DNA from: an uncultured Verrucomicrobiota bacterium | GTDB lineage: Bacteria > Verrucomicrobiota > Verrucomicrobiia > Verrucomicrobiales > Akkermansiaceae | Assembly: GCA_913063525.1 (NCBI GenBank) | Contig: CAJXYV010000002.1 | Location: forward strand, 1-52,178 | Direction: 5' to 3' | Length of the DNA stretch: 52,178 nucleotides | In this document: piece by piece, positions 1-52,178 of the stretch | How positions within the stretch are numbered: position 1 is the first letter of the stretch | Layout of the letters: every line of letters begins with the position of its first letter | Position numbers and translations under genes: made by a program | Notes under the pieces: model-generated | Told to the model about the DNA's origin: nothing | The model's input: only the letters and a program-made list of their open reading frames with translations | The model's database searches: none

Positions 1-2
1 GT

Positions 3-245
3 TTCTCGATGCTCAAGGACAAGATCAAGGACGTGCTCGACACCCTGACCGAGCGCGAACGCGAAGTTCTCGAACAACGCTTCGGCCTCAAGGACGGTTA
101 CAGCCGCACGCTCGAAGAAGTCGGCCGCCAATTCCAAGTCACCCGCGAACGGATCCGCCAGATCGAAGCGAAAGCCCTCCGCAAGATGCGTCACCCGACG
201 CGGATTCGCAAACTCGAGGGATTCATCGAGCTTCCCGGAGCCTGA
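3..245 (+). CDS. rpoD: RNA polymerase sigma factor RpoD, C-terminal fragment (region 4), truncated at window edge
   Basis: Translation [20 protein letters not shown]...[30 protein letters not shown] is the typical sigma-70 region 4; frame open to the window start. Confidence 0.93.
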
Positions 246-314
246 TTCCCGATTTGAGAATGCGGACATCCTGTCCGCATTCTTCATTTTCACCCCTGCA
301 CTTCCTTTCTCGTC

Positions 315-1076
315 ATGGACATCCCAGAAGAGTTCACCACCATCGAGTCGATCTTCGTCCGCCACCGCAACGCGCTGCTGCTGCGGGGCCAGTTTACGCC
401 GATCTACACCGACTTCTACCTCCACCTGATGCAGCACGGGATCCGTATGCCGGCAGAGCTGGATCAGATGCTCAAGGATGCGCTGGCCATGCTGGCACTG
501 CACTTGGTTGCGCGGCCGTGGGCGGAATCCATCGCCTGGACGGCCAACCTGCGGGCTCCGCGGATCAATCTGTTTGTCACCGGCAGCTCGTACGAAGAGT
601 CGATCACCGGCCGCGTTTTCACCGAAGACGTGCGCGAGCCGGACCGGAATTTCTTTTACGCCCAGACGACCACCGTCGAGAAACCCCAACCGCGCCTCTC
701 GACCTTGGAGATCGATGGCAAGGACCCGATCGTCTGGATCTCGCAGTACTACGAGCAGTCCGAACAACGGCCCGCGCGGGCATTCCGACTGGATGATGAA
801 AACTTCGCGCTCATCGCCGCACAACCGGACTGCGATCTGGAATGGTTAGAATCGCTGGATGCTGCCGCAGTCGAAAAAATCCTCGAAACAGAGGAGACGA
901 CGGTTCTCGAGACGCGCCGCTTCCGCTTTCACTGCGGCTGCTCGATCGACAAAATTCTACCCATCCTCGGCGGCTGGAAAGAGCGCCCGGATCAATTGTT
1001 TGAAGGCGCGGATTCCATCAACATCCAGTGCCCACGCTGCGCGGCTAAGTACACCGTCACGCGCGACATGCTGTGA
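315..1076 (+). CDS. Hsp33-like redox chaperone (divergent HslO-like)
   Basis: C-terminus has CGC-X29-CPRC followed by AAKYTV, matching the Hsp33 zinc redox-switch architecture (CXC-X27-32-CXXC). Confidence 0.7.
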   Translation: MDIPEEFTTIESIFVRHRNALLLRGQFTPIYTDFYLHLMQHGIRMPAELDQMLKDALAMLALHLVARPWAESIAWTANLRAPRINLFVTGSSYEESITGRVFTEDVREPDRNFFYAQTTTVEKPQPRLSTLEIDGKDPIVWISQYYEQSEQRPARAFRLDDENFALIAAQPDCDLEWLESLDAAAVEKILETEETTVLETRRFRFHCGCSIDKILPILGGWKERPDQLFEGADSINIQCPRCAAKYTVTRDML

Positions 1077-1109
1077 GATCGCGCGGCGACCGCAATCCGA
1101 AGTGACCCC

Positions 1110-2027
1110 ATGAGTTCAATGCGATTTCACCACCGGCAGTTCACCGACGTGGACGCTCTGCTGGCGCAGAAAAACTCACAGCGCATCTCCGTCTGCATCC
1201 CCACACTCAACGAGGCGGAGACCATTGGTTCGATTGTTGCCACCATTCGCGAGACCTTGGTTCGCTGCGGTCTAGTCGATGAAATCCTCGTCATCGATTC
1301 CGGCTCCACTGATTCCACCCGCGAAATCGCCCGCACCGCCGGAGCCGCTGTTTACAAGTCGTCAGAGATTCAGTCCGATCAGTCCGATTACCGCGGCAAA
1401 GGCGAAAACCTCTGGAAAGCGCTGCACGTCGCCAGTGGCGACATCATCTGTTATGTCGATGGCGACATCTCAAATTTCCACGTCGGCTTCATCACCGGCC
1501 TCGTCGGCCCGCTACTAACGGATCCTGGCATCGACTACGTCAAAGCCTTCTATGAGCGCCCCCTCGCCTACGGCGACGAATCCCACTCCACCGGCGGCGG
1601 TCGCGTCTCCGAGATTCTGATCCGCCCGCTGATCTCGCTATTTTATCCCGAACTCTGCGGCATCCTCCAGCCGCTCTCCGGCGAGTACGCCGCGCGCCGT
1701 AGCACCCTCGAATCGCTCGCCTTCCCCGTCGGCTACGGCGTAGAAATGGCCCACCTCATCGACCTCGCCCAGCAAGGCAAAATCCACCGCCTCGCCCAGA
1801 CGGATCTCGTCAAACGCATCCACCGCAACCGCGACGACAACGAGCTAGGCAGCATGGCCTTCGCCATCCTCCGCGTGGTGCTGCGCCGCCTCCAGCGCGA
1901 TGGCAGACTCACCCTCGCCGCTCCCCTGCCCGATCTCTATCAGTCGTGGTCGATCCTCAGCGAAGCCATCCGCCCGCTCGCTAAAAACATCCCCGAGCCC
2001 GAGCGCCCACCGATTCACCCGCGTTAG
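1110..2027 (+). CDS. Glucosyl-3-phosphoglycerate synthase-like glycosyltransferase
   Basis: SVCIPTLNEAETIGSIV, DEILVIDSGSTDSTREIA, YVDGDISNFHVGFITGLVGPLL; GpgS/GT81-like motifs. Confidence 0.8.
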   Translation: MSSMRFHHRQFTDVDALLAQKNSQRISVCIPTLNEAETIGSIVATIRETLVRCGLVDEILVIDSGSTDSTREIARTAGAAVYKSSEIQSDQSDYRGKGENLWKALHVASGDIICYVDGDISNFHVGFITGLVGPLLTDPGIDYVKAFYERPLAYGDESHSTGGGRVSEILIRPLISLFYPELCGILQPLSGEYAARRSTLESLAFPVGYGVEMAHLIDLAQQGKIHRLAQTDLVKRIHRNRDDNELGSMAFAILRVVLRRLQRDGRLTLAAPLPDLYQSWSILSEAIRPLAKNIPEPERPPIHPR

Positions 2028-2085
2028 AATAGCCGATTGGCAGGTAAAAAATGATCAGACCGCGCCGACCTAAGCCCCGTGGTTT

Positions 2086-3546
2086 TCACAAGATCGATCC
2101 AGGCCCGTAGGCGGCGGCAATGGGACTGGCGGCTTCGAGCGCTCTAACGGCTGATGCAAAAGCCTCGATCTGCGCTTTCGCGGCACCGGATTCGCGGTCG
2201 CCCTTGGCGAGGATCGCATCGAGGAATTCGCGGGAAAGTCCGAGGCGAGCATCCCCGGCGAGACGCTCGACGAGATTGTTGCGGTCGATTTTGCCACTGC
2301 GAAGATCATTCACCGTGGCGACGGCGTGTTCCTTGATGGCGTGGTGCGCCGTCTCGCGGCCGACGCCGGCTTTCACGGCTTCCATCATGATGGTCGTGGT
2401 CATCAGGAATGGCAGATAGTGGGCGGTCTCGGCGTTGATCACCGCGTCGTAGGCGTCCATTTGATCGAGCACCGTTAGGAAAGTTTCGAACATGCCGTCG
2501 ATCGTGTAAAACGAATCGGGCAGCATGATGCGGCGGACGACAGAGCAAGAGACGTCGCCTTCGTTCCATTGATCGCCGGCGAGTCCTGCCGCCATCGCGA
2601 GATAACCTTTGAGAATAACGTGGAAGCCATTCACGCGCTCACAAGAACGCGAGTTCATCTTGTGCGGCATCGCGCTGGAGCCGGTTTGGCCGGGCGCGAA
2701 TCCTTCGCTGGCGGTTTCGTTGCCCGCCATCAGGCGCAGCGTTTTGCAAAACGACGATGGGCCGGAGCAAAGATCGGTCAGCGCAGCGACGACGCGGAAA
2801 TCGAGCGAGCGCGGATATACCTGGCCAACGTTGGTCCACACCGCCGGCATCCCGAGGTGGGCGACCACGCGCTTTTCCAGATCCGCGACCTTGTCGGCGT
2901 CCCCTTCAAATAACGAAAGCTGGTCCATCTGCGTGCCGACTGCCCCCTTGAGACCGCGCACGGCGTAGGTCGCGATCACGGCATCGAGCGCCTGCAAGCT
3001 GCTGAGAAGTTCCTCGCCAAACATCGCGATCCGCTTGCCGAGCGTGGTCGGTTGCGCGGCGACGTTGTGGGTGCGGGCAGTGAGAATGAGTTCACTCCAT
3101 TGTTCCGAGCGCTGGCGGAAACGGCGCAACGTGGCCACCGTCTTGTCGCGGACGATCAGCAGCGAGCGGTACACTTGCAGCTGCTCGACGTTTTCCGTGA
3201 GATCGCGCGAGGTCATGCCCTTGTGGACCTGCTCGTGACCAGCTAGGTCGTTGAACTCCTCGATCCGCGCCTTTACATCGTGGCGGGTGATTTTTTCCCG
3301 CGCCATGATCGATGCCGGGTCGACGCTGTCCTTCACGGATTCATAAGCAGCGATCGCCACTTCCGGCACATCGAGCCCGAGATCGCGCTGCGCCTTCATC
3401 ACAGCAATCCAGAATTCACGCTCTAACACGATCCGCCCTTCGGCGGACCAGATCGATTGGAGAGCAGGCGAGGCGTAACGTTCAGCGAGGACATTGGGAA
3501 TCACGCGCGCAGACTGAATGGCTGGAAATGAAGTTTCAAGCGGCAC
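2086..3546 (-). CDS. purB: Adenylosuccinate lyase
   Basis: Fumarase/aspartase superfamily protein with signature GSSAMPHKMN and N-terminal NVLAERYASPALQSIWS. Confidence 0.9.
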   Translation of the reverse strand: MPLETSFPAIQSARVIPNVLAERYASPALQSIWSAEGRIVLEREFWIAVMKAQRDLGLDVPEVAIAAYESVKDSVDPASIMAREKITRHDVKARIEEFNDLAGHEQVHKGMTSRDLTENVEQLQVYRSLLIVRDKTVATLRRFRQRSEQWSELILTARTHNVAAQPTTLGKRIAMFGEELLSSLQALDAVIATYAVRGLKGAVGTQMDQLSLFEGDADKVADLEKRVVAHLGMPAVWTNVGQVYPRSLDFRVVAALTDLCSGPSSFCKTLRLMAGNETASEGFAPGQTGSSAMPHKMNSRSCERVNGFHVILKGYLAMAAGLAGDQWNEGDVSCSVVRRIMLPDSFYTIDGMFETFLTVLDQMDAYDAVINAETAHYLPFLMTTTIMMEAVKAGVGRETAHHAIKEHAVATVNDLRSGKIDRNNLVERLAGDARLGLSREFLDAILAKGDRESGAAKAQIEAFASAVRALEAASPIAAAYGPGSIL

Positions 3547-3630
3547 TTGCCGAAAACTTTAGGCCAGTCACCACCTGATCCAGATGAAAGGCCGTGCACC
3601 TAAAAACCGATCCAACTCTTTAAAAGAGAG

Positions 3631-3707
3631 TGGTCGGGGCGGCCAGATTCGAACTGACGACATCCGCGTCCCAAACGCGGCGCTCTACCAGGCTGAGCTA
3701 CGCCCCG
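3631..3707 (-). tRNA. tRNA-Pro(TGG), CCA encoded
   Basis: Reverse complement CGGGGCGTAGCTCAGCCTGGTAGAGCGCCGCGTTTGGGACGCGGATGTCGTCAGTTCGAATCTGGCCGCCCCGACCA folds as a cloverleaf; anticodon loop TTTGGGA. Confidence 0.95.
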
Positions 3708-3913
3708 GTGCACGGGCGGAACCTCATTCATTCCCGCAGCCGAATCAAGAACTTCCTTCAATAATTTTCATTTTCTCAGATTCCGCCGTCCCACGGGCCG
3801 CGTCATAGAAAGATGACACCGCGCAGGTGCCCGCGTGTATTCTGTCCGGTTTATTCTTGCGCAGTCGGGGTTCGCGGGAAGAATCCCACCCCCGCACGCC
3901 GCGGTTCCACCCC

Positions 3914-4921
3914 ATGAGCGAATCCCAAAACTTCCCCGAAAACGCCAGCCTTGCCCAGATCGGCGGGGTGCTGCGCGACCACCAGTCGTTTGTGTTGATC
4001 AGCCACGTCCGGCCGGATGGCGATGCGATCGGGTCCCAGCTCGCGCTCGGATACGCGCTGATCGCGGCGGGTAAAAACGTCCGCCTCATCAACGAGGACG
4101 GGCTGCCCGACAACCTCGCCTTCATGGCGGGATCGGAACGAATCGAACTGCCGCCAGCCGAACCGCTCGATGTGGAAGTCGCCATCGCGCTCGACACGGC
4201 GACCAAGCCGCGGCTGGGCGACCGCGCGCTGCATGCCGCTTCCAAGGCGAAAATCTGGCTCAACATCGACCACCACGTTTCCAATCCCCGCTACGGCGAT
4301 CTCAACTTGATCGATGCGACCAGCCCGGCGACCGGCCAGATTCTCTATCAGCTCATCACCGCGCTGGAGCTGCCGATGCCTGCGGAAACACGCGATGCGA
4401 TCTACGTGGCGGTTTCCACCGACACGGGTTCATTCCAATATCCATCGACCACGGCGAAGACCTATGAAATGGCCGCCGACTTGATCCGCCGCGGACTGGA
4501 CGTGGGGACGATCAATTCCAACACTTACGACAATTTCCCCTATCGCCGCGTCGAACTGATGCGCGCGCTGCTCAACACACTGGAGCTATCCGATGACGGC
4601 GTGGTCGCCAACTGGACCCTGAACGACCAAACGCGCATCGACCTCGCGCTGATGCCGGAGGACAGCGAGGGCCTGATCGACATCATCCGCGCGATCCGCG
4701 GAGTGCAACTGGCCGTGTTTTTCGAAGAACTGCACGACGGCAAAATCCGCGTCTCCATGCGCTCGAAGGACCGCCGTCTGAATGTTTGCGAAATCGCCAC
4801 GGAGTTCGGCGGTGGCGGCCACGCGCTGGCTGCGGGCATCCGCATGAACGGGCCGTTAGGCGAAGCCAAAAAACTCGTGCTTGGCGCGATCCGCCGCAGC
4901 ATCGCCGCCGCAGGAATGTAA
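3914..4921 (+). CDS. DHH-family phosphoesterase, NrnA-like oligoribonuclease
   Basis: SHVRPDGDAIGSQ, NIDHHVSN, FGGGGHALAAG; the ORF track starts earlier (3827) but ATG 3914 fits the family start. Confidence 0.88.
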   Translation: MSESQNFPENASLAQIGGVLRDHQSFVLISHVRPDGDAIGSQLALGYALIAAGKNVRLINEDGLPDNLAFMAGSERIELPPAEPLDVEVAIALDTATKPRLGDRALHAASKAKIWLNIDHHVSNPRYGDLNLIDATSPATGQILYQLITALELPMPAETRDAIYVAVSTDTGSFQYPSTTAKTYEMAADLIRRGLDVGTINSNTYDNFPYRRVELMRALLNTLELSDDGVVANWTLNDQTRIDLALMPEDSEGLIDIIRAIRGVQLAVFFEELHDGKIRVSMRSKDRRLNVCEIATEFGGGGHALAAGIRMNGPLGEAKKLVLGAIRRSIAAAGM

Positions 4922-4937
4922 TTTTCACCCACTTCAC

Positions 4938-5672
4938 ATGAGAAACAACTCCCAGGATTTTGACGGCCCCAGCGGCGTATTATTGATCGACAAGGCCGAG
5001 GACATGACCTCCCACGACGTGGTGGCCATCGCCCGCCGCGCCCTGAACACCAAAAAGATCGGCCACTGCGGCACACTCGACCCGATGGCCACCGGCCTGC
5101 TGATGCTCGTCATCGGCCGCGCCACCAAGATCCAGGATCTGCTGATGAGCGAGGACAAACAATACGTCGGCACGCTCACCTTAGGCTCCACCACCAGCAC
5201 CCAAGACCGCCAAGGCGAAATTCTGGAAACCAAACCCGTCGGCGATTACTCCAACGAGCAAATCCAAGCCGCCTTCGACGGCTTCATGGGCGACTTCGAG
5301 CAGATCCCGCCGATGGTTTCCGCCATCAAAAAAGACGGCGTACCACTCTACAAACTGGCGCGCAAGGGCATCGAAATCGTCCGCGAACCGCGCAAAGTCC
5401 ATATCACGTCGAACGAGGTTTCGCGTATCGAACTGCCCGAAGTCGACTTCACCGTCAACTGCTCCAAAGGCTTTTACGTCCGCACCTATGCCCACGACAT
5501 CGGCGCGAACCTCGGCTGCGGCGCCCACCTCAGTGCCCTGCGCCGCACGCGTTCCGGCAAGTTCACCCTCGACCGCGCCGTCACCGTGGCCGACCTCAAA
5601 ACCGCCCCGCGCGAAGACCTGCTCAAGGCCCTCATCTCCCTGGCAGAAATCTCGCTGATGCGGGGGGCGTGA
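4938..5672 (+). CDS. truB: tRNA pseudouridine(55) synthase TruB
   Basis: GVLLIDKAEDMTSHDVV, KIGHCGTLDPMATGLL, GFYVRTYAHDIG. Confidence 0.95.
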   Translation: MRNNSQDFDGPSGVLLIDKAEDMTSHDVVAIARRALNTKKIGHCGTLDPMATGLLMLVIGRATKIQDLLMSEDKQYVGTLTLGSTTSTQDRQGEILETKPVGDYSNEQIQAAFDGFMGDFEQIPPMVSAIKKDGVPLYKLARKGIEIVREPRKVHITSNEVSRIELPEVDFTVNCSKGFYVRTYAHDIGANLGCGAHLSALRRTRSGKFTLDRAVTVADLKTAPREDLLKALISLAEISLMRGA

Positions 5673-5683
5673 TTGAATGGAGT

Positions 5684-5705
5684 GGGCGCCAAAAAAACGG
5701 CGCCC
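5684..5705 (+). terminator. Possible hairpin downstream of truB
   Basis: GGGCGCC-aaaaaaac-GGCGCCC inverted repeat just after the truB stop; no clear T-tract. Confidence 0.35.
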
Positions 5706-5857
5706 AACCGGCAGGCTGAGAAATATCTCAGTTCAACACTACCGATTTTAGCGTCTATCATTCACTTAATTGGCGCGACCCAGCCAGTTGCAATGGTTCT
5801 GCCCTCCCAAAGAGAAATGAATACCCTCGAATGGAGTGCGGCAATCCAGTGATCCAG

Positions 5858-6004
5858 TCAATCCATGCTCTGGGAGGAACGAGATTTCCCCTGCCATCTC
5901 GACCTCAGGCCGCTAAAGGCAGCGCCAGCGAACAGAATCATGCAGGTCGTCAAAGAAACCGCGCCAATCAATGCACAAACATTTTTGATAATTTCAAACA
6001 TGTA
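5858..6004 (-). CDS. Possible 48-aa single-TM small protein
   Basis: ATG...TGA ORF MFEIIKNVCALIGAVSLTTCMMILFAGAAFSGLRSRWQGKSRSSQSMD in an otherwise empty intergenic region; below the track's length cutoff. Confidence 0.3.
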   Translation of the reverse strand, partial: YMFEIIKNVCALIGAVSLTTCMILFAGAAFSGLRSRWQGKSRSSQSMD

Positions 6005-6246
6005 GCTTAGGCGCCAAGTTTTAAAGGATAGTTCATTCGATCATGTGGGCAGCTCTGATTATCCACGCTTCCATGGCCATCGCCAATTAGGGTCAGAAGC
6101 ATCAGAGCGTAGTGAGCTTTCGAGTCAGTAAGGTACCCGTCTCTGGCTTCTCATACTATGCACAATCGGAATAATCCCTGCGGCGCGGGCTTCTATATTT
6201 GCCCATGTCGGCAACCACCGTATCTTAAAGCCGCAGCCAGCGACTC

Positions 6247-7278
6247 ATGCCAAAACCGTCAAAAATAGCCCCAACACCTGCTGATCCGTCCGAGCCGGTC
6301 GTTAGCGGCGTGATCCGGCGCGGGGCTTCCGAGGATCTGGCGGGCTGTGTGAAGGAGTTTTTTGCGATCCACACCGTCCAACTGGAGCCGGGAGATTCTC
6401 AGGCACAGATGGACTTCATTGCCGCGAGGGGCATCGTGCTTTACCGCAAAAATTATCCGCGGCGGACGCATCTGGAGGGCGAGCTGCGGGGAAATCAGTT
6501 CGGCATTTCCATCCCTCTGCTGACCGCTGACGCCAAGTTTTTAGGCGAGACAATTGATGACAGCCGCACCCCGTCGAGCATATCGGGAGAAGCCAGTGAT
6601 CTCGTCGTGGAGAATGGCTTCGAGCAGATGATTCTACTGATGAATCATGGAAAATTGCTGGAAATGGCCGAAAAAATCGCCCTGTCGCAGGCATCGCTGG
6701 AGGCGCTGCTCCACGGTAGGAGACAAAAAATACTCCAAACCAACCCGCACGACGTCCAGCGCATCCGCCACACCTTCGTCCAGATGCTCGACACCGTCCG
6801 CCACGGCAACTTGAACATGAGTGCCGATCATTTTGAAAAAGTGATCTTCGACTCGATTCTACCGGTGATCGATGGCGGCAAATACGATTTGGATCGTGGC
6901 CCTGCCGCCGTCACCGTGCACCGCGCCTTGGACTTGGCGCGCAGCGTCACCGGCCCGATTTGCATCGCCGATCTCTGCATCGGCATGAATGTCAGCCCGC
7001 GAACACTGCACAAAGCCTTCATCAAGATCATGGGCATGGCCCCCCAACGGTTTTTTCAAAAACGCCGGTTGAGCCAAGCCTACCAGATGCTGCTTAAGGC
7101 AGATTCCAGAGAATCCCGCGTCACCAACATCGCCGCGCAGCTCGGATTCTCCGAGCTCGGCAGATTTTCCGGGCAATACCGCGCACTCTTTGGCGAAAGC
7201 CCGTCGGCAACGATCCGCCGCTCCCAAAGCTGCACCGTCGTGGTGCCGTGGCAGTCCCCCGCTACCTCTTCCACTTGA
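6247..7278 (+). CDS. AraC-family transcriptional regulator
   Basis: C-terminal double HTH: ICIADLCIGMNVSPRTLHKAFIKIMGMAPQRFFQKRRLSQAYQMLL...VTNIAAQLGFSELGRFSGQYRALFGESPS. Confidence 0.88.
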   Translation: MPKPSKIAPTPADPSEPVVSGVIRRGASEDLAGCVKEFFAIHTVQLEPGDSQAQMDFIAARGIVLYRKNYPRRTHLEGELRGNQFGISIPLLTADAKFLGETIDDSRTPSSISGEASDLVVENGFEQMILLMNHGKLLEMAEKIALSQASLEALLHGRRQKILQTNPHDVQRIRHTFVQMLDTVRHGNLNMSADHFEKVIFDSILPVIDGGKYDLDRGPAAVTVHRALDLARSVTGPICIADLCIGMNVSPRTLHKAFIKIMGMAPQRFFQKRRLSQAYQMLLKADSRESRVTNIAAQLGFSELGRFSGQYRALFGESPSATIRRSQSCTVVVPWQSPATSST

Positions 7279-7338
7279 CCCGCACACTTTTCTACAACAT
7301 TCAACTCAAGCCCCGCTACTACCTCCGTCAAGCCATAC

Positions 7339-7743
7339 ATGCACCGCCCTCGATCACTCGCCGCCATTTACCGCCTTCGCCTTGCCGCCATCTTATGGTG
7401 CGCGCGGTCCATCCTGCTACCTACCGCCGTAGGCATCATGCTCTACGGTGCCATGCTCAGCCATCAGGCCGTGACGTGGATCGGCGCGGGAGTCGGGGTG
7501 CTGGGCGGGCTGCTGACGATTCTCCAGTGGGTGATTGCGACCAAGGCGCGCTGCCCACTGTGTGCCTCGCAAGTTCTCAGCCACCAAGGCTGTTCGCGCC
7601 ACCGTCGCGCCAAAAAGTTATTCGGCAGCCATCGCTGCCGTGTGGCCATGGCCATCGTTTTTAGAAATGGCTTCTCCTGCCCGAATTGCAACGAACCCAC
7701 GCAGCTACAACTGCGTGACTCCGTCAATCCAAGGAACCGCTGA
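7339..7743 (+). CDS. Small membrane protein with two CxxC zinc-ribbon-like pairs
   Basis: Hydrophobic segments followed by CPLC...CPNC. Confidence 0.5.
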   Translation: MHRPRSLAAIYRLRLAAILWCARSILLPTAVGIMLYGAMLSHQAVTWIGAGVGVLGGLLTILQWVIATKARCPLCASQVLSHQGCSRHRRAKKLFGSHRCRVAMAIVFRNGFSCPNCNEPTQLQLRDSVNPRNR

Positions 7744-7827
7744 TATTGACAGGGACAGCCCCCCCACTGTGTTAAAAAGCCGTACACAGGCAGTGCCCCT
7801 CATCCGGCTTGAGTGCGCAAAAACGGC

Positions 7828-10800
7828 TTATGGAGTAACCACACGGAAGAATCGTGCCGGCGCACCGGGCGGGAAGTTTAGCGTCACAGTAGTCAGCTCC
7901 GCTGTGGCAGTGACAGACTTTCGCGTACCGCCGTCCAGCACGTTGCTCCACGATCCTGCACCCAGGCTCGTGGAATATTGGAACCCATAAGTGACAGCGG
8001 GAACGCTCTGGAAAGTGATCGAAATCGTGCCGGCAGCGCGGTCCACGACGGGCTTACTTTCGACACGCAACATCGAATGAGGATCGGTAGGACTTGTCAT
8101 CAACACGGTGACTTCTAAACCATCACTCTGACCATCACGATCGGTGTCGCTGTCATAGCGGTTGGAGCCGATGTCGCGCAATTCCGCCACGTCCTTGAGA
8201 CCATCGCCATCGCTATCCAGCGCGGTTAGGGTGATCGTGCCTAGGTTAAAGGTTGCCCCCGCCATGAACACCGCCCCGTTCTGCACATAGGTCTGATAGC
8301 CGCGCTGGCTGATAGTGATGTCGTAAGTGCCCGGCGCGATCGGTGAGATGAAGGTTCCCGAGGGATTCGTGGTAAGCACCAAAACGGTATTACCACTGCG
8401 CAGGCTAATGCTGGCTTTACGATTGTCCGGATCCTGCGGGGTGACGACGGTGCCGGTGAATGTCGCCGCACTGGCTGGTGCCAGATAGGTGATGGCGGAC
8501 TCGACAGGCGTCTCATTCCCAGCGGCATCGCGCAGGATGGCATAAACGTGGCGAGTGCTGCCTGAGGTGGTCGCCCCGAGGGAGAAGGTCGGCACCGTCG
8601 TGGCAAACGCACCCCAGGCAGCTGAATTCAAATTCGTGAGGCTGGTGGCCAGTTTCATCTGAGTCACGCCCGACGTCACATCAAAGCGAAGGGTGACGGT
8701 CGTAGAGGTGGTGTAGGCTTTCCCTTCATTGATAAGCATCTCGCCATCGGGCGGATCCACATTCGCGCGAGGGGTGCCGGTAAAGATCGCACTGGTGACA
8801 CCCACGCGACCAGAGACGTCGCGCGGCTGAATGTAATAATAATAAGTGATGCCGTTCGTGAGGCCGGTGTCGAGATAAACGCCGCCACTGACGGTAGTAT
8901 CCACCGTCGTCACCTTCGTGTAGGGCCCACCGACCACAGTAGCACGGTAAATATCCACGTCTTTGTAGCCGCGCTCGACAGAGAACATGACGATGTTCTG
9001 CGCTGGCTGCGGCAAGAGATAAGCAAAGTCAGCGGACGGAGGCCTCGCGTCACCCCAACGGTCCAGCACGCGCGCCACCAATGGCTTGGGCACAGCATCA
9101 TCGCGATGATCCCACGGATTAGCACCGTGTGCGAGCTCGGATGCGTCGGTTTCGCCACCACCGTCCGTATCAGCTAGGCCGGGGTCGGTACCGATTTGAT
9201 ATTCTTGGATATTGGTGAGTCCGTCGCTATCACTATCACCGGCGGCGTCGTTGATGCCAGCATCGAGCCCAGCGTGAAGTGCTTCGTAGCGCGCTGGCAT
9301 CCCATCGCCATCGGTATCATCGCCCTGCTCCGTTTCATAAACTTGAAATGCACCATGCTTAACGCGCTCAAAATTACGCCCGAGATTATCCTTCCCGCTG
9401 ACATTCACCACGACCTTGTAACTGGGCGTAACAACAAGCGGAGCATCTTCAGCGGGACTCTGACCAGAGAAAGAAGACTCCGTAGTGGCCCGGAATAATC
9501 CACCATAAACGCCGTCATTCGCCGTGCCGTCGTATCCGGCGCCATCATCGCGCAGCAACAACGTCACAGGTTGGCGCGTCGGATGCGTGACGGTAGCCAG
9601 CACTGTAGCTCCCTTCACCGGTCCATTCCCATCGGTCACCACTGCCACGATGGGCATGGGTAGTCCCCGGAGGTACAAGCCATTCTGCGCGTAGATCGCA
9701 TTATTCCCGTGAAATTGCGTAAAACAGACCTGCGCTTGCGCCCCTTGGCGGTTCCGGCCCGAAACCACAAAAAGATAGTTGGCGGTACTGGTGGCGCTGT
9801 TGGAAATATTGAAAGTCCACGCGCCATCCGACATAGACGAAATGCGGTAGTTTACATAGTGGTCGGGATTCCAAGAAGAGTCGCCCACATCTGGGGCGGC
9901 CACGGTGCTGGCATCCGGCCTCGTGATCGTCAGACCTATGCCGCTGCTTTGATTAGAAAATACCGTCACCACACAATCTGTCAGCCCCCCTTCGGTCAGA
10001 GTGAGCGTCTGGGACGTCGACGCACCCGATGCAAGGGTGCCGTAGCTCTCGACGATTCGCTCACGGCGGTGAATATGCTCGCTGGACTGGAGGTAATTAT
10101 TGGCCAGATCGAGCAACATCGGCATACCCGCAGCTGTCGATGAGGACGAGGACGTCGTCGCCATCATATGCGCGGAAGTCGCAACTGGCGGCGGATCATC
10201 GGGCGCGGCGACTTGGTAAAAATAACCTTTCGATTCATCGGCGATGGACTGGAGCAAATTGTTGTCGCAGCCCGAACCAAGGGCGATGGACTCGACATGA
10301 ATTCCAGTGCCACTGATAAATGCGGCTTGGTCATCCCATTTGGAGGCTTCATTTTGGTGGCCATCGGACAACAACAAGATCCATTTTTCTGCCTCCGGTT
10401 GGCCATTCGCGACGATCTCAGCGGCACCTTGGTAGATGCCGTCGCCGATGGAGGTGGTACCTGTGGGTGCGAGCTTGTCTCCAGCGGGATTAGTCTCATC
10501 AATCAGCAGATTCACTAGGTCGCGTTCGAACTGCGAGTTCATCGTCTGAAGGTTGTAAACGACCTGTCCATCCGCATAGCTGTCCGGCTCAGCGCTGCTG
10601 TCGCCATTGAAGGTGACGACGCCGATCTGGTCGTCGCTACCCGAGGCGTCGATGAAAAGCTGCGCGGCGGCGCGGGCACCATCGATGCGCTGGACACCGC
10701 CGGAAGTCGTGGCCATAGAGCCGGAGCGATCAATGACCAGCATCTGGTCAACCATGAGAAAATTGTACACGATGGCGGTTTCCTCCGTATCGCTGGCACC

Positions 10801-12495
10801 ACCGAGCTTGACGGTGAGCGATTGCGCCGTGCCGGGCGCGGGGTGTTTCACGGGTGCCTGACAGGTCAGCCAATATTCACCCAACACATAAGCAGCGCTC
10901 AGCACCGTGGCTTGGTTAGAAGGGATGCTGGTACCCACGTAGACGGCAAACTGGTCTTTGTTCAGCCCGTTGACCGACCCACTGCCGAGGTAATCCGGGC
11001 TGGTAACCCGAACCTTGGCGATAAAGCGGTCCGGTGCCGCTGCGTCGCCTACATAAGCCCGGTAATCCGTATTAGGCTCCCGGATGCTAAGCGTCGGCTC
11101 GAAATAGGCGAAGTTGAAATCAAAACCGACCTTGGTGGAAGTGAAACCAGGGCCCGGCGGCGGACAGTCATCACCATTGGTAATGACATGGAAATTCACA
11201 TACGGATCGGTCGTGTTCTGCATCACCGCATATTGAAAGGAGTTATCCTCCTCGGGATGCACGGTGCCTTTTGAGACAATGTCTATCACCCCTGATTTGC
11301 GCTCTCCAGCGAGGGCAAACCATACCTTGCTGGAGTCATGCGACTGCGCGAAAAAACCAACACCGTAAACATTGCTCGTGGGTGCGCTGAATTCGCATTT
11401 CAAATAGGTCGCGGCATAACGCTCGACGGTGGCTGAGTGGGTGCCCGTGTTGCTGCCCACACTCAAGGGGCCAAGATTAAAGGTCAGCGGGACTTTGCCA
11501 GAGCCCCGGACGATCTCATCCAAATACCGGAAGCGCCCCTCGTCAGCCACACCACTGAAGGGCAGGCCCAAGCCGTCAAGTCTGTTTGCGATGGTGAAGT
11601 CCTGAAATACTTCGCTCAACTCGGCGCCAGGATCGTTTACCGTCGTTGTATGACGATTTTTTTCATTCAACACGTCCTGCATCAAGGTCGCGATCCCATC
11701 GTCCTTCTGCAAATCGGCCAACTCATAGAACCTCTCGATGACATCAACGCCGACGCCCGGCTCTGTCCGTGCCGTGCCGAACTGTTCCATCAAATACTTC
11801 CAGAAAAGACCGCTATGATAACCGTCACCGCTCCAAAAATACTCCGACGAATCGGTGACCGCCGGATGTGTTTCCAGATAGGCATTGGCGAGCATTGAAA
11901 AATCTGTCAACAAGCTGCTATCAATTCTGGTGTCCAGCGAATCCTCCATGGCGGTCGCCGTACCCTCAATGCCCATGGGGTAGAGATCCATAAAGTGAAG
12001 CCCCCAAGGTACGTATTGAAACTGAACAATGTGCGAAAGCTCGTGCGCACACAGGTCTTTAGCGATAGCGCTGCTAAATCCGCCGGTGGAACCGCTAAAT
12101 TCCGAGCTTGTCGGCACTAAGACGATCCGGTCAGGAAACAAGGTGTTGGAGCGGTTATCAGTGATCGGGGAGTCTTCCAGGAGAATCTTTGGCTTGAGCG
12201 GGATGCCTACGATATCCGTCCACTTCGGGGCGCGAAATCCTAGGTTAATGTATGTTTGGTGGAGACCGGTCCCAATTGCGGGATCATACATGTCGGCAAT
12301 AGACTGAGCGTCGGCATCCGAAACAAAATCCGTCGCCGACGTATCCTCCGGGTGGTAATGGATTCGGTACTCGAAGGCACCCGTCTTAATGACATCCGCA
12401 GTCGCGACGCCAAACCACGCGACGATGGCAGCAAAAAAAAGTAATTTTCGGAAAAGTGGACGGGCAATTGGACGAGAGTTTGCAGTCGTATTCAT
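7828..12495 (-). CDS. Giant secreted protein: HExxH domain + VWA domain + TSP3-like Ca-binding repeats
   Basis: Signal peptide-like N-term; HELSHIVQF; VWA MIDAS VIDRSGSM; DSDSDGLTNIQEYQIGTDPGLADTDGGG and DSDGDGLKDVAELRD repeats. Confidence 0.8.
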   Translation of the reverse strand: MNTTANSRPIARPLFRKLLFFAAIVAWFGVATADVIKTGAFEYRIHYHPEDTSATDFVSDADAQSIADMYDPAIGTGLHQTYINLGFRAPKWTDIVGIPLKPKILLEDSPITDNRSNTLFPDRIVLVPTSSEFSGSTGGFSSAIAKDLCAHELSHIVQFQYVPWGLHFMDLYPMGIEGTATAMEDSLDTRIDSSLLTDFSMLANAYLETHPAVTDSSEYFWSGDGYHSGLFWKYLMEQFGTARTEPGVGVDVIERFYELADLQKDDGIATLMQDVLNEKNRHTTTVNDPGAELSEVFQDFTIANRLDGLGLPFSGVADEGRFRYLDEIVRGSGKVPLTFNLGPLSVGSNTGTHSATVERYAATYLKCEFSAPTSNVYGVGFFAQSHDSSKVWFALAGERKSGVIDIVSKGTVHPEEDNSFQYAVMQNTTDPYVNFHVITNGDDCPPPGPGFTSTKVGFDFNFAYFEPTLSIREPNTDYRAYVGDAAAPDRFIAKVRVTSPDYLGSGSVNGLNKDQFAVYVGTSIPSNQATVLSAAYVLGEYWLTCQAPVKHPAPGTAQSLTVKLGGASDTEETAIVYNFLMVDQMLVIDRSGSMATTSGGVQRIDGARAAAQLFIDASGSDDQIGVVTFNGDSSAEPDSYADGQVVYNLQTMNSQFERDLVNLLIDETNPAGDKLAPTGTTSIGDGIYQGAAEIVANGQPEAEKWILLLSDGHQNEASKWDDQAAFISGTGIHVESIALGSGCDNNLLQSIADESKGYFYQVAAPDDPPPVATSAHMMATTSSSSSTAAGMPMLLDLANNYLQSSEHIHRRERIVESYGTLASGASTSQTLTLTEGGLTDCVVTVFSNQSSGIGLTITRPDASTVAAPDVGDSSWNPDHYVNYRISSMSDGAWTFNISNSATSTANYLFVVSGRNRQGAQAQVCFTQFHGNNAIYAQNGLYLRGLPMPIVAVVTDGNGPVKGATVLATVTHPTRQPVTLLLRDDGAGYDGTANDGVYGGLFRATTESSFSGQSPAEDAPLVVTPSYKVVVNVSGKDNLGRNFERVKHGAFQVYETEQGDDTDGDGMPARYEALHAGLDAGINDAAGDSDSDGLTNIQEYQIGTDPGLADTDGGGETDASELAHGANPWDHRDDAVPKPLVARVLDRWGDARPPSADFAYLLPQPAQNIVMFSVERGYKDVDIYRATVVGGPYTKVTTVDTTVSGGVYLDTGLTNGITYYYYIQPRDVSGRVGVTSAIFTGTPRANVDPPDGEMLINEGKAYTTSTTVTLRFDVTSGVTQMKLATSLTNLNSAAWGAFATTVPTFSLGATTSGSTRHVYAILRDAAGNETPVESAITYLAPASAATFTGTVVTPQDPDNRKASISLRSGNTVLVLTTNPSGTFISPIAPGTYDITISQRGYQTYVQNGAVFMAGATFNLGTITLTALDSDGDGLKDVAELRDIGSNRYDSDTDRDGQSDGLEVTVLMTSPTDPHSMLRVESKPVVDRAAGTISITFQSVPAVTYGFQYSTSLGAGSWSNVLDGGTRKSVTATAELTTVTLNFPPGAPARFFRVVTP

Positions 12496-12752
12496 GAGAA
12501 AAAAACTTACATTGCGAGGCTAAATAATCTAATCGATCCGCCCTGACAATCACTTTTCTTCAGAACTTGCAGGAGACCAACAGAATGAGATCTTCGACGC
12601 ACTTATTACCGATGTGGCCGCTTCATATCACCCTCCCGCCGGTGGCGTCGCGGTCGGGGCGGTTATCGTCGGCAATGTGGCCGCATGATCTCGCGCCGCC
12701 GCGGCTGCAAAATCCGCAATGGATGCTCCATATTTTCCTCTTTTCGACCCCG

Positions 12753-12932
12753 GAAGTCCACTTCTCCGTTGCAGAAGTCGACTTCCAAACTGTAGAAGTT
12801 GACTTCTGGCATTAGGAAGTCGACTTCCAACATTGGGAAGTTGACTTTTAGCATTGAGAAGTCAACTTCCGGCATTAAGAAGTCTGCTTCCAGTACCGGG
12901 AAGTGCACTTCCACGATTGAGAAGTTGACTTC
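12753..12932. repeat. Array of nine 12-bp palindromes (GAAGTNNACTTC) at exact 21-bp spacing, with variable 9-nt spacers
   Basis: Cores start at 12753, 12774, 12795, 12816, 12837, 12858, 12879, 12900 and 12921; two substitutions across the 90 fixed core positions. Confidence 0.95.
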
Positions 12933-13125
12933 CAGAACTGAATAGAGTAGAAAACGGTGCAAGAAAGAGTAAATCTGCTGCGAACGGGTCGGATTCCACG
13001 GCCGGTTGTGCGACAAACAACTCGGCCACGCGCCTGCCCGACGCAGACACCGCAAAATCACAGGCCACCACCATCCTTTCCTGCCCGACACCCTGCATTT
13101 TCACTCCCTACCCCACCGCACCGAC

Positions 13126-13488
13126 ATGGCCAAAACCTTAGATTACACCACCGACCGCATCCAAACCTTCATCACCAGCTGGGGACAACTCGCCCCCGAC
13201 GTCGAGTTTTCGGGAATGACACTGGCACAGTTTGAGTTGGCCACGGCGGCACCACAGGCCAAACGCAAGGAAATCGGCCCATTGCTGGCGCTCTTGAGCG
13301 CCAAACGCCAAGAGCGCGACATAGCCGACCAAGAGGCACTGGCCTTGGTCGAACGGGTGCTCAACTCCATTCGCGGCCATGTGGACTTCGGCCCCAATTC
13401 CGGACTTTACAGCAGCCTGGGCTACGTCACCAAAGCCACCCGCAAAAGCGGCCTGGTCCGCAAAAAACTCAAGCCGGCGGCCGTCTAA
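13126..13488 (+). CDS. Uncharacterised 120-aa, mostly helical protein with basic C-terminal tail, downstream of the palindrome array
   Basis: ATG at 13126 (MAKTLDYTTDRIQTFITSWGQ...GLVRKKLKPAAV); the longer ORF from 13006 has an atypical N-terminus. Confidence 0.7.
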   Translation: MAKTLDYTTDRIQTFITSWGQLAPDVEFSGMTLAQFELATAAPQAKRKEIGPLLALLSAKRQERDIADQEALALVERVLNSIRGHVDFGPNSGLYSSLGYVTKATRKSGLVRKKLKPAAV

Positions 13489-13555
13489 ACGAACGAGCTG
13501 ACTGGGTGGCTGGCGCGTAATGCGTCAGACTGTTGCGGAGGCGTCTCGCCTCGCG

Positions 13556-13569
13556 CCTGACGCGTCAGG
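13556..13569. repeat. Perfect 14-bp palindrome CCTGACGCGTCAGG between convergent genes
   Basis: Read directly; preceded by a second dyad GAGGCG-tct-CGCCTC. Confidence 0.7.
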
Positions 13570-13615
13570 GCGGGACGACCGGACGACGGACTGTAGCGAG
13601 AGCGCGAATTTTCCG

Positions 13616-14398
13616 TTATGGATGATTTAGCCATCCGATGAGGTGGCAGCAGGTCAGCTGATAGGTGACGTTGACTTGGAAGTCGGTCGGGCCGTCGAGC
13701 GAGCGACCGGCGGTGATCAGCAAGTGATGGGAGTCGCTGAAATCGTAGGCGGTGCCGATGTTGAAGACGGTGTTGCCGCCGCCGTGGTCAGTCATGGCGG
13801 TGTGACGATAGATTTCGGCGCCGAGCAGAAAGGTGCGGGTGATCTGCCGCTGGATGACGAGTCCGCCGAATTCCCAGTTGGAGTTGCCCGCGCCGGAATG
13901 GATGCCAAGGCCGCCGCCGCCATAGATGGCCCAAGCGCCGATGTTTTTCTGCAACCAAATGGGCAGAAACGCTTGGGTGTGGCCACTACCGAGTCCGTCC
14001 TGCTCGTCGCCCGTCGGGGTTTGCACGAGCGGGTAAATGGCCGCCTCCGGTAAGCTGTCAGACTCGTCCAAGAAGCGGAACTTTACGCCCAGTTCGGTAT
14101 CGCCGTAGCCGTGATGCGAATCGCCACCAGACGGCGCATCGTAGGCGAACGGTGCGAGCAGATGGAGTTGCAGATCGGGGACGAGGCCGTAGTTGATTTC
14201 AAGGCTGGCCGCAGTGCCCGACCAGCCCGCAGCGGTCTGGAGGTGGTGTGAGGCAAAGCCGAATTCCCAACAATCAGGATCCAGCGGGGCCGGATCGTCG
14301 ACGGTAAACGGCGGTGGCCCAGCGATGGCGAGCATCGATGTACTGAGCAGGCACAGGCCGAAGCCGCTGATGTTTTTTAGACTCTTGATCATCCGCAT
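13616..14398 (-). CDS. Outer-membrane beta-barrel-like protein (resembles the 'MetA-pathway of phenol degradation' family)
   Basis: Signal peptide; GPPPFTVDDPAPLDPDCWEFGFASHH...SLEINYGLVPDLQLHLLAPFAYD. Confidence 0.65.
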   Translation of the reverse strand: MRMIKSLKNISGFGLCLLSTSMLAIAGPPPFTVDDPAPLDPDCWEFGFASHHLQTAAGWSGTAASLEINYGLVPDLQLHLLAPFAYDAPSGGDSHHGYGDTELGVKFRFLDESDSLPEAAIYPLVQTPTGDEQDGLGSGHTQAFLPIWLQKNIGAWAIYGGGGLGIHSGAGNSNWEFGGLVIQRQITRTFLLGAEIYRHTAMTDHGGGNTVFNIGTAYDFSDSHHLLITAGRSLDGPTDFQVNVTYQLTCCHLIGWLNHP

Positions 14399-14451
14399 TC
14401 TTTTGCTGCGGGGGTGGTGGCAAAGACCCCGAGCTTGGTCGGGAGGAATTA

Positions 14452-17400
14452 TTATGGCTTGGCGGGTGTTTCCACGCCTTCATCGACGTCTTCCGAGGCG
14501 CTGCGGGCTCTTTTGTATTCGACGTTTGAGCCACCGGCGAGAGACGGACCGGTGTAGATGACGGCGAGCTCGGCGAGGGCGGAAACCGGATCAGCGCCAA
14601 AGCCGCTGCGGGCGGTGAAGCGGAGGTGGCTGGCTTTCTCTTCTTTGGCGAAGTCGATGCGGACGGGCGAAAAGGAGGAGCCGAGTGTGCCGGATTTGGC
14701 TTCGCGCCAGGTATTGCCGTCGTCGCTGAGTTCGACGGTGTATTCGCGGACATCGCCTTCGTGATCGCGGTGGTTTTGGCGCGGCATGAGGACGAGGCCG
14801 CTCATGGAGACGCTGGTTTTGAACTCGATGTCAACGGCCTGCGGGTGGCCGGGGCCGGCTTGCCAGAAGCTGTTCGGGTCGCCGTCGAGCAGCGGCGCGG
14901 GTCCTTTGGCACCGAGCTTTTGCATGATGCGGGTGTCGAACAGGAAACTGGTGAGCTGCTGCGAGCTGGCTTCCACCGTCGGGTTGAAAGCAGCGGATGC
15001 CATGTGATCGAGCAGGGAGCGGCGGAACTGGAGCGCAGTCGGGCGTTTTTCCAAATTCTTTTCGAGGTCGATCGAGCAGACCATCAGTTTGCCGCTGCCG
15101 ACTTTGGCTTCGAAGAGCATGCCGAGTTTCCAGTTGCGGTTCCAGTCATCGACCGGTTGGACGATCGGCTGCAGGTTGGCGGGCAGGCCGCTGAGGTTCA
15201 TGGCGCGGCTCTTGCCGACGAGGTCGATCCATTGCCAGTCGCCGAAGCCAGCGGTGGGGAAGCCGGCAAGCGCCGGGTGCTTTTCCTCCACGGCCATGCC
15301 GAGCATGCGCGACCAGCCGGGGCTCATCTGGCGGTTCCAGAACAGCGGGATGCGATCGAGCGGCGGGCTGTCCCACGCGAGGTCGGTGGGACGAGGCAGG
15401 AAGAGTACGCGTTTGCCTGCGGCGAGTGCCTTTTCGGCAGCGGGCCAGGCGGTTTGGATTTCGACCGAGTCGGGTGTCGTCTGCACGGCGCTGGGATAGA
15501 CCCAGAAGTTCCAGTCATTGGCAAAGCCGGGGCCAGAAACTTCGAGGCGGCAAGCTGAGGGCGCGGGGAACTTGGAGAGGTCCGCCTCGACGATGCCGAG
15601 GGCGGTGCCTTTGCCGAGCGGGATGTCGCGCTCGGCGAATTTCCCTTCGGTGATGACCTTGCCGGCGGCATCGGTGATTTTCCAAAGCGCGGCGGCCTTG
15701 ATTGGAGCGAGGCCGTAGTGGCTGATTTCCACGGGGATCTCGAACTTGTCGCTGGCGGTGAAGATGCGGGTCTTCAGCCGAGCGAGCGGAACGGTGGGCG
15801 CGCAGAAACGGCCGAAGTCCTTGGCGGTGGCGTAGCCTTTTTCCTCGAAGAATGGATCCAGCAGACCGACCAGCGCCGTCCCCTGCCCCATGTAATCGTG
15901 GAGGTCTAGCAGCTGATAGCCGCCGAGGCCGGGCGTGCGGAGGTTGGCTTCGATCTCCTCCTTATAACAGGCGAACTGGAGTTTACCCGTGGCCATGACA
16001 AAGGCCTTGTTGCGGTCGAGTACGCCGTTCTTTTCGGCCGATTTACGGAAGATCTCGTAGTTGCCGCCTTTGAGGAAGCCGGTGAATTTCGCGATCACAT
16101 CGAAGTCGGGATAGGCGCACCATTGGCCGAGCTCGTGAGAGACGACGGGCTTGTCGATACCCAGCGTGGAGCGGGAATAATCCTTGCCGAACCAGCCGGT
16201 ATCGCCGCGCATCATATTACCGCCGAAGCGGTGAGTGGCGTGAAAGTCCAGCAGATCCGTGGGGCCAGGCGCGTCGAGAATCGCCCAGCCAGTACCGGTG
16301 GTCCACAGCCGCTGCGGATCCTCCACGCGCCAGTGTTTCACCCATTCGGAGAGAACTTCCTTCCAGCGGCCTTTCGGTTCGTTGCTGGGGGAAAGCATCA
16401 CAAAACTCGGGTGATTGCCGTAGGCGCGGATCATGCGCTCGGTCTCGACATAGAGCATTTTGGTGATGTCCGATCCTTGGGAGAAAGGGTTCCACATGCC
16501 GGGCTCGACTTGGAAATAGATGCCGAGTTCGTCGGCGACGGTGAAGGCGGCCTCGGGCGGGCACCACGAGTGGAAGCGGACGTGGTTGATGCCCCAGTTG
16601 CGGTAAGTGGTCAGGATTTTTCGCCAAGCCGCCTCGTCCATCGGCGGATATCCGGTGAGCGGGAAACCGCCGCCGTCGTGATTGCCGCGCAGGTGGGTGA
16701 GCCGGCCGTTGATGGTGAACTCCGTGCCCCGCGTGGCGAGCTTGCGGAGGCCAAAACTAACCGCCTGCGTATCATTGGCGCCGCCACCGCTCAGGTTGAC
16801 GGTGAGGTGTTGGATTTTGGGTGAAAACTCATCCCACGCCGCGGCGTCGACCATCGGCACGGTGACGGAGGCGCGGCCACCTTTTTCATCCCACGTGACG
16901 TTGGTTTTGAGATTGCCGATCGCAATCGTGCCTTTGCCCGCCTTGCCGGTGAGGTTGCCGATGCGGACGTCGAATTTCGCCTCGCGTTTGAATGGATCGC
17001 CATCGACGCGCGCTTCATCGATCCAGACCGGGCTGGTGGCGCGGATTTCGATTTTGCCAACGACTCCGTTCCAAGTGCTGCCCAGCGAATCGGAAACCGC
17101 ATGGGTGTCCGGGCGGTAAGGGAGGAGCATCCGGTTATCGATCCGCAGTGTGAGCCGGTGGCGGCCGGGCTTGAGCAGGCCGAGCTCGAACTCATGCGGC
17201 GCGACGAGACTGTCCTGCGTGCCGATTTCGCGATCGTCGAGCCATGCTTGGGACTTCCAGCGGCTGCGTTCGAGATAGAGTTGTCCGCGCATCCCGGCTG
17301 CGGCGGCGGGGATTTCGATGTCGCGCTGATACCACGCTGTGCCGAGGTAATGGCGCTGGGGCTGGCAGAGGAACGGGACTTTGACGTCATCCCCCGTCGC

Positions 17401-17679
17401 GAACTCCTTATAGTCGTCTCGCAGCGACCAGTTTTTGTCGTAGAGCGAGAGAACCCACGGCGTGTCCTTGGTGATGAGATTGCCGTAGCCTTGCGCTTGG
17501 AGGATGCCGGGTAGGCGGATCTTGTCGGTGAGATCGCGCTGGAACCATTTCGCGGCGAGACCCGCGTCCTCCCGGTCGAGCTGGAATCGCCATTCGCCGT
17601 CGAGCGGCAGCGGCTTGGCACCAACCGAAGTGGCTGCGATGAGCGAAAGAATCAATAGTTTCATAAATTGGAAGATCAC
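14452..17679 (-). CDS. Glycoside hydrolase family 2-like protein with C-terminal discoidin-like domain
   Basis: LPLDGEWRFQLDREDAG, GTAWYQRDIEIP, RGNHDGGGFPLTGYPPMDEAAWRKIL...INHVRFHSWCPPEAAFTVADELGIYFQVE, SPSNEPKG. Confidence 0.85.
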   Translation of the reverse strand: MIFQFMKLLILSLIAATSVGAKPLPLDGEWRFQLDREDAGLAAKWFQRDLTDKIRLPGILQAQGYGNLITKDTPWVLSLYDKNWSLRDDYKEFATGDDVKVPFLCQPQRHYLGTAWYQRDIEIPAAAAGMRGQLYLERSRWKSQAWLDDREIGTQDSLVAPHEFELGLLKPGRHRLTLRIDNRMLLPYRPDTHAVSDSLGSTWNGVVGKIEIRATSPVWIDEARVDGDPFKREAKFDVRIGNLTGKAGKGTIAIGNLKTNVTWDEKGGRASVTVPMVDAAAWDEFSPKIQHLTVNLSGGGANDTQAVSFGLRKLATRGTEFTINGRLTHLRGNHDGGGFPLTGYPPMDEAAWRKILTTYRNWGINHVRFHSWCPPEAAFTVADELGIYFQVEPGMWNPFSQGSDITKMLYVETERMIRAYGNHPSFVMLSPSNEPKGRWKEVLSEWVKHWRVEDPQRLWTTGTGWAILDAPGPTDLLDFHATHRFGGNMMRGDTGWFGKDYSRSTLGIDKPVVSHELGQWCAYPDFDVIAKFTGFLKGGNYEIFRKSAEKNGVLDRNKAFVMATGKLQFACYKEEIEANLRTPGLGGYQLLDLHDYMGQGTALVGLLDPFFEEKGYATAKDFGRFCAPTVPLARLKTRIFTASDKFEIPVEISHYGLAPIKAAALWKITDAAGKVITEGKFAERDIPLGKGTALGIVEADLSKFPAPSACRLEVSGPGFANDWNFWVYPSAVQTTPDSVEIQTAWPAAEKALAAGKRVLFLPRPTDLAWDSPPLDRIPLFWNRQMSPGWSRMLGMAVEEKHPALAGFPTAGFGDWQWIDLVGKSRAMNLSGLPANLQPIVQPVDDWNRNWKLGMLFEAKVGSGKLMVCSIDLEKNLEKRPTALQFRRSLLDHMASAAFNPTVEASSQQLTSFLFDTRIMQKLGAKGPAPLLDGDPNSFWQAGPGHPQAVDIEFKTSVSMSGLVLMPRQNHRDHEGDVREYTVELSDDGNTWREAKSGTLGSSFSPVRIDFAKEEKASHLRFTARSGFGADPVSALAELAVIYTGPSLAGGSNVEYKRARSASEDVDEGVETPAKP

Positions 17680-17873
17680 CGTGAGAATCCGCTCATTGAA
17701 GCGGGTGTATTGGGAACCCGCAAGTTACCCGAATGGGTACCGCAAGCAATTTGAAAAAACCGCCTCGCAGCCGGACCGATCCTCTGCGGGAGATCCTTCT
17801 AACTCGGGCGAAAACCCACCCCGGCACGCCCCAAGACTTGCAAGCGGAACCAGCCCTGCCATGCTCGCCCGGC

Positions 17874-18221
17874 ATGAAGGTGAAGACGCTTTTCGAAAAA
17901 ATCTGTGACAAGGAAATCCCCGCGGCGATCGTTTACGAGGACGACCGCTGCGTGGCGTTTCGCGACATTTCGCCGCAGGCACCGCAGCATCTGCTGATCA
18001 TCCCGCGCAAGCCGATCCCGCGTGTGGGCTTGGCGACCGAGGACGATGCGGCTCTGCTGGGCCACTTGTTGCTGACCGCGGCGAAGGTCGCGCGGGACGA
18101 AGGCATCGCCGAATCGGGCTATCGCCTCGTGATCAACAACGGTCCCGACGGCGGCGAGGCGGTGCCGCATCTGCACGTGCATCTGCTAGGCGGACGCCAG
18201 CTGCAATGGCCACCCGGTTAA
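17874..18221 (+). CDS. HIT-family protein (HinT-like)
   Basis: FEKICDKEIPAAIVYEDDRCVAFRDISPQAPQHLLIIPRKPI ... GEAVPHLHVHLLGGRQ. Confidence 0.93.
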   Translation: MKVKTLFEKICDKEIPAAIVYEDDRCVAFRDISPQAPQHLLIIPRKPIPRVGLATEDDAALLGHLLLTAAKVARDEGIAESGYRLVINNGPDGGEAVPHLHVHLLGGRQLQWPPG

Positions 18222-18236
18222 TTCGCTAGGACCCGA

Positions 18237-18686
18237 TCAATCGACGAGCGATTTAATTCTCCCTAGCACTTCGACCCGGACGACGGCGACGCCGTGTTTG
18301 AGGAAGCCGAGGCGCTCGGCCGATCCCTTGGTCACGTCGATGATGCGACCTTTTACGTAGGGGCCGCGGTCGTTGATGGTGACCACTTCGGATTTGCCGT
18401 TGGACACGTTGGTCACCCGGACGCGGGTGCCCATGGGCAGCGTCTTGTGGGCGGCGGTGGCAGATTGATTGGTCATCCGCTGACCACTGGCGGTCCGAGA
18501 CCCGCCTTTTTCGCGAATGGAATACCAGGAGGCCTTGCCGTGTTGCACCGACTGGACGGCAGATGCGGTTTCAGCTGACTGGGTTTGAGGGTTCGTGCTC
18601 GCATGCCCAGTTGTCGCGCAACTGGGCATAAGGATGACGCCGGCGATTGCCAGGGCCACGGATTTGAATTTCCGGGTCAGGTTCAT
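18237..18686 (-). CDS. rlpA: RlpA-like septal ring lipoprotein
   Basis: Lipobox-like LMPSCATT; GKASWYSIREKGGSRTASGQRM...LPMGTRVRVTNVSNGKSEVVTINDRGPYVKGRIIDVTKGSAERLGF. Confidence 0.88.
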   Translation of the reverse strand: MNLTRKFKSVALAIAGVILMPSCATTGHASTNPQTQSAETASAVQSVQHGKASWYSIREKGGSRTASGQRMTNQSATAAHKTLPMGTRVRVTNVSNGKSEVVTINDRGPYVKGRIIDVTKGSAERLGFLKHGVAVVRVEVLGRIKSLVD

Positions 18687-18847
18687 CGTGTTGTGTCCCC
18701 TTTGGGGGCGGGTTTTATAACAACCTCATGATGAGAACTCAAGAAAAAACTGCCCACGGTTAGACGGCGGACAAAGCCTGCGGCGGCGGTTGATGCGGAC
18801 CGAGTCTTACGGAAAGCCAAACTAATTTTCCCGCCCTTTTTGGGCTC

Positions 18848-20731
18848 TCAAGCGGGGGGAGTCTGGTGGTTGGGATCGTAGAATATCCGGATATCGGCCT
18901 TTTCGGTGCCGATGAATTGCTGGGCGCGCTTGAGCGCGGCGCGGGTGGAGAGATTCGGGTTGCGCGGATTGGTCAGGAAGAGATTGCTCTCGCCCGCGGC
19001 GCGGTCGCAACCGTCCTGCAGGGTCACCAGAATGCCGGATTTTTTCAAAACTTGGTAAACGTCGCGAGTCGCCCCCGAGACAATGAGGTGCCGACCCCTT
19101 TGCCGCATGAAGAGGATCAGGTCTTCCAGCGCCATCACGCTGGTCGCATCGAGGTGGCGGGCGTTTTTCAGACGTAGGATGATCACTTGGATCGCGGGGT
19201 CGGTGACGGTGCGCTGGATCTGGGTGCGAAAGAGCTCGGCCGCGCCGAAAAACAAGTCGCCCTCGACGTGGACGATGGAGATCGCCGGAATGGGGCGCTG
19301 GCGCTTTTCACCCATTTCGCGGAGCTCCCCTGCCTCGCTGAACTCGTACTCGATGAGGAAGGGGCGGCTGGCCTTGCGCAGGAATAGGGTGATTGAGACA
19401 GCCACGCCGATAAAAATAGCCACGTGCAGGGGGGCCAGCAGCGTAGAGATGAAGGTGATGACCAGCACCGCCGCATCATCTGCCGTAGAGCGCAGGCAGA
19501 TTCGGACGTTGCGGAGATTGAAAAGTGAAAACGACAAGGCGATGACCAGCGCGGCCAATCCGGCCTTGGGCACATAGTCGATCAATGGCAGCCCCCAGCC
19601 CACGGATGCGGCGATCAACGCCGCAAAGGCCATGGTGTAGAGTCCGGAAAACAGCGAGGAGAAGCGCGTGCGGGCACCGGATTCGTGATTCAACATCGAC
19701 CGCGTCAACGAGCCGGAAGCGGGCATCCCACCCGCGATGGCGCTGGCGAAATTGGCCATGCCGACGGCCAGCATGTCCTGATTGACATCGGTGCGGTCGC
19801 CCGTTTTCGAGGCCAAGGTTTTAGCCATCAGGGTATTTTCCAACGAAGCGAGGAATGCGATGGCCACCGCGATGCTGAGCAGTGCGGAAATATCCGCGAA
19901 GATGTCCGCCCGCAGCAAGTGAGGCATCTTCAACATTAGATCGCGAAAGCCGAACGTCGCGAAGGTTTCCTCCCCCCGAAACAAGCTCGCACCCGAGCGG
20001 ATCAGCGAGCCGAAAACGACCGAGCTGATCAACAGAGCCACTGCAAATGCCGGCCATGCGGGCCGCCAGCGCCGCAGCGCCATAAAAACGAGCAGCGTCG
20101 AACCGCCGATCAGCAGCGAAACCCAGTGCGTCTGCGGCAGCGCCCACACCAGGCCCAGCACCAAACCGACAAAGGTCGAAGCGGCATCGCTGTCCACCCG
20201 ATCGGTCAGGCCGAGTAGGGGCTTCAACTGATTGACCATGATCAATACCGCCGCCCCCGAAATGTACCCCACCAGCACGCTGCGGGAGACGTATTGCAGC
20301 AAGTCCGCCACCTTCAATAGTGCCCCCGCCGTGGCGATCATTCCCACCATCAATACCAGCAAGGGCATCAATTCGCCCGATCGGCCTGCCAGTGCGGGAT
20401 TCACCGAGAAGAAGCTGAAAAGCATGAACGCCGTGGCATTGGTCGGCCCGAGGATGGTGTGCCGCGATCCGGCAAACAGCGGTGCGACAAATGCCGCCAC
20501 TGCGGTGCTGATGATTCCATAGACCACCGGCAATCCCGCAATGGCGGCGAAGGCGATGCCCTGCGCCAGTGCCAGCACGGTCACGTTTGCCGCAGCCCAC
20601 GCATCGTGCCGGAATTTCAGCAGATCGTAGCTCTTCAGATCCTTGGCGAAGGGGGCCAGCACCACCCGCTCGGCCACAAAAAAATCCCTGACGTCCCGGC
20701 TGGCCCTGGTGATCGTGCGGAGGATTTTCAT
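18848..20731 (-). CDS. SulP-family anion transporter with STAS domain
   Basis: Multiple TM segments; N-terminal SulP motifs; C-terminal STAS-like FFGAAELFRTQIQ...LRLKNARHLDATSVMALEDL. Confidence 0.9.
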   Translation of the reverse strand: MKILRTITRASRDVRDFFVAERVVLAPFAKDLKSYDLLKFRHDAWAAANVTVLALAQGIAFAAIAGLPVVYGIISTAVAAFVAPLFAGSRHTILGPTNATAFMLFSFFSVNPALAGRSGELMPLLVLMVGMIATAGALLKVADLLQYVSRSVLVGYISGAAVLIMVNQLKPLLGLTDRVDSDAASTFVGLVLGLVWALPQTHWVSLLIGGSTLLVFMALRRWRPAWPAFAVALLISSVVFGSLIRSGASLFRGEETFATFGFRDLMLKMPHLLRADIFADISALLSIAVAIAFLASLENTLMAKTLASKTGDRTDVNQDMLAVGMANFASAIAGGMPASGSLTRSMLNHESGARTRFSSLFSGLYTMAFAALIAASVGWGLPLIDYVPKAGLAALVIALSFSLFNLRNVRICLRSTADDAAVLVITFISTLLAPLHVAIFIGVAVSITLFLRKASRPFLIEYEFSEAGELREMGEKRQRPIPAISIVHVEGDLFFGAAELFRTQIQRTVTDPAIQVIILRLKNARHLDATSVMALEDLILFMRQRGRHLIVSGATRDVYQVLKKSGILVTLQDGCDRAAGESNLFLTNPRNPNLSTRAALKRAQQFIGTEKADIRIFYDPNHQTPPA

Positions 20732-20743
20732 CGGCAGCGGGAA

Positions 20744-21853
20744 TTATTTGTAGCGGGCCCTGCGGAACAACCAAAGGCCCAGCACCACGCAGGCCACATT
20801 CGGAGTCCACAGCACCAAGGTCGCCCCCAAGTTGGTCTCAAAGTGGTCGGCCAGCATCGCGAACACGAAGTAGCCCGCACCGATCAGCAAACTCAGCATC
20901 AGCCCGTGCGAGCTATCCTGGCGGCGGGCTTGCAGCCCCAACGGCACCGCCACAAAGGCAAACGCAAAACAGGCCAGCGAGAAGGAAAAGCGCGACGTGA
21001 TTTCCGTCTGCATGAAGACCTTTCTCTGCTCAGTGAGTTGCGCATTATGAGCGATTTCGTCACGGATCTGCTCGTTGGACATCGCGTTCATGCGCACTTT
21101 ACGATGCTGCGGGTTCTTCAGGTCGATCACCAAGGGCTCGGCCTTCTTGGCAAAAGCCATATCCACGCGGCCCTGTGCGTTGCGGGTCTCGAAGTACGCG
21201 TCCTCCAGCTTCAGGCGCAACTGGCTCTTCAGCCGATCCACCGACAAGGCCGCCCGCGCTGCATGGACGTAAGTTTCATCGCCATCGACGGTCTTCGGCG
21301 CCGGCAAAATGTGCAAGTGAAAGCCCTCCAGCCAATCGCCATTCTTGCCCTCGATGAGCATTTTCTGAATGCCTTCTCCGTCGCCCTTAAAGTCGCCCTG
21401 GACCACCCCCGGCTTCAGCAGCGAGCCCGGGTCGCGCGTCGCTTGTTCGTAAATCAACTGCTGTGCCACCGACCTGGAACTCGGCACCACGTTGAGATTC
21501 AGCCACAGGCTCAACCCCGACAGCAGCAACCCGATCCCAAACACCGGCGCCGAAAGCCGCAGCAGGCTCAAGCCAGCAACGCGGAACGCCGTGATTTCCT
21601 GGTTCGATGAAAGCCGCCCGAAAACCAACAACACGGCCGACAAAAAGCCCCACGGGATCGTGTACATCAACGACAGCGGCAGCACGCTAAGGACAAACCG
21701 CAGCACCAGTTCCAGCGGAGCCTTTTGATCCACCAGCAACGGCTTGATTTGGCGAAATAGATTCCCCAAGCCCAAGACTATTCCCAGCACTAAAACAGCA
21801 TACAGCGTGCCCAGTAGCACCTGTTTCCCGATATAGCGGTCCGAAATACGCAT
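20744..21853 (-). CDS. LptF/LptG-family permease
   Basis: MRISDRYIGKQVLLGTLYAVLVLG..., FLSAVLLVFGRLSSNQEITAFRVAGLSLLRL. Confidence 0.85.
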   Translation of the reverse strand: MRISDRYIGKQVLLGTLYAVLVLGIVLGLGNLFRQIKPLLVDQKAPLELVLRFVLSVLPLSLMYTIPWGFLSAVLLVFGRLSSNQEITAFRVAGLSLLRLSAPVFGIGLLLSGLSLWLNLNVVPSSRSVAQQLIYEQATRDPGSLLKPGVVQGDFKGDGEGIQKMLIEGKNGDWLEGFHLHILPAPKTVDGDETYVHAARAALSVDRLKSQLRLKLEDAYFETRNAQGRVDMAFAKKAEPLVIDLKNPQHRKVRMNAMSNEQIRDEIAHNAQLTEQRKVFMQTEITSRFSFSLACFAFAFVAVPLGLQARRQDSSHGLMLSLLIGAGYFVFAMLADHFETNLGATLVLWTPNVACVVLGLWLFRRARYK

Positions 21854-21939
21854 GAATTAACTTAAGTCTGAAGCCCCCATCGCCGCCTGTCCAGACCAGA
21901 GACCGCTACCCCCTGAACGGAATCGTGGCGGGGTGAACT

Positions 21940-22785
21940 TCAAAGAAGCGTTGCGGGATAAATCGCGCCGGCTGCGGCTTTGAAGAAGACCTCGGTATGG
22001 CCGCGCTTGACGTAGCCGAGCGCGTGGCGGTGGCCGCCGACCGACTGCGGCGAGATGCTGGTGAGTTCGCCCACGGCTGCGCCTTCGACATTGACGAGTG
22101 GTCCCAGAACCAGCGGCGCTTCGGTGGGAAACGCCAGGCGTGCCAGCCGCTTGTTGACCTTGCCGGCGGACTTGATCCGCGAAATGACTTCTTGGCCGAT
22201 GTAGCAGCCTTTTTGGTAGGAGATGTCGGTTTCTTCCAGCGCGGCTTCGGGCGGGAGCAGGCCTTCTACCAGTTCGCTGCCCCAGGCGGGAATGCCGCGG
22301 TCGATGCGCAAGGTTTCCAGCGCGTCGCCTTCCATCAGCACGACGTCGTCCGGAAACCGAATCATTTGGTCGGCGGGGATCCACCAGTCGTTGCCCGGGC
22401 TGCCAAAGCGATTGGATTCTCTGGCGATCACCCCTAAGGGCGGCTCCGCCACCGGGCCGGTGAAGTGACACAAAGTATATCTACCCGTTAGATCGGCGGT
22501 TTCCACATCGTCGGCGATGAGATAGCGGGTCAAGCGCGCGGCCAGGGCCTCCTCGCTGCCGCTGGGTCCGGCGATCCATAAGGTGTCATCCGCGACTGCG
22601 GTGAGGATCACCCGGAATTGCAGTTTCCCTTTGGCATCGGTCACGCAGGACGACAGTGAGATTTTGCCAGCCACCACACGGCGCACGTCTTGCGTGAGCT
22701 GGCCGTTGAGAAAACGCACGGCGTCGGGGCCGCAAAATTCTAACAAAGCAGGGCTGCCGAGGTCGATCCGATAGACAGTGCTCAC
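21940..22785 (-). CDS. Folate-binding YgfZ-like protein
   Basis: YQKGCYIGQEVISRIKSAGKVNKRL signature. Confidence 0.9.
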   Translation of the reverse strand: MSTVYRIDLGSPALLEFCGPDAVRFLNGQLTQDVRRVVAGKISLSSCVTDAKGKLQFRVILTAVADDTLWIAGPSGSEEALAARLTRYLIADDVETADLTGRYTLCHFTGPVAEPPLGVIARESNRFGSPGNDWWIPADQMIRFPDDVVLMEGDALETLRIDRGIPAWGSELVEGLLPPEAALEETDISYQKGCYIGQEVISRIKSAGKVNKRLARLAFPTEAPLVLGPLVNVEGAAVGELTSISPQSVGGHRHALGYVKRGHTEVFFKAAAGAIYPATLL

Positions 22786-23636
22786 GCGGTGGGCAGGTAG
22801 GGTTTGGCAACGGCGGAGAAGTCCAGATCCCCCAGCCCGTCGGCGGCGAGTTCGGCCATGCGCTGGGAGACGGCGGCGATGGCCGGCGTGTGCAGGCCGG
22901 CGGACGCCGCGAGGTCGAGCATGTAGCGGGTGTCCTTGCCCATGTTCGACAGCGAGAAGTGGGTTTCGAAGTTTTTAGTCGCCATCGCGCCCAGCTTCAT
23001 GCCGGTGATGGCGGAAGCGCCCGCGTGTTCGGCAACCGCTTGCACCAGACAGTCGGCGGCGACGCCGTGGCGAGTGACAATGGCCAGCGCCTCGGCCAGA
23101 CCCTGCACGGTGCAGGCGGAAATCAGATTGGTCGCCAGCTTCACCACCGTGGCGGTGCCAACTTCGCCACAAAACTGGCGGCCTCTGCTGGTGGCGCTGA
23201 GGTAGTCGTCGAGTTCCGCCGCCAGCTCGGGATCACCGCCGATGTAATACAGCAGCTGGCCGCTGGCGGAGGCGAGTTTGCTGCCGGTGAACGGCGCATC
23301 GAGAAAACGGCAGCCGCGTGCGAGACATTGCTCATTAAGCCACCGCGTGGTTTCGAGATCTAAGGTCGCGTGGTTCAAGACCACTTGCCCGGGCTGGAGA
23401 AATCCGGAGATCCGCTCGACCACTTGGCGCACGGCGGGAGCGTCTTTCAGATAGATGGAAATGATCGTCACATTTTCGATCGCGGCTTCGGGAGTGGCCG
23501 TTTCACCAGCCGTGCCTTTTGGCGTGCGGTTCCAGCAGGCCACCTGCCAACCAGCAGCACCGAGGCAGGAATAAGCGCGTGAACCAATGATGCCGAGGCC
23601 GAGGACCGCGACGCGTTGACCGGTGAAACGACTCAT
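22782..23636 (-). CDS. NAD(P)-dependent oxidoreductase, beta-hydroxyacid dehydrogenase family
   Basis: VAVLGLGIIGSRAYSCL; DAPFTGSKLASASGQLLYYIGG; KLATNLI. Confidence 0.88.
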   Translation of the reverse strand: MSRFTGQRVAVLGLGIIGSRAYSCLGAAGWQVACWNRTPKGTAGETATPEAAIENVTIISIYLKDAPAVRQVVERISGFLQPGQVVLNHATLDLETTRWLNEQCLARGCRFLDAPFTGSKLASASGQLLYYIGGDPELAAELDDYLSATSRGRQFCGEVGTATVVKLATNLISACTVQGLAEALAIVTRHGVAADCLVQAVAEHAGASAITGMKLGAMATKNFETHFSLSNMGKDTRYMLDLAASAGLHTPAIAAVSQRMAELAADGLGDLDFSAVAKPYLPTA

Positions 23637-24469
23637 TTCTGGCGTTGCAGTGCGAGCTCCACCAGCTTCGCGGCTTGTTTGCGGATGTCCGCCATCATCG
23701 CCGGAGTTGGCTCTTCGCCTTCTTTCAAGACCATCTCGGTGCGCAGCCCAGCTAGGATATCGCGCATCGCAATGTAGTTCGGCCGCTCGGAAATCCTCGG
23801 TTCCAAACCGGCCACCGACTCGGTGTAATAGTCTGCGATGTCCTCGCGCATCACCTTGCGGGCGCGCTCGGGCGAAAACTGCTTATCCACCGCGACGGTC
23901 GAAACTTCGAGGGCGCGAATCCAGCCGCCAAGCGATATCAGGTGCGCTAGGTCGGCGTCGCGCAAGGTCACCAGCTCTGCCTCGACATCGCGCTGGGTGG
24001 ACGTGAGTTCTTTTTTCAGCTGCGCCACATCCTTTTTCTTGGCGCTATCCAAAAGGCTGGCCGCGTGCCGGTTGACGCGGTCGCCCGCGCCCAGCGCCTT
24101 GCCGTAGCGGGTCAGATCCTTCGCCAACTCCTCCACCTGGTCCAGCTGCTCGGCTTGCACCACCAAAAATCCGTCGGCGATGAGGAAACCCAGCTCGATC
24201 GCCAGATCCGCACGGTCTTGCGACATCCGCGGCGGCATTTTACGCGCGACTTCAGCGATGGGCAGCGGCATCAAAAACTGCAGCGTATCAAACAACTTTG
24301 AAATCGATGGAGCAGTGAACTCGTTTACGCCCAGTTCTTCACGGACATGAGCATCATCGACGAGATCCTTCGGAATGTCGCCAGCGACCTCGGCTTTTGG
24401 CTCTTGGGCGGTCAATGGCAGCAGCAGCGCCGCGAAGGCGCCTAGCAGGAAGGTGCAGCTAATTTTCAC
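23633..24469 (-). CDS. Hypothetical exported protein
   Basis: Likely GTG start at 24469 giving VKISCTFLLGAFAALLLPLTAQE signal peptide; 4-bp overlap with neighbour. Confidence 0.6.
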   Translation of the reverse strand: MKISCTFLLGAFAALLLPLTAQEPKAEVAGDIPKDLVDDAHVREELGVNEFTAPSISKLFDTLQFLMPLPIAEVARKMPPRMSQDRADLAIELGFLIADGFLVVQAEQLDQVEELAKDLTRYGKALGAGDRVNRHAASLLDSAKKKDVAQLKKELTSTQRDVEAELVTLRDADLAHLISLGGWIRALEVSTVAVDKQFSPERARKVMREDIADYYTESVAGLEPRISERPNYIAMRDILAGLRTEMVLKEGEEPTPAMMADIRKQAAKLVELALQRQK

Positions 24470-24540
24470 AACCGAAGTCTGACACCGCCCACCGCGAACT
24501 GCAATCGACAATATCAAGCGGAACGATTCTCTATCACGAA

Positions 24541-25656
24541 TCAAGGCACGAAACGCAGGCAGATCGGACTGGGCGAGGGAACGGTGCTGCCCGCTGGGCC
24601 GAGCCGGCCGCTGACAGGATCGAGCGCGAGCACGCTGATCGTGTGTGAATCCTGATGGGCGCAGAGCAGCCACTTGCCCGTCGGATCGATCACAAAGTGG
24701 CGCGGAGTCTTGCCACCACAAGGCGCGTGTTGCAACAACGCGAGCACGCCGGTTATTTCGTCGCGCTGATAGACGGCGATCGAGTCGTGGCCGCGGTTAG
24801 AGACATAAACAAATCTTCCGTTCGGATGCACTTCGACTTCCGCCGCTTTGTTATAATCGGCGAAACCCGGCGGCAAGCTCGACTGGGTGCCGATGACTTT
24901 GAATCCCCCCTTGTCATAAGCCGTGGAGATCACGGTGCCGTCGAGCTCGTTGACGATGTAGGCGTTTTTCTCGTCTGCGGAAAATGCCAGGTGCCGCGGC
25001 CCGGCGCCCGGGGCTGTCGTTAGAGGTTGAAGCGCGTCCCCAAATTTCGAGGTGGCTGCGTCGAATGAATAAACCGACACTTGATCGATCCCCAAGTCCG
25101 GGCAAATGAGATGGGCGTTTGCCTTGTCGAAATAGACTCCGTGGGCATGGGCCTTTTCTTGGCGGCCCTTGTTCGGCCCGGAGCCTTGGTGGAGCACCCG
25201 CGTGGCGACATCTCCAGGCATCCCGTCCTCACCCAGACTCACGGTGGAAAGACTGCCGTCGCCGTAATTCGCGATGGCCACGGTACGGCCCGTCCCATCT
25301 ACCGCGAGATGGCAGGAGCCCTTGCCGCCGACGGAAGCTTCGCCGAGGAATTTTAAAAGATGGTCCTTGCCAATGCGAAAAGCGGCAACCGAGTTAGAGC
25401 CATCGCCAAAAGGTACGTTTGGCTGGCCACACGCATAGAGAATCGGCAAGCGCGGATGCAGCGCGAGAAAGCCGGGATTTTGATACTCTGCCGCCAGCAC
25501 CGGCACCGTGAGGATGCCGGTTTCGGAGTTGAAATCTGCCTGATAGATGCCCTTGCTCGGGTTGTTTTTACCCGTGGTCGTGCCGATAAAAACAGGGGCC
25601 GCCCAGAGCGGGGAAATCATCAAATAAATGAGCGGAAGGATCGGTCGGATTTTCAT
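24541..25656 (-). CDS. Lactonase-family beta-propeller protein (6-phosphogluconolactonase-like), exported
   Basis: Signal peptide; FIGTTTGKNNPSKGIYQADFN; LAFSADEKNAYIVNELDGTV. Confidence 0.85.
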   Translation of the reverse strand: MKIRPILPLIYLMISPLWAAPVFIGTTTGKNNPSKGIYQADFNSETGILTVPVLAAEYQNPGFLALHPRLPILYACGQPNVPFGDGSNSVAAFRIGKDHLLKFLGEASVGGKGSCHLAVDGTGRTVAIANYGDGSLSTVSLGEDGMPGDVATRVLHQGSGPNKGRQEKAHAHGVYFDKANAHLICPDLGIDQVSVYSFDAATSKFGDALQPLTTAPGAGPRHLAFSADEKNAYIVNELDGTVISTAYDKGGFKVIGTQSSLPPGFADYNKAAEVEVHPNGRFVYVSNRGHDSIAVYQRDEITGVLALLQHAPCGGKTPRHFVIDPTGKWLLCAHQDSHTISVLALDPVSGRLGPAGSTVPSPSPICLRFVP

Positions 25657-25743
25657 GGTTTTTTTGTGGGTTAATCTACCAACGGAACAAGCATCAATCA
25701 GAAGTTGGGCGAATCAATCTTATAATCCCCCTGCCGATGAAAC

Positions 25744-25779
25744 GAAAAAAACGGCGGGCCTCGGGTGAGGACCGCCGTT
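25744..25779 (-). terminator. Rho-independent terminator of eno
   Basis: Minus strand AACGGCGGTCC-tcacccga-GGCCCGCCGTT followed by a T-run. Confidence 0.85.
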
Positions 25780-25816
25780 ACGAAAGGCTGCGGGCTGAAG
25801 GCCTGCGCCGCGTGGA

Positions 25817-27115
<1,299 letters not shown>

Positions 27116-27151
27116 TTATGCTTTATTTAGGATAGGGAGGGTTTTGAAAGT

Positions 27152-29041
27152 TCAGGGATTAAACGGCTTGATCGCACGAAGCGTGAGCGTCTCCATGACT
27201 TCGGTCACTTCATCACGGATTTGCACGGTGTCGCCTGGCTCACGGCCAACGAGGGCCTTGCCGACTTCGGATAGATAGGAAACGGTTTTGGTTTCGGGGG
27301 TGGAATCCCACGCCCCCAGCACCGTCACAGCAGTTTCCTTGCCGTCTTTATCGACCAGTGTCACCACCGTGCCAATATTGACCTTGGCAGCATCCGAGCC
27401 TTTGAAATCGGTGCCGCGGGAGTTGGCGATTTCCTTTTCCAACGCGTTGCGGCGGTGAGCGAGGTATTTCTCCAGATCCTTAGCGGACTTGTACTCGAAG
27501 TTTTCGCGAAGGTCGCCGTAGGAACGGGCGATCTTCACGTCGTTGAGATTCTGCGGGATCTTGTTGCGGATGAGGTCGTCGAGTTCGGCCTTCTTCTTCT
27601 CCAGACTTTCCCAGGAAACAAGGAGAACCTCTTCGGGCCGCTTGGCATTCTCGCCGTTGACGAGCTCGGCCGTTTCCGGGCGAGCCTTGATAATGCGGGC
27701 CATCAGCGACTTCTTCTCAAGATCTCCAAAAACCGGGCAATCGAGCAGACGGCGGCCAAAGTTGCGGGTTTCATTGACATCCATGATGCTGACGAGATCC
27801 GTCAACAGGCTCTTGTCATCGCCCAACAGCGATTGCAGGCGGGAAGTTTTGCGCGGCCCGTCGGAAAGGTGGTCGTTTTCCAGAAGATTGAGGACCGAGG
27901 CTCCGACGTCGGCGCTGAAGATTTCTTGCGAAGGCCCCTTGCGCTCGCGGCAGACCCAGATCAGGGCATCCGGCCCCAGCGCGCGGCGGGCGATCGCCGA
28001 GCGAAGGTGATTGACCAAGGCAGGCATGCCGCCGCGTTCCAGCAGGATGCGGGCGATTTCGGTCACGCCACGGGCACCGACACGGTCGAAAACTTGAACG
28101 ATCTTGCTGACCCAGTCTTCACCAAAAGCATTAGGAAACGCCTCGTAAACGGCGCGCTGGCGGCCCGATGGTAGCGTGCCCGCTTCTTCGGCCAAGCGGG
28201 TAGGATCGGCAGACAGCAACAGATCGGAAAGACGGACGGCCGTGGCATCGAGCTCGAGCGAGCGGGAGGAGCCGATGACTTCATCACGGGCGGCGACGAG
28301 TTGGAGTGCTTGGCCTAGCTGCACGCGGGCCGCCTTTTTCGCACCTTCATCGATGTCGTTGAGGAGACGTTTGAGGGCCTCCGTATCGTTTTCGAAGGCA
28401 CCGATGTCGGCAGCGATGGCTTCCAAGGCGCGGATCATGCCCTTGATATCGCGGGCAGCTTCGAAATCTGCGACCAGGGCTTCGGCGGGGCTGCGGTCGC
28501 CGACGCGGAGTACGATCGGTTCGGTGCGTTTCGTGGGGACTGCGGCGAGCCGGCTTTCGCGCAGCGCCTTCTTGGTAACATCCCACCATTTTTTGAAGTT
28601 CGCTTCGGCAATGACTGCGCCGGAGAGCTCTTTTTCAAGAGCATCGCCCGTCATGCTGCCACCGTGGCTTTGCAAAAGATGAACGATAAGTGCCAGCGGA
28701 TCACTTTTCGACAGGGCGCGTAGTTCTTCGACCTGCTCGATCTTTTTCGCGCGGAAGTCGTCTGCACCGATCCACTCGGTTTTTTGGAATGCGAATTGCA
28801 ACTCCATTGCCTGTCCAGCCGACTTTTCAAAGTCGATGGTGACTTTTTTGGCAGGAAGATCCCACTCGATCACCTTGCCGGCACCAAAGGATTTATGAAC
28901 ACAAAAGTTTCCGGGAGCCAATTGAGAAAGGCGCTCGCCGACTGGTTTGGGAATGCGACCGGCCTCGACCAGTTTCGCCACATCAGGATGCATATGGCCA
29001 GAAGATGCGAACTCGACTTGGAAAACGCAAGGTATTCCCAT
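27152..29041 (-). CDS. GreA/GreB-type C-terminal domain fused to a long N-terminal helical region
   Basis: C-terminal NIGTVVTLVDKDGKETAVTVLGAWDSTPETKTVSYLSEVGKALVGREPGDTVQI; about 480 aa precede it. Confidence 0.8.
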   Translation of the reverse strand: MGIPCVFQVEFASSGHMHPDVAKLVEAGRIPKPVGERLSQLAPGNFCVHKSFGAGKVIEWDLPAKKVTIDFEKSAGQAMELQFAFQKTEWIGADDFRAKKIEQVEELRALSKSDPLALIVHLLQSHGGSMTGDALEKELSGAVIAEANFKKWWDVTKKALRESRLAAVPTKRTEPIVLRVGDRSPAEALVADFEAARDIKGMIRALEAIAADIGAFENDTEALKRLLNDIDEGAKKAARVQLGQALQLVAARDEVIGSSRSLELDATAVRLSDLLLSADPTRLAEEAGTLPSGRQRAVYEAFPNAFGEDWVSKIVQVFDRVGARGVTEIARILLERGGMPALVNHLRSAIARRALGPDALIWVCRERKGPSQEIFSADVGASVLNLLENDHLSDGPRKTSRLQSLLGDDKSLLTDLVSIMDVNETRNFGRRLLDCPVFGDLEKKSLMARIIKARPETAELVNGENAKRPEEVLLVSWESLEKKKAELDDLIRNKIPQNLNDVKIARSYGDLRENFEYKSAKDLEKYLAHRRNALEKEIANSRGTDFKGSDAAKVNIGTVVTLVDKDGKETAVTVLGAWDSTPETKTVSYLSEVGKALVGREPGDTVQIRDEVTEVMETLTLRAIKPFNP

Positions 29042-29065
29042 GACAAATCGACTTAATCGCGAATT

Positions 29066-29860
29066 TCATGGCTCTTGGGCAGCCAAAGGGGCGATCCGCG
29101 ACCTCGGTTGCGGCGGTGCAGGAACGACGCGCGGCCTTGGTTGCCGCTGTGGCGACGGGTTCGCTGCGAGCGCCCGATCCAGTGTCCGGCATAGCACTTG
29201 GATCCGCTGCCGCCATGATTCTGGCAGCTTGTCGAGCGCTTCGTCCTTGGCCAGTTCCCCATCAAAAATGACGGCGTCCTCGGGTCCCTCGATCTTGACG
29301 AGATAAATCTCACCCTCGCGGCGGACCACGGCTCGCTCTTTATCTGCGGAAAAACTGGCGCTTTTTTCAGCCACGTTCACCACGCGCATCGGCCCGCTGC
29401 GACCGCCGGGAAAAATGGAAGATTCGACCATGTCGCAGGTGAATGGCTTTTTCGTATTCGGAGCCTCGCCGAGCTTCAGCCTCACCTCCATCGGTTTGCC
29501 CGCGCGAAATCCCGACAACACGATCTCCTGCCCCGGCTTCGACAAACGCAGCAACGCGGCAACCTGTGCCTCGTTCACCAGCATCTGGTCGCCAATTTTC
29601 CACAGCAAGTCGAGCTCGGCGATCCCAGCAACCTGCGCAGGCCCGCCCTCATCGATCGACTTGACCACAAATCCGATCCCCGGCGGCAGATCCGGCAGTT
29701 GGGCCGCTGTCGTCTCGTCCGGCTTACTCAGGTGCAATCCCAGCCACGCGTGAGGAGCACATGCACCCCGCATCGGCCGCGGCGCGTCCGACTCGGCCGG
29801 TGCAGCAACCGACCAACCAATCTGCGCCGCCATCACCGCAAGTATCAAAAAATATTTCAT
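29066..29860 (-). CDS. PDZ-domain exported protein
   Basis: Signal peptide; LPPGIGFVVKSIDEGGPAQVAGIAELDLLWKIGDQMLVNEAQVAALL. Confidence 0.75.
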   Translation of the reverse strand: MKYFLILAVMAAQIGWSVAAPAESDAPRPMRGACAPHAWLGLHLSKPDETTAAQLPDLPPGIGFVVKSIDEGGPAQVAGIAELDLLWKIGDQMLVNEAQVAALLRLSKPGQEIVLSGFRAGKPMEVRLKLGEAPNTKKPFTCDMVESSIFPGGRSGPMRVVNVAEKSASFSADKERAVVRREGEIYLVKIEGPEDAVIFDGELAKDEALDKLPESWRQRIQVLCRTLDRALAANPSPQRQPRPRVVPAPPQPRSRIAPLAAQEP

Positions 29861-29861
29861 A

Positions 29862-30341
29862 CTAAAATGAGCTGACCGGCATCATTAAAATCTCCTCGCG
29901 CGGCATCGACAGCTGCACGACCATCCCGCTCGCCTCGTCTCGCAGGCTATTTTCAGCCACCAAATTCATGCGGAGCGTGTGCATTGCGGCACCATCTGCG
30001 TCCTCCTGCCACCCCTCGTCCGTCATGGATTCGACGCGGTCGGACTCGCTCACCAGCACCAGCTCCGAAGCGAATTCTTGCGTCACCTGGGCAAGCCCAT
30101 TTGACCCAGCCGGACGATCTTTCATCGGCAAGAGCGCGCACAAAGCCCCGATGGCTGCGGCGATGCCACCACCGATCAGCCAGCGCTTTGCCCCTGCTTT
30201 GGCGGGAATTTTGGCGATATTTTCCGCTTCGGGCCCCGCCAATTCGTCAATCATCGCGGCGATCTCAAACTCACAGCTCTGGCTCAAGGCCGGCGGCATT
30301 AAACGGCCGAGAATAGCTTCGATCGGATCAGGCGCTTGCAT
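29862..30341 (-). CDS. Single-TM protein, putative anti-sigma factor
   Basis: Directly downstream of sigma gene; TM segment WLIGGGIAAAIGALCALL. Confidence 0.5.
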   Translation of the reverse strand: MQAPDPIEAILGRLMPPALSQSCEFEIAAMIDELAGPEAENIAKIPAKAGAKRWLIGGGIAAAIGALCALLPMKDRPAGSNGLAQVTQEFASELVLVSESDRVESMTDEGWQEDADGAAMHTLRMNLVAENSLRDEASGMVVQLSMPREEILMMPVSSF

Positions 30342-30855
30342 GGCGGTCTTCCTTGATGCGGCGCAGTTCATGCGCCAGTTGTTCCAACGCGTAGCGGTAC
30401 CGCGAGGCCGCCGTATTCGGCGATATCGCGAGGGTCTCGGAAATCTGTAAAAACGTCAGCCCACCCCAGAACTTCATCACCACCACTTCGCGCAGCTTCT
30501 GGCTCAGGTTCTGTACCGCGTCTTTTAAAATAATCGCCTCCTCGTCCTCCTCCAGCACAGGGTCCAGCCAGACGTCTTGAAAGTCATTGAGGTAGATCAC
30601 CGACTCTTCGCGCTTGCGACGGCGCGATTCGCTGCGGTGGTGATTAAGTCCACAAAAGCGGATCGTCGAAAACACCAACGGCAAATCCGGCGTCACCCCA
30701 CCTTTTTCGGCTTGGTGGTGCCACATCCGCAGGATCGCCTCCTGCACGAGATCTTCCGCATCCGCGCGGTTATTGCTCCAGCCACGGGCAAAAAGAAGCA
30801 AACGCGGGCCGTTTTCGGCCAGCCATTGTTTCCATACGTTTGCGGGAGTACTCAT
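30328..30855 (-). CDS. ECF-type RNA polymerase sigma factor
   Basis: NNRADAEDLVQEAILRMW; LSQKLREVVVMKFWGGLTFLQISETLAISPNTAASRYRYALEQL. Confidence 0.88.
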   Translation of the reverse strand: MSTPANVWKQWLAENGPRLLLFARGWSNNRADAEDLVQEAILRMWHHQAEKGGVTPDLPLVFSTIRFCGLNHHRSESRRRKREESVIYLNDFQDVWLDPVLEEDEEAIILKDAVQNLSQKLREVVVMKFWGGLTFLQISETLAISPNTAASRYRYALEQLAHELRRIKEDRHASA

Positions 30856-30929
30856 CGCTCAGTTTGAAAATACCTCACAAAGAGTCTTTTGTCTGCTAAA
30901 TCGTCATTGCCGCTTAAAATGGTCCGATT

Positions 30930-31307
30930 TCAGTCTAAAAAGCGGATTTTCCCAGGAGTCGGCAACCGGCCCAGCGCCATCGCGGCGTGCTGTTCATCGG
31001 TACAAGACGAGTTGATCGGCGCATCCGGCACCGCCTCGCTGGCCTCAAAATAGCCGTTCTCCAGCATCCACTTTTCGACTTCCTCGCCGCTGATGTCGGG
31101 CAGCATGTGACCGTCGATCTCGACGCAGGGCGACAACGGCTGGCCGCTGCGCTGCTCCATTTCCCAACGGAATGCCGGGTTTTTGATGATGTCCTTCTCC
31201 TCGTAGGGCAGCTCATATTTGCGCATGATGGCGCGAATGCCTTCGCTCCAGCCGCAGAAGGTTTTTAAATAAGCGGTAATTTTCGGCGTTGCAGTGATTT
31301 CGGACAT
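30930..31307 (-). CDS. Glutaredoxin-like protein
   Basis: ITAYLKTFCGWSEGIRAIMRKYELPYEEKDIIKNPAFRWEMEQRSGQPLSPCVEIDG. Confidence 0.75.
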   Translation of the reverse strand: MSEITATPKITAYLKTFCGWSEGIRAIMRKYELPYEEKDIIKNPAFRWEMEQRSGQPLSPCVEIDGHMLPDISGEEVEKWMLENGYFEASEAVPDAPINSSCTDEQHAAMALGRLPTPGKIRFLD

Positions 31308-31493
31308 ATCAGTGAGTGGTTGGCGACAGGTTAGATCACGATCCGAAAATCGCAAGCCTCCACGCGCATGAACCCCGAGTCAGCTTGATTCGGGAATCTC
31401 TTTAGCCGCAAAAAGACCCAGAAAGAACGCAAAAAACACCCTCCCGACGCATCCATTGCTTGCTGCTATTTTCGGCTGAAATTTTTGACGAAT

Positions 31494-32891
31494 TCAGCTG
31501 CAACCGCTCATCCGCGCGGCATCCAGCAGGTCGGCCAGTTCTTTCGCGCTGAGCCCCAGCTCGGCCAAGCGACCCGCGCAGATTTCCCTGACTGTCTGGC
31601 CGCTGGCCAGCGATTCCTTGGCGATCGCGGCAGCGCGGTCATAACCGATGCGCGGGGCCAAGGCTGTGACCATCGACAACGAAAACTCGATCAACTCGTG
31701 GCAGTGTTGTCGATCCGCCGTGATGCCGCCGATACAGCGCTCGCCGAACGCGACAGCCACGTTGCCCAGCAGCTGGATCGATTCCAACAAACACGCCGCC
31801 AGCAAGGGCATCGAGACATTGAGCTCCAGAAACCCGCCGACTCCGCACCACGCGACCGTCGTCTGATTCCCCGCTACACGGGCGGCGACCATCGTCACCG
31901 CCTCCGGCATCACAGGATTCACCTTGCCGGGCATGATGGACGAGCCTGGCTGGGTGGCCGGCAGATGGATTTCCCCCAACCCGCAGCGCGGCCCCGAGGC
32001 CAGCAAACGAACGTCGCAGGCGATCTTGTGCAGCGACACGGCGATGGTCGCCAGCTGGCCGTGCGCCTCGACACAGCCGTCCTTGGCCGATTGCGCTTCA
32101 AAGTGGTTCTCCGCCTCCTTGAATGAAATCCCCGTCATCTCCGCCAGACGGGCGATCGTCTTCCAAGCAAAATCGGGGTGCGCATTGAGCCCCGTGCCGA
32201 CCGCCGTGCCACCCAGCGGCAGCTCGATCAATGCATCGACCGCCTTCCACGAGCGGGTGACGGCCAACCGGATCTGGCGCGCCCAGCCGCCGATTTCCTG
32301 GCCGAGCCGCACGGGCGTGGCATCCATCAGATGGGTCCGACCGATCTTTAAAACCCCCTGAAAATCTCGCGCTTTCGTTTCCAGCGCTGCGGCTAACCCC
32401 TCCAGTGCGGGGATCAGGTGATTGCGCATTTCCCGCGCCGCCGCCAGATGGATCGCCGTGGGAAAGGTGTCGTTCGACGATTGCCCCAGGTTGACATGGT
32501 CGTTCGGGTGAATGAAAACCGAGCCCACCCATTGGTTGCAGCGGTTCGCGATCACCTCATTGACATTGGTATTGGTCGATGTCCCCGATCCCGTCTGGTA
32601 AACATCCACGGGGAACTGCCCGTCGTGAAGCCCCGCCGCGATTTCATCCGCCACCTCCACGATCCGCTCCGCCGTCGCACGATCCAACAGCCCCAGCTCC
32701 GCATGCGTCTGCGCCGCCGCCTTCTTGATCAAGCCGTAGGCGTGGATCAGCGGCGGCGGCAGAGCCACGCCCGAGATCGGGAAATTTAGCACCGCCCGCT
32801 CGGTCGATGCCCCGTACAGCGCATCCATCGGGATCTCCATCTCGCCCATCGAGTCGCGCTCGATGCGCCTGAGTTTCGGGGAAGCAGTCAT
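31494..32891 (-). CDS. fumC: Class II fumarate hydratase
   Basis: GSGTSTNTNVNEVIANR; GSSIMPGKVNPVMPEAVTMVAARV. Confidence 0.93.
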   Translation of the reverse strand: MTASPKLRRIERDSMGEMEIPMDALYGASTERAVLNFPISGVALPPPLIHAYGLIKKAAAQTHAELGLLDRATAERIVEVADEIAAGLHDGQFPVDVYQTGSGTSTNTNVNEVIANRCNQWVGSVFIHPNDHVNLGQSSNDTFPTAIHLAAAREMRNHLIPALEGLAAALETKARDFQGVLKIGRTHLMDATPVRLGQEIGGWARQIRLAVTRSWKAVDALIELPLGGTAVGTGLNAHPDFAWKTIARLAEMTGISFKEAENHFEAQSAKDGCVEAHGQLATIAVSLHKIACDVRLLASGPRCGLGEIHLPATQPGSSIMPGKVNPVMPEAVTMVAARVAGNQTTVAWCGVGGFLELNVSMPLLAACLLESIQLLGNVAVAFGERCIGGITADRQHCHELIEFSLSMVTALAPRIGYDRAAAIAKESLASGQTVREICAGRLAELGLSAKELADLLDAARMSGCS

Positions 32892-33145
32892 AAGCAGGTC
32901 AGGGGGAAAGTGAGGGGCCATCGATCTTTTAAAAAAAACGCCAACTCAACATCGCCCCATTTCACCAAGCCGCAAGTCACCAAAGGCATCATGGCGCAAA
33001 ATCCTGCTCAAACTCAAGAAAAGCGGGCTCCGGTCGGCAGATGAAAACCGCCATGTGGGTATTTCCACGCAAGAGACCACGGTCGCAGTCTTTTCGACCA
33101 TGATCACAACCCTTGCGACAACGACCAGCTAGAGCCAGACAGCAG

Positions 33146-33176
33146 AAAGCCTTAACCCCGGAAGGATTAAGGCTTT
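33146..33176 (-). terminator. Hairpin downstream of tRNA-Asn
   Basis: AAAGCCTTAA ... TTAAGGCTTT perfect 10-bp inverted repeat. Confidence 0.55.
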
Positions 33177-33180
33177 AAAA

Positions 33181-33255
33181 TGGCTCCGGCGGTAGGGATC
33201 GAACCTACGACCTAGTGATTAACAGTCACCCGCTCTGCCGCTGAGCTACACCGGA
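33181..33255 (-). tRNA. tRNA-Asn(GTT), CCA encoded
   Basis: Reverse complement TCCGGTGTAGCTCAGCGGCAGAGCGGGTGACTGTTAATCACTAGGTCGTAGGTTCGATCCCTACCGCCGGAGCCA; anticodon loop CTGTTAA. Confidence 0.95.
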
Positions 33256-33343
33256 TTTTCGCTCCTTGCGGAGGCGGGCGAAAGATGGGAGTCGATGCCC
33301 ACTCGTGGCAAGGTAAAAATACTTCTGAAGCGGAAAAAACCGC

Positions 33344-33661
33344 TCACTCGAAATCGAAGGACTTGCGGCGCGTCGGCTGGAGACGAAAGCGTCCACCATT
33401 GGCCTGGCGCAGCGGATCGAAGACGGAGTCCATGCCGACGGATTTGATCTCGCAGACCTGGGCCATCAGCTCGCCGAGCCTGCCCTTGGGGAAGCCGCGC
33501 TCTTGGAACCAGCTGAGATACTCTGGCGGCAGGTCCATGATGGGAACGCCGCTGGGCGGATAGAATTTGATCCCAAACTTGCCGAACGGGATGCGGGTCT
33601 TGCCGATCTCGAGGAGGAGATTGCGAAAATCCTCTCGGTCGATCTCGGGGATGTCGGCCAC
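33344..33661 (-). CDS. DUF3820-like (QSregVF_b-like) small protein
   Basis: TRIPFGKFGIKFYPPSGVPIMDLPPEYLSWFQERGFPKGRLGELMAQVCEIK. Confidence 0.65.
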   Translation of the reverse strand: MADIPEIDREDFRNLLLEIGKTRIPFGKFGIKFYPPSGVPIMDLPPEYLSWFQERGFPKGRLGELMAQVCEIKSVGMDSVFDPLRQANGGRFRLQPTRRKSFDFE

Positions 33662-33670
33662 CGCTGTGGT

Positions 33671-34465
33671 TTAGTTCTGCGCCGTCACGGGCGGAGCCGA
33701 CTTGGAGCTATTGTTCTTGAGCGCGGATTCGGTCTGGGTCTTGAACCAGGTGTCAAACTGCGTCTTGGGAATCACTTCCATGGAGCCGACCATATTGCCG
33801 TGGCCCTCGCCGCAGAGTTGAGCGCAGACGACAAAGGTTTCGAGGGCTTTCACGGGGGTGAACCACATCGGGATTTCACGACCAGGGATGGCGTCTTGTT
33901 GGACGCGCATCGGGACGATGCAGTAGTTGTGGATCACGTCCTTGGTGCCGATGTTGAGAACGGCGGGTTGGCTGACGGGAAGCTTGAGGATCGGGCTGGT
34001 GAAGTCGTCAAGCGCGTTGGGGTCGGTGTAGTCGATGCCGAGTTCGTTGGTACCGGAGATGAGGTTCGGGTCGCGGCGGCCGAACTTGTTGTCGGCACCG
34101 GGGTAGTGATAGGTCCAGCCAAACTGCCAACCGACAACGCGGACGCGGACGGGGTTGAGGTTTTGCACGGTTTTCCAGCTATCGACACGCTCGGCCCAGA
34201 GCGGGAAGGCAAATCCGAGTAGCAAAACGGCTTCTACGATAATGACGCCGACTTCCAAGTGACTGGAAAGATGGCTGCGCACGCCTTCGTAGGAGGCTTT
34301 CGGGTTATTCTTATGCCAGAAGCGGAAAATGCAGTAAAAGAAGAACAGCGTCCAGCCGACGAAAAGCGCGATCATGAACCAGTGCACCACATCGATCATG
34401 TGGTCGACTTGGCCGCCGTGCGCGGAAAAGTTTTCGGGTATGCCTAGAAACTTGGATGGACTCAT
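33671..34465 (-). CDS. coxB: Cytochrome c oxidase subunit II
   Basis: CuA motif CAQLCGEGHGNM; two N-terminal TM segments. Confidence 0.93.
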   Translation of the reverse strand: MSPSKFLGIPENFSAHGGQVDHMIDVVHWFMIALFVGWTLFFFYCIFRFWHKNNPKASYEGVRSHLSSHLEVGVIIVEAVLLLGFAFPLWAERVDSWKTVQNLNPVRVRVVGWQFGWTYHYPGADNKFGRRDPNLISGTNELGIDYTDPNALDDFTSPILKLPVSQPAVLNIGTKDVIHNYCIVPMRVQQDAIPGREIPMWFTPVKALETFVVCAQLCGEGHGNMVGSMEVIPKTQFDTWFKTQTESALKNNSSKSAPPVTAQN

Positions 34466-34499
34466 GGGAAGCGGATAGATGGAGGTGAGTTAGAAAAAA

Positions 34500-34721
34500 T
34501 CAGCGCGTTGTCGAGGCGGGGACGTAATCGTCGGAGAGCGATGGATCGAAGTGGAGCTTTTCGCGACGCGAGATGCGCAGCATGAAAAAAGCGACGCCAC
34601 CGAGCATGGCGAGGATCACAAAAAGCAGGAAGAAGATCGACCAGCCCGCGGCATCCCCGCCGCCCGCGATCATGCTGTCGCGGCAGGTGCCACAGGCGAG
34701 AAACAAAGTGGTGAGACGCAT
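34500..34721 (-). CDS. Small single-TM protein in oxidase cluster
   Basis: ORF in tight operon spacing; TM WSIFFLLFVILAMLGGVAFFML. Confidence 0.55.
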   Translation of the reverse strand: MRLTTLFLACGTCRDSMIAGGGDAAGWSIFFLLFVILAMLGGVAFFMLRISRREKLHFDPSLSDDYVPASTTR

Positions 34722-34730
34722 GGCAGCAGA

Positions 34731-34931
34731 TTATAGGTGATTGAGATTGGCCTTGCGGTAAAAATAGACGCCGTAGAGCGGCATCAAAACCGCACCGCAG
34801 ATGCCCACGATTCCAAAGGCCGTCGTCATGGCCGTGCGCTCGGGCACCAAGACAAACGCCCACAATGCCAAAAACAGGCAAAGTAGGGTGCTGACGGTAA
34901 CAAAGACGATATGGAATCCCTTGAGAGACAT
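34731..34931 (-). CDS. Small two-TM protein in oxidase cluster
   Basis: MSLKGFHIVFVTVSTLLCLFLALWAFV...; ORF in tight operon spacing. Confidence 0.55.
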   Translation of the reverse strand: MSLKGFHIVFVTVSTLLCLFLALWAFVLVPERTAMTTAFGIVGICGAVLMPLYGVYFYRKANLNHL

Positions 34932-34955
34932 GGCGTGGGTGGATTAAGTAAAACT

Positions 34956-35297
34956 TCAGTGACCAGAGTAGAAGAACTTATCGAAGATCGGGTCGCCTAG
35001 TGCAAGAGCCGTCAGCCCGGCGAGGCTGCAAACCATGCAGAGACCCGAGGCAAAAAGCCAGTACACCGCCTTCTTCTCGTGATTAAGGTGCATGAAGATA
35101 AATGCAACCAGCGATGCTTTGATCGTAGCGATGCTTAGACCGAGGATACAGTCCCATTTATCGAAGCCGTGAGCACCGACATCGAGCGCAGGCACCGTTG
35201 CAACCAGCACAGTGGTGATCGTGCCGATGAATAAGATCGCCCCTACAAAAAGATAGGTGCGGACGGATTTTTTGATCGCTTCTGGAGTATCAGCCAT
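34956..35297 (-). CDS. Cytochrome c oxidase subunit IV-like
   Basis: Three TM segments; ATIKASLVAFIFMHLNHEKKAVYWLF. Confidence 0.8.
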   Translation of the reverse strand: MADTPEAIKKSVRTYLFVGAILFIGTITTVLVATVPALDVGAHGFDKWDCILGLSIATIKASLVAFIFMHLNHEKKAVYWLFASGLCMVCSLAGLTALALGDPIFDKFFYSGH

Positions 35298-35345
35298 GGA
35301 ATTCGGTGAATTGCTAAGAGTTGAAGAAAGATAAATCGTGGAGAC

Positions 35346-36959
35346 TTACATCAAATAGAGGATCGGGAAGACAAAGATCCAGACCAAGTCGACGAAGTGC
35401 CAAAACAAGCCGCCGATTTCGACGCGGTTGGCGAGCCACTCTGGGTTGCTGAGATACATTTTTCGGCCGAAGAACAGATAGTAAGCGAGGACAAGAGCAC
35501 CGCCGATGACGTGCAAGCCGTGAAGGCCAGTAATCGTGAAGTAAATAGCGTAGTAGGGATTCCACGCCGGAGTGAACTTCGACTCAAAGCCGACCTGTTC
35601 GCGAGGAACCGAGAAGCCAGGGAAAGTTTCGTCGCCGCGAGCTTCGTAGTTAGGACCAAAGAATTCCTCCTTGAAAGCGTCGGCTGGGGCGAGTTTGGCA
35701 CGGCCTTCGTCTTCGGCCTTTTCAGCAAAGTCTTTCCAGCCAATGCGATAGAGTTCCTTGTGGGTCGGGAAGCGGATGGCTTTGCCGTCCTTGTCAGCAC
35801 CATAGTCCTTGAGCAGTTGCGCTTTGAGCTTGGCGACCTCGCCTTGATGCCATTCCCACGCTTGTTTCGCAAAGGGGCTGTTCTTGATGAGCCACGAATT
35901 TTCGATCGCGACTTCGGGGTCGATCCCTTTCTCTTCGGCTTTCATGGCGAGGTGTTGGAAGTCGATCGCATCGACGTGGTGGAACACCATCGGGCTGTCC
36001 AGCAACTTGCCATCGATGACGGTGTCGTCGCGCAGGCGCGACTGGGTCGCGGCCGGTTTGATGTCGCGCGGATGAAAATCGAAGTGAGCAGAAGGATCGA
36101 CCGTGAAAGCCACGGTGGAGATCTCGCTGAGCAACTGAGGAGTGACGACGGCCATGTCGATATTCACGCCATCGGCGATCTGCCAGCCGCGTTTATCGGG
36201 ATTGGCGGCCTTGGCCTTTTTCCACTCGTCGCGCAGGGCAGCCGTGCGGATCACTCCGTTGTGGCTGCGAGCCGCGAGGTGGGTCTTTTGGATGCGATTG
36301 AGGAGTTCGATCGACAGCGGTTCGCCAGCCTTCGCGATCACTTCGGCCGCCTGGCCTTCACGAGTGATTGCCGAGACATCGGCCGTCAGGACGATTTTCG
36401 AATGACGGTGTTCGGCTTGGGTGAGGAGTTCCTCGACCCATGGCTTATGAAAGCGAACGGTGTTGAAAGTGAGCTTGGAGGTTTCGACGTTGATGAGGTT
36501 TTCCTCGATCTTGTTGCCCTTGTGATCGAGCACGGGCTTGTCGTCCTCTGTTTCATAGCCCAAGTGGCCTTCGATGACGGAATAGTCCTTGAGACGGAGT
36601 GCTTGGTGATGGAGTTTGACATTATATTCCACGCCCTTGAGGACCATGAAAATGAGCGCACAGAAAACCGTGATGCCCATGAAGATTTGGAACTTCCGCC
36701 AATCACGCAGCTTCAGGGATGCCCAGGCAAAAACCACGGTCACCGATGAACCGATGAGCACGAAGGTATTAATCAAACCTGGCAGCACAGGCAGGGTGCG
36801 CTCGGGCCACGGGAAGTCGGCACCGAGGCGCAGAAACACATAGGCCGAGAAGAAGCCGCCGAAGAGCATGACTTCGGAAGCCAGGAACAGCCAGATCGCG
36901 ATCTTCGAATTGAAGAGGCCGGTGTCCTTTCGGGGAGTGACGACGTAGGGAATTTCCAT
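35346..36959 (-). CDS. coxC: Cytochrome c oxidase subunit III with a large internal insertion
   Basis: IAIWLFLASEVMLFGGFFSAYVFLRL and YFTITGLHGLHVIGGALVLAYYL...GLFWHFVDLVWIFVFPILYLM flank about 340 aa of non-TM sequence. Confidence 0.88.
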   Translation of the reverse strand: MEIPYVVTPRKDTGLFNSKIAIWLFLASEVMLFGGFFSAYVFLRLGADFPWPERTLPVLPGLINTFVLIGSSVTVVFAWASLKLRDWRKFQIFMGITVFCALIFMVLKGVEYNVKLHHQALRLKDYSVIEGHLGYETEDDKPVLDHKGNKIEENLINVETSKLTFNTVRFHKPWVEELLTQAEHRHSKIVLTADVSAITREGQAAEVIAKAGEPLSIELLNRIQKTHLAARSHNGVIRTAALRDEWKKAKAANPDKRGWQIADGVNIDMAVVTPQLLSEISTVAFTVDPSAHFDFHPRDIKPAATQSRLRDDTVIDGKLLDSPMVFHHVDAIDFQHLAMKAEEKGIDPEVAIENSWLIKNSPFAKQAWEWHQGEVAKLKAQLLKDYGADKDGKAIRFPTHKELYRIGWKDFAEKAEDEGRAKLAPADAFKEEFFGPNYEARGDETFPGFSVPREQVGFESKFTPAWNPYYAIYFTITGLHGLHVIGGALVLAYYLFFGRKMYLSNPEWLANRVEIGGLFWHFVDLVWIFVFPILYLM

Positions 36960-37028
36960 TAGAAAAAAGGGAAGACTGGTGAGGTGATTGACCGCGGCGA
37001 ATTGGTTGGATGGGAAAAATTGGGCGGC

Positions 37029-38900
37029 TCAGTGCTTGTCTGGTGCCTCGAGGTGCTTGGGTTCGATCCACTGGGGAAGGAAATCCGAATCGCAATCCGG
37101 GCGGCTGTATTCGTAGGGGCCGCGATAGGTGACGGGCTCCACGAGGAAATTACCGTGGCCCGGAGGTGTTGGCGTTGCCCACTCGAGGGTGGTGGCGTCC
37201 CACGGATTGTCGTTTTCCACCTTTTTGCCAAACTTCCACGACGTGAAGAGATTGATGATGAAAAAGATTTGGAAAAAGGCCATCGTCCACGCCCCCATCG
37301 ACATGATGATGTTCATGTCAATGTGCTGAACAACGGTATTGCCGAAGATGTTCACGCTGTCTTGAGCCTTGGAGAGATAAGCATCGCCACCATTGTACCA
37401 ACGGCGATGGAAGCCCGCCATCCCTTGCACCAACATCGGGAAGAAAATGAGGTTCATGCAGATCAAGCTAGGCCAGAAGTGCAGGTGGTTGAGAGTTTTA
37501 CTCATGTAACGGCCGGTGATCTTCGGGTACCAGTGGAGGACACCTGCAAAAAACCCGAACAGAATCCCCGGAGCAACCACGTAGTGGAAGTGACCGATGA
37601 CATAGTAGGTATCGTGGAGGTGGAGATCCGCCAGATTGAAGGCCAACGGCAAGCCGGTGAGGCCGCCGATGCCGAACATCGGGATGAAGGCGCAGGCCCA
37701 CATCATCGGCGGAGTGAAGCGAATCGAACCGCCCCACAGCGAGATGAGCATAGCGGTAATAATTACCACCGATGGAACTGAGATGAGAACCGTAGTGGTT
37801 TGGAAGAAGGTAGAAACGGCGGCACCCATGCCGGTCATGTACATGTGGTGAGCCCAGACGACGAAGGAGAGGAACCCGAGAACCAGCACGGAGTAGACCA
37901 TCGACTTGTAGCCCCACAGCGGCTTGCGCGTGTTGGCTGGGATGATTTCACTCACACAAGCAAAGGCGGGCAGCAGCAGCACATAGACTTCCGGGTGACC
38001 GAGGAACCAGAACAAGTGTTGGAAGAGCAGCGGCGAGCCACCACCCGACAGATTGGCAAGACCCTCGGTCTTGGTGAACAGGCCGGATGGCATGAAGAAC
38101 GACGAATGTGCCACGCGGTCCATCAATTGCATGATGCCAGCCGCTTCGAGCGGCGGGAAGGCAAGCAAGAGAAGGAAACCCGTCACCAGCATCGACCAAA
38201 CGAAAAACGGCATCCGCATCCAGGTCATTCCGCGGACGCGGAGATTGATGATGGTGGTGATGAAATTCACCGACCCAAGGAGCGACGAGGTGATCAGCAG
38301 CACCAGTCCCAGCAGCCACTGGGTTTGCCCCGCCAGCCACTGGTTGACGATTTGGCCGTCGGCGAAACCGGCGAGCGGAGAGTAATTGGTCCAACCCGAC
38401 TTGGCGGAGCCCGACTCGAGGAAAAACGACGAACACATGATGATGCCCCCGAGGAAGTAAACCCAATAACTGGCCATGTTCAGGCGCGGAAACGCCATAT
38501 CCACCGCACCGATTTGCAGCGGTGTAACATAGTTACCGAAGGCACCGAAGCCCAGCGGCACAATCCCAAGGAACACCATGATCGTACCATGCATGGCACC
38601 AAACATGTTGTAAGTCTCCCCTGTCACCTTGCCGTCCTGCAACCAGCGCGCCTTCCAGCCGTCGGTGAAGACCCAGCTCATCCATTCAGGAAGCGGCTGA
38701 TGCGGAAAAGCGATACTCCAGCGCATCACCATCATCAGGTAGAAGCCGAAAGCGAGGAAACACATCGCGGTGATTCCGTACTGGATGCCGATCATTTTAT
38801 GATCGGTGGAGAAGACCCATTTCCGGAGAAACCCCGGATCGTGGTGATGATCTTCGTGGTGGGCGTCGTGCCCGGCAGGTGAGGTGGCGTGAGAGCTCAT
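37029..38900 (-). CDS. coxA: Cytochrome c oxidase subunit I (A-type), ligands intact
   Basis: MFGAMHGTIMVF; WFLGHPEVYVLLLP; VWAHHMYMTGM; YVIGHFHYVVAPG. Confidence 0.96.
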   Translation of the reverse strand: MSSHATSPAGHDAHHEDHHHDPGFLRKWVFSTDHKMIGIQYGITAMCFLAFGFYLMMVMRWSIAFPHQPLPEWMSWVFTDGWKARWLQDGKVTGETYNMFGAMHGTIMVFLGIVPLGFGAFGNYVTPLQIGAVDMAFPRLNMASYWVYFLGGIIMCSSFFLESGSAKSGWTNYSPLAGFADGQIVNQWLAGQTQWLLGLVLLITSSLLGSVNFITTIINLRVRGMTWMRMPFFVWSMLVTGFLLLLAFPPLEAAGIMQLMDRVAHSSFFMPSGLFTKTEGLANLSGGGSPLLFQHLFWFLGHPEVYVLLLPAFACVSEIIPANTRKPLWGYKSMVYSVLVLGFLSFVVWAHHMYMTGMGAAVSTFFQTTTVLISVPSVVIITAMLISLWGGSIRFTPPMMWACAFIPMFGIGGLTGLPLAFNLADLHLHDTYYVIGHFHYVVAPGILFGFFAGVLHWYPKITGRYMSKTLNHLHFWPSLICMNLIFFPMLVQGMAGFHRRWYNGGDAYLSKAQDSVNIFGNTVVQHIDMNIIMSMGAWTMAFFQIFFIINLFTSWKFGKKVENDNPWDATTLEWATPTPPGHGNFLVEPVTYRGPYEYSRPDCDSDFLPQWIEPKHLEAPDKH

Positions 38901-38934
38901 AATTCCGTCTTACGGCGTTGGAGATTGATTGGAG

Positions 38935-39699
38935 TCAGGGTGCCTTGGCAGGGGCGAGAGTGATAGGATCAAGGAGAGTCTTGGGATCGAGCTTTTCGCC
39001 CGGCAGGTCCTTGAGGTGATCGGCGGAGAGTTCTTCGGCGGTCACCGAGTTACCCGCGTTTTTGCGGGCTGCGGAAATCTCAATAGCCGCCTTTGCCATG
39101 TCGAGGGTGATCACGTCGCCCTTGGTATTGCCGAAACTGCTACGGACGTAGGTCATGATTCCAGCAAGGTCCTCAGGAGTCATACCAATTCCTTGTGGTG
39201 GCATGACACCATACGTGATGCCGTCATGCACAGGACCTTGGAGACCGTTGAGAATGATCATCGCAAAACGCTCGGTTTCGCCGTTAGGCCATGGTGTACC
39301 CGCCAGCGACGGGAAGGTCGAACCATTACCCTTGCCATCGGAACCGTGGCAACCGTTGCACTTGGCGGAATAGATTTTCGAGCCTTTGGCCATGTAGGCG
39401 GCAAGTGCTTCCTTTGGGAGCGGACCAGTGTCTTCGGCACCACCGGCAGGAGTTCTGACGTAATTTTCACGAAACAGAGTGCCATAGGAGAACCAATGCC
39501 CGGCATCGCCTAGAATCCCACCCGCGATCAGGAGAACCACGCCGCAAGCGACGAGAGCCCACAGCGAAATCGGCGCGATGCCGTTATCGACAATCCGCTT
39601 CTCGCGAGCACATGCGGCAGCATCGCGGACCGCAACACCGTGAGCTTCGGTCACATTGATCGATTCTTCTAGGTCTGGCTTTTCGTTAGGAAGAGACAT
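38935..39699 (-). CDS. Membrane-anchored monoheme cytochrome c
   Basis: CNGCHGSDGKGNG; N-terminal TM. Confidence 0.85.
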   Translation of the reverse strand: MSLPNEKPDLEESINVTEAHGVAVRDAAACAREKRIVDNGIAPISLWALVACGVVLLIAGGILGDAGHWFSYGTLFRENYVRTPAGGAEDTGPLPKEALAAYMAKGSKIYSAKCNGCHGSDGKGNGSTFPSLAGTPWPNGETERFAMIILNGLQGPVHDGITYGVMPPQGIGMTPEDLAGIMTYVRSSFGNTKGDVITLDMAKAAIEISAARKNAGNSVTAEELSADHLKDLPGEKLDPKTLLDPITLAPAKAP

Positions 39700-39723
39700 G
39701 TTTGAACGTAAGTGATAAGTAAA

Positions 39724-40437
39724 TTATTTCGCGGAGCCCTTGGCCTTAGCAGGCGAGAAGTTTAGGACTGCGGGAACCGCTTGGTCTTTTTTAAGCGAGA
39801 GAAGGTAGGAAACAAGGGCCTTTGCTTCTGGAGTTGGAACTAACTCAGTGCCTTCGTCGGCATTTCCGAACGGCATGGCATCTTCCGAGGGATTTCCCGT
39901 GATCTTGCGCTTGGTGAACATGAAGTGGTGGGGCGGACAGGTGGACTGCCAAAGCTGAGGATCGAGGCGTGGATTGTAGAGGTGAGTGAAGAGCCAGATG
40001 GATGGGTCTTTACCCGCAGCGTAATTAGACTCCACGCGGCGGCCGAGATTGGACAAATCAGGACCCATGCGGGAGACACCGATCTGGGCGAACTTTTCGC
40101 CGAAGAAGTCGTAGGCGTTGGTTTCGCGCCGGGTGTCGCCGCGATCAGGATCTGCCTTCAAGCCGCCCCAATCTGGGCGATAAAGGTCATTGCCCGCATA
40201 AGTCGGGCGAACGACCTGCGTGTGGCAAAGATAACAGCCGTTTTCGGCATAGACTCTGGCACCATCGGCCACCCGCCCCGTGCGTTTCGGGAAGAAGATG
40301 CCGGTGGTCCCATCTGTTGCTTCTGATAGTTGGATCGGCGCCAGATTGCGCATGGTGATAAATGGCACCACGATGACCGCAAGCCACGCAACGCCAAAGC
40401 TGGCTGATAGTCCGAGAATGAATGTACGAAAGCTCAT
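39724..40437 (-). CDS. cbb3-type oxidase subunit II (CcoO)-like cytochrome c
   Basis: GARVYAENGCYLCHTQVVRPTYAGNDLYRPDWGG; GPDLSNLGRR; DAMPFG. Confidence 0.88.
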   Translation of the reverse strand: MSFRTFILGLSASFGVAWLAVIVVPFITMRNLAPIQLSEATDGTTGIFFPKRTGRVADGARVYAENGCYLCHTQVVRPTYAGNDLYRPDWGGLKADPDRGDTRRETNAYDFFGEKFAQIGVSRMGPDLSNLGRRVESNYAAGKDPSIWLFTHLYNPRLDPQLWQSTCPPHHFMFTKRKITGNPSEDAMPFGNADEGTELVPTPEAKALVSYLLSLKKDQAVPAVLNFSPAKAKGSAK

Positions 40438-40464
40438 GAAGTTTGAGATCTGAAATTTATCACC

Positions 40465-41970
40465 TTAGTGGGCGCTGATGTATCCGGGGCCAGCATTGTC
40501 GATATCGCCTTCCTCGCCGTGCGGGCTGGAAGCATGTCCGTGCGCGGCATCGAAGAGAGTCGGATGTTGACTGCGCCGCCCGAGGCGCAACCACATCAAG
40601 GCGAGGTGAATGAAAAAGAAGATATTGGAGAATAGGATGAAGCACCAGGCGATCGTTGTTCCAACCGCGTATGGGTAGGCGCGGCTGGCGGCGTTCTGCC
40701 ATGGTTGTTGCCAGTCTTCCTGACCGATCCCCTGCTCGAATCCGCCGAAAATGGCGAACAATGCGACTGCCATGATTCCATAAACCGAGAACAAGAAGTG
40801 AATCTTGATCAGGCGGCGGGAAAGCCACTCGCGGCGTGTCACCCGCGGCACGATAAAGTAAACCGCACCGAACATGACAAAACTGAAGAAGCCATAAAGG
40901 GCGAGAATTTCAAACCCATAACCGGAGAGTGAGAACTGCGTGAGCGGCAGGGTCGAATCTGGCAAGTTCAACACAACCGCGGAGCATGCCAGAAGAATCA
41001 GGCCGCCAATCCCTGCAAGGGTGAAACGAAGGGATGGGCTGCTGGCCAAAATCTCTGGCGACGAGATCGCGGTGCGCAGAAGATTGATGGCGGCGGAAAT
41101 CGTCGGCACAAAAAGCATGACGGTGGCTGCAGCACCGACGTATGGCAGGAAGTAAGGGATCGGCGCACCTGCCAGCTTCTGCATGCCCGCCCAAGGAGCG
41201 ATAACGGCGAGTGACCAGAATCCGAGTTTTGCCAGCGAATAGCTATAAACGGGCTGGCCGGTGATTTTGGGTGCGAGGTAATAGGCAGTTCCCAGCGCCA
41301 CGGGTGTGAAGAAGAGGAACGTGAGGGCCGACTTATACCAGGCATTGATACCGGCAGCCATCACCGGATGGCCCGGCAGGCAGTGAAGCAAGGTGTTTGC
41401 GGTGATGAAGATCCAAGGGAACCAAACGATGGCCGCCAGTAGATACCACTGTGAGATATAGACGTGGCCCTCGGGCCGAACGCGGAATTGGATGAATGAC
41501 CAGATGACAATGGCGAAGTAACTGGCGAGCAAAACCGGCCAGGCAAATGCAGGGAATTCCATCCATGGCATTCCCGTGCTCGAGCCCGAAAGGATTCCCA
41601 CGAGACCCAAGAAGACTCCGAGATTCCATACATGACCCGCGACTAGAATCAATCCGGCAGCAGTGCATTCTTTGCGCGATAGCCGGGCCATCATCCAGAT
41701 GATCACCGCAAACGCTGCCTGAAATCCCCAGCCATAGATAAAGGCGTTGATGTGAGCCGGAAAGACGCGGCCATAGGTCAGCCATGAGCAGCACGACAGA
41801 AAGCCGGGTGCGTGAGCCTTCGCCGAGGAGATAATGCCCAGAACGATTGAAACCGCGAGCCAGGCGGCACCGCTGGTCAGGAAAAACATCACGGGGTGAC
41901 GTAGCGAACGGTCGATCCCCGCGCGAAGCAAGGCGTCCTGTTCAGTGGTAGTTGAGATGGCGGAAGACAT
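40465..41970 (-). CDS. cbb3-type oxidase subunit I (CcoN) homologue lacking active-site ligands
   Basis: CcoN-like TM pattern (YGRVFPAHINAFIYGWG, LAPKITGQPVYSYSLAKLGFWSL, FGAVYFIVPRVTRREWL) but no CuB/heme b3 histidines. Confidence 0.85.
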   Translation of the reverse strand: MSSAISTTTEQDALLRAGIDRSLRHPVMFFLTSGAAWLAVSIVLGIISSAKAHAPGFLSCCSWLTYGRVFPAHINAFIYGWGFQAAFAVIIWMMARLSRKECTAAGLILVAGHVWNLGVFLGLVGILSGSSTGMPWMEFPAFAWPVLLASYFAIVIWSFIQFRVRPEGHVYISQWYLLAAIVWFPWIFITANTLLHCLPGHPVMAAGINAWYKSALTFLFFTPVALGTAYYLAPKITGQPVYSYSLAKLGFWSLAVIAPWAGMQKLAGAPIPYFLPYVGAAATVMLFVPTISAAINLLRTAISSPEILASSPSLRFTLAGIGGLILLACSAVVLNLPDSTLPLTQFSLSGYGFEILALYGFFSFVMFGAVYFIVPRVTRREWLSRRLIKIHFLFSVYGIMAVALFAIFGGFEQGIGQEDWQQPWQNAASRAYPYAVGTTIAWCFILFSNIFFFIHLALMWLRLGRRSQHPTLFDAAHGHASSPHGEEGDIDNAGPGYISAH

Positions 41971-41993
41971 CGGCTTTGAAGATAAAATCGAGA

Positions 41994-42749
41994 TTAAGGT
42001 TTGGTGAGTTCCGCAGCAGAAACTTGAGGTTTACCCACCTCACTGCGAAGCGCGGCGACTTGCTCGGGCTTGACGGCCGAAGCCTTATTGCCAAAACTAT
42101 TGCGCACGTAGGTAAGGACACCGGCGATTTGCTCGTCCGTCTGATAGGCAAGCGCCGCCATGCCGCCCGGCATGTTGTATTCCGTCCCCTTGACCGAAAT
42201 CGGACCTTGGAGACCCCGGAGTTGGATACGAATGAGATTGGAAATCGGCCCCTTGACCCATTCCGAACCGGCAAGCGGCGGTGCAATCGGACTACCTTCA
42301 CCATTTTGGCCGTGGCAGGCAGCGCAGACGAGGAATTGAGTTTTGCCGATCGCCATGACAGCAGGATCAATCGGAGCCTCAGCCGCATCTGAAACATCGA
42401 TCGCCTTGGTATCAACGGCTGGCGCTGATGCGAGTTTTTTGGCAGTATCGGAACCCGGCACGAGCTGGGCAGGCTGCTCAACCGCTAGTGGTTTGGTAGC
42501 AGCAAGCTGCTTGGCAAGTTTCGGAATAGTGGCATCAAGGACTTCAGGCGAGATGTTAGCTGCCTGAGCCGCATCGATTTTTGCCTTGGTGATGTAGCGT
42601 GACTTGGCAGCTGCATCTTCCATAGTTGTTGGATCGGAGTGATTGAATAACCAAATCACTGCGAGCATCACAGCAAAGATGAAGAAGGTGCCAAGAGCCC
42701 ACCAGAAAGTAGTGAAGCGGATGATCAGATTGTCGCGGGATGGGTCCAT
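41994..42749 (-). CDS. Membrane-anchored monoheme cytochrome c (ATG at 42749)
   Basis: CAACHGQNGEGSPIAPPLAGSEWVKG; N-terminal TM; ORF-track start 42929 overlaps the upstream gene. Confidence 0.85.
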   Translation of the reverse strand: MDPSRDNLIIRFTTFWWALGTFFIFAVMLAVIWLFNHSDPTTMEDAAAKSRYITKAKIDAAQAANISPEVLDATIPKLAKQLAATKPLAVEQPAQLVPGSDTAKKLASAPAVDTKAIDVSDAAEAPIDPAVMAIGKTQFLVCAACHGQNGEGSPIAPPLAGSEWVKGPISNLIRIQLRGLQGPISVKGTEYNMPGGMAALAYQTDEQIAGVLTYVRNSFGNKASAVKPEQVAALRSEVGKPQVSAAELTKP

Positions 42750-42765
42750 GTTCGAAAAAGGAAAC

Positions 42766-44076
42766 TCAGTTAGAAACGTTTGCGGACTCGAGAATGCGAG
42801 GGTCGCGATTCGGATAGAGTGAATGCTGACCCAAGGCGCGGATGAGGATAAAGAGGAATGCCGCACCGATGGTGACAAATGCGAGGATGTCACCCCAGAA
42901 GGCTCCGGGAATCGCCACTTGGATATCACCGAATACTTCCGGCTTGATATGACCCAAAGAAACGCCGCGCTCAGGAATCGTGATCAGGTAATGATCGAGG
43001 GCGTGCATGCAGAGCGTGTAAACGGCGACGATCGAAAGCATCTTCGGATTCTTCTTCAACCACGCTTGGAGCAGGACGACAAAAGGAACGACGAAGTGAC
43101 CGAAGACGAGGAAGTACATGGCAATGTTCCAGTTGCCCGTATTGCGAATGGAGAAGTAGGAGGTTTCCTCGGTGATGTTCGCATACCAGATAAGGAAAAA
43201 CTGGGAGAAGGCGATGTAGGCCCAGAAGGTGGTGAATGCGAACATCAGCTTGCCCATGATGTGGAAGTGTTCCGAGGTCGTCACATGCTTGAGATGACCC
43301 ATGCTCTTCAGCCAGGTGCAAACAAGAACGATGACCGCCATTGAGTTCAGCGCGGTGCCGGCAAACAGATAGACACCCCACATCGTCGAGAACCACTTGT
43401 AATCGAGGCCCATCAGGAAATCGAAGCCGGTGAATGTGATCGTGAGTGCAAAAATGATCAGAGGATAATTGGAGTGGTAGCGCGCCGTGAGCAGGCGGGC
43501 TGTTCCGGGATTAGGATCGGTATCCTGAGCCGTCGAGAGCTTGCGAAGGCCATAGATCACCGCACTGAGACCGATGCCATAGAAGGCGAAACGACCGTAC
43601 CAGAATGGCAGATTCATGAACCAATGCTTGTTCGATAGAAGATGCTCGTGGTGATGGAGATACTCCTTCACCTCGCCTGGAGCGGCGCGGTGGATATTCA
43701 TCCATTCGTAGAGATAAACCTGAACCTGTGGGAATAGCAGCGGCAAGCCGAACAGAAAGACCCACGGAAAGGTCGAGCCCAGGTTTTCAAAGGTGCGACG
43801 GACGGAGGTGCCCCAACTTGAATTGGAGACGTTGTGCAACAAAGTCCAGAAAACGCCACCGATCGAAAGCGTCAGGAAATAATAAAAGGCAAACAACCAG
43901 GAATAGGCGAATGGCCCACGAAGTTTTTCGGAAGCAAAAAACAACAGGTAGATGCTGGCGACGCTGCCTAGCACGGCCACGATCAAGGCCATGCGTTTCA
44001 CTTTCGAAACCTTGGAGGAGTCGAGGTGATCGCCGTTGATCGCGATGTCTGCGGATGTGACGTGGTGGTGAGCCAT
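42766..44076 (-). CDS. actF: Alternative Complex III, ActF-like quinol:cytochrome c oxidoreductase subunit
   Basis: Multi-TM protein in ACIII gene order; ATG at 44076 (MAHHHVTSADIAINGDHL). Confidence 0.8.
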   Translation of the reverse strand: MAHHHVTSADIAINGDHLDSSKVSKVKRMALIVAVLGSVASIYLLFFASEKLRGPFAYSWLFAFYYFLTLSIGGVFWTLLHNVSNSSWGTSVRRTFENLGSTFPWVFLFGLPLLFPQVQVYLYEWMNIHRAAPGEVKEYLHHHEHLLSNKHWFMNLPFWYGRFAFYGIGLSAVIYGLRKLSTAQDTDPNPGTARLLTARYHSNYPLIIFALTITFTGFDFLMGLDYKWFSTMWGVYLFAGTALNSMAVIVLVCTWLKSMGHLKHVTTSEHFHIMGKLMFAFTTFWAYIAFSQFFLIWYANITEETSYFSIRNTGNWNIAMYFLVFGHFVVPFVVLLQAWLKKNPKMLSIVAVYTLCMHALDHYLITIPERGVSLGHIKPEVFGDIQVAIPGAFWGDILAFVTIGAAFLFILIRALGQHSLYPNRDPRILESANVSN

Positions 44077-44098
44077 TACTATAAAGTCAGTAAAAGAG

Positions 44099-44749
44099 TT
44101 ATTGGGCCTTGGTTTGTGCCTCTTTGGCAGCCTGCAGCGTTCGGACATAGGCGACAATCGCCCAACGGTCGCGAACGGAGATGTTGTAGCCGTAGCCACT
44201 CATCATGCCCTTACCGTTAGTGATGGTTTCAAAGATGCGACCATCGGGGTAGGACGCAGATTTGAAGTTATTCATGTGGAAATTGGCGATGCCGGGTACG
44301 CCGTACAGACCGGTGATCCCTTGCCCGTCTCCCGACTTGCCGTGGCAGACGGCGCAATAAATCCCAAAGCGCTCTTTGCCGCGCTGAATCAAGGATGAAG
44401 CGCTTTCCTCGGTGAGTTGCAATTCCTGTGGCATGCCATTGCCGAAATAATCACCGACGTGACCCGTGTAGTAATAACCGGTCTGGCCGCCGAATTCGTA
44501 TTCGGGAATACCGCCAATGGATTGAGCCCCCGCTTCATTGAAGCCGCGTGGCTGGGTTTGGCCCACCGGAAGTCGGCTGCCGTGGCCGTCTGCAAAGAAC
44601 GCGTCAGGCTTCTGGGCGCGGATCTTGTCCTGGGTATCCATGTCCGGAAAAATCTGGATTGGAGGCTTGGAAAACTTCTGGCCGCGGACTCCGAAGACTC
44701 CGACGACGAGCAGCGCAATCAGTGCGTAAGCGAGGAAAAAGTAGCGCAT
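44099..44749 (-). CDS. actE: Alternative Complex III, ActE-like cytochrome c
   Basis: CAVCHGKSGDGQGITGLYGVPGIANF. Confidence 0.85.
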   Translation of the reverse strand: MRYFFLAYALIALLVVGVFGVRGQKFSKPPIQIFPDMDTQDKIRAQKPDAFFADGHGSRLPVGQTQPRGFNEAGAQSIGGIPEYEFGGQTGYYYTGHVGDYFGNGMPQELQLTEESASSLIQRGKERFGIYCAVCHGKSGDGQGITGLYGVPGIANFHMNNFKSASYPDGRIFETITNGKGMMSGYGYNISVRDRWAIVAYVRTLQAAKEAQTKAQ

Positions 44750-44799
44750 GAGAATTTAACGGAAAAGGTTAAGAGCAATGAGAGTCATCGTTCGGATCA

Positions 44800-45354
44800 T
44801 CAATCTTCTTCTTCGACAAGTTCGATGTTAGCCCCGCCGATTTCGGCGAGCAGGTCGCGCGTCCCATTGGGCGTAAATTTCGGATCACGGGCCTCGATCG
44901 CGATAAAAAATCCATCGTCCGTCGCCTTGCGGAACTGGTCACTTGCAAACAAGGGGTGATTGAGGCGAGGAAGTTGAATCAGGCCCAATAGACCGAAGAG
45001 AACCGTAAATCCGGAAAACAGGATCGTCAGCTCGAACATGATCGGGAAAAACGCAGGAACCGTGAATATGTTCACGGGCTTCGACTGCACCACCGTCGGA
45101 TAGATCACCACTTGGGTCGTGTAGGCGAGCGCAAAGGCCGTCGCCGTTCCGGTCATACCTCCAAAGAACACAAACCAAGGAAGGATCGAGCGTTTCATGC
45201 CCATCGCCCCGTCGAGGCCGTGAATCGGGTATGGAGAATAACAATCCCATTTCCTGAAGCCGGCGTCGCGGATTTTTTCAGCGCCCTTGTAAAGAGCGGA
45301 TGCGCTCTTGAACTCGGCGAGGTAGCCGTAAACGCGTTTGCGGGTGGTGCTCAC
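44800..45354 (-). CDS. actD: Alternative Complex III, ActD-like (DUF3341)
   Basis: YGYLAEFKSASALYKGAEKIRDAGFRKWDCYSPYPIHGLDGAMG. Confidence 0.88.
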   Translation of the reverse strand: MSTTRKRVYGYLAEFKSASALYKGAEKIRDAGFRKWDCYSPYPIHGLDGAMGMKRSILPWFVFFGGMTGTATAFALAYTTQVVIYPTVVQSKPVNIFTVPAFFPIMFELTILFSGFTVLFGLLGLIQLPRLNHPLFASDQFRKATDDGFFIAIEARDPKFTPNGTRDLLAEIGGANIELVEEED

Positions 45355-45385
45355 TGGTGTAAAAATTTAGAGTTAGGCGTTAAAG

Positions 45386-46861
45386 TTATTTGGAGGAAAC
45401 CAATTCCTTTTGATAGGCGGCTTCGATCACAACACCGTGGTCTGCATGCTCTTGAAGATCGTCGTGGTGTGGATCTGACTCCAGAAGAGTCCATTTGACC
45501 TCGGCGATGTTGATGCATGGCAGGAAGCGAAGGAACATCAAGAACAGAGCAAGGAATAAGCCAATCGTGCCGACAAAGGTCATCAGCTCGACACCACTCG
45601 GCGAATAGGTCTTCCAGTCACCAGGAAGGAACATCCGGGCCAAGGTCGTGCAAATGATGACGAAGCGCTCAAACCACATCCCGACGTTGACGCACATCGC
45701 AACAACCATGATCACCCAGAGGTTTTCGCGGCATGCTTTGAACCAGAAAACCTGAGGCGAAAGCACATTGAGGCTCATCATCGCTGCGTAGGCCCACCAG
45801 TATGGACCCGCGATCCGGAATTTGAAGGCGTCCATTTCATAGATGGCGCCCGAGTAGAAGGCGACAAAAAGCTCCATCAAGTAGGCATATCCGACGATCG
45901 TACCTGTAAGGAGGATGATCTTGGCCATGTTGTCGATGTGCTTCATGGTGATCAAATCCTGCAAGCCATAGATGAAACGGGCAGGCACCATGATGGTGAG
46001 CACCATGGCGAAACCACCGAAGATGGCACCGGCTACGAAGTAAGGCGGGAAGATCGTGGTGTGCCAACCGGGAACCACCGAGGTTGCAAAGTCGAACGAG
46101 ACGACCGAGTGAACCGAGAGCACCAACGGTGTGGAAAGCGCCGCAAGGAGCAAGTACGCCATTTCATAGTGACTCCACTGGCGGTTCCCCCCGCGCCAGC
46201 CGAGTGAAAAGATACCATAAAGAATCTTACGAATGCCTGGCTTGCAACGATCGCGGATGGTGGCGAGATCGGGAACCATACCGAGATACCAGAAGATCAG
46301 AGAAATCGTGAAGTAGGTGGAAACGGCAAACACGTCCCACAGCAGCGGCGACTTGAAGTTCTGCCAAATCGCATTGGCGTTCGGCACCGGTGCCAGAAAC
46401 CATGCAAACCAGACCCGACCGACGTGGAAGGCAGGGAAAATCCCGGCGCAGATCACGGCGAAAATCGTCATCGCCTCTGCCGCGCGGTTGATGGAAGTCC
46501 GCCAGTTTTGGCGGGTTAGGAATAGCACCGCCGAGATCAGCGTCCCCGCGTGGCCGATACCGATCCAAAACACGAAGTTGGTAATATCAAAACCCCAGAA
46601 GACCCGGTTCGACATCCCCCAGACACCCACACCCGTGGAGACCAGATAGGTCAAACCACCACCGACGCCGATGAGAGCAATCAGTGCGGATGGAATGAAA
46701 AGCAACCACCACAAAAAGGGTTGCCGATTTTCCAAAACACCGCAAATGCGTTCGGTGATCCAATTGTATGAACGGCCGCTGAGGATGAGCTTTTCGCGCT
46801 CAAGCACCGGGATTTTCACTCCGGTGTGGGTCTCAGGTGCCGTATGGGTGGTAGAAGCCAT
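45386..46861 (-). CDS. actC: Alternative Complex III, ActC-like NrfD/PsrC membrane subunit
   Basis: [44 protein letters not shown]. Confidence 0.92.
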
Positions 46862-46897
46862 GTTAAATGAAAAATTGGAAGCTCAGATAAAAACAGA

Positions 46898-49800
46898 TCA
46901 GGCCATGTGAATGGTCGCCTTGCCGACAAATTTCGCGTCCGGCATGGCCGGATTCGGGTTCTTGACGCGCGCCAGATAACTGGTGCGCGGCCGGGTGCCG
47001 ATGTAGTTGAGGAGATCGTAGTTACGGTCGATGCGCTTGCTGCGACCGAGTGCGGATTTCTCTTCGTCGAGAAGGTTGCCGAAGGTGATGGCGCCGGCGG
47101 GGCAAGCGTCTTGGCAAGCGGTCTTCACCGAATCCACCGGGATGCGGAGGGTGTTGACGTTGACCTGCATTTCGGTGGAAGCCTTGCCAGCGACGAGAGC
47201 CTCTTGCTTTTGACCCTGCTTCTGACGAATCACCGAATCCTTGAGACGTTGCACACAGTAGGTGCACTTCTCCATCACACCGCGCATGCGGACCGTGACG
47301 TTCGGATTCTTCTGAAGATGTGGGGCTTCGCCCACTTGTTTCTCACCAAACGGCCCCTTATAAAGGTTATGGGCGATCAGCGGGTTGCGCTTATTATAGT
47401 CGAAATAGTTGAAGCGGCGCGCCTTGTACGGGCAGTTGTTTGCACAATAGCGCGTTCCGATGCAACGGTTATAGGCCATTGCATTGAGGCCGTCTTCCGT
47501 GTGAATCGTTGCATTGACTGGGCAAACGGTCTCGCAGGGCGCGGACTCGCACTGGACGCAGGCCACCGGTTGGGGAACCATTTCCGGATTGCCTTCGTCG
47601 AAGGTATTGTCCTTTTGCGCGGCGAAGTAGCGATCCATCCGGATCCAGTGCATTTCGCGGCCCATGGCGACCTGTCTCTTGCCAACAATCGGAATATTGT
47701 TCTCCGATTGGCAGGCAACGAGGCAGGAGTTACAACCCATGCAAGAGGAGAGATCGATCGACATACCCCACTGATGGAGAGGATCGCTGAGTAGCGGCTT
47801 GCCGGCACGGTCTTTAGGTTGGTAAAGCGAGACCGTCGGCGGCGCGTGGGAATCGTTGCCTTGTTTCGGCACATTCGCGAGTTGGGCGGCGAACGAACCT
47901 TTTTCCTCGTCGCCAAGAGTCGAAACCTCGCGGGCCAGGGCGCGGCCATACATCGCGTTGTGCTCTTGGGTGAGGGCGACCGAGTAGCGGAGAGTCGTCG
48001 GAGCCACCTTCGCACCGGTGGCGAAATAGGCCGTGGCAGCCGTACGGAGTGGATAGGCATTGAAACCGCGGTTCACACCGACGAGGCCGACGTGAGATTC
48101 GTTTTTCGGTCCACGCTTGAGTTCGTCGTGCTTATCAAAGCCTTGGCCGTAACCGAGCGGGATGACAATCGTGTTTTCAGCTTGGCCGAAGGAAACGAGA
48201 ATCGGGATTTCCAGTGTCTGACCGTTAACCGCCAGGCGAATCATCGGCGACGTGCGGTTTTGGGCCTCGTCGTCAGGAGAACGCGATGCGAAGTCCGTTT
48301 CGAGCTGGATAATTTGGTCGTAAATCCCCAGCTCCTTGGCGGTGCTCGGGGCGACAAGTGCGACGTTGTCCCATGTGAGCTTGGAAATCGGATCGGGAGC
48401 CTCTTGCAGCCAGCCATTATCAATCCAACGACCGTCGAAGATCGACGAGTCGGTTGCGAAAATCACCTCGAGCGAATCCTTGGTCGGCGGTGTCGCAACG
48501 ATCGGCGCAGACAGGTCGCCGCGCAGTTTCGGGTTAGCGATCGGATAGGAAGAACCCGCGAGGAAACCATCGCGAAGCAGCTTTTTCCAAGCCGTATCCC
48601 CTGCCCCGCCGAGTGTGGAGAAAGTCGCGCGGACGGCGGTATAGGCGGGTGATGCCGCGCCTTTTTCGCCTTCGCCATTAAGAAGCTTTCCGTCGTTAGA
48701 AAGCAAGGCGAGCAGCAACTCCAACTCCGAAACACAATCCTTGTAGAGCGGCAGAATCATCGGCTGCACTACCGTGTAGGTACCACTCGCGCTGCGAGCA
48801 TCCGACCATGATTCTAAATAGTGGGCGGCAGGAAGGTGCCATGTCGAAGCATGAGCCGTCGCATCCGTGCGGGTACCGAAGTGGATGCTCGTCTTAAGTT
48901 TGGCATATGACTCGCCGAACTTGAGATCGGCCGGAGCATCATAAAGCGGATTGGAAGGTGTAAGAACAATGAGGGTATCGACCGCCTTCGCGTCGATGTC
49001 ATTTTTCAGCGCAGCGAGATTACCGAGGCCCTTCGTTCCAGTTTGGACAGCGAGAAGCGGTTTGCCCTCTCCGATGTTGCCGAGCGACTGGTTGATCGCA
49101 TGGGCGAGCAAGTGAAGCGCCAGCGACTGGCGGGAACCTGCGAGAACCAAGGATTTTCCAGCGTTCGCCTTCAGGTCATCCACGAGGCCATTAACCCATG
49201 CAACATGCTTCGGATCGGAAAGTTCGGGAGAGACGATTGCCACACCGGCTTTCACGCCGAGTCCGCGAGCGATTTGCGCAGCGACGGCGGTCACCTGGCT
49301 AGGAGAAACCCGCAAGCGGTGATCCGCCATGCCACCGGTGAGGGTGAACGCAGCTTCCACCGAGTAGAGACGGTTCATTTTCGACGCGTCCGGCTTACCC
49401 TCGTAGGATTTGCCCTCGGGCTTACGGCGGTCGAAAAACGCGGTGACCGGTCCTTGCGAATCGGTGCCGGCAAAGTCGCAGTCGAGTGAAACGATGCGAT
49501 CCGCTTTGGCGAAGTTAGCGACCAGTTTCACCCCCTCGCCCAAGGCCACGGCGGACGATTCGCCGGTGAGAGCTTCATATTGATAGAATTTGGCAGAAGA
49601 GAACTTTGTGGCCAACTCCTGTGTCAGGCGGGCGCGGGTCGGGCTATCATCGGCACCGAAAAGGAATCCAACCTTGGCCGACTTATCCGTCGCGATGGTG
49701 GCCAGCGCCGCCTCGAAATCAGCGCGTGCTGCCGCGTTTCCGCCTTTGAGAATTTTGCGCGAGCGCGATGGCGAGTAGAGATCTAACACCGATGCTTGGG

Positions 49801-50230
49801 CAAAGGCATCCGTTCCTTCGGAATCCGGGTGAAGGTGGTTAGGAGCCAGCTTGGTCGGGCGGCCTTCAAAGGTCGTCACCACCAGCGGCGTCGCGCCGTG
49901 GGCGCGTGGCATCGCAGAAGCATAGTAGGTCGCCTTGCCTGGGATCACCCATTCCGGTGCCTTGGTGTAAGGGACGATGTAGGATTCAGGGCGGCGGCAC
50001 GCTGCCATGCCAAAGCCGGCGAGAGCCGTCGATGCGCCCATCAACTTCAAGAACGAACGGCGCGATGTCTCGGCATCTTCCTCGTTGGCCATCTCCGCAG
50101 CGCCTTGCGGGAACTCGCGGTCCAGCCACTGGCGGAAGTCGGCGGTGTCTTCCAGTTGACCCACACTGCGCCAGGCGACGGTGGTTTCGCCGGCGGGAAC
50201 CTCGGGGTGATGCAAAATGCGCTTGCTCAT
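46898..50230 (-). CDS. actB: Alternative Complex III, ActB-like molybdopterin-oxidoreductase/ferredoxin fusion
   Basis: Twin-arginine RRSFLKLMG; C-terminal CMGCNSCLVACQSENN, CVQCESAPCETVCPVNA, CIGTRYCANNCPYKARRFN. Confidence 0.93.
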   Translation of the reverse strand: MSKRILHHPEVPAGETTVAWRSVGQLEDTADFRQWLDREFPQGAAEMANEEDAETSRRSFLKLMGASTALAGFGMAACRRPESYIVPYTKAPEWVIPGKATYYASAMPRAHGATPLVVTTFEGRPTKLAPNHLHPDSEGTDAFAQASVLDLYSPSRSRKILKGGNAAARADFEAALATIATDKSAKVGFLFGADDSPTRARLTQELATKFSSAKFYQYEALTGESSAVALGEGVKLVANFAKADRIVSLDCDFAGTDSQGPVTAFFDRRKPEGKSYEGKPDASKMNRLYSVEAAFTLTGGMADHRLRVSPSQVTAVAAQIARGLGVKAGVAIVSPELSDPKHVAWVNGLVDDLKANAGKSLVLAGSRQSLALHLLAHAINQSLGNIGEGKPLLAVQTGTKGLGNLAALKNDIDAKAVDTLIVLTPSNPLYDAPADLKFGESYAKLKTSIHFGTRTDATAHASTWHLPAAHYLESWSDARSASGTYTVVQPMILPLYKDCVSELELLLALLSNDGKLLNGEGEKGAASPAYTAVRATFSTLGGAGDTAWKKLLRDGFLAGSSYPIANPKLRGDLSAPIVATPPTKDSLEVIFATDSSIFDGRWIDNGWLQEAPDPISKLTWDNVALVAPSTAKELGIYDQIIQLETDFASRSPDDEAQNRTSPMIRLAVNGQTLEIPILVSFGQAENTIVIPLGYGQGFDKHDELKRGPKNESHVGLVGVNRGFNAYPLRTAATAYFATGAKVAPTTLRYSVALTQEHNAMYGRALAREVSTLGDEEKGSFAAQLANVPKQGNDSHAPPTVSLYQPKDRAGKPLLSDPLHQWGMSIDLSSCMGCNSCLVACQSENNIPIVGKRQVAMGREMHWIRMDRYFAAQKDNTFDEGNPEMVPQPVACVQCESAPCETVCPVNATIHTEDGLNAMAYNRCIGTRYCANNCPYKARRFNYFDYNKRNPLIAHNLYKGPFGEKQVGEAPHLQKNPNVTVRMRGVMEKCTYCVQRLKDSVIRQKQGQKQEALVAGKASTEMQVNVNTLRIPVDSVKTACQDACPAGAITFGNLLDEEKSALGRSKRIDRNYDLLNYIGTRPRTSYLARVKNPNPAMPDAKFVGKATIHMA

Positions 50231-50275
50231 GTTAGACTGCGGAAAGGATGAAAGTTAGAAAAAAGGGCGAACGGA

Positions 50276-50974
50276 TTAACGGTGGCAGGTGGCGCAAGTC
50301 GCCTTCGGGTTGACCATAAACTGCTCTTTCAACTTCAGACCCAGCTCCTCGGTCGTCTTCACGCCGAGTTGGGGGTTGTTCGAGATAAAGGTCTCCGCGT
50401 TGTAGGCGAAGTTGTAAACCTCCTCCAGCGGACGCAGGTTCTTCTCCGGCGCACGGTGGCAGTCCAAGCACCAACCCATCGAGTGGCTTTCCGCCTGATA
50501 GATCACCTCCATCTTGTTCACATTACCGTGGCAACTCTGGCAGGAGATCCCGCGATTGACGTGCGCGGAGTGGTTAAAATAAACGTAATCGGGTGCCTTG
50601 TGCACCCGCACCCATTCGATCGGCTTGCCGTCGTAGCCGGGATAAGTGACATCCATCGACTTGTGCAGCGGCGCCAGTTTCGGGCTGTCGCGCTGGACGT
50701 GCTGGTGGCAGTTCCAACAGGTGCTCCCCGTCGGCACGTTCGAATGGCCGGTCACATCCACAAACGAGTGGCAATAGCGGCAGTCCAGACCGACTTGATC
50801 GACGTGGATTTTATGGGAAAACGGAATCGGTTGTGCTGGCTGGTAGCCTACCACCTGCGCCTTTGGCGTCGCATAATAGGCAAAGGCAAGAGCCACACCC
50901 GCGGCTGTGGCTCCGGCACAGACAGCGATTTTGAGCGGCAGGAGATTGGACCAGCGAGGAAAAATATTTGCCAT
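50276..50974 (-). CDS. actA: Alternative Complex III, ActA-like pentaheme cytochrome c
   Basis: Five CXXCH: CRYCH, CWNCH, CQSCH, CLDCH, CATCH. Confidence 0.93.
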   Translation of the reverse strand: MANIFPRWSNLLPLKIAVCAGATAAGVALAFAYYATPKAQVVGYQPAQPIPFSHKIHVDQVGLDCRYCHSFVDVTGHSNVPTGSTCWNCHQHVQRDSPKLAPLHKSMDVTYPGYDGKPIEWVRVHKAPDYVYFNHSAHVNRGISCQSCHGNVNKMEVIYQAESHSMGWCLDCHRAPEKNLRPLEEVYNFAYNAETFISNNPQLGVKTTEELGLKLKEQFMVNPKATCATCHR

Positions 50975-51006
50975 GAGTAGCGCGATTCAGGACTTGGAGA
51001 ATGTCG

Positions 51007-51026
51007 CTTGTGAAATTTTTCACAAG
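51007..51026. promoter_or_regulatory. CRP/FNR-superfamily-like operator upstream of actA
   Basis: CTTGTGAAATTTTTCACAAG contains TGTGA-N6-TCACA exactly, with extended dyad. Confidence 0.6.
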
Positions 51027-51052
51027 CCCTATCCGATAAAAATCAGATAGGG
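51027..51052. repeat. Inverted repeat adjoining the CRP-like site
   Basis: CCCTATCCGAT-AAAA-ATCAGATAGGG, 11-bp arms with one mismatch. Confidence 0.7.
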
Positions 51053-51164
51053 TGGCCGACGGGCCGGATCATGCAAACGAGCGGCCGACTTGCAATGTCA
51101 AAAACAGAAAATCTTACAGAGTTATTAACAATTCAAAAAAATCGGAGCTCCTAACCGTTGGCTA

Positions 51165-51473
51165 TCACTTATTTGACCAGTTCAAGCCATTTTCCTGACG
51201 CCACCGGCGATAGGCGGCAAATTGCTCGCTTTTTGCCAGGCCGCGCCGGCCCGGCTCCTCTTTTAGAAAAGTTTCGAAGGCCCCGCCCTGCGAGATCTCT
51301 GCAGGCGACGGCGCGTGTTCGTCCCCATCGCGAGAATTCTCATGGGCCGCGATGCGCTGTTCGATCGCCGTCAGACGCGCCAAAATCTTGAAAACCAGCA
51401 ACAGCACCAGAACCATCAGCCCCGCGCAAGCGGCTAACAAGATAACAATCGTCGAGGATTCCGAAACAGGCAT
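51165..51473 (-). CDS. Hypothetical single-TM protein
   Basis: ORF MPVSESSTIVILLAACAGLMVLVLLLVFKILARL. Confidence 0.5.
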   Translation of the reverse strand: MPVSESSTIVILLAACAGLMVLVLLLVFKILARLTAIEQRIAAHENSRDGDEHAPSPAEISQGGAFETFLKEEPGRRGLAKSEQFAAYRRWRQENGLNWSNK

Positions 51474-51739
51474 GACCCACTCTTCCTGAACTCAACCCGC
51501 TTGAAAAGTCCGAACTCCACCTTTTCTACACCCAGAGAGAACCCCTTCGGCCACTCGAAGTTACGCGGTTCAACCTCGAAGATCAACGCGCTAATCTTGA
51601 AGATGCTGACACGTTCCCTCCTTCAATAGTAACGGCGTATTTGGGTATTTGTCGGCCACCTTTGCGTATGGGCGCGGCGCGTTTACCAACTTCGCACTGG
51701 CAAGGGCGCGGATCGTCGTTAGGAGCACCAGCGTCTGTA

Positions 51740-51930
51740 GAACCCTGAGGACCAGCAGTATCATCGCTGATAGCACCAGCATGAGGCCGCCAGGCTCCGG
51801 CACGACGACTATTTCGCCGCTGGTGAGCACGGATGCTGTGCCGGAAAATCAATTGGCCCCGCTCAGGCGCAGCCCGCCGTGTTTGATGCCACCGATCCCG
51901 TTGACCTCTGCGATCGGCCTCGCCTAGGTA
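51740..51930 (-). pseudogene. Remnant of a PEP-CTERM protein C-terminus
   Basis: Minus-frame PIAEVNGIGGIKHGGLRLSGAN*FSGTASVLTSGEIVVVPEPGGLMLVLSAMILLVL; in-frame TGA at 51849-51851. Confidence 0.6.
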
Positions 51931-51944
51931 CGCTCGGCAGACGA

Positions 51945-52178
51945 TTAGCCCGGCGCCACCATACCCATATCGGAAATGGCAATTATGTCACAACGCAGCG
52001 AGACGCGATGCTCTAGCAGAAACGCCGACAGACTCGGGCTACCGATCTCTTCTTTGCCTTCAAACAGAAAATCCAATTCCCTGACAGCTTGCCGTATTCA
52101 CGCAGCGTCTTCTCGACGCCTAGCACGTGAGCCATCATCTGGCCCTTGTTGTCCGTCGCACGGCGGGCCCAGATTTCA
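51945..52178 (-). pseudogene. Frameshifted M20-family peptidase remnant, running off window edge
   Basis: Frame 1: RATDNKGQMMAHVLGVEKTLREYGKLS; shifts near 52080 to ELDFLFEGKEEIGSPSLSAFLLEHRVSLRCDIIAISDMGMVAPG*. Confidence 0.8.

Follow-up and report, generated by a model that had tools for sequence, protein, structure and literature searches.

A CcoN-like protein without metal ligands in a cytochrome c cassette of the verrucomicrobial alternative complex III operon

The ACIII–oxidase locus

The window analysed here is the whole stretch of 52,178 nt taken from contig CAJXYV010000002.1 (GCA_913063525.1) of a member of the Akkermansiaceae, and all the genes listed below lie on its minus strand. 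Coordinates and profile matches bear out the gene order of the original prediction, actABCDEF – cyt c – CcoN-like – CcoO-like – cyt c – coxA, which continues with coxC and coxB:

50276-50974, minus strand: actA; ActA with 5 CXXCH motifs
46898-50230, minus strand: actB
45386-46861, minus strand: actC
44800-45354, minus strand: actD (Pfam ActD, 5e-59)
44099-44749, minus strand: actE; ActE with 1 CXXCH motif
42766-44199, minus strand: actF, assigned by between-locus similarity and synteny
42766-50974, minus strand: actABCDEF as a unit, alternative complex III (ACIII; quinol:cytochrome c oxidoreductase), six-gene order kept class-wide
41994-42749, minus strand: membrane-anchored cytochrome c, CAACH, in the actF/CcoN-like interval (PF00034, 1e-10)
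40465-41970, minus strand: CcoN-like protein, 501 aa, cbb3 subunit I fold without active-site ligands (PF00115, 2e-39)
39724-40437, minus strand: CcoO-like membrane-anchored mono-heme cytochrome c, CYLCH (PF02433 FixO, 1e-08)
38935-39699, minus strand: CcoP-like membrane-anchored mono-heme cytochrome c, CNGCH, Met ligand (PF00034, 1e-12)
37029-38900, minus strand: coxA, A-type oxidase subunit I, all ligand motifs (TIGR02891, 2e-164)
35346-36959, minus strand: coxC, oxidase subunit III with a large insertion (PF00510, 4e-18, split match)
33671-34465, minus strand: coxB, oxidase subunit II, CuA motif CAQLCGEGHGNM, no cytochrome c domain (PF00116, 2e-10)

The window thus holds a full ACIII cluster, with a multiheme ActA that carries the usual five hemes and a mono-heme ActE; ActF gave no usable match in Pfam and NCBIfam scans. 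As predicted, CoxA has all its heme and CuB ligand motifs and, together with the CuA motif of CoxB, marks the enzyme as an A-type (aa3) oxidase. The prediction had called it caa3-type, a class in which subunit II carries a fused cytochrome c domain. The window CoxB contains no CXXCH motif (0) and has no cytochrome profile match, and the oxidase is therefore aa3, not caa3. The coxC product is 537 aa long, as against 263–290 aa in the loci of methanotrophs.

A conserved CcoN-like protein without its ligands

The CcoN-like protein is homologous to Pseudomonas stutzeri CcoN (3mk7; phmmer 3e-22), and its AlphaFold2 model (pLDDT 89, pTM 0.90) finds its best PDB matches in cbb3 CcoN (3mk7/6xkw, TM 0.83–0.89). 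Homology and fold are those of functional cbb3 oxidases, but the six histidines and the tyrosine of such enzymes are not all there: in an alignment to the genome's own intact CcoN, five of the six metal-ligand histidines and the cross-link tyrosine are missing. Only H73 is kept, the other histidine positions being occupied by S214, Q264, K265, F353 and I355 and that of the tyrosine by A258, in keeping with the predicted ligand-less state. The protein scores 104.6 bits against the CcoN equivalog TIGR00780, whose cut-off is 583 bits. With these replacements neither the heme b3 nor the CuB site persists in canonical form, and heme b is left with one ligand.

The same loss was seen in every ACIII-linked Akkermansiaceae homologue that we read, and this, together with the low dN/dS of the ligand-less CcoN, means that neither chance nor assembly error accounts for it; close relatives are all full-length with identical replacements, and an assembly or frameshift artefact was rejected. 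Could the gene be a relic, decaying as it is carried along in an essential operon? The disappearance of all catalytic ligands would fit such a relic, but dN/dS is 0.046–0.094 (~0.05 for the window's gene) and, after long divergence, almost every genome still has the frame open and full-length. The gene is under strong purifying selection, and the selection test refutes the relic or pseudogene reading, to which we give practically no credence. Nor is this protein the only CcoN of its genome, as an intact CcoNO fusion lies on another contig (L002).

Compared with the cbb3 oxidase CcoNOP, the cassette formed by the CcoN-like gene and its cytochrome partners has a similar N-O-P-like set and order of subunits and a shared fold. 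It differs in lacking the catalytic site, in lying within an ACIII operon, in having a mono-heme P-like cytochrome, and in sharing its genome with the genuine CcoNO fusion, encoded at another site.

Companion cytochromes

The original prediction regarded the c-type cytochromes of the locus as intact, which is true of their CXXCH motifs but not of the sixth ligand of the CcoO-like heme. While the CcoO-like CXXCH is kept in 113/113 loci, including the window, the axial Met that a cbb3 CcoO would have is replaced in the window protein by Cys (at about residue 167). This replacement is found in all 47 of the 47 ligand-less loci of family f1 and recurs in families f83, f94 and f114, always in ligand-less loci; the 38 intact loci all have Met (38/38). 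Altogether, the axial Met is missing in ~45% of ligand-less loci. In the Akkermansiaceae, where the residue change itself is plain, the CcoO-like heme is predicted to have a His/Cys site, and with its heme site altered in the window lineage the CcoO-like protein is unlikely to be the main wire. Better candidates for the carrier are the two cytochromes c that have a Met ligand. Of these, the CcoP-like protein has both CXXCH and axial Met in every locus (112/112). In the slot between actF and CcoN, a cytochrome domain occurs in 15 ligand-less loci and in 0 intact loci, and most other loci encode a heme-less single-TM protein there. A strict replacement of the CcoO heme by this extra upstream cytochrome agrees with the loci only in part, as in some of them the extra cytochrome stands beside a CcoO that still has its Met.

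Conservation beside ACIII

An upstream ActF accompanies every ligand-less cassette (83/83) and most intact ones (27/30), counts that leave out 20 further divergent loci, several of which are weak matches. The synteny ActF-CcoN-CcoO-cyt c spans dozens of families and includes named loci. The cassette is thus a fixed appendage of ACIII across the class Verrucomicrobiae, and the outcome that was to tell against the original prediction, absence of the module next to ACIII in relatives, did not occur. Within the reach of our searches, one of which used ActC to find related loci, the cassette is specific to this class.

The oxidase is a less constant neighbour. Where 6 kb or more of downstream sequence was read, coxA adjoins 27/71 ligand-less and 4/27 intact cassettes, so that the predicted position between ACIII and an oxidase is true of the window and, for ACIII, general, but does not extend to coxA in most ligand-less loci. 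With no adjacent coxA in 44/71 of these, a strict dependence on a neighbouring oxidase was rejected. An A-type coxA is encoded elsewhere in 41/41 ligand-less genomes without an adjacent one, versus 24 of the 31 whose CcoN is intact (Fisher p 0.0018, in a test that, like our other tests of oxidase association, ignores shared ancestry). A cytochrome c domain is fused to CoxB in 6/6 ACIII–Cox loci without the cassette and in 0/40 with it, a contrast confounded with phylogeny in that the cassette loci are of one class and the six cassette-free loci of other phyla.

Intact and ligand-less versions of one operon slot

The ligand state of the cassette is bimodal: 31 ACIII-type cassettes have 5–6 of the histidines and 85 have three or fewer (mostly 0–1). 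Which version occupies this operon slot varies between lineages, and at times even within a single genus: some have a CcoN with the complete set of ligands (six His and the Tyr), others the ligand-less form. The original prediction of a non-catalytic CcoN/CcoO pair therefore describes the window but not an inherent property of the slot, which often holds an intact CcoN. Homology, synteny and these intact versions show that the cassette goes back to a functional cbb3-type (C-family) oxidase that entered the ACIII operon, and the presence of both versions in one slot, sometimes inside one genus, makes more than one loss of the ligands probable.

Alternatively, one or a few losses may have been followed by replacement of intact by ligand-less CcoN, in place, in many operons, a history that would fit either function of the cassette and that we regard as possible but the less likely course. 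In its favour, once the ligand columns are removed, a quick tree of the full set groups the ligand-less CcoN as a single clade (SH-aLRT 92), as does the f9/f7/f83 subset (100/100), and AU tests reject several mixed clades of one genus or family. However, these gene trees conflict with those of the neighbours: the ActB+C tree takes 16 changes of state (no fewer than 14 on starred branches) and the CcoO+cyt c tree 13 (no fewer than 8), leaving no single clean loss on which the trees agree. The f15/f19/f10/f94/f116 subset of CcoN itself gives 4 changes, with a single change in 0/200 bootstraps. Several ligand-less CcoN are most similar to the intact CcoN of their own family, diagnostic sites outside the pockets lean towards own-family origin for f15 and part of f9 (more weakly for f83), and the ligand-less branches are 2–5 times longer than the others, inviting long-branch attraction.

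Possible roles of the cassette

In the ACIII-caa3 and ACIII-aa3 supercomplexes, a cytochrome c domain stands between ActE and CuA, provided by a CoxB domain in Rhodothermus marinus and by an extra ActA domain in Flavobacterium johnsoniae (PMC5928083). The window resembles these systems in gene linkage, its ACIII genes being followed by oxidase genes, and differs in that neither CoxB nor ActA has the extra cytochrome domain, while separate membrane cytochromes and a dead CcoN lie in the operon. The distribution of the CoxB-fused domain leads us to think that the cassette most likely supplies the ACIII-to-aa3 cytochrome in trans, with the dead CcoN as a membrane scaffold, a proposal we hold to be rather probable. 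On this reading the ACIII operon of the Verrucomicrobiae acquired a working C-family oxidase, whose CcoN has lost its heme b3, CuB and heme b ligands in many lineages, that of the window among them; a scaffold role would suit this loss, the predicted fold and the selection observed. The membrane-anchored cytochromes c were kept, the CcoP-like one above all, which, given the complementary distribution, most likely takes electrons from ActE to the CuA of the aa3 oxidase and so does what the CoxB-fused domain does in caa3 systems. In the Akkermansiaceae, where an extra upstream cytochrome c was gained and the CcoO-like heme site changed, the CcoP-like and extra cytochromes would be the likely carriers. 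The electron bridge or scaffold of the original prediction thus survives insofar as c-heme attachment sites are universal and CoxB has no cytochrome, with the CcoO-like protein probably not the main wire; its Met losses argue against CcoO in that part. Nor is a dedicated bridge to a single oxidase the general case, since the majority of ligand-less loci lack oxidase genes next to them.

Other roles would accommodate parts of these data. The dead CcoN, with CcoO, might only stabilize or assemble ACIII, the cytochromes of the module passing little electron flow to an oxidase. ACIII is the sole constant neighbour, the CcoO Met is often gone, and in the Acetobacteraceae a deranged COX1-like protein and a bc1 complex have lost metal ligands and been retained, for structural reasons as proposed (PMC10715153). 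That case is alike in the retention of ligand-stripped respiratory subunits, but its COX1-like gene is linked to ctaB and confined to one family, whereas ours concerns a C-type CcoN, class-wide and ACIII-linked, whose partners keep their c-heme sites. Against a purely structural role, which we think unlikely, stand the invariant CcoP-like heme ligands, the cytochrome gained in the 15 ligand-less loci and a CoxB that never has its own cytochrome where the module is present. Somewhat less likely again is a general electron outlet, an ACIII-bound cytochrome hub that, instead of bridging to one oxidase, would feed soluble cytochromes, other oxidases and N2O reductase alike. The many loci without adjacent coxA would suit it, as would one methanotroph with a nos operon (nosZ, nosD) between actF and the CcoN-like gene; a nos cluster within the ACIII cluster has been reported for M. 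caldifontis (PMC11102522). In the window lineage, however, coxA lies directly downstream and CoxB has no cytochrome of its own. The recurrent Met-to-Cys change could point instead to an altered CcoN/CcoO (in Akkermansiaceae with a His/Cys heme) that acts as a sensor of O2, NO or redox state or takes up some other cofactor, but the cassette has no sensor domain or regulator, Met is kept in many ligand-less lineages, and the replaced CcoN sites differ in residue between families, unlike a conserved new site; we consider this very improbable.

The 'cbb3 oxidase' of verrucomicrobial methanotrophs

A 'cbb3 oxidase' beside ACIII has been published for Methylacidiphilum and Opitutaceae, treated as functional and once invoked for high O2 affinity (PMC6688271, PMC8498564, PMC11102522). 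Locus and gene order match those described here (L238, Methylacidiphilum sp. Yel), but the ligands are absent in all the methanotroph loci that we read. No genuine CcoN was found in the five verrucomicrobial methanotroph genomes checked. The SolV transcriptome paper (PMC3404531) yielded no data on how the cassette is expressed. Judged from sequence, the enzyme credited to these methanotrophs appears not to be an oxidase, which corrects the published inference; high O2 affinity would therefore have to come from A- or B-type enzymes. For the whole history, in which a captured C-family oxidase was stripped several times independently to become a non-catalytic, cytochrome-holding ACIII subunit replacing the caa3 cytochrome domain, and verrucomicrobial methanotrophs lack a C-type (cbb3) oxidase altogether, we see the chances as about even.

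The cassette presents a pseudo-enzyme in the core respiratory chain, a metal-stripped catalytic subunit fixed class-wide with intact relatives in the same slot for comparison, and makes testable how electrons pass from ACIII to an oxidase where no cytochrome is built into either of the two. Annotation that relies on homology only will go on scoring the CcoN-like gene as a high-affinity oxidase. Family f9, which is probably Opitutaceae, contains both intact and ligand-less versions.

A ligand-less CcoN between ACIII and an aa3 oxidase

On its minus strand the window reads actABCDEF – cytochrome c (CAACH) – CcoN-like – CcoO-like (CYLCH) – cytochrome c (CNGCH) – coxA – coxC – small protein – coxB, which bears out the gene order originally predicted from actABCDEF to coxA. 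The CcoN-like protein matches both COX1 (2e-39) and Pseudomonas stutzeri CcoN (3e-22), and the top PDB matches to its AlphaFold2 model (pLDDT 89, pTM 0.90) are cbb3 CcoN (TM 0.83–0.89). With ligand positions assigned from established cbb3 structures, one of the six His ligands that bind heme b, heme b3 and CuB is left (H73, the first heme b ligand). Residues S214, Q264, K265, F353 and I355 occupy the remaining five sites and A258 that of the cross-link Tyr, in keeping with the predicted ligand loss. Across nine relatives in the genus the gene has a dN/dS of 0.046–0.094, and is therefore under strong purifying selection.

Metal motifs are present in the window CoxA and CoxB, as predicted for CoxA. 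The oxidase had been called caa3-type; since CoxB lacks a cytochrome c domain, it is instead aa3. Its third subunit is long:

35346-36959, minus strand: coxC, 537 aa, with a large insertion separating two Pfam matches

Methanotroph CoxC has 263–290 aa. In the Flavobacterium johnsoniae supercomplex, subunit III is the contact to ACIII (PMC8361435). The window genome also carries a separate intact CcoNO fusion (L002).

Distribution and synteny of the cassette

Some CcoN match, genuine CcoN included, occurs in 57 of the 59 relatives and, class-wide, in 308 of 385 members. Synteny is given for about 115 loci read around ACIII-type CcoN, and the counts depend on the choice of loci. ActF lies upstream of CcoN in 83/83 ligand-less and 27/30 intact loci, and CcoO-like and cytochrome c genes follow in nearly all, so the synteny survey proposed with the original prediction supports the ACIII side of the arrangement. 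The oxidase side is less constant: where the downstream sequence reached 6 kb or more, CoxA falls within the stretch read in only 27/71 ligand-less vs 4/27 intact loci (Fisher p 0.03, kinship ignored). The cassette is absent, with coxBAC directly after ACIII, in the ACIII loci read from Phycisphaerae, another planctomycete, Blastocatellia, Bryobacterales and a record labelled Proteobacteria, and twenty listed genomes of genus g18 in the window's family (e.g. G063, G079) have no CcoN match. G608, of the window's genus, has its ligand-less cassette beside ACIII (L174) and a second, fully liganded CcoN–CcoO–cytochrome c cassette with no ACIII nearby (L164). The CcoN-like gene of Chthoniobacter flavus Ellin428 is split over two overlapping frames (L293:14613-16092), through sequencing error or a true frameshift.

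Retained cytochromes

The predicted intactness of the CcoO-like heme site holds for its CXXCH (113/113 loci) but not for its axial Met, present in 38/38 intact vs 92/169 ligand-less loci and replaced by Cys in 47/47 ligand-less sequences of family f1, as well as in families f83, f94 (one) and f114; we infer that this Cys could be a heme ligand. The downstream, CcoP-like cytochrome keeps both CXXCH and axial Met in 112/112 loci. Fifteen ligand-less loci (including L066, the nos-operon locus), but no intact ones, have an additional cytochrome c between ActF and CcoN. In most loci (L063, L073, L076 and others) this slot holds a small, conserved, heme-less single-TM protein (motif approximately WIDKxxxxxxIPIxxAMEL), apparently an unnamed ACIII-linked protein and possibly an ActG analogue, which in Akkermansiaceae has apparently given way to a cytochrome c domain or been fused with one.

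How often were the ligands lost?

The number of ligands kept has a bimodal distribution: 31 ACIII-type cassettes have 5–6 His plus Tyr, and 85 have three or fewer His, mostly 0 or 1. Intact and ligand-less versions coexist in families f7, f9 (probably Opitutaceae), f15, f83 and f87, and within genus g42. One CcoN of an otherwise intact lineage (L190) has 5/6 His, with Arg at the CuB His207 site, and may be an intermediate of ligand loss.

The evidence conflicts. With ligand columns removed, a quick tree of all CcoN places every ligand-less row in one clade (SH-aLRT 92), as does, with full support, an f9/f7/f83 subset tree, and by AU tests neither genus g42 nor some of the mixed same-family groups can be a clade. 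The much greater length of ligand-less branches invites long-branch attraction. AU tests do not reject f15+f19 or the f7 pair, and in a carefully built tree of the f15/f19/f10/f94/f116 subset four changes are needed, with a single change in 0/200 bootstraps. Flanking-gene trees contradict the single clade: that of ActB+C requires 16 state changes (at least 14 on well-supported branches) and that of CcoO plus cytochrome 13 (at least 8). For several ligand-less CcoN the most similar intact CcoN comes from the same family. When the comparison is made at sites outside the pockets that tell apart intact CcoN of different families, own-family preference exceeds the ligand-less background in f15 rows and two f9 rows (p 0.0005 to 0.014), is borderline in f83, and is absent in four other f9 rows, f7 and f87. 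The ligands were thus probably lost more than once, with a probable minimum of two to four losses, and perhaps 8 to 16 if the flanks follow the CcoN gene's history.

A possible role in linking ACIII to the oxidase

ACIII is linked to the oxidase by the cytochrome domain of CoxB in Rhodothermus marinus and by an extra ActA domain in F. johnsoniae (PMC5928083). Nearly every ActA in the loci read has the usual five hemes. A cytochrome domain is part of CoxB in 6/6 loci that lack the cassette and in 0/40 that have it. The pattern fits a cassette that would give the cytochrome in trans, though all cassette loci are of one class. An A-type coxA is present elsewhere in each of the 41 ligand-less genomes that have no coxA next to the cassette; 7/31 intact genomes have none (kinship ignored). 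Given the homology, ligand loss, selection, synteny, kept c-heme sites and CoxB complementarity observed, we infer a physical association and an electron route in which, most likely, the dead CcoN would be a membrane scaffold keeping cytochromes, mainly the CcoP-like one, in place between ActE and CuA.

Methanotrophs

The methanotroph ACIII-linked locus has been named a cbb3 oxidase (PMC6688271, PMC8498564, PMC11102522) and credited with high O2 affinity (PMC6688271), and SolV oxidases are listed as including a cbb3 type (PMC10205796). In Methylacidiphilum sp. Yel (L238) this CcoN is ligand-less. The methanotroph family f8 has pmoA-type genes in 5/5 genomes tested. Besides the ligand-less protein, a search for all COX1 homologues in these five genomes finds two of A-type, one or two of B-type and a NorB-like one (identified by its motif), but no genuine CcoN. 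In one methanotroph genome, nos genes (nosZ-type propeller, NosD) are clustered between ActF and CcoN-like (L066:10436-17740), and a similar insertion has been reported in M. caldifontis IT6 (PMC11102522).

Follow-up and report, generated by a model that had tools for sequence, protein, structure and literature searches.

Ligand-less CcoN-like proteins encoded with ACIII in Verrucomicrobiae as possible membrane scaffolds

Gene organization of the ACIII operon

The window analysed in this work, a stretch of 52,178 nucleotides from an uncultured bacterium of the Akkermansiaceae (assembly GCA_913063525.1, contig CAJXYV010000002.1), carries on one strand a tightly spaced operon with the order ActABCDEF (alternative complex III, ACIII), cytX, N, O, cytY, CoxA, CoxC, CoxD and CoxB. 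In the series cytX, N, O, cytY and CoxA, 23-34 bases separate each gene from the next. The features of this operon are the following:

50276..50974, minus strand: ActA of ACIII, a QrcA-like pentaheme cytochrome c with five CxxCH motifs
46898..50230, minus strand: ActB, Fe-S subunit of ACIII (profile match)
45386..46861, minus strand: ActC, NrfD-like quinol subunit of ACIII (profile match)
44800..45354, minus strand: ActD of ACIII (PF11821, E=5e-59)
44099..44749, minus strand: ActE, mono-heme cytochrome c of ACIII (profile match and synteny)
42766..44199, minus strand: ActF of ACIII (operon position and synteny; zero Pfam matches)
41994..42749, minus strand: cytX, an additional mono-heme cytochrome c (CAACH) with a membrane anchor, between ActF and N
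40465..41970, minus strand: N, a protein of 501 amino acids with the CcoN fold in which the CuB, heme b3 and Tyr ligands are missing (intact ORF)
39724..40437, minus strand: O, CcoO/FixO-like (Pfam FixO, E=1e-8), with CYLCH and the axial Met changed to Cys (STCPP)
38935..39699, minus strand: cytY, a CcoP-like, membrane-anchored mono-heme cytochrome c (CNGCH)
37029..38900, minus strand: CoxA, intact aa3-type subunit I (HPEVY, HH and HFHY ligands present)
35346..36959, minus strand: CoxC, a subunit III of 537 amino acids, enlarged by a long additional segment
34956..35297, minus strand: CoxD, subunit IV-like
33671..34465, minus strand: CoxB, subunit II (CuA motif CAQLCGEGHGNM)

The ORF of cytX extends back to position 42929, although translation probably begins with the ATG at 42749. 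ActA to ActF are all found in the order that defines an ACIII operon, and N is encoded with CcoO-like and CcoP-like cytochromes. Since the ligands of CoxA and the CuA motif of CoxB are present, the operon of N also encodes a working aa3 oxidase. Another contig of this genome encodes a fused cbb3-type CcoNO with all ligands present (L002).

The cytX gene occurs in the closer relatives of the window and is absent from most families of the class. The CoxC frames measured 450-640 amino acids in nearly all the checked loci of the order to which the window belongs, versus 225-295 amino acids in other lineages of the class; this extra segment might serve as a docking counterpart of N and O.

Fold and ligand residues of the N protein

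The N protein of the window was matched by Pfam COX1 (E=2.2e-39, 136 bits), and its residues 30-415 were aligned to the CcoN subunit of 3mk7 (E=3.4e-22). The AlphaFold model (pLDDT 85, pTM 0.88) has the 12-helix COX1/CcoN fold, and a Foldseek comparison with the PDB returned cbb3 CcoN proteins as top matches, with E=1.9e-19 for 3mk7 and TM values of 0.82-0.83 on the query and 0.88-0.89 on 3mk7. The NCBIfam ccoN profile (TIGR00780) gave 104.6 bits and its cut-off of 583 was not reached, so that an automatic tool is more likely to assign the generic name 'cytochrome oxidase subunit I' than the cbb3 oxidase name anticipated in a preliminary description of this DNA.

In the alignment to CcoN, the positions H60/H207/Y251/H257/H258/H345/H347 of P. 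stutzeri are occupied by H/S/A/Q/K/F/I, respectively. The ligand identities of these positions are well established from cbb3 structures. None of the three CuB histidines is left (H207 is replaced by S and H257-H258 by Q-K), the heme b3 ligand H345 is replaced by F and the cross-linked Tyr251 by A. Of the low-spin heme b pair, H60 is retained as H73, and its partner H347 is replaced by I. The same residues had been paired by eye in the preliminary description.

Histidines are located at positions 25, 53, 73, 113, 169, 196, 201, 391 and beyond, and there is none at 202-390, a stretch whose counterpart in CcoN carries all the CuB and b3 ligands. A shifted alignment cannot therefore rescue the ligands of the window protein, and misalignment was ruled out as the source of their loss. 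Similarly, in no ligand-less locus did all three of the tested sites have a His within three columns. Substitute histidines at the CuB/b3 positions of CcoN structures, which would have refuted the initial proposal that this protein should not reduce O2, do not appear. As the CuB and b3 ligands are gone from an otherwise intact CcoN fold, heme-copper chemistry with O2, judged on its residues, is not possible for this protein.

Conservation, selection and linkage to ACIII

Of 59 related genomes, 58 contained either the ligand-less protein or a CcoN relative. The form found in the window is 36-94% identical among relatives and clearly separate from the fused oxidases (27-30%). Two cultured relatives, Haloferula luteola and Luteolibacter pohnpeiensis, also have the ligand-less gene. 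Comparison of the window gene with close relatives yielded dN/dS values of 0.04-0.07, which argue against decay and which, together with this conservation, ruled out a pseudogene. The orthologues thus form a conserved ligand-less group that lacks the catalytic residues and is under purifying selection, and neither simple decay, already doubted in the preliminary description from the kept fold and open frame, nor an isolated decayed copy can be maintained.

The synteny ActA-F, N, O, cytochrome c runs through the class Verrucomicrobiae. In a phylum-wide sample, N co-occurred with ActD in 93 of the 94 class genomes with a strong ActD match, the survey of N/ACIII loci being confined to the phylum Verrucomicrobiota. 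The sole exception, G066, belongs to the family of the pMMO-bearing methanotrophs; here ActA-F is followed directly by CoxC, CoxD and CoxB, and the N, O and cytochrome c genes are missing (L226). Two loci from other classes (L227, L228) have ActF followed by Cox genes without N, with about 1-2 kb between them left unread. From these gene orders, a module of N, O and cytochrome c genes located behind ActF appears to be specific to the class.

Several further observations were made in the survey. Six loci with an ACIII-linked, ligand-less N (L054, L055, L056, L092, L100 and L102) come from MAGs titled 'Akkermansia muciniphila', a label that is probably wrong. G079, G082 and other genomes of family f1, genus g18 gave weak matches to ActD that stand alone (E 1e-9 to 1e-19); the genus of G079 and G082 is without N or strong ACIII. 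Second, longer CcoN-like copies of 550-634 amino acids were detected in three genomes that also have a ligand-less N (G076:C1:3783959-3785305, G157:C1:3668617-3669960 and G429:C6:311410-312774).

Intact and ligand-less forms of N

The catalytic residues were counted in 155 class loci, some of which derive from the same genome in two collections. All five residues were kept in 21 loci, two in 3, one in 27 and none in 104, and no locus among the 155 kept three or four. Intact N proteins show the motifs WWF[AG]HN, FY(N/S)W.G.HH and [GAS]H.H, occupy the same operon position as the ligand-less ones and, when linked to ACIII, score about 250 bits against ccoN, also below the cut-off of 583. In G059 (99% complete) an intact N is the only COX1-family, heme-copper oxidase protein (cytochrome bd was outside this check), so that the intact form, or ancestor of N, was probably a working O2 reductase. 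Each of the 33 ligand-less genomes whose oxidases were inventoried has at least one further COX1-family protein.

The residues found in place of the ligands vary by lineage (S/G/Q/N/E; K/R/E; F/Y/V/L). The one low-spin heme His that had been described as remaining is indeed kept in the window, as H73, but it is not invariant, its equivalent being found in 98 of 134 ligand-less loci and replaced by F or A in several families; 35 of the 134 lack both heme b ligands. The ligand-less N of L053, L144 and L145 retains both low-spin heme b histidines, from which heme-b-only forms probably exist in some lineages.

A tree of ACIII was built from ActB, ActC, ActE and ActF (74 loci, 2137 columns). On this tree the intact/ligand-less label needs at least nine changes, all forced by branches with SH-aLRT >=95, and 12 losses when no regain of the five residues is allowed. 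The tree of N itself needs 3 changes (86 rows) or 4 (43 rows), and its long branches attract each other; the tree of O needs 6, with 2 forced by starred branches. A single ligand-less clade was rejected both by the N data (p-AU 0.026) and by the ActC plus ActF data (p-AU 0.0098), which discards a single origin. Outside their own pairs, L168, L169 and L144 have an intact N as best match (62%, 56% and 55% identity, respectively), and for L168 this match is to intact members of its own family. All trees were quick searches and the exact number of losses is uncertain; that several losses were independent is secure.

The O subunit and the tethered cytochromes

Regardless of the state of N, none of the 160 loci that have an O gene has lost the heme-c motif CxxCH of O. 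The Met of the S-x-M-P motif, by analogy with CcoO the presumed axial ligand of heme c, is present in all 27 loci with an intact N. In loci with a ligand-less N, this column holds Met in 43, Cys in 81 and K/S/H/A/R in 9, the Cys being that of the window's clade (STCPP); the alignment of the window O with CcoO 8smr_F supports the assignment of the column. The change from Met to Cys makes conduction through O doubtful in the window's clade and weakens the case for O as part of an electron wire there, and with it the electron wire through O as a general mechanism. Both cytX and cytY retain CxxCH plus plausible Met ligands. As ActA has only five hemes, cytX and cytY are natural candidates for the cytochrome handover to aa3.

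Proposed role of N and alternative explanations

The reading preferred here, with a probability of about 0.6, is that an ACIII-linked, cbb3-like oxidase has repeatedly become a non-catalytic membrane scaffold, which in the window docks ACIII to aa3. What has been observed for N is its fold, the ligand loss and its recurrence, the class-wide linkage to ACIII, the purifying selection and the kept heme-c site of O. The step from these observations to a function is an inference: the same residues were lost many separate times and yet N was kept in the ACIII operon, so it is probably a scaffold, which would fasten O and the tethered cytochromes c to ACIII. No direct evidence of such a complex is available.

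According to the proposed sequence of events, a cbb3-like (C-family) catalytic subunit would have joined the ACIII operon, and probably the complex, in the ancestor of Verrucomicrobiae. The O2-reducing centre would then have been lost in the lineage of the window and independently in many others, with strong purifying selection remaining. The emptied N would keep the CcoO-like O, together with the membrane-anchored cytochromes c, attached to ACIII; in the window it would also dock ACIII to the aa3 encoded immediately downstream. Electrons may be transferred from menaquinol through ActB/ActC, the hemes of ActA, ActE and cytX/cytY to the CuA of CoxB and aa3, and the heme of O, with predicted His/Cys ligation, may be out of this path. 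The order of the genes in the window places N, O and cytY between ActF and the Cox genes, and this alone suggests a physical complex of ACIII, N-O and aa3. Many ligand-less families (L168-L179) have no cox genes in the next ~9 kb, hence bridging to aa3 is not general, and the loss of N, O and cytochrome c in G066 indicates that the module is not always needed. The broader version, an ancestral class-wide complex of ACIII with a cbb3-like oxidase, whose core was lost independently about ten times, methanotrophs included, and whose N was kept as an obligate structural ACIII subunit, is held to be slightly better than an even bet.

Alternatively, N could be an assembly or stability factor for O, cytX and cytY, or for ACIII, remaining outside the mature complex. 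The gene order and the conserved O and cytochrome c genes fit this possibility as well as they fit a scaffold, and it retains some weight while being considered unlikely: the intact homologue of N is presumably a stoichiometric core subunit, and a 12-helix chaperone retained for so long in the operon is a less simple explanation. It is also unlikely that N binds one low-spin heme b through H73 and a non-His ligand, passing electrons or sensing the quinone pool without O2 reduction. The frequent retention of the H60 equivalent and the three loci with both heme b ligands speak for it, and H73 in most relatives could reflect either a heme that is still bound or a role in structure only, but the partner residue in the window is Ile with no His nearby, F or A is found at H60 in several families and the loci devoid of both ligands still keep the gene. 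The preliminary description had left a structural and an electron-transfer module side by side; the structural one is better supported than electron transfer through N, since 131 of the 134 ligand-less loci have also lost at least one member of the low-spin heme b pair.

The conserved fold and the many invariant polar and aromatic residues would be compatible with another reaction, or with the conduction of ions along a proton path, in the emptied core. This is regarded as very improbable, because the replacing residues differ between lineages and no new shared site was formed. The same diversity of replacements, the rejection of one clade by both data sets and the intact nearest matches of L168, L169 and L144 make it improbable that the ligand-less N arose once and was spread by gene exchange, in which case the count of independent losses would be wrong, even though the N tree groups most ligand-less sequences with few changes. 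That N is a degraded gene heading for loss is hardly credible and has already been largely refuted. The missing module of G066 and the fast evolution of N just after ligand loss could be cited in its favour; however, the frame is intact in all but a few genomes of the window's order, the low dN/dS and presence in nearly all relatives point the other way, and N has been retained through very deep divergence.

Methanotrophs and published cbb3 oxidases

The genomes of family f8 carry pMMO genes, and on this basis the family is inferred to represent the verrucomicrobial methanotrophs. In four pMMO-bearing genomes (L194-L197), a single one of the five catalytic residues is left in the ACIII-linked N. 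The model of the methanotroph N has the CcoN fold, with TM values of 0.78-0.79 on the query and 0.85-0.86 on 3mk7. The other COX1-family proteins of G210 comprise aa3, a ba3 (E=2e-126 to 1ehk) and a cNOR (E=5e-89 to 3o0r), and no canonical CcoN was found among the COX1-family proteins of this genome.

A cbb3 oxidase is listed for this methanotroph group in a review (PMC8498564) and in three further papers (PMC6688271, PMC10205796 and PMC11102522); three of these four sources place the cbb3 genes beside ACIII, and high O2 affinity has been tied to the methanotroph cbb3 oxidase (PMC6688271). The methanotroph PQ17 is reported not to have a trio of oxidase types of which cbb3 is one (PMC8498564). 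The ACIII-adjacent 'cbb3 oxidase' of methanotrophs and Opitutaceae has the same locus and gene order as N. It is treated in publications as an active oxidase, whereas its subunit I is ligand-less in the four pMMO-bearing genomes examined. Therefore, the name 'cbb3 oxidase' has probably been published for some enzymes that are not oxidases, and the cbb3 assignment and O2 affinity in verrucomicrobial methanotrophs deserve re-examination.

Significance and comparison with known systems

The type of oxidase is routinely read from annotation to infer oxygen affinity and lifestyle, and the cbb3-like gene of Verrucomicrobiae cannot, as predicted from its residues, encode an oxidase in most sampled lineages. 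If the proposal is true, a respiratory oxidase has been recurrently converted into a pseudo-oxidase and, the core being lost in methanotrophs too, their 'high-affinity cbb3 oxidase' would not exist. Intact, heme-b-only, ligand-less and deleted forms at one operon position provide a natural series that bears on why an emptied oxidase is kept and on the as yet unresolved way in which electrons pass from ACIII to oxidases.

In methanotrophs and Opitutaceae, C-type oxidase genes have been reported beside ACIII before (PMC8498564), and this is not new. No earlier description of a ligand-less CcoN, of the recurrent loss of its catalytic residues or of the retention of the gene was found in the literature searched, subscription papers excepted. 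The superfamily of N is covered by a heme-copper oxidase database and classifier, which discarded sequences without six conserved His (PMC3084760), so that the ligand-less group would be filtered out.

With respect to the CcoN of cbb3 oxidases (3mk7, TIGR00780), N is alike in fold, sequence homology and its CcoO-like and CcoP-like neighbours, and differs in the absence of CuB, heme b3, the cross-linked Tyr and one heme b ligand and in a score far below the family cut-off. In the ACIII-aa3 supercomplexes of Flavobacterium johnsoniae and Rhodothermus marinus, a tethered or bound cytochrome passes electrons to aa3, and ActABCDEF is followed by the aa3 operon, as in the window (PMC8552683). The window differs from these systems in its ActA, with five CxxCH only, and in the CcoN/CcoO-derived module placed between ACIII and aa3.
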